Positions 1 through 34,483 of a stretch of 34,483 nucleotides of DNA are shown in pieces. Made by a program: the position numbers and the translations under genes. Each line of letters starts with the position of its first letter. Positions within the stretch are counted from its first letter, which is position 1. Source of the stretch: an uncultured Eubacteriales bacterium (GTDB taxonomy: Bacteria > Bacillota > Clostridia > Oscillospirales > Acutalibacteraceae); contig ONCX01000009.1 in the NCBI GenBank assembly GCA_900316455.1, positions 1 through 34,483 on the forward strand, given 5' to 3'. The notes under the pieces were generated by a model. That model was not told where the DNA came from and ran no database searches. It worked only from the letters and a program-made list of their open reading frames with translations.

Positions 1-180
1 CGCAAGAAGAATCAAAGTATGTCAGGAAGTCCGATGCCGCCATAGTACCGAAGAAACCTTTAAAACAGGCGGAGGAAAGGGTGGCACATTTCATAGCTTA
101 TGAAATGAAGAGCCGTATGCGTTAATAGCGCACGTACGGTTCCGTGAGGGGGGTGGGGTGTAAACCCCACATCTACTCGA
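1..180 (+). mobile_element. Group II intron, 3' end (domains V and VI), cut by the window edge
   Basis: The catalytic domain V is visible at 110-142: an 8-bp lower stem (110-117 with 135-142) containing the AGC triad at 111-113, a 2-nt CG bulge at 133-134, and an upper stem 118-121 with 129-132. A domain VI-like hairpin follows (GTGGGG 153-158 with CCCCAC 165-170) with an unpaired A at 171 as branch-point candidate, so the intron should end near 176-180. A perfect 9-bp hairpin at 87-107 just before domain V may be a short domain IV. An open frame from position 3 to 125 translates to a segment beginning QEESKYVRKSD that resembles leader segments I associate with group II intron ORFs, but no reverse transcriptase motif is present. 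The copy may therefore lack its maturase or have lost it; the missing 5' part is outside the window. Confidence 0.8.
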
Positions 181-208
181 GTAATATCGCATAATGGAGG
201 GGACTGTG

Positions 209-784
209 GTGGCGCGTCGGTTGATTGTGCATACAAACGCGGTGAGCGGTTTTCTTACGTCGTGCGTAATAAATATGATATTCCATTTCAGGCGTTCGAT
301 ACCGGCGTGGCTTCTGCTGGCGGCTTATCATATTTTTCATTTTCCTCCGCTTTGGACCTTCTTTGCAGCTCTGGCGGTGTGGTTTCTGTGGTCGGCATTC
401 AACGTGGGATTCACGCGTATAATGTACGGTCTCGCGTATATGTCCCGAAGCTTCCGCTCCGGCGATTCCTCCGGCATCCGCTCCAACTGCAGTAATCTTG
501 TTTACACGGGCGTGGATACGCCATCAATAAATCCCTATTCCGCCACCCGCGAGAGTGAGGAAAGCGTAAAGAAAAGCTATACAAATTCAGCATTTGGAAT
601 GGATTATTATTCGCCACAAGCGGAAGATGCTCCTCAGCAGCCGGAAGCCGCGCAGACTCACGGCGAGTGTCGTGAGGAGGTTTCTCCTGTAAATACCGAC
701 GGTGACGGAGTAAAATGGGTAACTATATTCAGCACGGAAGATAAGTCGGGAGAGGATTGTCCTAAAGACGAAAAAACGGTGTGA
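209..784 (+). CDS. Small membrane protein of unknown function
   Basis: I do not recognise this 191-residue protein. The start is put at GTG 209 because GGAGGGG (196-202) sits 6 nt before it; an ATG at 194 in the same frame overlaps that ribosome binding site and has none of its own. Near residues 22-62 lies a hydrophobic, aromatic-rich stretch (AWLLLAAYHIFHFPPLW, then FFAALAVWFLWSAF) that probably forms one or two membrane segments. The rest is polar, Ser/Glu-rich and presumably outside the membrane. It begins about 30 nt after the end of a group II intron, so the intron may have separated it from its original promoter. It lies upstream of the SPFH gene but has a 148-nt gap and a separate promoter between them, so co-function is not implied. 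Confidence 0.55.
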   Translation: MARRLIVHTNAVSGFLTSCVINMIFHFRRSIPAWLLLAAYHIFHFPPLWTFFAALAVWFLWSAFNVGFTRIMYGLAYMSRSFRSGDSSGIRSNCSNLVYTGVDTPSINPYSATRESEESVKKSYTNSAFGMDYYSPQAEDAPQQPEAAQTHGECREEVSPVNTDGDGVKWVTIFSTEDKSGEDCPKDEKTV

Positions 785-831
785 AGCGCCGCTTAATGAA
801 TGACTCACAAACCGCTTTACAACTTTACAAA

Positions 832-859
832 TTTACACTCCGCTTTCATTCCGTACTAT
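832..859 (+). promoter_or_regulatory. Promoter candidate for the SPFH/zinc-ribbon/TPM genes
   Basis: TTTACA at 832-837 and TACTAT at 854-859 are 16 bp apart. They precede the SPFH gene by about 75 nt, in an A/T-rich gap. The -35 box matches 5 of 6 consensus positions and the -10 box 4 of 6. Confidence 0.45.
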
Positions 860-932
860 ATTATTGTAATTTTAATATTAAAGCCTTAGCGGGCTGAATA
901 TAAATTTAAATCTGAAAGGGGTTTCATGCAAT

Positions 933-2288
933 ATGGGACTTATTAAAGCAGCAGTAGGCGCGGCGGGCGGCGTTCTTGCCGATCAGTGGAAGGAATTCTT
1001 CTATTGCGAAGCCATTCCGAGAGACATACTCATGGTAAAGGGACAGAAGCGCATTACCTCCCGTTCCTCCAACACAAAGGGTAACGACAATATCATTTCC
1101 AACGGCTCCGGAATCGCGGTTGCCGACGGACAGGCGATGATAATTGTCGAGCAGGGCAAGGTTGTGGAATACTGCGAGCTTCCGGGCGAATATACATACG
1201 ATAAATCGACGGAACCCAGCATATTCGCGGGCAGCTTCGGCGAGAGCATTCTCAACACCTTCAAGGTGATAGGCAAGCGTTTCACCTATGGCGGCGACAC
1301 CGGCAAGGATCAGCGCGTCTATTACTTCAATATGAAGGAAATCACGGAGAATCCCTTTGGCACTCCCAATCCTGTCCCGTTCCGTATAGTTGACAGAAAC
1401 ATCAACCTCGACATCGACGTTTCGATACGCTGCAACGGCTTTTATTCCTATAAAATAAAGAATCCGCTGCTCTTCTATACAAATGTATGCGGTAACGTTG
1501 CAGAGTCCTTCAACCGCAAGGAGATCGACAACCAGCTTAAATCAGAATTTGTCAACGCGTTGCAGCCGTCATTCTCAAGACTCTCCGCGCTGCAGGTGCG
1601 CCCGAACGAAATTCCCGGGCATGTTCCGGAGCTTTGCGACGCTATGAACGAGATACTCAGCCAGAAGTGGCTTGAGCTGAGAGGAATCGCCGTCGTTTCC
1701 GTGGCGTTCAACACCCTCAACCTGCCGCAGGAAGATCTCGACATGATCAAGCAGGCTCAACGCACCGCAATCAACCGCGACCCGAATATGGCTGCGGCAA
1801 CAATCGTCAGCGCCCAGGCGGACGCTATGAGAGAAGCCGCAAAGAACAAGAACGGCGCCATGAATGCCTTCCTCGGTATGGGAATGGCTCAGAACGCCGG
1901 CGGCATGAACGCCCAGCAGCTCTTTGAGATGGGAGCGCAGCAGCAGGCGGCACGTCAGCAGGCGGAAGCTCAGGCAGCCGCACAGCGGACGGCTCAACCC
2001 AAGCAGGCAAATCCGCAGACGGGCTGGAGGTGCGATTGCGGCACGGTAAATCAGGGCAAATTCTGTATGAACTGCGGCAAGCAGCAGCCACAGGAATCCG
2101 GCTGGAACTGTCCGAAATGCGGGACGGTAAACCAGGGCAAATTCTGCATGAACTGCGGTCAGAAGAAGCCCGCCGGAGCGCCGCTCTACCGCTGCGACAA
2201 GTGCGGCTGGGAACCGGAGGATCCCCACAATCCACCGAGATTCTGTCCGGAGTGCGGCGACGTATTCGATGAGAACGACATAAGATAA
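933..2288 (+). CDS. SPFH-domain protein with three C-terminal zinc ribbons (YdjI-like)
   Basis: This 451-residue protein starts with an SPFH (stomatin/prohibitin/flotillin) type domain, roughly residues 1-290, of the group often annotated as virion core protein-like; B. subtilis YdjI is the best-studied relative. A Gln/Ala-rich linker (about 310-360) leads to three zinc ribbons: C367/C369 with C378/C381, C393/C396 with C405/C408, and C421/C424 with C438/C441. The first two share the segment GTVNQGKFCMNCG, a recent-looking duplication. No membrane segment is seen, so it is probably recruited to the membrane by its neighbours. AAAGGGG at 916-922 is the ribosome binding site. In Bacillus, YdjI with YdjG and YdjH positions PspA at the membrane in envelope stress; the same role here is inference, as no pspA is visible. 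Confidence 0.85.
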   Translation: MGLIKAAVGAAGGVLADQWKEFFYCEAIPRDILMVKGQKRITSRSSNTKGNDNIISNGSGIAVADGQAMIIVEQGKVVEYCELPGEYTYDKSTEPSIFAGSFGESILNTFKVIGKRFTYGGDTGKDQRVYYFNMKEITENPFGTPNPVPFRIVDRNINLDIDVSIRCNGFYSYKIKNPLLFYTNVCGNVAESFNRKEIDNQLKSEFVNALQPSFSRLSALQVRPNEIPGHVPELCDAMNEILSQKWLELRGIAVVSVAFNTLNLPQEDLDMIKQAQRTAINRDPNMAAATIVSAQADAMREAAKNKNGAMNAFLGMGMAQNAGGMNAQQLFEMGAQQQAARQQAEAQAAAQRTAQPKQANPQTGWRCDCGTVNQGKFCMNCGKQQPQESGWNCPKCGTVNQGKFCMNCGQKKPAGAPLYRCDKCGWEPEDPHNPPRFCPECGDVFDENDIR

Positions 2289-2404
2289 TTTTCTTTGGAA
2301 TAAACGGAATACAATTCAGATCAAACAAGGCAGGTCGTCGGTTCACGTCGCAATGGCGGAGCCGGCGGTCTGCGGTCATTCCCCAAGGGAGGAGAGATCG
2401 ATTC

Positions 2405-3493
2405 ATGCCAGAAAATCTGCTGGAATATAAATGTCCGTGTTGCGGCGGCAAGATCGAATTCAACAGCGCGTTGCAAAAGATGAAATGCCCGTTCTGCGAC
2501 ACTGAGTTCGACGTTGACACGCTGAAAAATTACGATACCGTGCTTAACGACTCCACTCCGACGCAGATGGATTGGGACAGAACGCAGAATCAGGAATGGC
2601 GGCAGGGCGAAACCGAAAATATGCTGGTATACAGCTGCAATTCCTGCGGCGGCGAGATAATATGCGACAAGACAACAGCCGCTACGCACTGTCCTTTCTG
2701 TGGTAATCCCGTCATAATAATGGGACAATTCACCGGAGAGCTTCGTCCGGACCTCGTGATTCCATTCAAGTTGGACAAGGAAGCGGCAGTCGCCGCCTTT
2801 AAGAATCACCTCAAGGGCAAGACGCTTCTGCCGAAGGCATTCAAGACCGACAGCCACATTGAGGAAATAAAGGGCGTGTACGTCCCGTTCTGGCTTTTCA
2901 ACAGTCGGGCGAACGGTCATATAAAATACCGTGCCACCAAGGTTCGCACATGGAGCGACCGCGATTATATTTACACCGACACAAGCTATTTTTCCGTTGT
3001 GAGGAAAGGAACGCTTGATTTTGAGAATATTCCGGTGGACAGCAGCTCGAAAATCGACAACGACATTACCGAATCGCTTGAACCGTTTGACCTGAGCCAG
3101 GCTGTTGACTTCCAGACAGCCTACCTTTCGGGATATCTCGCTGACAAGTACGACGTGTCGGAGGACAAGAGTGTGGAAAGGGCAAATCAGCGCGTGTCAA
3201 AGAGTACCGAAAAGGAATTCTCCGCGACCGTCACCGGCTACACCACCGTCCACACCGAGAACGTCAATATTCAGCTCGACAACGCAAAGGCTAAATACGC
3301 GCTTTTCCCCGTCTGGCTAATGACGACTAAATGGAACGGAAAGAATTACATATTCGCCATGAACGGACAAACGGGCAAATTCGTCGGCAATCTTCCTATG
3401 GACGGCGGCGCGTTCTGCAAATGGCTCTTCGGAATAGCCGGAGTCGTTGCGGCTGTTGCTCTCATGATAATGCGGCTCATGTGGCTTGCATGA
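2405..3493 (+). CDS. Zinc-ribbon (TFIIB-like) membrane protein (YdjG-like)
   Basis: The 362-residue product has two zinc ribbons at its N terminus: C10/C13 with C28/C31, and a second pair in YSCNSCGG and HCPFCGNP around residues 78-100. A long conserved domain follows (motif GVYVPFWLF near 160), and the last 25 residues are hydrophobic (AGVVAAVALMIMRLMWLA), a probable C-terminal membrane anchor. GGGAGGAG just upstream (about 2390-2397) is the ribosome binding site. The neighbouring SPFH and TPM genes make this the counterpart of Bacillus YdjG, which together with YdjH anchors the SPFH protein. The zinc ribbons are probably structural or protein-binding; nothing suggests DNA binding. The family-level assignment is firm, the stress-response role is inferred. 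Confidence 0.8.
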   Translation: MPENLLEYKCPCCGGKIEFNSALQKMKCPFCDTEFDVDTLKNYDTVLNDSTPTQMDWDRTQNQEWRQGETENMLVYSCNSCGGEIICDKTTAATHCPFCGNPVIIMGQFTGELRPDLVIPFKLDKEAAVAAFKNHLKGKTLLPKAFKTDSHIEEIKGVYVPFWLFNSRANGHIKYRATKVRTWSDRDYIYTDTSYFSVVRKGTLDFENIPVDSSSKIDNDITESLEPFDLSQAVDFQTAYLSGYLADKYDVSEDKSVERANQRVSKSTEKEFSATVTGYTTVHTENVNIQLDNAKAKYALFPVWLMTTKWNGKNYIFAMNGQTGKFVGNLPMDGGAFCKWLFGIAGVVAAVALMIMRLMWLA

Positions 3494-3507
3494 CTGAGGT
3501 GTGTAAT

Positions 3508-4752
3508 ATGAAAAAAATATTATCCGTCATCTGCGTCATTCCGGTAATTCTGGCTATGACGTTAGCCCTTGCGGCGCCGGTTTACGCTTCGGAAGCCGAA
3601 ACGGAGACAGCCGCGGAGCTTCACCATGTCATCAACCCCGACGGGGTGATCTCCGAAAAAAACGCAAATAAAATCGAAACTGCGGCGGAAGCCGTCTTTG
3701 AGAAAAACGGCATAGACCTTTTCACGGTAATAACCAAAGAGGAAACACCGGATTTTGAGAACACAGTCGATTCAATATATAAAAACACCGCCAGAAAAAA
3801 AGCGGCTGTCATATTGCTGATGGATTCGGAAAACGCCTATCTCATCACACGCGGCAGGGCAGAGAATATTTTTTCTTCCGACGAGCTTGACGAAATACTC
3901 GCCCAGTCGCTCAAGCAGAAGAACAGGGCGGCTATGCTGTTGAGATTCGTAAAGCTGACCGGAGCTTCGCTCACGGAAAAGGGCGTAGAGCCTATTCCCG
4001 ACGGACGGCTGCTTCCGAGACTGGTTGACGAGGCGGAGCTTCTCTCAAAAAGCGAAGCGGAAAAGCTTCTCGCTACTCTCGATGAGATAAGCGAAAGGCG
4101 TCAGCTTGATATCGTGGTGGTTACCAACAATTCGCTCGGCGAAAAGAACGTAACCCAATACGCCGACGATTTCTTTGACTACAACGGCTACGGCTTCGGC
4201 GAGAATCACGACGGAATACTGCTGCTTCTCAGCATGGATACCCGTGAATGGGCAATAAGCACCTGCGGCAGCGGCATAGACATATTCACGGACCGCGGTC
4301 AGGAATATATGACCGACGAATTTCTTCCGTATATCAGCGACGGTGAATATTACGATGGCTTTAACCGCTTTGCGGAATTGTGCGACGAATTCGCGGGGGA
4401 ATACGCGGATTCCGGAAAGGCTTACGACTACGGCAATATGCCCAAGCAGCCGTTCGGGTGGTTCAAAGCTATAATTGGCTCTTTGGCAATCGGACTTGTG
4501 GCGGGGCTGATAGTGGCTCTCGTTCTGTGCAGTCAGCTCAACAGCGTCAAACCGCAGAACTTAGCTGATGAATACGCCAAAAAGGGCAGCCTGAAGCTTA
4601 CCGAGAAAAACGACCTCTATCTTTACCACACAATAACCCGCACAGCACGTCCAAAGGACACCGACAGCAGCTCCGGTGGAAGTTCCGGCGGCAGCAGCAG
4701 TCATTCAAGCTCCTCTGGAAGCAGCCACGGCGGTTCCCACGGACATTTTTAA
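3508..4752 (+). CDS. TPM-domain membrane protein (YdjH/YgcG-like), with a second degenerate TPM module
   Basis: This 414-residue protein starts at ATG 3508, 8 nt after GAGG (3496-3499). A signal peptide (MKKILSVICVIPVILAMTL, probable cleavage after VYA near residue 28) is followed by two modules of similar layout. Residues about 35-160 open with VINPDGVIS and about 170-315 open with DEAELLSKSEAEKLL. The second matches the TPM domain (Pfam TPM_phosphatase), including DFFDYNGYGFGENHDGILLLLS. A membrane segment (AIIGSLAIGLVAGLIVALVL, about 322-345) and a Ser/Gly/His-rich tail ending GGSHGHF complete it, as usual for YgcG-type proteins. The domain would sit outside the membrane with the tail inside. 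The first module looks like a diverged copy of the second; that reading is mine and untested. Confidence 0.8.
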   Translation: MKKILSVICVIPVILAMTLALAAPVYASEAETETAAELHHVINPDGVISEKNANKIETAAEAVFEKNGIDLFTVITKEETPDFENTVDSIYKNTARKKAAVILLMDSENAYLITRGRAENIFSSDELDEILAQSLKQKNRAAMLLRFVKLTGASLTEKGVEPIPDGRLLPRLVDEAELLSKSEAEKLLATLDEISERRQLDIVVVTNNSLGEKNVTQYADDFFDYNGYGFGENHDGILLLLSMDTREWAISTCGSGIDIFTDRGQEYMTDEFLPYISDGEYYDGFNRFAELCDEFAGEYADSGKAYDYGNMPKQPFGWFKAIIGSLAIGLVAGLIVALVLCSQLNSVKPQNLADEYAKKGSLKLTEKNDLYLYHTITRTARPKDTDSSSGGSSGGSSSHSSSSGSSHGGSHGHF

Positions 4753-4833
4753 ATACGGCGGACTTATCAGAAGGATTATTATAGTTCGCTGTGTGAATAC
4801 AGAAATAATAATATTTAGCTGAGAAAGCAAGTC

Positions 4834-4869
4834 AGAGGGCGGATCAAAGCAGATCTGCTCTCTTTTTTT
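4834..4869 (+). terminator. Rho-independent terminator after the TPM gene
   Basis: GAGGGCGGATC (4835-4845) pairs along its full length, with two G-U pairs, with GATCTGCTCTC (4852-4862) around a 6-nt loop, followed by seven T (4863-4869). It closes the 933-4752 transcription unit 80 nt after the last stop codon. Confidence 0.85.
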
Positions 4870-4946
4870 GAGATTATTCCCAATGGTTTTTATAGGGATG
4901 ATGAATGAAATAAGCAATCAAAGAACCATAGTTAATAAATTGTTTG

Positions 4947-4975
4947 TTGCATTAATGCCTTATATATCTTATAAT
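4947..4975 (+). promoter_or_regulatory. Promoter for lon-ysxC
   Basis: A perfect TATAAT at 4970-4975 lies 17 bp after TTGCAT (4947-4952), a weak -35 box. The lon start is 45 nt further on, with GGGAGAAGGA as ribosome binding site. No CIRCE (HrcA) or CtsR heat-shock operator is visible, so control by those repressors is not supported. Confidence 0.6.
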
Positions 4976-5020
4976 ATATGAGACTATGATAATAAACAGA
5001 AATTCGGGAGAAGGAACGAT

Positions 5021-7483
5021 ATGTCGAATTCAAACAATAAACCGCAGAATAAATCCATGCCGATAATAATGCTGCCGGACGCAGTTTTGTTTCCGGGCTG
5101 CCCTCATCAATTCACCGTTTACGGTTCGGATATGATAGAGGCAGTCCGCAGGGCACGCAAGGAGGACAGGTATGTATTTATCATGCTTAATGAAAAAGGC
5201 GAGCCTGTATTTGACATCAGACACAGGGTGGGAGTGGTTGCTACCATCAATCAGATGCTACGCCACCCTGAAGAGGAAAGCATGAATGTCCGTATTATGG
5301 GCGATTACCGTGCGTGTGTAACTGAGGCGAAAAACATTGACGGATATACTATGGTAACGGTAGTGCCTGCCGATGAAACAGAAGACGATTTTGAAAAGGA
5401 TCCTTCCGGCACTCTTAACAACAGAATATTAAAGGAGCTTGTGCCGGCTCTCAACCGTGCCGAAGAGAAGCCGGATATTGACGTACATTTTGTAATGGAT
5501 CGCAGGAACAGGGGATTGGGTGGAATTACCGACGCGATTGCGTACATATATCCGTTCCCGCTTCAGACCAAGCAGCAGATGCTGAACTGCCTTTCATACG
5601 CAGAGAGAGCGAAGCTGCTGTGCAATGCCATTTCGGTAGAGCTTGAACAGGCAAAATTAGACCGTGAGATAGAAAAAAAGACGTCAAAAGCGATGGACGA
5701 TTCGCAGAGGGAATATTATCTCAGGGAAAAGATACGCATAATTTCCGAGGAACTGGGCGACGGTGGAACTCCTGAGAGCGACGCGGAAAATTACAACAAG
5801 CGCATAGATGAGATTACGGCTGACGAAGAGGTCAAGAGCGTGCTTCAAAGGGAAACACGCAAACTTGCAAAGCTGCCTTACGGTTCGCAGGAGGCGGCTG
5901 TTATCAGGGGATATCTCGATGTTTGCCTATCGCTCCCGTGGGGAGTAATGACTCAGGATAATCTCAGCGTAAAGGACGCGGCGGCAATACTTGACCGCGA
6001 CCATTACGGATTGCAGAAGGTCAAGGAACGTATTCTCGAAATCATCGCCGTGAGAGCGCTGGTTCCGGACATCAAGGGACAAATCATTTGTCTTGAGGGA
6101 CCTCCCGGAGTCGGCAAGACGTCGATTGCGCGTTCCATTGCGGAGGCGCTGGGACGCAAATACGTGCGTGTCTCACTGGGCGGCGTGCGCGACGAGGCTG
6201 AGATAAGGGGTCACCGCAAGACGTATCTCGGCTCCATGCCAGGACGTATTGTAGACGCGGTTGTTCGTGCGGGCAGCATGAATCCGCTGATATTGCTCGA
6301 TGAGATAGACAAGCTGGCGAGTGACTATAAGGGTGATCCGACGTCGGCGCTCCTTGAAGTCCTTGATCCGGAGCAGAATAAATCATTTACGGATCACTTC
6401 CTTGATATACCGCTCGACCTCAGCGGAGTGCTTTTCATAACGACAGCAAACGACATCGGAGCAATTCCCGCTCCGCTTTACGACCGAATGGAGATAATAG
6501 AGCTTCCGAGCTATACGCATGAGGAAAAGGCGATGATAGCCAAAAAGTACCTTGTCCCCAAGCAGCTTGAGCGTACAGGACTCGGACAGAAGAAGGTAAA
6601 GATAACCGATACGGCTATTTCGCGGCTTATAGAGGACTACACCCGCGAGGCTGGAGTTCGCAATCTGGAGCGTGAGATCGCCTCGCTGTGCCGCAAGTGT
6701 GCAAAGAAGATCGTATCAGGCGAGGCGGAAAAGATATCGGTCAACGCGAGAAATATCGAGAGCTTCATGGGAAAGCCAAAGTACAGGAGAGACGAGCGTC
6801 CGAAGGAGCTTATTCCGGGATTGGCTAACGGACTTGCGTGGACTTCTGTGGGCGGAGAAATGCTTGAAATCGAGGTCGCCGTGATGGATGGTTCGGGAAA
6901 ATATTCGGTCACAGGGAAGATTGGCGATGTTATGCAGGAGTCCGCGAAGACGGCGATGAGCTGTATACGTCAGCGTGCGGAGGAGTTGGGAATAGACTAC
7001 AGCGTTTTCAATTCAAAGGACATACACATTCATGTTCCGGAAGGCGCCGTTCCAAAGGACGGTCCTTCCGCCGGAATTACGCTTGCGACGGCGATAGTGT
7101 CTGCTCTGACAGGAAATCAGGTCAGGGGCGATGTTGCGATGACCGGAGAGATAACGCTGACAGGCAGGGTACTCGCAATAGGCGGACTGCGTGAAAAGAG
7201 CATGGCTGCGCTCCGTAACGGAATAAAGACCGTAATTATTCCCGCTTCCAACGAGAAGGATATCGACGAATTCAGCCAGACAGTCAAAAACAGCATTAAA
7301 TTTGTTCCGGTCAAAACAATAGACGAGGTGTTCCGCGTGGCGTTTGCGGATCCGCCAAAGCCTGCGATTGTTTCAAAGGAAAATAAAACAAACGAAGCGG
7401 AAAATAATCCGTGCGAAAAATCCGATCAGGCGCAGGATAATTCTGAAAAAACAAACGGCGAGGTAAAAACTGATGAAATTTGA
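5021..7483 (+). CDS. lon: ATP-dependent protease La (Lon)
   Basis: Lon degrades damaged and regulatory proteins in the cytoplasm as a homohexamer. The 820-residue product has the N-terminal substrate-binding domain (LPDAVLFPG near residue 18), a helical linker, and the AAA+ module with Walker A GPPGVGKT at 360-367 and Walker B ILLDEIDK with D427/E428. The serine-lysine protease domain has the catalytic Ser at S683 in DGPSAG and the Lys at K726 in GGLREK, the standard spacing of 43 residues. After the protease domain comes an unusual hydrophilic tail of about 45 residues rich in Lys, Glu and Asn, longer than in most Lon proteins. The last 11 nt overlap ysxC, the arrangement known from Bacillus. 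It is followed immediately by translationally coupled ysxC. Confidence 0.97.
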   Translation: MSNSNNKPQNKSMPIIMLPDAVLFPGCPHQFTVYGSDMIEAVRRARKEDRYVFIMLNEKGEPVFDIRHRVGVVATINQMLRHPEEESMNVRIMGDYRACVTEAKNIDGYTMVTVVPADETEDDFEKDPSGTLNNRILKELVPALNRAEEKPDIDVHFVMDRRNRGLGGITDAIAYIYPFPLQTKQQMLNCLSYAERAKLLCNAISVELEQAKLDREIEKKTSKAMDDSQREYYLREKIRIISEELGDGGTPESDAENYNKRIDEITADEEVKSVLQRETRKLAKLPYGSQEAAVIRGYLDVCLSLPWGVMTQDNLSVKDAAAILDRDHYGLQKVKERILEIIAVRALVPDIKGQIICLEGPPGVGKTSIARSIAEALGRKYVRVSLGGVRDEAEIRGHRKTYLGSMPGRIVDAVVRAGSMNPLILLDEIDKLASDYKGDPTSALLEVLDPEQNKSFTDHFLDIPLDLSGVLFITTANDIGAIPAPLYDRMEIIELPSYTHEEKAMIAKKYLVPKQLERTGLGQKKVKITDTAISRLIEDYTREAGVRNLEREIASLCRKCAKKIVSGEAEKISVNARNIESFMGKPKYRRDERPKELIPGLANGLAWTSVGGEMLEIEVAVMDGSGKYSVTGKIGDVMQESAKTAMSCIRQRAEELGIDYSVFNSKDIHIHVPEGAVPKDGPSAGITLATAIVSALTGNQVRGDVAMTGEITLTGRVLAIGGLREKSMAALRNGIKTVIIPASNEKDIDEFSQTVKNSIKFVPVKTIDEVFRVAFADPPKPAIVSKENKTNEAENNPCEKSDQAQDNSEKTNGEVKTDEI

Positions 7484-8057
7484 GAGCGCGTATTTCGAGC
7501 TTGCGGCGGGAACATCGCAACAGCTTCCCGCGAGCGATATGCCGGAAATAGTCTTTGCGGGACATTCCAATGTAGGCAAATCATCACTCATCAATAAAAT
7601 ACTCAACCGGAAAAGCCTTGCGCGTGTCAGCTCGCAGCCCGGCAAGACCGCCACCATAAATTTTTACAATCTTGACGGCGCAAGGCTTGTGGACTTGCCG
7701 GGATATGGATTTGCGAGGGTCAGCGCTTCTGAAAAAAAACGCTGGGCGGAGCTTATCGAGGGTTACTTTAATCAGGAACGCGATCTGCGGTTGGTTGTAA
7801 TGCTGATTGACTGCCGACATCCGGCGTCCAAGGACGATCTGATGATGCTGAATTATCTCATCGACGGTCAGTTTCCAATGAAGATAGTTCTGACTAAGGT
7901 TGACAAGCTCAAGCCGACAGAAAGAAAAAAGCGATTTGACTCAATTCCCGATGAGCTTGACGTTGACATTGAATACATGCTGCCGTTTTCGGCTGTGACA
8001 GGCGAAGGCGCGCAGGAGCTAAAGGATATTATCATTGAATGTGTTGACGAGGATTAA
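7473..8057 (+). CDS. ysxC: Ribosome-biogenesis GTPase YsxC/EngB
   Basis: This 194-residue GTPase (also called YihA or EngB) is needed for late assembly of the 50S ribosomal subunit. Its G motifs are intact: G1 GHSNVGKSS at 30-38, the threonine of G2 in PGKTAT near 56-61, G3 DLPGYG at 74-79, G4 TKVD at 141-144, and a G5-like SAVTGEG near the end. Length and motif spacing are those of the family. The start codon lies inside the lon reading frame (11-nt overlap), with GCGAGG at 7458-7463 serving as ribosome binding site, so translation is probably coupled to lon. Confidence 0.96.
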   Translation: MKFESAYFELAAGTSQQLPASDMPEIVFAGHSNVGKSSLINKILNRKSLARVSSQPGKTATINFYNLDGARLVDLPGYGFARVSASEKKRWAELIEGYFNQERDLRLVVMLIDCRHPASKDDLMMLNYLIDGQFPMKIVLTKVDKLKPTERKKRFDSIPDELDVDIEYMLPFSAVTGEGAQELKDIIIECVDED

Positions 8058-8071
8058 AAAAAACAAAATCA

Positions 8072-8090
8072 ATTGTTGAGTGTGTCAACA
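8072..8090. repeat. Inverted repeat TTGTTGA-5-TCAACAA
   Basis: A perfect 7-bp inverted repeat with a GTGTG spacer sits 15 nt after the ysxC stop and 11 nt before the -35 box of the next promoter. It has no T-run after it on the plus strand, so it is a poor terminator. It could be an operator for the YerC-like regulator encoded next; this is a guess from position. Confidence 0.4.
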
Positions 8091-8101
8091 AAAAAATGTT
8101 C

Positions 8102-8130
8102 TTTACATTTCCAGTATAATGTGTTAAAAT
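8102..8130 (+). promoter_or_regulatory. Promoter for the yerC-like/methyltransferase/hslO genes
   Basis: TTTACA (8102-8107) and TAAAAT (8125-8130) are separated by exactly 17 bp, each with one mismatch to consensus. The expected transcript has a leader of about 100 nt before the start at 8239. A second TATAAT at 8115-8120 has no suitable -35 box. Confidence 0.6.
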
Positions 8131-8238
8131 AATGATGATTTACTGCTCTAAACTTTTAAAGCAGCAGGGTAATATTATTATTTATCGTGAAATAATATGC
8201 ATAATGAAAAAAAGAAAAAATCATCAGAGGTAACAGCC

Positions 8239-8577
8239 ATGAGCAGACATTCAAAATTGCAGGATAATCATACCGACTTTTTATTTCAGTGTATACTTGA
8301 ATTGAAAAGCATCGACGAGTGCTATGATTTTTTTGAGGATCTATGCACTGTAGCGGAAATAAAGGCAATGTCGCAAAGATCAGTCGTTGCAAAAATGCTG
8401 CGGGATAAACACGTATACAGCGATATTGTCGCGCAGACCGGCGCGAGTACAGCCACGATAAGCAGGGTGAACCGTTCGCTGAATTACGGCAGCGACGGTT
8501 ACGGGCTTGTATTCAACCGGATTGACGAGACGGAATTAACTGCGGAAACGGAGCCGGAGAACGGAGAGCAGCAATGA
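8239..8577 (+). CDS. YerC/YecD-family Trp-repressor-like DNA-binding protein
   Basis: The 112-residue product matches the YerC/YecD family, relatives of TrpR found across Firmicutes. The helix-turn-helix is visible in YSDIVAQTGASTATISRVNR (about residues 62-82), and the preceding ELKSIDECYDFFEDLCT belongs to the helical dimerisation part. I start it at ATG 8239, which has AGAGG 8 nt upstream; an in-frame ATG at 8197 would add 14 Lys-rich residues and lacks a ribosome binding site. The gene overlaps the downstream methyltransferase by 4 nt (ATGA). The effector and targets of this family are poorly known, and the last 20 residues are acidic and not conserved. Confidence 0.85.
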   Translation: MSRHSKLQDNHTDFLFQCILELKSIDECYDFFEDLCTVAEIKAMSQRSVVAKMLRDKHVYSDIVAQTGASTATISRVNRSLNYGSDGYGLVFNRIDETELTAETEPENGEQQ

Positions 8578-9314
8578 ATTATGATCTTTTTGCCGAGTAT
8601 TACGACGAGCTGATGAGCGGGATCGACTATCCGGCAAGAGCGGAATATATTGACGGCATTATAAAAAAATATAAGCCGGACGCTCATCTGCTGGTTGATT
8701 TAGCATGCGGAACAGGCAGCATGACAGTGGAATTTGCAGCTATGGGCTACGACGTGATAGGCGTCGATCTCTCAGGGAACATGCTGAGTAAGGCGAGAGA
8801 AAAATCCGATGGAAGCATACTCTATCTTTGTCAGAGTATGCAGAATCTTGACATGTACGGCACGATTGACGCTTTTGTATGCACGCTTGACAGCCTGAAT
8901 CATATAGAGGACAGGGAGCAGCTGCTTCTTGCCCTCAGCCGTGTGTCTCTTTTTCTGGAGCCGGACGGCGTTTTTGTTTTCGACATGAATACGCCCTACA
9001 AGCACGAGAAAATTCTGGCGGACAATGCCTTTGTGTATGAAACGGAGAATGTATTCTGCGTATGGCAGAACGAATATTCTGGTGACGGCAGGGTGGATAT
9101 CGCGCTTGATTTTTTCGCCAGACAGCCGGACGGGACATATTTAAGGGAGAGCGAGGATTTTTGCGAGGTTGCGTATTCATATGAAGAAACCGAATCTCTG
9201 CTTAATTTGGCAGGACTAAAAATTCTTGCCGCATACGATGATATGACATTTGAACCGCCGCGCTGTGACAGCGAGAGAATTGTCATAGCCGCGGTCAAAT
9301 CAGAGCGGAAATGA
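8574..9314 (+). CDS. Class I SAM-dependent methyltransferase
   Basis: This 246-residue protein has a Rossmann-type methyltransferase fold: motif I LLVDLACGTGSMT (about residues 40-52), the acidic end of strand 2 in DVIGVDLSGNML, and the motif IV region DAFVCTLDSLNHI. The N-terminal YDLFAEYYDELM pattern is typical of small-molecule methyltransferases of the UbiE/Methyltransf_25 type. The substrate cannot be told from the sequence. The start overlaps the yerC-like stop by 4 nt, and the stop overlaps a possible upstream start of hslO, so the three genes form one operon. Confidence 0.88.
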   Translation: MNYDLFAEYYDELMSGIDYPARAEYIDGIIKKYKPDAHLLVDLACGTGSMTVEFAAMGYDVIGVDLSGNMLSKAREKSDGSILYLCQSMQNLDMYGTIDAFVCTLDSLNHIEDREQLLLALSRVSLFLEPDGVFVFDMNTPYKHEKILADNAFVYETENVFCVWQNEYSGDGRVDIALDFFARQPDGTYLRESEDFCEVAYSYEETESLLNLAGLKILAAYDDMTFEPPRCDSERIVIAAVKSERK

Positions 9315-9337
9315 TTACTTATCACTTAGGAGGAAAA

Positions 9338-10264
9338 ATGAGTAAACTTGTAAGATGTATAACAACCGATGGACTTGTAATGGCGGCGGCAATAGATTCG
9401 ACGGAAATAGTCCGAAGGGCGCAGGAGCTTCACCGCGCAACTCCGGTGATAACATCAGCGCTTGGCAGACTGCTGACCGGAGCGTCCATAATGGGAAACA
9501 AGCTGAAAGAGGAGAACGCTTCACTTACGCTGAGGATAAACGGCGGAGGTCCTGCGGGTTCGATAATCGCCGTTTCCGACAGCAAGGGCAATGTGCGCGG
9601 CTACGCTCAGGAAGCCGGACTTATCATTCGTCCGGACGCAAAGGGAAAGCTCGACGTTTCCGGAGCGGTCGGCAGGGACGGCACGGTTACGGTTATCAAG
9701 GATTACGGTTACGGACAGCCTTACTGCACACAGACTCCGATAGTTACCGGAGAAATTGCGGAGGATCTCACCGCGTATTACGCAATCAGCGAGCAGGTTC
9801 CTACCATTTTCTGCATAGGCGTGCATTTTGACGAAAAATACAAGCTTGACAAAGCCGGAGGATTGTTGATTCAGCTCATGCCGGCAGCGGATCACCGTGA
9901 GATAGAGAAATTAGAGGAAATGCTTAAAACCATGCCGCCTGTAACGCAAATGCTGCTTGAAGGTAACACGCCGGAGAGGATTCTCGAAAAGACTCTGCCG
10001 GGGTTTGAACTTGAAATATTCGATAGTCAGGAGGTAGAATACCGCTGCGACTGTTCGCTTGAACGTGTGGAAAATGCCTTTATGACTATGCAGCCTGACG
10101 AGATACGCGGTCTTGCCGATGAGAGCGGAAAAGCCGAAGTGCTGTGCCATTTCTGCAATAAGAAGTATTATATCACACGAGAACGCCTTGAAGAGCTTGC
10201 CGTAATTCAGGAGCAGCGGATTGGAAAATCCGACAATGGAATAATTGGCAAACATTACAATTAA
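9338..10264 (+). CDS. hslO: Hsp33 redox-regulated chaperone
   Basis: Hsp33 is a cytosolic holdase switched on by oxidative unfolding of its C-terminal zinc site. The 308-residue protein has the conserved N-terminal core (RCITTDGLVMAAAID, GGGPAGSIIAVSD, GYGQPYC) and all four zinc cysteines: C237 and C239 in the CxC pair, and C270 and C273 in the CHFC pair. The start at 9338 is chosen because AGGAGG (9328-9333) lies just 4 nt upstream; an in-frame ATG at 9311 has no such site. It ends the three-gene operon from 8239. Confidence 0.96.
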   Translation: MSKLVRCITTDGLVMAAAIDSTEIVRRAQELHRATPVITSALGRLLTGASIMGNKLKEENASLTLRINGGGPAGSIIAVSDSKGNVRGYAQEAGLIIRPDAKGKLDVSGAVGRDGTVTVIKDYGYGQPYCTQTPIVTGEIAEDLTAYYAISEQVPTIFCIGVHFDEKYKLDKAGGLLIQLMPAADHREIEKLEEMLKTMPPVTQMLLEGNTPERILEKTLPGFELEIFDSQEVEYRCDCSLERVENAFMTMQPDEIRGLADESGKAEVLCHFCNKKYYITRERLEELAVIQEQRIGKSDNGIIGKHYN

Positions 10265-10350
10265 ATGATAACTGTTTGATGTAATTGAAACAAAAAAGAT
10301 TATTCAAATAGAAATTTTAAAAAAATATGTAATTATTTGTTAAATTAGTC
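10265..10350. other. A/T-rich spacer after hslO
   Basis: This first part of the 386-nt gap between hslO and the response regulator shows no gene, repeat or convincing terminator. The rest of the gap is covered by the promoter, structured RNA, terminator and operator entries that follow. Confidence 0.6.
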
Positions 10351-10379
10351 TTGACTTTTTAAATTTTTTGTAATATAAT
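10351..10379 (+). promoter_or_regulatory. Strong promoter for the structured RNA
   Basis: TTGACT (10351-10356) and a perfect TATAAT (10374-10379) are 17 bp apart, among the best promoters in the window. No protein-coding frame follows before the terminator at 10530-10573, so it most likely drives a small RNA starting near 10386. Confidence 0.8.
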
Positions 10380-10385
10380 TTTTAC

Positions 10386-10573
10386 TGTTGAAAGGGAGAT
10401 ACAGTTATAGTTTTGTAGTTTGTTTTTTAGTTTGTTGATTGGTATATAACTGTCGCGTGACTATTACGCACTCTGTTCTTTCAACGCATAGATTAGATTG
10501 TGTCTTTTTTATATCGTTCCCCATCCACAAATACAAAGCCGTCCTCATAAAAAAGGACGGCTTTGTATTTTTT
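10386..10573 (+). ncRNA. Candidate structured small RNA of unknown class, about 190 nt
   Basis: A promoter and a strong terminator bracket a non-coding stretch that folds well by eye. GTTGAAAG (10387-10394) pairs with CTTTCAAC (10478-10485) as a closing helix. Inside it, ACAGTTATA (10401-10409) pairs with TATAACTGT (10445-10453), and GCGTGA (10455-10460) pairs with TTACGC (10464-10469), making a three-way junction. The large apical loop holds the 9-mer TAGTTTGTT twice (10416-10424, 10428-10436). About 45 unpaired nt link this to the terminator. It lacks the long bulged rod of 6S RNA, and I cannot match it to tmRNA, RNase P, SRP RNA or a known riboswitch. It lies directly upstream of the Spo0A-like regulator; a regulatory link is inference. 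Confidence 0.65.
10530..10573 (+). terminator. Rho-independent terminator of the structured RNA
   Basis: A 16-bp stem (10530-10545 with 10554-10569, core AAAGCCGTCC/GGACGGCTTT) with an 8-nt loop runs into a T-run ending at 10573. Confidence 0.92.
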
Positions 10574-10586
10574 AAATAAATGTGGA

Positions 10587-10603
10587 TTTTTGTAGGTTTT
10601 TGT
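10587..10603 (+). promoter_or_regulatory. Tandem repeat TTTTTGT-AGG-TTTTTGT, operator candidate, copy 1
   Basis: Two direct copies of TTTTTGT have a 10-bp period, one helical turn. They abut the -35 box of the response regulator promoter. The same 17 bp recur exactly at 11448-11464. This position and spacing suit a tandem-binding response regulator, possibly the Spo0A-like protein encoded next. Confidence 0.5.
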
Positions 10604-10631
10604 TGATTTTCACATTTGAATCATGTATAAT
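10603..10631 (+). promoter_or_regulatory. Promoter for the Spo0A-like response regulator
   Basis: TTGATT (10603-10608), a 17-bp spacer and perfect TATAAT (10626-10631). The expected transcription start lies only about 12 nt before the start codon, so the leader is very short and begins close to the ribosome binding site. Confidence 0.6.
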
Positions 10632-10650
10632 TAATCCGAGGTGAATGATT

Positions 10651-11436
10651 ATGCGGAAAGATCTGAGGATTTTGATGATTGAGGACGATCAGGCGCTTTG
10701 TGAAGAATTCAGCAGATGTTTTGCCGGAATTGATGGCATTGAGCTTGTGGCAACTACAAACAGTGAGGGGGACGCGCTTGAATATGTGCGGCAGTTGCAG
10801 CCTGACGCGGTAATATTGGATCTTGAACTGCATACGGGCGAAGGCAACGGAATTAGCTTTTTATCGAGACTTAGCAAACAAAAGAATATAAAAAAGCCGT
10901 ATGTGCTTGTTAATACGAATAATTCGAGCCAGACTACTTATGATATTGCTCGTAAGCTCGGAGCGGATTTTGTGATGTATAAGCACCAGCAAGGGCACTG
11001 TCCGGAAGCAATAGCGGAATTTCTGCTCGCTGTCGCATCAAATTGTGTAGAACAGGCAATTGACAACTCTGATCCCGCGTCTGCGGACGGGGATGATCTT
11101 CCGGAAAGAACGGAGCTGAGAAAACGTATTCTGGAAGAGCTTAACAAGGTATCAGTCAGCCCTAAGCGAAAGGGATATGTTTATCTCGCGGACGCTATAG
11201 AAATAAGCTGCGGTGGATATGTGCCTAATGTGTCGGCGTTGATAGGGGAGAAGTACGGCAAATCCGCCAAAAGCGTGGAGCATGCCATGCAGAACGCTAT
11301 TGACAGCGCGTTTGATAACGCGGATTTTGACGAGTTAGGAAAGCATTACAAGGCGAGGATAAGCGCTAATCGCATATCTCCCACTGTGATGGAATTTATA
11401 GGTTTTTATGCTGCAAAGTTGAAAAATGACAACTGA
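10651..11436 (+). CDS. Response regulator with Spo0A-like C-terminal DNA-binding domain
   Basis: The 261-residue protein has a complete receiver domain (about 1-125): acidic pocket E11-D13, phosphoacceptor D57 in AVILDLEL, T89 and K111. An acidic linker leads to a C-terminal domain (about 152-258) that follows Spo0A closely: SVSPKRKGYVYLADAI corresponds to the GVPAHIKGYLYLREAI region, KSAKSVEHAMQNAIDSAF to the recognition-helix region, and RISPTVMEFI to the KPTNSEFI region. In the recognition helix the arginines of Spo0A are replaced, so it probably reads a different site from the 0A box. ATG 10651 is chosen because GAGGTG (10638-10643) is 7 nt upstream; ATG 10645 is too close. The two GHKL kinases encoded just downstream are its likely partners. 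It is unlikely to be the master Spo0A itself. Confidence 0.85.
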   Translation: MRKDLRILMIEDDQALCEEFSRCFAGIDGIELVATTNSEGDALEYVRQLQPDAVILDLELHTGEGNGISFLSRLSKQKNIKKPYVLVNTNNSSQTTYDIARKLGADFVMYKHQQGHCPEAIAEFLLAVASNCVEQAIDNSDPASADGDDLPERTELRKRILEELNKVSVSPKRKGYVYLADAIEISCGGYVPNVSALIGEKYGKSAKSVEHAMQNAIDSAFDNADFDELGKHYKARISANRISPTVMEFIGFYAAKLKNDN

Positions 11437-11447
11437 GAGAACGTTCC

Positions 11448-11464
11448 TTTTTGTAGGTTTTTGT
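11448..11464 (+). promoter_or_regulatory. Tandem repeat TTTTTGT-AGG-TTTTTGT, operator candidate, copy 2
   Basis: Exact copy of the 17 bp at 10587-10603, now 46 bp upstream of the -35 box of the kinase promoter and just after the response regulator stop. Finding it before both transcription units of this island supports shared control. Confidence 0.5.
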
Positions 11465-11509
11465 AACGGAAGCTGAAAAAAATAATTTCATAAAACCACA
11501 AAAAAGCAA

Positions 11510-11538
11510 TCGACAGGCGCGTAAAAACGTGGTATTAT
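11510..11538 (+). promoter_or_regulatory. Promoter for the GHKL kinase genes
   Basis: TCGACA (11510-11515) and TATTAT (11533-11538) with a 17-bp spacer, each one mismatch from consensus. Transcription would start near 11545, upstream of the terminator-like hairpin at 11578-11624. Confidence 0.6.
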
Positions 11539-11577
11539 AGTCTCGTAAACATGACTGCGAGAATTTTTCATATCACC

Positions 11578-11624
11578 ACCAAAGCCCACTGCCTGAAATT
11601 TGCAGTGGGCTTTGGTCGTTTTTT
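11578..11624 (+). terminator. Strong terminator inside the leader of the kinase genes (attenuator candidate)
   Basis: A perfect 15-bp stem (11578-11592 with 11602-11616, core AAAGCCCACTGC/GCAGTGGGCTTT), 9-nt loop, then CG and six T (11619-11624). It lies between the promoter at 11510-11538 and the kinase start at 11656, and no promoter is visible in the 31 nt between them. The kinases must therefore be expressed by read-through. It also ends transcripts coming from the response regulator gene. I see no clear antiterminator partner in the short leader. Confidence 0.85.
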
Positions 11625-11655
11625 CAGATTAAAAAGAATTGCGGGAGGAAATCAC

Positions 11656-13086
11656 ATGGGACCGTCAATGGTTCAATTGTGCGTTAATCATATCGGCATA
11701 GTACTTTCGGCGTACACGATGTTTTTAAATGCGATGGAAAAAAAATATCCGCGGAGAAGGAAGGCTACAGGCTGCGCGGCGGCATTGGCGACAGGAATTG
11801 CGACGGGCTGTGTATACGATTCGCTACCCGTTATTTGCGTTGTATTTATGCTGATATTGTTTTATATCATCATGGGAGCTGTTTACAAAATCCGGTCGGG
11901 AAAGAATCTTGCGCTGACTTTGGTATCTTTTGGAATAAGCTATGCGCTGTATTATGCAGCAATTTTCACGCTTGTATTTCTTCTGTATCTGAATAAAAAA
12001 GCCGTTTCGGGAAGATTTGAAAAATCAGTGGACGCATGGATCTACATATTACATTATGTGACTGATTTTAGGGGAGGCATAATTACAAGCATATATATAT
12101 TTGCCGTACAGTATTCGCTGCTTGTGCTTCTGATGAGAATCAGACGTATAAAAACGGAATTGATAGAAACGGTAAATGCGGGAAGAAACGAGATACTTGT
12201 TTTTTTATGGTTCGTAATCCTTTCTGTCAGAGGAATATATATGTTTTCCATTCTGACAAGAAGAGATATAAATGCAGTATTAATAATTTGTACATTCCTT
12301 CTTTCGCTTTTATTCTTTATGTTTTACTTCTGGTACAAAAAAGAGCTGAAATTGTTATATGTCACGATGATTCAGGAGAATGAGCTGGATCTTCTGGAAA
12401 AAAGCATAGATTCAAAGGAAGAGCTTATACGCGGTCTGCGTGCGGATAATGAATGCCTTGCCAAAATAATACACAGGGACAACAAGCTCATACCGTCCGT
12501 GATGATGTCGGTGAGGAACGCTGAGGCTGACAGTGAAAGCGCGTGTGCGCTTAATGAAATATATTCGGAACGAAGCGCGGCTCTTTTGAAATATGAATCT
12601 CACGGACGGCAGATATATAATTCGGGAATTGATGAGGTAGACGCGGTGCTTTTGTATCTGGCTGACAGAGCGGCTTCAATGGGAGTTAATTTTGAAGTCA
12701 TTATTCCGGAGGATATCAGCAAAATACCCGATATTATCACACCAAGCGAATTAAACGCAATTCTCGCCGTACTCTGCGAGTATGCGATGACTTCTTCGAG
12801 AGACAGAGAAAACGGCGCTGTCTGCGTTAACATAGACCGGAGCGGCGACGGCTTTTTCATTGAGGTATCTGACAACGGAGAAAAATTCGATATGAAGGCT
12901 CTTAAAGCAATAGGAAAAAAGCGACGTTTCGCAAAACGTAAAGTAAGAGATGAGAGCAATGGCTTGATTCCGTTGTTCACTGTTCTCAGACATACAGGGT
13001 CAAGTCTTACGATAGACGAGTTTCCTCAGAATAAGAAATACGTAAAATCGCTTCGGGTCACATCAGGCATAAATAGCGGCGTATAA
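11656..13086 (+). CDS. Membrane GHKL-family sensor protein A: His box kept, ATPase boxes degenerate
   Basis: This 476-residue protein has about six or seven N-terminal membrane segments (residues 5-235), a coiled coil, and an AgrC/LytS-like DHp-GHKL end. The H box IIHRDNKLIP has the candidate phosphoacceptor H273. In the ATPase part the N box reads LCEYAM, with Y376 where the Mg-ATP-binding Asn should be. The D406/G408 pair of the first Gly box remains, but the second reads SNGLIPLF (434-441) and has lost its glycines. It probably cannot bind ATP normally by itself. Start: ATG 11656 follows GGGAGGAAA; an earlier in-frame ATG (11551) would put the terminator hairpin inside the gene. Its downstream neighbour is a paralog with the opposite losses. 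Confidence 0.85.
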   Translation: MGPSMVQLCVNHIGIVLSAYTMFLNAMEKKYPRRRKATGCAAALATGIATGCVYDSLPVICVVFMLILFYIIMGAVYKIRSGKNLALTLVSFGISYALYYAAIFTLVFLLYLNKKAVSGRFEKSVDAWIYILHYVTDFRGGIITSIYIFAVQYSLLVLLMRIRRIKTELIETVNAGRNEILVFLWFVILSVRGIYMFSILTRRDINAVLIICTFLLSLLFFMFYFWYKKELKLLYVTMIQENELDLLEKSIDSKEELIRGLRADNECLAKIIHRDNKLIPSVMMSVRNAEADSESACALNEIYSERSAALLKYESHGRQIYNSGIDEVDAVLLYLADRAASMGVNFEVIIPEDISKIPDIITPSELNAILAVLCEYAMTSSRDRENGAVCVNIDRSGDGFFIEVSDNGEKFDMKALKAIGKKRRFAKRKVRDESNGLIPLFTVLRHTGSSLTIDEFPQNKKYVKSLRVTSGINSGV

Positions 13087-13127
13087 TATCGTGTGAAATG
13101 GATTTAATACGATGGGAAGTGAAAAAA

Positions 13128-14681
13128 GTGAAAAACGATGTCATAATTCCGTGGCTGGATTTTGGAGTTAAATATATGGTGCTGATATTCAGCATGTATT
13201 ATCTCTTTATGAGGTGCGTCAGCGAAAAACATGATGTAAGAAAAATGACGGCTTACACGTTTTTTTCGGTGGCAATGGGATTGTTTCTTTTTCGGTTCAG
13301 ACTTGCTTTGGGAGAGACTTATATTCTCATGATGCTTATATATTTCGCTCTGACAAACTGCCTTTTGTACCGCAAAGAGATAGAGAGCGGATATGACTCG
13401 GACAATTGTATCAAGCTGCGCGATATTTCGTTGCTTTCGCTTATTTGCTTTGCGTTTTGTGAAGCGCTTTTCTTGATAGTTGGAATAGTTTCGTCCACAA
13501 TGCTTTCTGTTTTTTATTATAATTTTGTCCCGCAGGGACACAATTCCGTGTGGGATTTTTTGAATAATAAACCCGTTCACACCGCCGCCTATGTTTTAAT
13601 GATCTCGATGGTATGGGTTACGACATATCTTGTATCAAGCGTAAAACGGCTCAGGCAGGGATTGATGAACATAGTCAGGCACAGCGTTGCGGGTACGGCT
13701 GCAATGCTTGCGATGTTTTTGCTTGCTGTCGTTATGACATTCAACAGTGTAAGTATTGAAGATGATACGAGAATTTTAAGGACGATACTGTTCAATTTTG
13801 TGACGTTATTCTGCGTAGTTATGGTGTTTTTCACTAAACGTGAGATAAGGTCTGATTATATCAGTCAGATAAGAAAGAGAAATCTGACGCTTATGGAAGA
13901 AATTCTTGAGGAGAAGAATAAGGAAATTGCCAAGGTTGCAAAGGACAACGAGAAGCTTGCGGGAATAATCAGGTGCGATTCCGAATTGCTCGGCACGGTT
14001 ATTGACGGACTTCGCACGGGAGAGAATTCTGAAGGAATGCTGCGGGCAGCTCAGACCGTCGAGGAAATATATTCCGGACGTTGTGAAGCGGTAGCCAATC
14101 TGGAGTCATGCGGTATTTCGATTGAAAAAACCGGAGTCAGTTCAGTAGACAATGTGCTGCTTTATATGGCTTGCAAGGCGGAGAAGAGGGGAGTCGGTTT
14201 TTCAGTCAGTACGCAGCCGGAGGTTGTAAAAATCTTTGATGAAAAAATAGACAGACGAACATTCAATACCATACTTGCTGATCTTGCGGATAACGCAATA
14301 ATTTCCGCAAGGTCGGTGGAAGCTAAATTCGTGGAGGTCAGACTGCTCGACATTGAGGATAAACCGAGGCTTGAGGTTCTTGACAGCGGAGAGAATTTTA
14401 AGCCTGAGGTATTGAAGAATCTTGGCAGGCGGCGTATAACGACCCACGCAAATGACGGCGGCAGCGGAATAGGGCTTATGAATCTCTTCGGAATAATGAA
14501 ACAGACCCAGGCGAGCTTCACAATTGAGGAATATCCTTGTGACGGCAGTAGAGGTAAATATACAAAGTCACTCATCGTTACATTTGACGGCGCGGGTAAA
14601 TACCGGATAATAACCGATCGTGCAGAGGAATTAAAGCGCGAGGTAAAAGGAAGATTTGAAATAATTCCGACAAAAAAGTAA
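13128..14681 (+). CDS. Membrane GHKL-family sensor protein B: ATPase boxes kept, His box lost
   Basis: Paralog of the preceding protein with the same layout: about six or seven membrane segments (residues 5-235), coiled coil, DHp and GHKL ATPase; 517 residues from GTG 13128. That start has a GGAAGTGA ribosome binding site 6 nt upstream and gives an N terminus like that of protein A; ATG 13098, in the same frame, has none. Aligning the DHp helices, EKLAGIIRCDSELLG has R282 at the position of H273 of protein A, so no phosphoacceptor His is present. The ATPase is intact: N389 in LADNAI, D419 with G421 in LDSGENF, and GGSGIG at 444-449. It could phosphorylate protein A in trans. The gene ends at a bidirectional terminator. 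Confidence 0.85.
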   Translation: MKNDVIIPWLDFGVKYMVLIFSMYYLFMRCVSEKHDVRKMTAYTFFSVAMGLFLFRFRLALGETYILMMLIYFALTNCLLYRKEIESGYDSDNCIKLRDISLLSLICFAFCEALFLIVGIVSSTMLSVFYYNFVPQGHNSVWDFLNNKPVHTAAYVLMISMVWVTTYLVSSVKRLRQGLMNIVRHSVAGTAAMLAMFLLAVVMTFNSVSIEDDTRILRTILFNFVTLFCVVMVFFTKREIRSDYISQIRKRNLTLMEEILEEKNKEIAKVAKDNEKLAGIIRCDSELLGTVIDGLRTGENSEGMLRAAQTVEEIYSGRCEAVANLESCGISIEKTGVSSVDNVLLYMACKAEKRGVGFSVSTQPEVVKIFDEKIDRRTFNTILADLADNAIISARSVEAKFVEVRLLDIEDKPRLEVLDSGENFKPEVLKNLGRRRITTHANDGGSGIGLMNLFGIMKQTQASFTIEEYPCDGSRGKYTKSLIVTFDGAGKYRIITDRAEELKREVKGRFEIIPTKK

Positions 14682-14708
14682 ACATGAATGAGCTATTTTG
14701 AAAATAAA

Positions 14709-14766
14709 AAAGGATTCCGTATGGGGGAATATTAGTTTTCCCTGTGCGAAATCCTTTAATTTTTTT
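14709..14766. terminator. Bidirectional terminator between the kinase genes and ecfT
   Basis: AAAGGATT (14709-14716) pairs with AATCCTTT (14750-14757); an inner stem GGGAA/TTCCC sits within. T-runs follow on the plus strand (14760-14766) and, read as the complement of the A-run at 14701-14711, on the minus strand. It serves both convergent operons. Confidence 0.85.
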
Positions 14767-14776
14767 AAGAAAAAAT

Positions 14777-15595
14777 TCATCTCACAAGAGCTGGGGCGAG
14801 GGTATTGAGATATATTATTCCGGCGCAAAGACCTCCCATAAGGAGAAAAGCGAAGAAATCACGGAAACGATACCTCAGGACATTAAGGCGAGTGCGCCCC
14901 TTGCCGCCGGTATAGCAGCGGCAGTCCATCGCCGTTGCAAGCTCAAACGCCCTGCGGAACGAAGAGATAAAGAGCGGAATGAGTATTGGAATCAGCGCCT
15001 TTGCACGCTTAACAATGCCGCCGCTTTCCATATCCGCGCCGCGAGCTTTCTGGGCGTTCATTATTTTTTCGGTTTCCTCAAGCAGCGTGGGAATAAATCT
15101 CAGGGCAATTGTCATCATCATCGCAAGCTCATGCACCGGAACGCGAAATAGCTTTAGCGGCGCAAGGAGACGTTCAATGGCTGCGGTGAGATCGGTTGGC
15201 GACGTAGTGTATGTCAGCATAGAGCTTGTTATTACAATCATAACAAGCCTTATCGCAATAAAGCCGCTCTGCCACAGAGCCTCCTCGTAAATTGTTACCG
15301 ACCTGTATTGAAACACGGCATGTTCGCCCTTGATATACAACATATTAAGGGTTGCGGTGAAGAACACAAGGAACCAGATTGCTCTCAGTCCCTTGAAGTA
15401 CATTCTCAGCGGTATGCGTGAGATAAGCATAGACAGCACAACAAAGCCTGACATTAATCCCAACGACAAGAGATTTTTGACGACAAAGATGAATACAATT
15501 ATAGCCGTCATAAGAATTATCTTCATGCGCGGGTCTAATTTATGAATAAATGAACTGCCGGGCATGAATTGTCCTATTGTAATATCCGAGATCAC
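14777..15595 (-). CDS. ecfT: ECF transporter transmembrane subunit EcfT
   Basis: EcfT is the membrane scaffold of energy-coupling-factor vitamin/metal importers, joining the two ATPases to substrate-binding S components. The 272-residue protein shows several membrane segments (for example MKIILMTAIIVFIFVV and LFISSFRRAFELA). It carries the two Ala-Arg-Gly-type coupling motifs: KARGADME near residue 185 and AMDCRCY near residue 226. No S-component gene is adjacent, so this is the shared (group II) module used by S proteins encoded elsewhere. The start overlaps the ecfA2 stop by 4 nt. It is the last gene of the long minus-strand operon that begins at ruvC. Confidence 0.93.
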   Translation of the reverse strand: MISDITIGQFMPGSSFIHKLDPRMKIILMTAIIVFIFVVKNLLSLGLMSGFVVLSMLISRIPLRMYFKGLRAIWFLVFFTATLNMLYIKGEHAVFQYRSVTIYEEALWQSGFIAIRLVMIVITSSMLTYTTSPTDLTAAIERLLAPLKLFRVPVHELAMMMTIALRFIPTLLEETEKIMNAQKARGADMESGGIVKRAKALIPILIPLFISSFRRAFELATAMDCRCYTGGKGRTRLNVLRYRFRDFFAFLLMGGLCAGIIYLNTLAPALVR

Positions 15596-16515
15596 TGTGC
15601 TTCGCCTCCTTGGGTGGCATTTTCAATGCCCTCTTTGGGTATGTCTGGCAATGGATTATCCTTGCGGCTGAGAAAATCAGCGGCAACGCCCTTGGCAAAA
15701 TCCATTGTGTACACGTCGGTTCGCACGTCGGCTCCCAAACGTTTTAATTCAAGGAAGACCTGAGTCACCTGCGGAACGCGCAAACCAATATCGGCAAGCC
15801 GTTCGCCGTGCTTGAATATGTTCTTGGTTTTGTCGAACATTTCGACCTTACCGTGATTCATCACCAGAACCCTGTCGGCAACGCGGGCAATGTCCTCCAT
15901 CGAGTGAGAGACGAGCAGAACAGTACTGCCGGTTTTTTCCCGATACGAGCTGATTCTGTCGAGTATTCTGTCCCTGCCTTTTGGGTCAAGTCCGGCTGTC
16001 GGCTCATCGAGAATCAGTACTTTGGGCTGCATGGCAATAACGCCCGCGATTGCGGCGCGGCGTTTTTCACCGCCCGAAAGCTCAAACGGCGACTTTTCAA
16101 GCAGCGACTCTTTGAGTCCGGCGAATTCGGCGGCGGTGCGGATCATTTTGTCAAGCTGGTCCTTGTCCTTAATGCCCTTGTTTGTCGGACCAAAGGCAAT
16201 ATCCTTGTATACGGTTTCCTCAAAAAGCTGATATTCGGGATACTGAAAGACCAGTCCGACTTCAAATCTGACGTTTCTGATTTTTTTCGGTTTAGCCCAG
16301 ATATCATTGCCCTGGAGAATAACCTTGCCGGATTCAGGTCGGAGAAGTCCGTTTAAAAGCTGAACGAGAGTTGACTTACCGGAGCCTGTATGTCCAATTA
16401 CGCCGATAAATTCTCCCTGTTCTATAGAAATACTTACGTCGTCAAGAGCGACCTTTTCAAACGGCGTACCCTTTCCGTAAACAAAGCGCAGATTATGTGT
16501 TTCAATTATTCCCAT
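15592..16515 (-). CDS. ecfA2: ECF transporter ATPase subunit EcfA2
   Basis: One of the two ABC ATPases driving the ECF importer. The 307-residue protein begins MGIIETHNLRFVYGKG and carries Walker A GHTGSGKST, Q-loop FQYPEYQLFE, signature LSGGEKRR, Walker B VLILDEPTAGLD and the switch His in VSHS. FEETVYKDIAFGP is typical of the EcfA2 branch. I start it at 16515, just after GGAGGT; an in-frame ATG at 16620 would add 35 residues that overlap the end of ecfA1. Ninety-one nt separate it from ecfA1, an unusually wide gap in this otherwise compact operon. Confidence 0.93.
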   Translation of the reverse strand: MGIIETHNLRFVYGKGTPFEKVALDDVSISIEQGEFIGVIGHTGSGKSTLVQLLNGLLRPESGKVILQGNDIWAKPKKIRNVRFEVGLVFQYPEYQLFEETVYKDIAFGPTNKGIKDKDQLDKMIRTAAEFAGLKESLLEKSPFELSGGEKRRAAIAGVIAMQPKVLILDEPTAGLDPKGRDRILDRISSYREKTGSTVLLVSHSMEDIARVADRVLVMNHGKVEMFDKTKNIFKHGERLADIGLRVPQVTQVFLELKRLGADVRTDVYTMDFAKGVAADFLSRKDNPLPDIPKEGIENATQGGEAQ

Positions 16516-16606
16516 GGAGAAACCTCCGATTATAGTTTTCAATGAAGAATCAGCGTTGCGGTAGCTGCAGGCAAAAAATAAAAAACATAGCGCAGCGAGC
16601 TTTCTT

Positions 16607-17497
16607 TTATTTTTTGGCACGCATTATGGCAGCCGCGCATTCCTCAGGCGTCAGAATATCGTCTGGTATGTCGTAGCCTAAGGAACGAAGATACTGTGCA
16701 AGCTCGGTTGCCTGTGGAACGTCGAGATGATGCTCCCTCAGCAGGTCAATATGACTGAATACCTCATTCGGCTTACCCTCCATAAGAAGCTTGCCGTCGT
16801 TTATAATTATAACGCGATCAGCTTTTGCCGCCTCATCCATATAGTGCGTTATCAGCACTACGGTTATGCCGAGTTTCCTTACAAGACTATCTATAGCGCT
16901 CATGACCTCCTGCCGTCCTCTTGGGTCGAGCATAGCGGTCGGTTCGTCAAAGACAATGCATTTCGGACGCATGGCGATAATACCTGCTATAGCGACGCGC
17001 TGCTTCTGTCCACCAGATAACTTGTGCGGGGCGTGGCGGCGGTATTCGTACATACCTACAGCCTTCAGAGCCTCGTCAACCGTCTTGCGGATCTCCTCAG
17101 ACGGAACGCCTAAATTTTCGGGACCGAATGCAACGTCCTCCTCAACTATCGTGGCGACAAGCTGATTGTCGGGATTCTGGAATACCATTCCGACAGTGCG
17201 GCGTATAGCTGTGAGAAGATTTTCGTCGCAGGTGTCCATTCCGGCAACAAACACCTTGCCTCCGCTCGGCAGCAGAATGGCGTTCATGTGCTTGGCAATG
17301 GTGGATTTTCCCGAACCGTTGTGTCCGAGAAGCGCCACGAATTCACCCTTTTTTATGTCGATAGAAATGCCGTGAAGCACTTCCTTTGGCGGGGATTCGT
17401 CAGTGCTTTCATATTCAAAGTAAACGTCGCGCAGGGAAATCTGAATTTCGCCGCCGTCAGTTGAATTGTCGGGATTGATGGTAATGTTTTCTTCCAT
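16607..17497 (-). CDS. ecfA1: ECF transporter ATPase subunit EcfA1
   Basis: Partner ATPase of EcfA2 in the heterodimeric ATP-hydrolysing motor. The 296-residue protein has Walker [11 protein letters not shown]-loop [10 protein letters not shown], signature LSGGQKQR, Walker [13 protein letters not shown] and switch His in ITHY; FQNPDNQ with the [13 protein letters not shown] element is characteristic of EcfA1. A short acidic N-terminal extension of about 18 residues precedes the first strand. The ribosome binding site is weak (AAAAGGAAA). It follows the methyltransferase gene by 26 nt, in the same operon. Confidence 0.93.
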
Positions 17498-17523
17498 AAT
17501 AATTTCCTTTTAAGTCAAAATAT

Positions 17524-18402
17524 TCAGTCCTCAAGCGATTCGGAGCGCCATGAAGCGGTTGCGCCGCAGGGGAGAATAAGTCCCGTCTGTGTGACAGGCA
17601 GACCTATTTCGTCGGCTGTTATTGTACCGCCGAATTTTGGCTTGAGAATCGCGCCGTTAAGGTAATTCATTACCGAAGGGCTGAGTCCGGTGGTGTAGCT
17701 GTTGATGTTGAAGAATAGGGGAGAGTCGGTGAGAACCTGCGAACAAAGCTCCACAAGCGAATAAATCTGTTCTTCGAGCTTCCAGACCTCGCCGCCAGGA
17801 CCTCTTCCGTAGCTTGGAGGGTCCATGATGACAGCGTCGTAGCGGTTGCCACGGCGTATTTCACGTTGTACGAATTTAATGCAGTCGTCAACGATCCAAC
17901 GCTGGGGCAGTTTGTCAAGACCTGAGGAAGCGGCGTTTTCGCGTGCCCATTGTGTCATTCCCTTTGAAGCGTCCACATGACAAACGTTCGCGCCCGCCGA
18001 AAGACAGGCGAGCGTCGCCCCGCCGGTATAGGCGAACAGATTGAGTACCTTGACCGGACGCTTCGCCTTGCGTATCATTGCCGCTATATCGTCCCAATTG
18101 ACGGCTTGTTCAGGGAAGAGTCCGGTGTGTTTGAATCCCATCGGCTTTATGTTGAAGGTGAGCGATTTGTAGCGAACCTGCCACACATCGGGAATTTTCT
18201 TTATGACCTCCCACTGACCGCCGCCTGACGACGAGCGGTGGTAACGTGCGTGAGCCTTGCGCCAGAGGGGATTGTTTCTCGGCGTGTTCCAGATTATCTG
18301 CGGGTCGGGACGAATCAGAATTATGTCGCCCCATCGTTCGAGTCTTTCGCCGGAGGACGCGTCGATCAGCTCGTAATCCTTCCAGTCAGTTGAATATCTC
18401 AT
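17524..18402 (-). CDS. RlmI/RlmK-like SAM-dependent RNA methyltransferase lacking a PUA domain
   Basis: This 292-residue class I methyltransferase has motif I VLNLFAYTGGATLACLSAG (about 119-137), the acidic residue of strand 2 in HVDASKGMTQWARENAA, and motif IV DPPSYGRGPGGEVW (about 196-209). The combination is typical of the 23S rRNA m5C/m2G group around RlmI and RlmKL, and the DPPSYGRG motif is diagnostic. The N-terminal PUA domain of true RlmI is absent, so the target RNA is uncertain. It lies 11 nt after the phosphohexomutase-like gene and 26 nt before ecfA1, so all are probably cotranscribed. Confidence 0.85.
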   Translation of the reverse strand: MRYSTDWKDYELIDASSGERLERWGDIILIRPDPQIIWNTPRNNPLWRKAHARYHRSSSGGGQWEVIKKIPDVWQVRYKSLTFNIKPMGFKHTGLFPEQAVNWDDIAAMIRKAKRPVKVLNLFAYTGGATLACLSAGANVCHVDASKGMTQWARENAASSGLDKLPQRWIVDDCIKFVQREIRRGNRYDAVIMDPPSYGRGPGGEVWKLEEQIYSLVELCSQVLTDSPLFFNINSYTTGLSPSVMNYLNGAILKPKFGGTITADEIGLPVTQTGLILPCGATASWRSESLED

Positions 18403-18413
18403 AATTTATTTAT

Positions 18414-19880
18414 TCAGCTTTCCTTTTTATAATTTATGAATTCGCCTTCAGCGGGCTGTTCAACAGGTTGTTCGGCAGGCTTTGGTTCAGCGTTTTGGGT
18501 TGACGGACGCTGATAAGACGATGTTCCGTCCGGGACTCGGAGATTCTTGCGGACAAGCGCCTCAACCTCCTCGATCACTCTGTTGACCTGACCGATCTTG
18601 ATGCCCTCCACGATGATTTCCACCTTGTTCACATCGGGACGGTACATAAGTATGCGCCCGTCGCCGGAGAGATAGGAACGCTTGACGCGTATCTCTTCTT
18701 CAAGGTCGGTGGTGCGGAGTACGGGAATGAATGCTCCCGAGGGGATAATGACAGTCGTTGCGCTGCGGATCAGCTTGGGAACGTCGGAAGAAAGCTCTCC
18801 GATTGACATGCCCATTCTGTTCATGCAGCTGAGAAGCATAACCGCCGTCATCAGACCGTCCGGAACACATGAACGGCGCGGGAAGACCAGACCGTTGAAA
18901 CGGTCAACAGCCATAATGACCGAATCAAACGCGGCGTATTCCTCCACAAGATAGCTGTAGTCGCCGGTCACGGTCTTTGTCTCGGCTCCCATTGATTTGA
19001 TGTACGGCGCGAGGGCTATGTGGCAATTGTCACTGAGCATTATTACAGGGGTTACGTCCTCGCTGTTGAATGCCTTTCCGTAAACCCTGCCGAATACCTC
19101 CGCAAGGCGTTCGGACTCAAGCAGTCTGCCGTCGGGAAGCGCGACAATGCATATTTCCCCGTCGGCGCTGAACGCAAATCCCAAGTCGCTCTCAGTGTCG
19201 CGGACGAAATTAATAAGGTCGGAGGGATTTTCATAGGAGGAAATGCCGTGGTTGTCGCTTTCATTCATGAATGTAACGTCCGCGCCGAGCTGTTCGAGCA
19301 CTTTTTTTACAAACGGCGCGGAGGCGCTGCCGGTGCAGTCAATAGCTATTTTGAGGCTTTCAAACATTGTATAGCCCGAAGCGTCGATCAGATTGCGCTT
19401 ATACATGCCGATCATACCGGAGTCCGCCTGCTGAATGCGTCCTGCCTGCTTGCAGCTTACGGATGAACCAACGTCGGTGGCGTCATGAATTGACTGCAAA
19501 AGCTCTCCGGTGACCTGTCTTCCGTCTTTTTTATAGAATTTAAGACCGCTTACATTTTTGTCAAAGCTGCCGCCGGTTATCATAACGCCCATTGTGGCTT
19601 CACATACGCATGTGAGATAAGATACCGCGCCGGAAGGAACAAGACCCAAAGCTATGATATCAGCTCCGGAAGCGCAGAGCGCGGCGCATACGGCTGAGGT
19701 CATCATGTCCGCGGCGGGACTGTCGTCGTGTCCGACTACGACCTTGCAGCGGTCGCGGGTAGCGGAGGAATATCCGCCAAGCTTTACGAACGCGGCGGCG
19801 ACTGCGCGCTCCGCCTGATATATGTCAATTGTTTCACCCAATGTTCCGTAAAACGCGGATCTGTCATTTTTGATTTTCAT
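18414..19880 (-). CDS. Phosphohexomutase-superfamily protein with degenerate active site (probable pseudoenzyme)
   Basis: The 488-residue protein follows the fold of phosphomannomutase/phosphoglucomutase/GlmM from end to end, but each catalytic motif I can locate is changed. The phosphoserine loop, normally MITASHNP..YNGIKFF, reads MITGGSFDKNVSGLKFY (100-116): Gly occupies the catalytic Ser position, and a Ser is one place later (S105). The metal loop DGDADR reads SADGEI (238-243), keeping only D240. The sugar loop GGEQSGH is unrecognisable near 329-340. The C-terminal phosphate loop RPSGTEP reads RPDVNKV (414-420). A Pro/Glu-rich tail ends the protein. Mutase activity looks very unlikely; a binding or regulatory role is inference. 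The reading frame is intact and the ribosome binding site normal, so it is not a decaying gene. Confidence 0.8.
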   Translation of the reverse strand: MKIKNDRSAFYGTLGETIDIYQAERAVAAAFVKLGGYSSATRDRCKVVVGHDDSPAADMMTSAVCAALCASGADIIALGLVPSGAVSYLTCVCEATMGVMITGGSFDKNVSGLKFYKKDGRQVTGELLQSIHDATDVGSSVSCKQAGRIQQADSGMIGMYKRNLIDASGYTMFESLKIAIDCTGSASAPFVKKVLEQLGADVTFMNESDNHGISSYENPSDLINFVRDTESDLGFAFSADGEICIVALPDGRLLESERLAEVFGRVYGKAFNSEDVTPVIMLSDNCHIALAPYIKSMGAETKTVTGDYSYLVEEYAAFDSVIMAVDRFNGLVFPRRSCVPDGLMTAVMLLSCMNRMGMSIGELSSDVPKLIRSATTVIIPSGAFIPVLRTTDLEEEIRVKRSYLSGDGRILMYRPDVNKVEIIVEGIKIGQVNRVIEEVEALVRKNLRVPDGTSSYQRPSTQNAEPKPAEQPVEQPAEGEFINYKKES

Positions 19881-19920
19881 TTTATATACATTCCCTTCAA
19901 TTATTTAAAGATAAGCCTGC

Positions 19921-21057
19921 TCAGTCAAAAAGCGACTGCTGTTCGTGGACAACAGGCTGTTCGGGAGGAGTCAGACCGAGATGCAGATAGGCGGCGCGAG
20001 TGACGCAGCGACCGCGGGGCGTGCGTGCAAGAAATCCAATCTGCATCAGATAAGGCTCATATACGTCCTCGATGGTTACGGCTTCCTCGCCGATGGCTGC
20101 AGCAATCGTTTCCAATCCGACAGGACCGCCGCCATAGAATTTTATTATGCCTGAGAGAAGCAGGCGGTCGATCTTGTCCAGTCCCAATTCATCTATTTCC
20201 TGACGGTCAAGAGCCATTCTTGCGATGTCGCAGGTTATAACGCCGTTGCCTATGACCTGAGCGAAGTCCCGCACGCGTCTGAGCAGGCGGTTGGCTATTC
20301 TCGGCGTGCCGCGTGAACGTGAGGCAAGCTCCAGCGCGCCCTCGCGGTCTATGGCTATTCCGAGTATTCCGGCGGAGCGTTCCACAATATCGGCGAGCTG
20401 CTCAGTCGTATACAGCTCCAGACGCAGCACTACTCCGAATCTGTCGCGCAGAGGAGCGGATAGCTGACCTGCGCGTGTGGTTGCTCCGACAAGTGTGAAT
20501 TTAGGAAGCGGCAGATGATAGCTCATCGCGCCCTGACCCTTGCCTGTGATAATGTCGATTGCGAAATCCTCCATAGCGGGATAGAGTATTTCCTCCACAG
20601 TCCGTGAGAGACGGTGTATTTCATCGATAAAAAGCACGTCGCCCGGATTAAGCGAGCTGAGAAGTGCCGCAAGGTCTCCGGGACGCTCGATAGCCGGACC
20701 TGAGGTAATTCGCAGACCGACGCCCATTTCATGAGCGATAATTCCGGCGAGCGTAGTCTTGCCGAGACCAGGCGGTCCGTAGAGCAGACAGTGATCGAGG
20801 CTCTCGTGACGCGCCAAAGCTGCGCTGATGTAGACCGAAAGATTCTGCTTTACGGTGTCTTGTCCGATGTACGAATCGAGTGTCCGAGGGCGGAGCGGAT
20901 TGTCGGTTTCCGCGTCCTCAGGATTGTATTCCGGCGCGACAATACGATTTTCAAAATCCGTGTCGTCGGTGGAATAATAATCTACTTCCGCGTCGTCAAA
21001 AGAAACGGATTTTATCTCACTGTCATTCTGAATGTTTTTTTTGTTGTTTTTCTTCAT
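19921..21057 (-). CDS. ruvB: Holliday junction helicase motor RuvB
   Basis: RuvB drives branch migration of Holliday junctions as a hexameric ring with RuvA. The 378-residue protein has Walker [10 protein letters not shown], Walker [10 protein letters not shown], sensor I GATTRAG, and the C-terminal winged helix with [10 protein letters not shown]. About 35 acidic/Lys-rich residues precede the usual start of conservation ([13 protein letters not shown]), a longer N-terminal tail than normal. The start has no close Shine-Dalgarno; AAGGGG is about 18 nt upstream, separated by a short GCGC-TTC-GCGC hairpin. It is third in the ruvC-ruvA-ruvB order. Confidence 0.96.
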
Positions 21058-21133
21058 TTTACTATTCAGCGCGAAGCGCCCCTTAACTATTCTGTATTAT
21101 CTGTTATTTCAGCAAAGATACTCTGTGCGTGTC

Positions 21134-21739
21134 TCACATTCCCTTTGCCATTTCGATAAGGGCAAGCCGGATTATTTCCTCGGTGGGAAGCGAGGGATCT
21201 GATTTTGAGACAAGCTTTGCGGCTTCCGAGGACTGGCAGCCAAGAACCATGAGCGCGTTAATGGCGGCAGCGGCGTTGTTCGGCGCGGCGGAAGCTCCAC
21301 CGGCGTTCCCCGTGGAAATATCGGACGGAGCGCCCATGCTTTTGAACTTGTCCTTTAATTCAAGCACAACGCGCTGGGCTATTTTAGGTCCTACTCCGTT
21401 TGCGCGGGTAATAGCCTTGTAATCGCCTGAACCGACAGCAAGGGCAACGTCCTCAGGAGTCAGCTTGGATAAAATCGAGATGGCGGCTTTTGGACCTATG
21501 CCGGATACCGAAATAAGCATTTTGAAGCAGCTCAGTTCGGTTTTTTGTGAAAAGCCGTAGAGAGTTATGGCGTTTTCGGTCACGCTCATGTATGTGTACA
21601 ACGTAACCGTGGAACCCTGCTGCGGCAGACGCGCAATGGTTGACATTGACGTAAAGCACTGAAAGCCAACGCCGCCGCAGTCTATTACGACGAAATTCGG
21701 CTCCGCGGCGACGTATTTGCCCGTAAGACTGTATATCAT
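21134..21739 (-). CDS. ruvA: Holliday junction DNA-binding protein RuvA
   Basis: RuvA binds four-way junctions and loads RuvB. The 201-residue product has the N-terminal OB-fold (MIYSLTGKYV..., VIDCGGVGFQC), the helix-hairpin-helix motifs in LISVSGIGPKAAISIL and ANGVGPKIAQRVVLELKDK, then a Gly/Ala/Asn-rich linker and the small C-terminal RuvB-binding domain (AINALMVLGCQSSEA). Length and layout are standard. It follows ruvC by 12 nt and precedes ruvB by 76 nt. Confidence 0.96.
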   Translation of the reverse strand: MIYSLTGKYVAAEPNFVVIDCGGVGFQCFTSMSTIARLPQQGSTVTLYTYMSVTENAITLYGFSQKTELSCFKMLISVSGIGPKAAISILSKLTPEDVALAVGSGDYKAITRANGVGPKIAQRVVLELKDKFKSMGAPSDISTGNAGGASAAPNNAAAAINALMVLGCQSSEAAKLVSKSDPSLPTEEIIRLALIEMAKGM

Positions 21740-21751
21740 TTATTTCAAGCC

Positions 21752-22264
21752 TCAGTTCTTCTGATAGTGATAGGTTTTCGGCAGCCGTTTTTTCACCGTG
21801 GAATTCTGACCGTGGCATATTGCGACGGCAAGCGCGTCTGCGGTATCGTCGGGCTTGGGGATATCCCTAAGACAAAGCAGCCGTCGGGTCATTTCCTGCA
21901 TTTGGGGCTTGAGAGCCTGTCCGTAGCCGGTGACCGCCTGCTTGACCTGCAGGGGAGTATATTCAAAAATGGGAACGCCCTTGAGCTGTGCCGCAAGCAG
22001 AATCACACCTCTTGCCTCAGCGACTCCTATGACGGTTTTTGCGTTGTTTGTATAATAAAGCTTTTCAATTGCGACAGCTTCCGGCTTGCGCTTGTCGATA
22101 AGCTCAATCGTGCGTGTAAAGATGGTTTCGAGCCTGCGTTCAAACGGAGCTTCGGGCTTTGTGGTAATGGAGCCGAATTCCACCGGAACAAATCTTGGAG
22201 GCTCGTATCTGACTATGCCGAATCCCACCAGGGCATATCCTGGGTCAATGCCCATAATTATCAT
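21752..22264 (-). CDS. ruvC: Holliday junction resolvase RuvC
   Basis: RuvC cuts Holliday junctions symmetrically as a dimer. The 170-residue protein keeps the four metal-binding acidic residues: D in MGIDPGYALVGFG (residue 6), E in VAIEKLYY, and the DD pair in PDDTADALAVAICH. The start at 22264 has GAGGG 8 nt upstream; the alternative Met at residue 4 is nearer the usual N terminus. It is the first gene of an operon that continues through ruvA, ruvB, the pseudoenzyme and the ECF module. Confidence 0.96.
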   Translation of the reverse strand: MIIMGIDPGYALVGFGIVRYEPPRFVPVEFGSITTKPEAPFERRLETIFTRTIELIDKRKPEAVAIEKLYYTNNAKTVIGVAEARGVILLAAQLKGVPIFEYTPLQVKQAVTGYGQALKPQMQEMTRRLLCLRDIPKPDDTADALAVAICHGQNSTVKKRLPKTYHYQKN

Positions 22265-22304
22265 GATCTTTACCCTCTTTGCAATCAGCGTTATAATTCA
22301 TAAT

Positions 22305-22334
22305 ATTATAACACACCTCCGAGGTAAAATTCAA
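22305..22334 (-). promoter_or_regulatory. Promoter of the ruvCAB operon with a palindrome in the spacer
   Basis: On the minus strand, TTGAAT (22329-22334) and TATAAT (22305-22310) are 18 bp apart. The spacer contains the palindrome ACCTC-G-GAGGT, a good place for a repressor. It does not resemble the Firmicute LexA box (GAAC-N4-GTTC). Confidence 0.55.
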
Positions 22335-22405
22335 TATGTTTTGCTAAAATAGCGGGTAAAATTTCTGCAATGACGAAGATAACGGTGAGATTTGGCTGTC
22401 AGACG

Positions 22406-23560
22406 TCAGTTGTGACTGTATTGGGCGGAAATATCGTGTATTGCATCGATCATGGAATCTATTTCGTCAGCCGATGTGAACACCGACGGGCATATCCTGA
22501 TAGTACCGCCGGACTGCGTACCCATAGCGCGGTGAGCGTCACCCGCACAATGAAGACCTGCGCGCACGGCGATGTCTCTTTCACCGAGACAAACCGCCGC
22601 TTCATCGGAGGGAATACCGTTTATATTGAATGACAGGAGCGGGACATGCGTTTCGGGCTGCGGACGGGCGGTGTACAGCCTGCATTCGGGCATGGAGCTT
22701 ATCGCGTCGTAAGCACGGCATATCAGATTCATCTCGTGGGTTTCCAACCGATTGCGTCCTATTGAATCTATAAAGCTCATACCAACATCGAGCGCCGCTA
22801 TTGCGGGAACGTTCAGCGTTCCGCTCTCCAAGCGGTCAGGAAGAAAATCGGGCTGAATATTTATTCCAGAAAGGCTTCCCGTGCCGCCCTCGACAGTAGT
22901 TGCAAGAATTCTGTCGCAGTTTATAATAAGCAGTCCAAGCCCCATAATCCCGTAAAGTCCCTTGTGCGCCGGCATGCAGAGGAAGTCGGCGTGAAGTTTG
23001 TTAAGATCAAGCCCGACGGTTCCGGCGCTCTGGGCGCAGTCAACGCCAAAGAGAATACCATTGCGGTGAGCAAGCTGTCCTATTTCTTCAATCGGAAGCT
23101 TGACTCCGAATACGTTCGAGGCGTTGGTGCAGAAAATCATTTTAGTGTTTACACGCATTTTTCTGCGGAATTCCGCCACGGTTGCCTGAGGGTCGCATTC
23201 ATGGACATGCGCCGTGCTGAACTGAATGCCGCGTTTTACGAGCTGTGTTACGGGTCTGGTGACGGCGTTGTGTTCCATATCGGATATTATTACATGATCG
23301 CCGGGTGACAGCACTCCTTTCAGGACATAATTAATTGAATGAGTGCATGACGGAGTAAAAATAACATTTTCCGGAGCCTTTGCTCCGAAGAAGGCGGCGG
23401 CGCGGCAGCGGCATTTGTAGACTGTTTCGGCGGAAAGCTCCGCCATCCGGTAGCTTCCGCGTCCGGGGTTCGCGCCCCTCATGGAAAGCACCTCGGCAAT
23501 AGCGGCTGCCGTTCCCCTCGGCTTAGGCCATGTGGTGGCGGCATTGTCAAGATAGATCAT
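22406..23560 (-). CDS. Cysteine desulfurase family protein (class V aminotransferase fold)
   Basis: The 384-residue PLP enzyme begins MIYLDNAATTWPKP. The cofactor Lys is in MPAHKGLYG (about residue 196), with the PLP-ring aspartate in FGVDCAQSAG and the nucleophile-position Cys in RAGLHCAGDAH. This matches the IscS/SufS-related group often annotated as cysteine desulfurase family protein (EF2568 type), which should release sulfur from cysteine as a protein-bound persulfide. The gene follows a DUF3343 gene by 42 nt; those small proteins are considered possible Se/S carriers. No iscU or suf genes are near, so a specialised sulfur or selenium donor role is more likely than bulk Fe-S assembly; that is inference. 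Confidence 0.87.
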   Translation of the reverse strand: MIYLDNAATTWPKPRGTAAAIAEVLSMRGANPGRGSYRMAELSAETVYKCRCRAAAFFGAKAPENVIFTPSCTHSINYVLKGVLSPGDHVIISDMEHNAVTRPVTQLVKRGIQFSTAHVHECDPQATVAEFRRKMRVNTKMIFCTNASNVFGVKLPIEEIGQLAHRNGILFGVDCAQSAGTVGLDLNKLHADFLCMPAHKGLYGIMGLGLLIINCDRILATTVEGGTGSLSGINIQPDFLPDRLESGTLNVPAIAALDVGMSFIDSIGRNRLETHEMNLICRAYDAISSMPECRLYTARPQPETHVPLLSFNINGIPSDEAAVCLGERDIAVRAGLHCAGDAHRAMGTQSGGTIRICPSVFTSADEIDSMIDAIHDISAQYSHN

Positions 23561-23602
23561 TTTTTTCTCCTTGTATCTGAAAAAAAGAATTTCGTCGCTT
23601 GC

Positions 23603-23818
23603 TCACGGAAGAACCATAATTCCTGAAGAACGCAGAATTTTCTCGGCGGGCCAGAGATTGCTTTCGCTTACGTTTATTGAATAAATGCAGCCGTATCTGC
23701 CTTCCGGATCGGAGATTTTGCTGATCTCGCATGGTATTCCGTTTTGTTTAAGCAGCTCGCAGCCCCTCATTGCGAGAGTGTACGAGCCTGTTTTTATTCT
23801 GGATTTTTTACCGTTCAT
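23603..23818 (-). CDS. DUF3343 protein, putative Se/S carrier-like
   Basis: This 71-residue protein matches the DUF3343 pattern: an N-terminal TGSYTLAMRGCELLKQNGIPCEI helix region and a C-terminal DPEGRYGCIYSINV strand. It has cysteines at about residues 20, 30 and 44. Members of this family often neighbour selenium metabolism genes and cysteine desulfurase-like enzymes and are proposed Se/S carriers. It precedes the cysteine desulfurase family gene in the same orientation. A large hairpin lies directly upstream and leaves little room for a separate promoter, so expression may depend on read-through from the ispF operon. Confidence 0.75.
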   Translation of the reverse strand: MNGKKSRIKTGSYTLAMRGCELLKQNGIPCEISKISDPEGRYGCIYSINVSESNLWPAEKILRSSGIMVLP

Positions 23819-23856
23819 TTTAATTCACCATTCTTGATCTTTTAATTGTTCTGAAC

Positions 23857-23912
23857 AAAAAAGCCGGTCGGCTGTTATGTTCATTAACATAATATGCCAT
23901 GACCGGTTTTTT
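23857..23912 (-). terminator. Large three-part hairpin terminator after ispF
   Basis: A 12-bp outer stem (23858-23869 with 23901-23912), GGC/GCC (23870-23872, 23896-23898), and an 8-bp inner stem GTTATGTT/AACATAAT (23874-23881, 23886-23893) with a CATT loop. The A-run 23857-23862 gives a T-run on the minus strand. It can end the PHP-ispF operon and, from the other side, plus-strand transcripts. Confidence 0.75.
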
Positions 23913-23950
23913 GTCTTATTGAATTTTTAAATTTTGATTAAGGAAATCAA

Positions 23951-24427
23951 TCATATCAGCAGCGCGACGGCGTGAGCCGCCATTCCATCTCCGCTGCCCG
24001 TAAAGCCGAGTTTTTCCTCAGTGGTTGCCTTAACGCTGATTTGCGAGATATCCACTCCGCATGCCTTTGCGATATTCGCGCGCATTGAAGCAATGTGCGG
24101 GGCTAATTTTGGAGCCTGAGCCAGAACGGTTGAATCAATATTTCCTATTTCATATCCCGCTTCACGGACGACGCGGCAGACCTCGGCGAGAAGAAGCATA
24201 CTGTCCGCGCCGGAGAAACGCTCGTCGCTGTCGGGGAAGAGATGTCCGATATCGCCGAGAGCCGCAGCCCCCAGAAGCGCGTCGGATATTGCGTGAGCCA
24301 GCACGTCCGCGTCGGAATGTCCCAGAAGTCCTTTTTCATAAGGGATATCCACACCGCCAAGAATGAGCCTTCTGCCCTCGGTAAGCCTGTGAACGTCGTA
24401 ACCGTGTCCGATTCTTGGTACTCCCAT
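23951..24427 (-). CDS. ispF: 2-C-methyl-D-erythritol 2,4-cyclodiphosphate synthase
   Basis: IspF makes the cyclic diphosphate intermediate of the non-mevalonate isoprenoid pathway. The product, 158 residues from the start at 24427, has the metal-binding D11 and H13 in GHGYDVHRL, the [21 protein letters not shown] block, [10 protein letters not shown], and the C-terminal [25 protein letters not shown]. The chosen start has GGAGG 9 nt upstream and gives the usual family length; a longer in-frame start at 24448 lies inside the preceding gene. It is the last gene of a three-gene operon; no ispD is adjacent. Confidence 0.96.
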
Positions 24428-24428
24428 A

Positions 24429-25019
24429 TCATTGATCCTCCGGTTCAAAGCCTATGCCTTCAACATATTCCCTGACCATATGGCGGTATCTGTGATAAAT
24501 TGCCTCGCCGACCTGAATGAGATCCTCGCTTTCCTCATTTCCGCAGAGCATTGCGAACGCCTGTGCGACGCGGCGATCCTGATTGCCTTCGCGGCGGTAT
24601 GCGAGATAGTAGAATGTCAGGGAACCGGTAGCGCTCATATCGTCGTAAAGCTTAGGATCCTCTTTTTTAAGGGTGTCGTAGAAGACATTCAGAGCGGTTC
24701 CGACAAGAGCCTTGCCTGGAATATACTGCTCCATGCCGATAATAATGGAGAAAACCAGAAGCATGCTTCTGTGCAGCAGCATCGGATCAAGCTCTTCGGG
24801 AAGCGCGAACACACCGGAATTCAGATCGGGCATGCAGCGGTCGATTTCCATTACAAGAGAAGCGCCGAGCTGCATTGCGCGCCGGATATTGCGGCTGCCT
24901 TTTTTTTCGTTTATCAGCTTGACATATTCGCTGTCCTCTGGAATTTTATCGGCATCGCTGTCTCCGCTGAATATTTTAACGTCTCTGTCGTCATTTTCGT
25001 AATTGTATTCATTTGTCAT
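24429..25019 (-). CDS. Conserved-looking protein of unknown function
   Basis: I do not recognise this 196-residue acidic protein. The first 40 residues are hydrophilic and probably disordered ([20 protein letters not shown]). The rest looks like an all-helical bundle, with weakly hydrophobic helices such as [20 protein letters not shown] and [14 protein letters not shown]. No catalytic motif, signal peptide or clear membrane segment is evident. Start at ATG 25019, 8 nt after GGAGG. It lies between the PHP gene (21-nt gap) and ispF (1-nt gap), which suggests coupled translation with ispF. Confidence 0.7.
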
Positions 25020-25040
25020 TTTATCCGCCTCCAAATGCTG

Positions 25041-25886
25041 TTAATTTAACTTAGCGCTGAATTCATCAAAGCGTGCGAGCATATCGTCGTCCGCGGTAAA
25101 CGAGCCGAGCGGGTGGCGCTGAATTTCCTCGGAAAAGTAACCGTGGAAGTCTGTGCCTCCGGTAAGCAGCAATCCGTTGTCGGCAGCGGCCTGACGTATG
25201 ATATTCATATGCTCCTGCGTGTTGCGGGGGTGATACAGCTCGATACCGTGAATGCCGGCGCGTATCAGGTCGCCCATCGTGGTAATGCTGTTGTAGACAG
25301 AGGGGTGCGCCATTACGATAACGCCGCCGGATTCGCGCAGATAGCTCATAGCTTCGAGCGAATCGACCTGATTGACCGGAACGTGACATGTACCTGTCCG
25401 TCTGTTGAAGAGCTTGCGGTAAAGCTCGCCGTACATCTCGTTTGTATAGCCCGCTTTCATCAATGCCAGAACGATATGCTGCTTGCCCATATATCCGGAA
25501 TCGCTTACGCCCTCTCTCACCATTTCCTCGGTTATAGGGTAAAGCTTCGAGACCTTTTCAAGCATAGCGAGCGTCGCGTTTGCGCGGTTTCTGGTGATGC
25601 GTTTCAGCAAGTCGTCAACCGCGTCAGGGTGCTTAATATTGTAACACAGAATATGCACCTTGTGACCGCGTGAATAGTCGAAGGTAGAGCATTCAACTCC
25701 GTTAATGACACGCACTCCGAGACTTCTGCCGAGTCCCTCCGCGTCGTAATCCGCCGCGTAGGAGTCGTGATCGGTAATTGCGAGAGCCGAAAGTCCCAGA
25801 CTGCGGGCAAGTCTTATCACAAATTCAGGCGAATCCGAGCCGTCGGAACGGTTGGTATGGCAATGCATATCAGCTGCCAAAATCAT
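25041..25886 (-). CDS. PHP-domain metal-dependent phosphoesterase (RNase AM/YciV-like)
   Basis: The 281-residue protein has the full set of PHP metal motifs: DMHCHTNRSDGSDSP at the N terminus, LAITDHDS (about 36-43), GVECST (about 64-69), IVMAHPS (about 190-196) and TGGTDFHG (about 240-247). Stand-alone PHP proteins of this length include E. coli RNase AM (YciV/RnaM), which trims 5' ends of RNA, and 3',5'-nucleoside bisphosphate phosphatases. Which activity applies here is undecided. ATG 25886 is preceded by an in-frame GTG at 25889. It is the first gene of the operon with ispF and has its own promoter. Confidence 0.85.
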   Translation of the reverse strand: MILAADMHCHTNRSDGSDSPEFVIRLARSLGLSALAITDHDSYAADYDAEGLGRSLGVRVINGVECSTFDYSRGHKVHILCYNIKHPDAVDDLLKRITRNRANATLAMLEKVSKLYPITEEMVREGVSDSGYMGKQHIVLALMKAGYTNEMYGELYRKLFNRRTGTCHVPVNQVDSLEAMSYLRESGGVIVMAHPSVYNSITTMGDLIRAGIHGIELYHPRNTQEHMNIIRQAAADNGLLLTGGTDFHGYFSEEIQRHPLGSFTADDDMLARFDEFSAKLN

Positions 25887-25938
25887 CACTTCCCGATTAA
25901 AGATAAGCGTCGAGCATTTATTTCATCAACGCTATATA

Positions 25939-25967
25939 ATTATACACTATATATACATCAAAAACAA
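25939..25967 (-). promoter_or_regulatory. Promoter of the PHP-ispF operon
   Basis: On the minus strand, TTGTTT (25962-25967) and a perfect TATAAT (25939-25944) are 17 bp apart. The leader to the PHP start is about 45 nt. Confidence 0.6.
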
Positions 25968-26037
25968 GGAGTAAAATGAAAAATTTATCAAAAATCACAA
26001 TATTTTTATTGAATAGCAATTAATGATTTTGAGAAAT

Positions 26038-27618
26038 TCAAGAAACGCCTGATTTTTTAGGCAGAGTAAAGCGGAAATACACGCCGTCGTCAGTGTTAGC
26101 GGCAGAATAGCTGCCTCCGTGAAGGCTTAATATTGAACTGACAATTTTAAGACCTATTCCGGAACCGCCGTATTTGCGTGTTCTTGCCTTGTCCACCTTG
26201 TAGAAGCTCTCCCAAATGCGGTCAAGGCTTTCCTCCGGAATGTGGCTGCCGGAATTGAATACGGTGCAGGATACATTGTCGCTGTTTTCGTTTACGTCTA
26301 CCGATATTCTTCCGCCGCGAGGGGTGTGGTGAAGCGCGTTTGACAGCAGATTGTTTATCACCTCTTCTATGCGGCCGCAATCTCCGGAAACAAGGCATTC
26401 GCCGTCGGAATGGAATTCCGCGGAAATACCTTGTTCGGCAAACATATAGGACATGGTTCTCATACGTTCGTCGGCAAGCTCCGACAGACTGAACGACGAG
26501 ATATCCAATATAGCTCCTGATTCAAGTTCAGCGAGATCGAGAAGACGTGCCGCTATGTTGTTGAGCTTGACCGCCTCATCGGAAATAACGCTGCAATAGT
26601 AGTCCTTTTCATCATTGTTGATGTTAAGCTGCAAGCCCTCGCAATAGCCCATAATGATTGCAAGCGGGGTCTTGAATTCATGCGAAACGTTGGAAAGAAG
26701 CTCGCGTCGCATGAGGTCGATTTTTTCTTTTTCCTTTATGTCATTTTTAAGTTGTGCGTTGGCGGCATGGAGCTGATTTATTTTGCTTTCAAGCTCTGAT
26801 GAAAGGTAATTGATGCTTTCCGCAAGCTGTCCAAGCTCGTCGTTTGAACGGATATCGAGCTTGACGCTGAAATCCATGTCCGCCATGCGTTTGGTTGCTC
26901 CGTTTATCATGAGTATGGGACGTGCGAAGTGGGAGCATAGCACAAGCGAAACAAGTCCGCTGATTATCATTGCGAATATTCCGAGCAGAAGCGCGTAGTC
27001 GTTGAACGCGGTCACAGCGTCCTCGATGGCTGATACAGATGTGTTCAGCATCACGTAATGGTATGAAATTTCACCGTTAACCGATGCGGGAACAACCGCG
27101 AAAAGGCTCAGATATGTGGTATCGGTTTTAGTATTGCGCCTTTTGCTTATAGCGGGGGATTCGAGAGTACCGTTTCCGCTTTTTTTATTTCCTGACTTTT
27201 CAAACAGGCTGTTGAAGAGCTGAACCGCGCCTTCATATTTATCGACTGATTTCATTCCCACGTCGCTGTCCATAGAGTTATAGAAGAAATTGAGTCTGTC
27301 GTCAAGAATTATAATATGAATATTGTCGGTTTCCTCCATGGACTTGAGTCTGGTGCTGAGAGAGTAAGAGGCCTTTCCTGAATCGTCTGTATCAGAGAAA
27401 TCCAGCTCTGAAATCTTGTGAAGAGTGGAGGTCAGCTTTTTTTCTTTCATATAATTATAATATGGCTGAAGCATAAGCTGATTAGTGATGAAAATAATCA
27501 GGAGAAAGAACAGAATGACGCCGAATGTAATGAGAAAAAGGCGTACACGGATGGGAAGGTTTCCGGTACGCCTGCTGATGTATGTGGATTTTTTCCGCAG
27601 TGAAAAATGATGACTCAA
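26038..27618 (-). CDS. Membrane sensor histidine kinase (HAMP-HisKA-HATPase)
   Basis: The 526-residue kinase has a first membrane segment at about 26-48, an extracytoplasmic domain of about 155 residues, and a second membrane segment at about 207-230. HAMP, coiled coil and HisKA with H313 in SNVSHEFKTPLA follow, then a HATPase with N box INNLLSNALHHTP and G2 box GGSGIGL. The extracellular part (LDDRLNFFYNSMD...) gives no clue to the signal. The start codon is TTG 27618: the Shine-Dalgarno GAGGTGA forms the last codons of the upstream response regulator, whose stop abuts the TTG. The pair is therefore translationally coupled and surely a cognate two-component system. No adjacent transporter or target gene hints at its output. 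Confidence 0.93.
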   Translation of the reverse strand: MSHHFSLRKKSTYISRRTGNLPIRVRLFLITFGVILFFLLIIFITNQLMLQPYYNYMKEKKLTSTLHKISELDFSDTDDSGKASYSLSTRLKSMEETDNIHIIILDDRLNFFYNSMDSDVGMKSVDKYEGAVQLFNSLFEKSGNKKSGNGTLESPAISKRRNTKTDTTYLSLFAVVPASVNGEISYHYVMLNTSVSAIEDAVTAFNDYALLLGIFAMIISGLVSLVLCSHFARPILMINGATKRMADMDFSVKLDIRSNDELGQLAESINYLSSELESKINQLHAANAQLKNDIKEKEKIDLMRRELLSNVSHEFKTPLAIIMGYCEGLQLNINNDEKDYYCSVISDEAVKLNNIAARLLDLAELESGAILDISSFSLSELADERMRTMSYMFAEQGISAEFHSDGECLVSGDCGRIEEVINNLLSNALHHTPRGGRISVDVNENSDNVSCTVFNSGSHIPEESLDRIWESFYKVDKARTRKYGGSGIGLKIVSSILSLHGGSYSAANTDDGVYFRFTLPKKSGVS

Positions 27619-28314
27619 TTATTTCACCTCAAGTCTGTATCCCAATCCGCGGACGGTAACTATCATGCTGCCCGCGTCGCCCAATTTTGAACGAAGCTGC
27701 TTAACGTGAGTGTCAACGGTGCGTAAATCGCCGAAATAATCATAATTCCATACGCCGTTGAGTATTTTTTCACGAGAAAGGGCGACGCCCTTGTTTTCAA
27801 GAAAGAAGAGCAGCAGATTATATTCCTTTGGAGTAAGCTCAAGCGGCTTGTCCCCGACGTAGGCGACGTGAGCCATGTCGTCAATACTGATGCTTCCGCA
27901 GACACGGCGGCTTTCGGTTATTTTTCCGGCTCGTTTGAGCAGCGCTTCAACTCTGGCGACAAGGAGGCTCGGAGAGAATGGCTTGGTAATGTAGTCGTCA
28001 GCGCCCAAGCGGAACCCGCCAAGCTGTTCGCTCTCAGTACTTTTTGCGGTAAGCAGGATAATAGGGACGTTGCTTTTGCGACGAATTTCGGAAAGGACAG
28101 TCCAACCGTCCAGCACGGGCATCATCACATCGAGTATAACGAGATCCGGTTCAGGTTCATTAACGGCAATCCTGAGTGCATCTCCGCCGTCGGCGGCTTC
28201 CATTATTTCAAACCCCTTGCGTGATAAAAAATCGCCGACAAGCTTTCTTATTCTGTCCTCGTCGTCGGCGACAAGTATTCTCAGCGCGCTGCCTGCCGAA
28301 TTTGAATTGCTCAT
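27619..28314 (-). CDS. OmpR/PhoB-family response regulator
   Basis: The 231-residue regulator has a receiver domain with the acidic pocket VADDEDR (residues 15-21), phosphoacceptor D62 in LVILDVMMP, conserved Thr in LLTAKS and Lys in DDYITKPFSP. The C-terminal winged helix contains LTPKEYNLLLFFLENKG, VDTHVKQLRSKLG and VRGLGYRLE. The start at 28314 follows TGAGGTG by 6 nt; an in-frame ATG at 28338 is upstream of that site. Partner of the kinase encoded immediately downstream. Confidence 0.94.
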   Translation of the reverse strand: MSNSNSAGSALRILVADDEDRIRKLVGDFLSRKGFEIMEAADGGDALRIAVNEPEPDLVILDVMMPVLDGWTVLSEIRRKSNVPIILLTAKSTESEQLGGFRLGADDYITKPFSPSLLVARVEALLKRAGKITESRRVCGSISIDDMAHVAYVGDKPLELTPKEYNLLLFFLENKGVALSREKILNGVWNYDYFGDLRTVDTHVKQLRSKLGDAGSMIVTVRGLGYRLEVK

Positions 28315-28469
28315 AAATAACACCTCAGATGTACACAAAAAAATCGAAAAATCAGACGAAATGGCATATCAATAAAATCGCATAAAATGCAGAATGTTAA
28401 AAGCGCCATATTTCACTTCTATTATACATCAGATTAATGTGTTAAAATTATTATATACATGATTTTTTT

Positions 28470-29054
28470 TTAAAAGTATTGTGATGGATTAGTGATTAAG
28501 TTGACTGAAGCCGCGAATTTACCGGCTTCTCGCAATAATTCCTCTTGGACTGCGTGAATAGAATCTATATTATCGGTGTTATTCAGCGTCACGCGGCAGA
28601 GCAGCTCGCAATTTGTTACAGTGAATATCTTTCGCAATTGCATAGCGGAAAAATCTCCGTTCTCATCGGGTGAACCTGCCGAGAGCAGCATGGCAACAGG
28701 ACGGCGTTTGGCTACAGGAGGGCGCTTGTCAAGAAAGAAGCGGGCGCTGTAATAGCGCTGCATTCTGTCGATAATAGCTTTCAACGGCGATGGGAACGAC
28801 ATGTTGTAAACGGGAGAGGCAATAATGATACCGTCGGCGGTTTCAAAGTCCGCAAAGAATGCGTCCATGTCGTTTAAGGCGCATCCCTCGGATTTGCGGC
28901 ATGCGCGGCAGTCGGTGCAGGGAGCGAAGCCACATTCGTAAGCGCTGTAATGAATAAAATCGGCGGTGAGATTCTCTGTAAAAAAGCTCAGCATTTGCTC
29001 GGAATATCCGTTGACGCGGGGACTTCCGCTTATTGTAAGAATTAATGGCTTCAT
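28470..29054 (-). CDS. Flavodoxin-fold NAD(P)H-dependent oxidoreductase, iron-sulfur flavoprotein-like
   Basis: The 194-residue protein has an NADPH-dependent FMN reductase fold: ILTISGSPRVNGYSEQML at the N terminus binds the FMN phosphate, and ASPVYNMSFPSPLKAIIDRM lies near the flavin ring. Between them, CTDCRACRKSEGC (about 46-58) is the compact cysteine cluster that binds a 4Fe-4S centre in iron-sulfur flavoproteins. That suggests an electron-transfer protein or quinone/redox-stress reductase in an anaerobe. It starts 6 nt after the pyrB stop on the same strand, so both share the pyrB promoter. Dihydroorotate dehydrogenase also needs a flavin electron path, but a direct link to pyrimidine synthesis is only suggested by position. 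Confidence 0.85.
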   Translation of the reverse strand: MKPLILTISGSPRVNGYSEQMLSFFTENLTADFIHYSAYECGFAPCTDCRACRKSEGCALNDMDAFFADFETADGIIIASPVYNMSFPSPLKAIIDRMQRYYSARFFLDKRPPVAKRRPVAMLLSAGSPDENGDFSAMQLRKIFTVTNCELLCRVTLNNTDNIDSIHAVQEELLREAGKFAASVNLITNPSQYF

Positions 29055-29060
29055 GATTTA

Positions 29061-30125
29061 TCAGGACTGGCGTTCGCAGTAAGCGCAGATTTTGCCGTGG
29101 GGGGAGTCAATGGAAATAGGCGGGAGATAAGGCTCAATGTGAGTAATGCATTTGGGATTTTTGCAGACGAATTCCGCGTCAGTTGCGGGCTTCTGTGGCT
29201 GCATGCTGCCGTGTTCGGAGGTCAGGCGGATAATGAGTGCCATTCTGCCGTACATTCCATAGAGGGTCTGCCGGAAGTAATAGGCACGCGGGTCGTCGTC
29301 AACCTCGTATGCGATTTCGTCCACGCGGGGCAGAGGGTGCAGAACGCAAAGCTCCGGCTTTCCGAGAGCCATTTTTTTTGCGTCAAGGACGTACACGCCC
29401 TTCTGAGCCTCGTATTCCTCCGGATTTGCGAAGCGTTCGCGCTGAATGCGGGTCATATAGAGGACGTCGAGATATGGAATAGCCTCTTCAATGGTGCGTA
29501 CCTCGGAATACTTGCAGCCGCAGGCGGTCACATAGTCCTTGATGTACTGCGGCATGGCAAGCTCACTGGTTGAAATGAATACGAAGGAATTTCCGCCGTA
29601 CCGCGCCATACACTTGCAGAGGGAGTGAACGGTCCTGCCGTTGGCGAGGTCGCCGCACATTCCGATAATGAGATTATCCATTCTGCTTGCGACATTGCGA
29701 AGAGTCACAACGTCGGTAAGCGTCTGTGTGGGGTGAAGGTGACCGCCGTCGCCCGCGTTGACTACCGGAACGCTGGAGTAGAGCGAAGCCGCCATTGCAG
29801 CGCCCTCAACGGGATGGCGTATGGTGAGGATATCCGTGTAGCCGCTGAGAACCGTGACGGTATCCTTCAGGCTTTCGCCCTTTGCGACAGAGGTTGCGCC
29901 GGGGTTGTCGAAGCCGATTATCTTGCCGCCCAGACGCAGCATTGCCGACTGGAACGACATCTGAGTCCTTGTTGAAGGCTCGTAGAAAAGCGTAGCCATG
30001 AGTTTGTCCCTGCAAGCGCTGCTGTAATGAGAGGGATGTCTGCTGATGCGGCACGCCATATCAACTATATCGTCCAGCTCTTCAATAGAGAGCTGATTTA
30101 AGTCAATTAAATTTCTGACTGACAT
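29061..30125 (-). CDS. pyrB: Aspartate carbamoyltransferase with fused PyrI-like zinc domain
   Basis: PyrB catalyses carbamoyl phosphate plus aspartate to N-carbamoyl-aspartate, the committed step of pyrimidine synthesis. Carbamoyl phosphate-binding motif FYEPSTRTQMSF (48-59), HPTQTLTD (131-138), MTRIQRERF (224-232) and LHPLPRVDEI (262-271) are intact. The normal chain would end near residue 305. Here about 50 more residues follow, with C321, C326, C347 and C350 in C-x4-C-x20-C-x2-C, including KICAYCERQ. This closely resembles the zinc domain of the regulatory subunit PyrI (C-x4-C-x23-C-x2-C in E. coli), without its nucleotide-binding domain. A PyrB-PyrI fusion is known in Thermotoga, but there with the whole PyrI. 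A TTGCCA/TATAAT promoter precedes the gene. Confidence 0.94.
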   Translation of the reverse strand: MSVRNLIDLNQLSIEELDDIVDMACRISRHPSHYSSACRDKLMATLFYEPSTRTQMSFQSAMLRLGGKIIGFDNPGATSVAKGESLKDTVTVLSGYTDILTIRHPVEGAAMAASLYSSVPVVNAGDGGHLHPTQTLTDVVTLRNVASRMDNLIIGMCGDLANGRTVHSLCKCMARYGGNSFVFISTSELAMPQYIKDYVTACGCKYSEVRTIEEAIPYLDVLYMTRIQRERFANPEEYEAQKGVYVLDAKKMALGKPELCVLHPLPRVDEIAYEVDDDPRAYYFRQTLYGMYGRMALIIRLTSEHGSMQPQKPATDAEFVCKNPKCITHIEPYLPPISIDSPHGKICAYCERQS

Positions 30126-30181
30126 ATATTATCAAAACCACCTTTAAGCCAGCTTGAAATGCTCATTCAACTGTCAGAATA

Positions 30182-30210
30182 ATTATAGCATAACCATGCT
30201 GCAATGGCAA
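30182..30210 (-). promoter_or_regulatory. Strong promoter for pyrB
   Basis: On the minus strand, TTGCCA (30205-30210) and perfect TATAAT (30182-30187) with a 17-bp spacer. The leader to the pyrB start is about 50 nt and shows no PyrR-type attenuator. Confidence 0.75.
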
Positions 30211-30376
30211 TAATTTTTTGAAGACTTAATAAAATTTCTGATTTAGTTCACATCAACAAAAAACTGTTGCTTTTTGATGAAGAATATGAGAAAATAATTT
30301 CAGAATATAAAAATATAAAAAATCCAACCGAATGCGTAAAAAAAAGGTTATATCAACAGGTGGGAAGTGATGCATT

Positions 30377-30919
30377 ATGTCCGGCGCAAGACTTGACGGA
30401 CGAACTGCCGACGCGCTTATACAGAGAATCGCTGTGGGAGATATGTCCGCGCTCGAATCGCTTTACTCAGCCATGTACGGCGAGATATTCGCATATCTCC
30501 GTTCCATGCTTGGCGGGGACAGCCACAGTGCCGAAGATCTGGCACAGGATACATTCATCAGAGTGTATAAATACGCGCCGAAATTTGCCGCTATGGGGCA
30601 GGGAAGAGCATGGGTATACAGGATTGCCGGAAGGCTGGCGCTCAACCATCTCGGCAAAGCTTCCTCCGGCTCGCCGCTGACTGAATCGGATCTGCAAGAC
30701 CTTGCGGATGTTGAGGATAACGCTGTTAATTCCAAAGCAGTTGCGGACGCTATGGCGGCGCTGTCTCCGGAGGAACGGCAGGTTGTATCGCTTCACGCCG
30801 TATCAGGTCTGACGCTGAGGGAAATATCGGATATTCTGAGTCAGCCGCTTGGCACGGTCAAATGGCGGCACGCGGAGGCAATAAAAAAGCTGCGTTCGCT
30901 CCTTGGCGGGCGCGATTGA
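30377..30919 (+). CDS. ECF-type RNA polymerase sigma factor
   Basis: The 180-residue protein has the two-domain layout of sigma-70 family ECF factors. Region 2 (about 20-90) contains ALESLYSAMYGEIFAYLRSM and the core-binding signature DLAQDTFIRVYKYAPKF. Region 4 (about 125-178) contains LSPEERQVVSLHAVSGLTLREISDIL and GTVKWRHAEAIKKLRS as helix-turn-helix for the -35 element. The GGGAAG site at 30362-30367 is 9 nt before the start. The next gene encodes a one-pass membrane protein likely to be its anti-sigma factor. I could not find a convincing ECF-type autoregulated promoter upstream, so its targets are open. Confidence 0.92.
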   Translation: MSGARLDGRTADALIQRIAVGDMSALESLYSAMYGEIFAYLRSMLGGDSHSAEDLAQDTFIRVYKYAPKFAAMGQGRAWVYRIAGRLALNHLGKASSGSPLTESDLQDLADVEDNAVNSKAVADAMAALSPEERQVVSLHAVSGLTLREISDILSQPLGTVKWRHAEAIKKLRSLLGGRD

Positions 30920-30934
30920 AGGGAGGCGGCAAAG

Positions 30935-31393
30935 TTGAAGAAAAAGAACGAATGGGACGAGCTGGAAAATAAGATAGGAGTTGTTCTCGGAGAAAGCGCT
31001 GCGCGTACAGCGCCGCCCTTTGCCGGAATTTCGGCAAAAATTGCCGCCGGCGAGCCTTACGAGAGCTTCGAGGAATTTTTTGACGGATCTGTTGAGCCGC
31101 GGCATATTGCACCGATTGATTCAAAGCTCAGATTCAGCCTGAGAGCGATAGCCGGAGCCGCGGCTGCGGTACTGCTGTTTTTCACAGCGGGAGGAATAAT
31201 ACTCGGCGCGATTTTTAACGGCGCCCTGTCGGATTCGCAGTCCGCAAAGGAATCCGTCGAAAATGCGGAATATTATGATTATTACGATGAAAACAAGTCG
31301 GCAGCCGAGGACAGCGGGCGTGCCGATGATAATGTGTCGGATTCAGACATGAAAGACACGCAGGTGCAAGAATCTTCCGGTTCACAGGAATAA
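30935..31393 (+). CDS. Single-pass membrane protein, putative anti-sigma factor
   Basis: This 152-residue protein begins at TTG 30935, 8 nt after GGGAGG (30921-30926), and starts 15 nt after the sigma factor stop. It has a cytoplasmic N-terminal part of about 70 residues, one membrane segment (AIAGAAAAVLLFFTAGGIIL, about 71-90) and an acidic, Ser/Asp/Tyr-rich outer tail. This is the usual topology of anti-sigma factors, and its place next to the ECF sigma gene supports that role. It contains no cysteine at all, so the zinc-binding anti-sigma motif (H-x3-C-x2-C) is absent. It would be a zinc-independent type, or a different partner; I rate the role as likely but unproven. Confidence 0.65.
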   Translation: MKKKNEWDELENKIGVVLGESAARTAPPFAGISAKIAAGEPYESFEEFFDGSVEPRHIAPIDSKLRFSLRAIAGAAAAVLLFFTAGGIILGAIFNGALSDSQSAKESVENAEYYDYYDENKSAAEDSGRADDNVSDSDMKDTQVQESSGSQE

Positions 31394-31407
31394 TAATGCG
31401 TACCGGA

Positions 31408-31436
31408 TTGACTTTTCTTCCGGAAAGATTTAAAAT
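31408..31436 (+). promoter_or_regulatory. Promoter for the phosphodiesterase gene
   Basis: TTGACT (31408-31413) and TAAAAT (31431-31436), 17 bp apart, each one mismatch from consensus. The gene starts 34 nt further on. Confidence 0.7.
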
Positions 31437-31469
31437 AATAGAAAACGAAATTTCCGGAGTGGTAATAAA

Positions 31470-32036
31470 ATGAAAATTATGATTGCGTCGGACATTCACG
31501 GTTCGGCTTATTACTGTGAACTGATGCTCAGGACATTCGAGAGCGAGAATGCCGACAGGCTGCTTCTTCTGGGCGATATTCTCTATCACGGACCGAGGAA
31601 CGATCTTCCAGAGGGTTATGATCCCAAGAAGGTAGCGGACTTGCTGAATAACATTTCCGAAAAAATAATATGCGTCCGCGGCAATTGCGACGCGGACGTG
31701 GATCTGATGGTGCTTTCGTTCCCGATGACGACGGAATGCGCGGTAGTTCCGATAGGGGAGAAGATGATGTACGCGACTCACGGACACGTTTACAATCCCG
31801 ACAGCCTGCCGCCTGTTCCGAAGGGGGATATGCTGCTTTACGGTCACACGCACGTTCCCGAGCTGCGTGAGTCCGGCGGCGTTATGTGCATAAATCCCGG
31901 TTCTGTGTCATTGCCGAAATGTTCAAGCGCACACAGCTGCATTCTGCTAAAGGACGGCATTTTCGGCTGGAAGGATTTAGAGACGGGAGACTATTACAGG
32001 TATTACGATTCGCTCGCCGACGAAAAGCATATGTAA
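31470..32036 (+). CDS. yfcE: YfcE-type metallophosphodiesterase
   Basis: The 188-residue calcineurin-like phosphoesterase has every metal-site motif: ASDIHGS (6-12), LLGDILYHGPRN (33-44), VRGNCD (69-74), THGHVY (102-107) and YGHTHVPE (122-129). The family YfcE/MJ0936 hydrolyses simple phosphodiesters in vitro, and its physiological substrate is not known. The N-terminal HGSAYYCE and central YDPKKVADLLN are typical of YfcE. GGAG (about 31455) serves as ribosome binding site. It has its own promoter, and the following amidase gene may be cotranscribed. Confidence 0.9.
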   Translation: MKIMIASDIHGSAYYCELMLRTFESENADRLLLLGDILYHGPRNDLPEGYDPKKVADLLNNISEKIICVRGNCDADVDLMVLSFPMTTECAVVPIGEKMMYATHGHVYNPDSLPPVPKGDMLLYGHTHVPELRESGGVMCINPGSVSLPKCSSAHSCILLKDGIFGWKDLETGDYYRYYDSLADEKHM

Positions 32037-32051
32037 CGCTTTGTAATAAAT

Positions 32052-32063
32052 TCGGCGCGCCGA
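32052..32063. repeat. GC-rich palindrome TCGGCGCGCCGA
   Basis: A perfect 12-bp palindrome between yfcE and the amidase gene, flanked by A/T-rich sequence. It has no T-run and is unlikely to be a terminator. Its role is unknown. Confidence 0.35.
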
Positions 32064-32113
32064 CAATAAATATGTAGAAGGCATTTAAAAAATTATTGTC
32101 GGGGGTTTTTGCC

Positions 32114-32851
32114 GTGAGCAGAATTATTCATATTCGGGCAAGGCACATTTTTCTTGTTTTCACCGCGTCGGTGCTTGCCCTGTCTTTTGTACTTGCCAGA
32201 GGAAATTACGCGCTGTCGGCTTCGGGTAACGTCGCATTGCCGGATAATGGCGGCAGAGTGATACTGATTGACCCGGGGCACGGGGGATTTGACGGCGGGG
32301 CGGTTGGCGTTAACGGAACCATTGAGAAGGACGTGAATTTATCCATATCGCTCAAGCTGCGTGATATTCTTACCGACGCGGGATTTACCGTGGTTATGAC
32401 GCGGGATACCGACTGTGCCCTTAACGACAGCGAGGACACTACAATTCGCAGGCGAAAGATAAGCGATATGCGTAACAGGCTTAATCTGACAAAGCTTTAT
32501 CCGGATTCGGTGCTTGTCAGCGTTCACCAGAACAAGCTGACCGAAAGCAGCAGGGTTCGCGGAGCGCAGATATTCTATTCTCCAAACCAGCCGGACAGCA
32601 AAGTGCTTGCGGGCTACATTCAGGATGAATTCAACGGGTGCATTCAGCCGGATAAGCCGAGGGAGACTGTAAAGACCGGCAAGAATCTTTATCTTTTCTA
32701 TCACGCGCAGAATGTGGCGGTGCTGTGCGAGTGCGGATTTCTTTCCAATCCGGACGAAGAGGCTCTGCTTTGCACGGAAGCTTATCAATACAAGGTTGCC
32801 TACTGCATATTCAGGGGCATTATGAAGTGGAACGAGGGTCTGAGCGATTAA
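32114..32851 (+). CDS. N-acetylmuramoyl-L-alanine amidase, CwlD-like
   Basis: The 245-residue amidase_3 enzyme begins with an uncleaved-looking signal anchor (HIFLVFTASVLALSFVLA). The zinc ligands are visible: His in LIDPGHGGFDGGAVG, Glu in TIEKDVNLSIS and His in VSVHQNK, and the catalytic Glu in LCECGFLSNPDEEALL. Size and layout match CwlD, which removes the stem peptide from muramic acid when spore cortex is made, but related enzymes act in vegetative walls. I favour GTG 32114 as start, with GGGGG 8-10 nt upstream; a TTG at 32096 in the same frame is less convincing. Together with the Spo0A-type domain elsewhere in the window this hints at, but does not prove, a spore-forming lineage. Confidence 0.87.
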   Translation: MSRIIHIRARHIFLVFTASVLALSFVLARGNYALSASGNVALPDNGGRVILIDPGHGGFDGGAVGVNGTIEKDVNLSISLKLRDILTDAGFTVVMTRDTDCALNDSEDTTIRRRKISDMRNRLNLTKLYPDSVLVSVHQNKLTESSRVRGAQIFYSPNQPDSKVLAGYIQDEFNGCIQPDKPRETVKTGKNLYLFYHAQNVAVLCECGFLSNPDEEALLCTEAYQYKVAYCIFRGIMKWNEGLSD

Positions 32852-32903
32852 CATTATATATATTGGAAGTCAATGCGAATTAAAGATTAAGGACTGATGA
32901 AAA

Positions 32904-33863
32904 ATGACGGCGGATTTCCTGCTTGTTTCAGATAATAATTATGTAAAGAACCTTGGCATCTGCACATATTCCGTCATGCACAATATGTGTTCACAGGTTG
33001 ATAAGGTGAGAATTTTTGTAATGGACTGCGGAATTTCCGAGCAGAACCGGCAGAAGCTTCTTGCACAGACGGCGCGTTTTGAGAATGCCGAGATGATTTT
33101 TTACGATATAGACGAAAAGCTTAACGCGGTAGTGCCAAAGGTCAAGACACGCTGGCACAGGGCAATATACGGCCGCCTGTTTCTTAACGAGCTTCCGGAG
33201 CATTACGACGGAATCGGGCGTCTGATATACCTTGACTGCGATCTGCTTATGGACAGACCTGTTACGGAGCTTTTCACAATGGATTTAAACGGCAAATGCC
33301 TTGCCGCAGTCACCGACGCGGATAATTCACCTCGAAAAAAGGCGCTCGGAATCCCGGACGAATGCGAGTATATAAATTCAGGTGTGCTTGTGATAGACGT
33401 TGTTCGCTGGCGGGAGCTTGACGCGTCGCGCAGGATAATTGAATATATCAACAGCTTTCCAGAAGCGCTTCTGTATCCTGATCAGGACGCGATTAATTAT
33501 GTGCTTGGGAGTGAAATATACATTCTGCCACCGGAATACAACATGATGTGGATGGTTTGCAGGAGAGATATTCCCAAAATGCTCAAAAGGATACCGGATT
33601 TTTATTACACGTCGGAACAGTTGGAGTATGCGCTTACCAACCCGCGTATAGTTCATTTCGCGGGACATGACATGTGGTCGTTCGACGGAATAACGCCTAT
33701 TGCGGCTGGGGTATTCAAAAAATACAGAAAGCTTTGCGACTGGAGGGACTGTCCGCGAAGGTTTAAATCTGCCTCCGTATTCTTAAAGTGGTGTCTGCTT
33801 TCGGTAAAGAGAACAATATACGGAGATTATTTAATAAAAGCCAATGCCGAGATAAATAAATAG
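32904..33863 (+). CDS. Glycosyltransferase family 8 protein
   Basis: This 319-residue retaining glycosyltransferase has the GT8 pattern: N-terminal DFLLVSDNNYVKNLGICTYSV, the metal-binding DxD as D111-C-D113 in LIYLDCDLLM, YINSGVLVIDVVRWRE, DQDAINYVL, and the C-terminal HFAGHDMWS. Members use UDP-glucose or UDP-galactose to extend lipopolysaccharide-like or wall glycans; in Firmicutes the acceptors are mostly unknown. It lies 52 nt after the amidase and may share in envelope building. The gene ends at a strong hairpin terminator. Confidence 0.9.
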   Translation: MTADFLLVSDNNYVKNLGICTYSVMHNMCSQVDKVRIFVMDCGISEQNRQKLLAQTARFENAEMIFYDIDEKLNAVVPKVKTRWHRAIYGRLFLNELPEHYDGIGRLIYLDCDLLMDRPVTELFTMDLNGKCLAAVTDADNSPRKKALGIPDECEYINSGVLVIDVVRWRELDASRRIIEYINSFPEALLYPDQDAINYVLGSEIYILPPEYNMMWMVCRRDIPKMLKRIPDFYYTSEQLEYALTNPRIVHFAGHDMWSFDGITPIAAGVFKKYRKLCDWRDCPRRFKSASVFLKWCLLSVKRTIYGDYLIKANAEINK

Positions 33864-33864
33864 A

Positions 33865-33914
33865 AAAAAACTGTGCGCTGATAAACGTTGCCGTTTGCGG
33901 GCGCACAGTTTTTT
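33865..33914. terminator. Bidirectional terminator after the glycosyltransferase gene
   Basis: AAAAACTGTGCGC (33866-33878) pairs with GCGCACAGTTTTT (33901-33913); the loop has a small AAACG/CGTTT stem (33883-33887, 33892-33896). A-run on one side and T-run on the other let it serve both convergent genes. Confidence 0.85.
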
Positions 33915-33936
33915 AATTTTGAATTTACTGATAAAC

Positions 33937-34353
33937 TTACTGGTTTTCCGCGAAGAATTCATCTGCGGAGGGAGCCATATTAATTACTTCTACTCTTTTG
34001 ATTTCGACAGTGGTATAACCCTCGGCATTGGTTTTCAAGCCAGTGCTGGAAATCATTTTAACCTTTGAACCTACGGTAATATCCAGCGCGGTGATAGCCT
34101 TGCCCTCTTCGTCAACAAACTCGCAGCCGTCAGGAATGAAGGTAATGAACAGCTTGTCAGGATCGGCAGTATAAGCGCCGTCGTTTTTGTCGAAGTTTTC
34201 CATTTTGGCAGCCGCAGAATTGATCCACGTGATATCGCCAATGATGTACTGATCCGGCTTCCAGCGTCTTAAAGCAATAATGCCTAAAATGACAAGCACT
34301 ACAATGCCAATGATCCAGAATGCCTGAGTTCTGCCCGCAATATGTTTTTTCAA
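33937..34353 (-). CDS. Small membrane-anchored protein of unknown function
   Basis: The 138-residue product has one N-terminal membrane segment (AFWIIGIVVLVILGIIAL, about 11-28). A soluble outer domain of about 110 residues then looks all-beta, with DITVGSKVKMIS and GYTTVEIKRVEVINM reminiscent of small OB-like lipoprotein domains (DUF3221 type); I would not assign a family. The start is uncertain. TTG 34353 has no ribosome binding site, whereas GGAAAGGAT (34375-34383 on the minus strand) is well placed for an ATT codon at 34365, which would add IFND to the N terminus. A TTGATT/TATAAT promoter precedes it. Confidence 0.65.
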   Translation of the reverse strand: MKKHIAGRTQAFWIIGIVVLVILGIIALRRWKPDQYIIGDITWINSAAAKMENFDKNDGAYTADPDKLFITFIPDGCEFVDEEGKAITALDITVGSKVKMISSTGLKTNAEGYTTVEIKRVEVINMAPSADEFFAENQ

Positions 34354-34420
34354 ATCGTTAAAAATAGTAACCGCATCCTTTCCGCAAATTAATGGTATTG
34401 AACAACCATCATTACTTCAT

Positions 34421-34449
34421 ATTATACTAAGGAATTATAAAAAAATCAA
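34421..34449 (-). promoter_or_regulatory. Promoter for the small membrane protein gene
   Basis: On the minus strand, TTGATT (34444-34449) and perfect TATAAT (34421-34426) with a 17-bp spacer. Confidence 0.65.
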
Positions 34450-34483
34450 CACAAAATTTACTAATTTTAAAATTATTTTTACT

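What the first reader, a model, noticed from the sequence alone, without database searches (positions are those of the whole stretch)
11656..14681. Two paralogous GHKL kinases with complementary active-site losses
The adjacent proteins align along their whole length. Protein A keeps H273 (IIHRDNKLIP) but has Tyr376 for the N-box Asn and SNGLIPLF in place of the second Gly box. Protein B has Arg282 at the His position but keeps N389, D419 and GGSGIG. Each alone looks defective, while a heterodimer could have B phosphorylate A on H273. Paired loss like this suggests that duplication turned a homodimeric kinase into an obligate heteromer. That mechanism is inference; the residue states are read directly.
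Basis: partly seen in the sequence, partly recalled or inferred. Interest (0 to 1): 0.82.

Follow-up and report, generated by a model that had tools for sequence, protein, structure and literature searches.

The report
Sensor kinase split between twin proteins
In a group of uncultured gut bacteria, a membrane sensor enzyme seems to have been duplicated and each copy then lost a different half of the chemistry, so that the two copies probably have to work together; related species still show the likely steps on the way.

Summary
A (11656-13086) and B (13098-14681) are full-length paralogs (27% identity, E 1e-36). A keeps the phosphoacceptor box (H273) but has Tyr376 for the N-box Asn and no second Gly box; B has Arg for His and an intact ATP site. 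They follow a REC-Spo0A_C response regulator with intact receiver residues. Elsewhere that regulator usually sits beside one intact kinase. The 18 held genomes of the genus show the stages: 3 single intact, 4 intact + B, 1 intact + A + B, 6 A + B only, 3 intact + truncated paralog, 1 none. B is one clade (11 rows) and A-type one clade (7 rows), both 100/100: B lost His first, A its ATP site later. Each of the 7 A genes sits beside a B. Best explanation: a split kinase in which B's ATP domain phosphorylates A's His and A passes the phosphate on. No biochemistry or complex model was available and each loss happened once, so obligate heterodimerisation is inferred. The kind is known (CheA3/CheA4); the paralog route and surviving intermediates are new.

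The parts
10645..11436 (+). Response regulator, REC + Spo0A_C DNA-binding domain (263 aa), presumed phosphate acceptor of the pair
   Evidence: Pfam Response_reg 3.5e-12 and Spo0A_C 5e-14; Asp59 and Lys113 kept in 19 of 19 aligned regulators, this one included
11656..13086 (+). Protein A: membrane sensor kinase paralog with phosphoacceptor His but degenerate ATP site
   Evidence: A-type clade 100/100; kinase fold still matched (AgrC first)
12472..12474 (+). A His273 codon in IIHRDNKLIP
   Evidence: His in 7 of 7 A-type proteins
12781..12783 (+). A Tyr376 codon at the N-box Asn position
   Evidence: Tyr in 7 of 7 A-type proteins and in no other row of the tables
13098..14681 (+). Protein B: membrane sensor kinase paralog without phosphoacceptor His, intact ATP site (a GTG start at 13128 is also possible)
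   Evidence: B clade 100/100
13971..13973 (+). B Arg292 codon at the phosphoacceptor position
   Evidence: Arg in 9 of 11 B proteins, Gly in 1, Glu in 1
14292..14294 (+). B N-box Asn399 codon
   Evidence: Asn in 11 of 11 B proteins
14457..14474 (+). B second Gly box GGSGIG
10587..10603 (+). Direct repeat TTTTTGTAGGTTTTTGT upstream of the regulator: candidate regulator box
   Evidence: exact only twice in the 2.19-Mb genome, both at this locus; 2 further places with 2 mismatches; reversed-pattern control 3 places
11448..11464 (+). Second exact copy of the candidate regulator box, upstream of the A-B genes
11553..11626 (+). Conserved leader or small-RNA-like element ending in an intrinsic terminator, between regulator and A
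   Evidence: core found in 14 of 14 loci with duplicated kinases and in none of the 3 single-kinase loci of the genus; aligned; terminator stem with both sides changed at 7 of 14 pairs in 10 sequences

Best explanation
A and B together form one split histidine kinase. B supplies the ATP-binding catalytic domain; A supplies the phosphoacceptor His and the face that docks the Spo0A_C-type response regulator. B's catalytic domain phosphorylates A's H273 (in trans, within an A:B heterodimer), and A hands the phosphate to Asp59 of the regulator encoded just upstream. The pair arose from one intact kinase, presumably a homodimer. Shown here: the duplication, the order of the losses, the linkage, and opposite patterns of conservation. 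Inferred: a physical A:B dimer, the phosphotransfer, the regulator as its target, and that neither protein works alone.
For: Residue states. Tree: B one clade (100/100); A-type one clade (100/100), nested among intact partners. The 11 genomes with B form one clade on a three-gene species tree, 100/100. Same seven genomes, A versus B mean identity: His box H..H+6 88 vs 73%, ATP lid plus second Gly box 26 vs 80%, N box 65 vs 84%. In the seven A proteins six of the seven box residues H, D, N, K, L, I, P never change (D changes once), although the A subtree is 4.3 changes per site long (my sum of branch lengths). The regulator's receiver residues are kept in 19 of 19, so a phosphodonor is presumably still needed. 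A and B are 11 bases apart in the window; A-B frames overlap by 1 or 4 bases in G004 and G014, and intact-B frames by 4 in G003, G010 and G013. Precedent for the mechanism: CheA3/CheA4, neither of which autophosphorylates alone and which together form a bipartite kinase (PMC3591291, passages).
Against: No complex prediction or assay. Each loss is one event, so complementarity rests on one evolutionary history. G008 keeps an intact kinase beside A and B. G007 lacks the kinases altogether, so the system is dispensable in the genus. A still has the G1 Asp, so nucleotide binding is not excluded. The N-box Asn is not strictly kept in this family: Asp stands there in some single-kinase relatives (L053; 8 of 20 loci), although never Tyr. 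The A-B gap is about 100 bases in G015 and 310 in G012, so tight coupling is not general. pN/pS of A's catalytic domain (0.58) is only moderately higher than B's (0.38), with synonymous sites near saturation, so A's defective domain is still constrained for some other reason.
Confidence: 0.62

Rival explanations
1. A and B stay separate homodimers and the reaction is between dimers, as with CheA4 acting on CheA3: B phosphorylates A's His without forming a heterodimer.
For: CheA3 lacks the dimerisation and kinase domains, yet CheA3 and CheA4 form a bipartite kinase (PMC3591291, passages). Coil and helix 1 of B have diverged from those of the intact kinases, which could favour homodimers.
Against: A and B keep the same membrane and coil architecture and come from one ancestor; they are neighbours in all seven genomes with A.
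Confidence: 0.15
2. A is a pseudokinase that acts as phosphatase, sink or docking partner, charged by some other kinase, and B is a regulator of it without catalysis, somewhat as RetS acts on GacS.
For: [quoted passage not shown] The truncated paralogs of G002, G016 and G017 lack both His and ATP site, so non-catalytic copies do exist in this genus. G008 keeps an intact kinase too. Other kinases of the cell were not tested as donors.
Against: B's N and G1 boxes are 76-89% identical and lid plus G2 72-80% within the two sets compared, which a non-catalytic B would not need. In the six A+B genomes the family profile finds no further full-length member, only ATP-domain matches of 22-25 bits in three of them; these genomes are 76-98% complete.
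Confidence: 0.17
3. Both genes are decaying remnants and the regulator works without them.
For: Fast evolution of A; several MAGs are incomplete; one genome of the genus has no such kinase.
Against: Complete open frames in 7 of 7 A genes and 10 of 11 B genes, the eleventh running off its contig without a stop; His box conserved in A, ATP site in B; pN below pS in all domains compared.
Confidence: 0.06

Closest known systems
Split CheA kinases: CheA3/CheA4 of Rhodobacter sphaeroides (PMC3591291, abstract and passages)
   Same: His on one protein, ATP-binding kinase domain on the other; neither is expected to work alone; the His protein passes phosphate to the regulator
   Different: Chemotaxis kinases split by absence of whole domains. 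Here two full-length membrane sensor paralogs lose residues and motifs, and relatives show the steps
Hik36-Hik43 of Synechocystis (PMC7656254, passages)
   Same: Histidine-phosphotransfer and catalytic parts on two proteins that interact with each other and with one regulator
   Different: A CheA homolog split into two distant genes; not paralogs of one another
RetS/GacS of Pseudomonas (PMC5992135, passages)
   Same: A sensor kinase with a degenerate ATP domain without G boxes acts on another sensor kinase
   Different: GacS autophosphorylates by itself; RetS is a negative regulator
ChrS pseudokinase / HrrS of Corynebacterium (PMC9491836, passages)
   Same: Paralogous sensor kinases; catalytic-domain loss in one; the native forms heterodimerise in two-hybrid assays
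   Different: A laboratory-evolved frameshift; the His of the defective kinase is not used; HrrS is intact; no significant heterodimer seen with the truncated form
Rv0600c/Rv0601c with TcrA of Mycobacterium tuberculosis (recalled; one search gave only listings, none read)
   Same: Recalled: His and ATP parts on neighbouring genes
   Different: Recalled as a gene fission, not paralog degeneration

Membership tests
GHKL sensor histidine kinase | HATPase_c-type catalytic domain | tested here: met
   B over the Pfam cut-off (30.3 vs 26.4 bits); A below it (17.2) but homologous to B; single-chain models of both match kinase structures, with low whole-chain TM-scores
GHKL sensor histidine kinase | Phosphoacceptor His, N, G1 and G2 boxes in one protein | tested here: not met
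   A lacks N and G2, B lacks His
Split histidine kinase (CheA3/CheA4 kind) | His and ATP-binding functions on two proteins encoded in one genome | tested here: met
   by sequence:
Split histidine kinase (CheA3/CheA4 kind) | Neither autophosphorylates alone; together they are active | not testable with these tools
   needs purified proteins
Split histidine kinase (CheA3/CheA4 kind) | The two proteins form a complex | not testable with these tools
   the structure tool predicts single chains
REC-Spo0A_C regulator + GHKL kinase two-component systems | Kinase gene beside a REC-Spo0A_C regulator | tested here: met
   regulator 5' of A in the window; in 56 of the 65 loci L110-L174 a strong regulator hit accompanies the kinase
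Spo0A proper | NCBIfam TIGR02875 cut-off 200 bits | tested here: not met
   90.5 bits

The most novel reading that the evidence does not exclude
A natural series in one genus shows a membrane sensor histidine kinase becoming an obligate heteromer step by step: single kinase; kinase plus His-less paralog B; kinase plus B plus ATP-dead paralog A; and finally A plus B alone. This would be a split sensor kinase made by reciprocal degeneration, and a worked case of a duplication ratchet (constructive neutral evolution) in bacterial signalling. If A and B form a heterodimer, it predicts that the ancestral kinase could phosphorylate in trans.
Probability: 0.5. Interest if true: 0.78.

Novelty: new variant of a known kind. 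Interest (0 to 1): 0.62.

Why it matters
Split kinases that I could find characterised are CheA-type proteins, and they have been modelled as sources of ultrasensitive or bistable signalling (PMC3591291). How homomers become obligate heteromers after duplication is usually argued from end points (my general knowledge). Here intact singles, half-way pairs, a three-gene state and A+B pairs exist in close relatives with the same kind of regulator beside them, so the order of losses and the point of no return can be tested protein by protein.

Tried and rejected
The longer ORF of A (from 11551): set aside, because that start lies before a terminator-like hairpin, while ATG 11656 follows a Shine-Dalgarno-like GGGAGGAAATCAC. 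First three-gene species tree: rejected, because for incomplete genomes the longest frame of the locus was probably another gene (end branch 0.83); remade with frames chosen by BLAST. Independent second case of complementary loss: looked for with the profile in 398 family genomes (E 1e-20), 394 order and 391 class genomes (E 1e-25) (only the best three candidates per genome were scored; of the loci found, 20 stretches were read for motifs) and in the 77 loci; none seen. One tandem triple (G632) keeps His and N in its three copies, one of them broken by frame before the Gly boxes. One search searched with ATP-site motifs, so its loci are biased to intact ATP sites and cannot show A-type orphans; the profile searches do not have that bias. 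Handedness of the DHp bundle (cis or trans) from single-chain models: judged unreliable, not attempted. Rfam: no family at gathering score at either RNA-like element; the permissive run over 10250-11700 gave only matches far below gathering scores. Paper searches for a membrane split kinase made by paralog degeneration; none found among the listed titles and abstract beginnings or the passages read, in a library that lacks most subscription journals.

Full report
What is there. The window lies in an unnamed 2.19-Mb genome (69 contigs, 88.6% complete). On the + strand a response regulator (10645-11436, REC + Spo0A_C) is followed by A (11656-13086) and B (13098-14681). A and B align over 483 columns at 27% identity, E 1e-36. 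A: His273, Tyr376 for Asn, no second Gly box, G1 Asp kept. B: Arg for His; N, G1 and G2 kept. Pfam HATPase_c scores 30.3 bits for B (cut-off 26.4) and 17.2 for A.

The family. With a profile of the kinases (alignment A1), 17 of the 18 held genomes of the genus match. Beyond the genus relatives are sparse: 16 of 398 family genomes, 6 of them of this genus (E 1e-20); 11 of 394 order genomes and 10 of 391 class genomes, the own genome included in each (E 1e-25). A scan of named genomes gave 77 loci, 12 of which have the contig lengths and scores of the genus loci and were dropped before the motif count. In 56 of the other 65 a strong REC-Spo0A_C regulator hit accompanies the kinase, nearly always one kinase; L133 has two regulator-kinase pairs, L113 only a weak receiver hit, and 8 show no regulator, several of them cut by contig ends. 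The motif table has 102 kinase ORFs: 33 from the genus and 69 others, some of which (for example L167) could be unsampled members of the genus. Of the 69, 67 show His at the acceptor column and 2 are cut off before it; 68 have Asn and 1 Asp at the N box. But 66 of the 69 come from the scan that used ATP-site motifs, so their ATP sites are intact by selection. In 20 further stretches from the profile searches, at least four of them contigs already in that set, His is kept in all; the N-box position is Asp in 8 of the 20 loci and Asn in the rest. Tyr at that position, or loss of His, was seen only in the genus.

The series inside the genus (18 genomes). Single intact kinase: G009, G005, G001 (3). 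Intact kinase + B: G003, G010, G013, G011 (4). Intact kinase + A + B: G008 (1). A + B only: the window's genome, G006, G012, G004, G014, G015 (6). Intact kinase + truncated paralog without His and without ATP domain: G002, G017, and G016, where it is broken into two frames (3). None found: G007 (1; 94% complete). In each of the 11 loci with B there is at least one paralog with His, and in each of the 17 loci at least one complete ATP site. The genomes are 76-98% complete, so a missing further copy cannot be excluded.

Order of events. In a maximum-likelihood tree of 45 kinases B is one clade (11 rows, 100/100) and A-type is one clade (7 rows, 100/100). A-type is nested among the intact partners, next to that of G011 (99/94) and then that of G008 (98/88); the truncated paralogs come from a separate duplication. 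On a three-gene species tree the 11 B-bearing genomes are one clade (100/100). So one duplication gave B, which lost His while its partner was intact; the ATP site of a partner was lost later. G008 with intact kinase + A + B suggests a second duplication (intact kinase to A) before loss of the intact copy. But G008's A and B group with those of G015, so the intact copy was either lost several times or regained in G008; I cannot decide. Each loss is one event, so the number of genomes does not multiply the evidence for complementarity; what the seven lineages do show is that the remaining halves have been kept.

Opposite constraint. In the seven genomes with A and B, mean pairwise identity for A and B respectively is: His box H..H+6 88 and 73%; lid and second Gly box 26 and 80%; N box 65 and 84%; membrane part 43 and 53%. 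In the four intact+B genomes plus G008 the His box is 94% in the intact copy and 34% in B. A's new N box, CEY, is the same in 7 of 7, so A's defective domain is not drifting freely; pN/pS is 0.58 for A's catalytic domain and 0.38 for B's, and about equal for the DHp part (0.50 and 0.53), with synonymous sites near saturation. AlphaFold2 single-chain models have mean pLDDT 79.1 (A) and 80.6 (B); in A residues 423-435, where the lid would be, are below 50. Foldseek ranks AgrC first for A (1.7e-7) and LvrB, HK853 and CusS highest for B (4e-6 to 5e-6), with low TM-scores over the whole chain: both still look like kinases.

Mechanism. The best-supported reading is a split sensor kinase: B's ATP domain, A's His, and the upstream regulator, whose Asp59 is kept in 19 of 19 aligned regulators, as acceptor. 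The split principle is established for CheA3/CheA4 (PMC3591291, abstract and passages); that paper counts 1556 of 42417 HisKA proteins without an ATPase domain. A heterodimer would force phosphorylation in trans. Rivals are given in their field. Not shown: binding, phosphotransfer, the regulator as target, obligate dependence.

Novelty. A split kinase as such is known. I found no described case of a membrane sensor kinase split by reciprocal degeneration of tandem full-length paralogs (searches; listings, and passages of five papers). The intermediates in living relatives are the strongest part.

Regulation seen beside it. A 17-base direct repeat, TTTTTGTAGGTTTTTGT, occurs exactly twice in the genome, in front of the regulator and in front of A-B (two further places with 2 mismatches, control 3 places). 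A leader or small-RNA-like element with a terminator lies between regulator and first kinase gene in 14 of 14 genomes with a duplicated kinase and was not seen in the 3 single-kinase genomes. A second RNA-like element lies upstream of the regulator here and its 21-base core is present in 16 of 18 genomes of the genus.

Noticed in passing
window 10385-10578 +: Small-RNA-like gene: TTGACT..TAATAT-type promoter, then about 190 bases ending in ATATCGTTCCCCATCCACAAA and an intrinsic terminator (start inferred by eye). The 21-base core is exact in 16 of 18 genomes of the genus, once each, also in G007 which lacks the kinase. No Rfam family at gathering score. By eye, a TTTTTGT-like repeat often lies before the -35 box.
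   Followed up: partly
window 11500-11626 +: Conserved promoter-like stretch plus GACTGCGAGAATTTTTCATATCACCACC and terminator hairpin between regulator and first kinase gene, in 14 of 14 loci with duplicated kinases. C-rich, possibly anti-Shine-Dalgarno; leader or independent small RNA is open.
   Followed up: partly
L047:6665-7672, L048:3823-4821, L046:434-1432: A second, independent duplication in G002, G017 and G016 gave a truncated paralog with membrane part and helix 1 but no His and no ATP domain; broken into two frames in G016 (G016's pieces were not in the tree).
   Followed up: partly
L287:4124-9901: Tandem triple of this kinase family beside one regulator in G632, a single-contig genome of another family of the order; His and N kept, one copy broken by frame.
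   Followed up: partly
L292, L293, L297, L299, L303-L306, L053: Single-kinase relatives with Asp instead of Asn in the N box and the Gly box kept.
   Followed up: no
L050, L051: In G005 and G001 the regulator is divergently oriented to its single kinase, unlike the other 15 loci of the genus.
   Followed up: no
window 108-182 +: Group II intron match (RF00029, 45.6 bits) at the contig's left end.
   Followed up: no
L133:4476-10868: A contig labelled uncultured Roseburia holds two regulator + kinase pairs of this family side by side.
   Followed up: no
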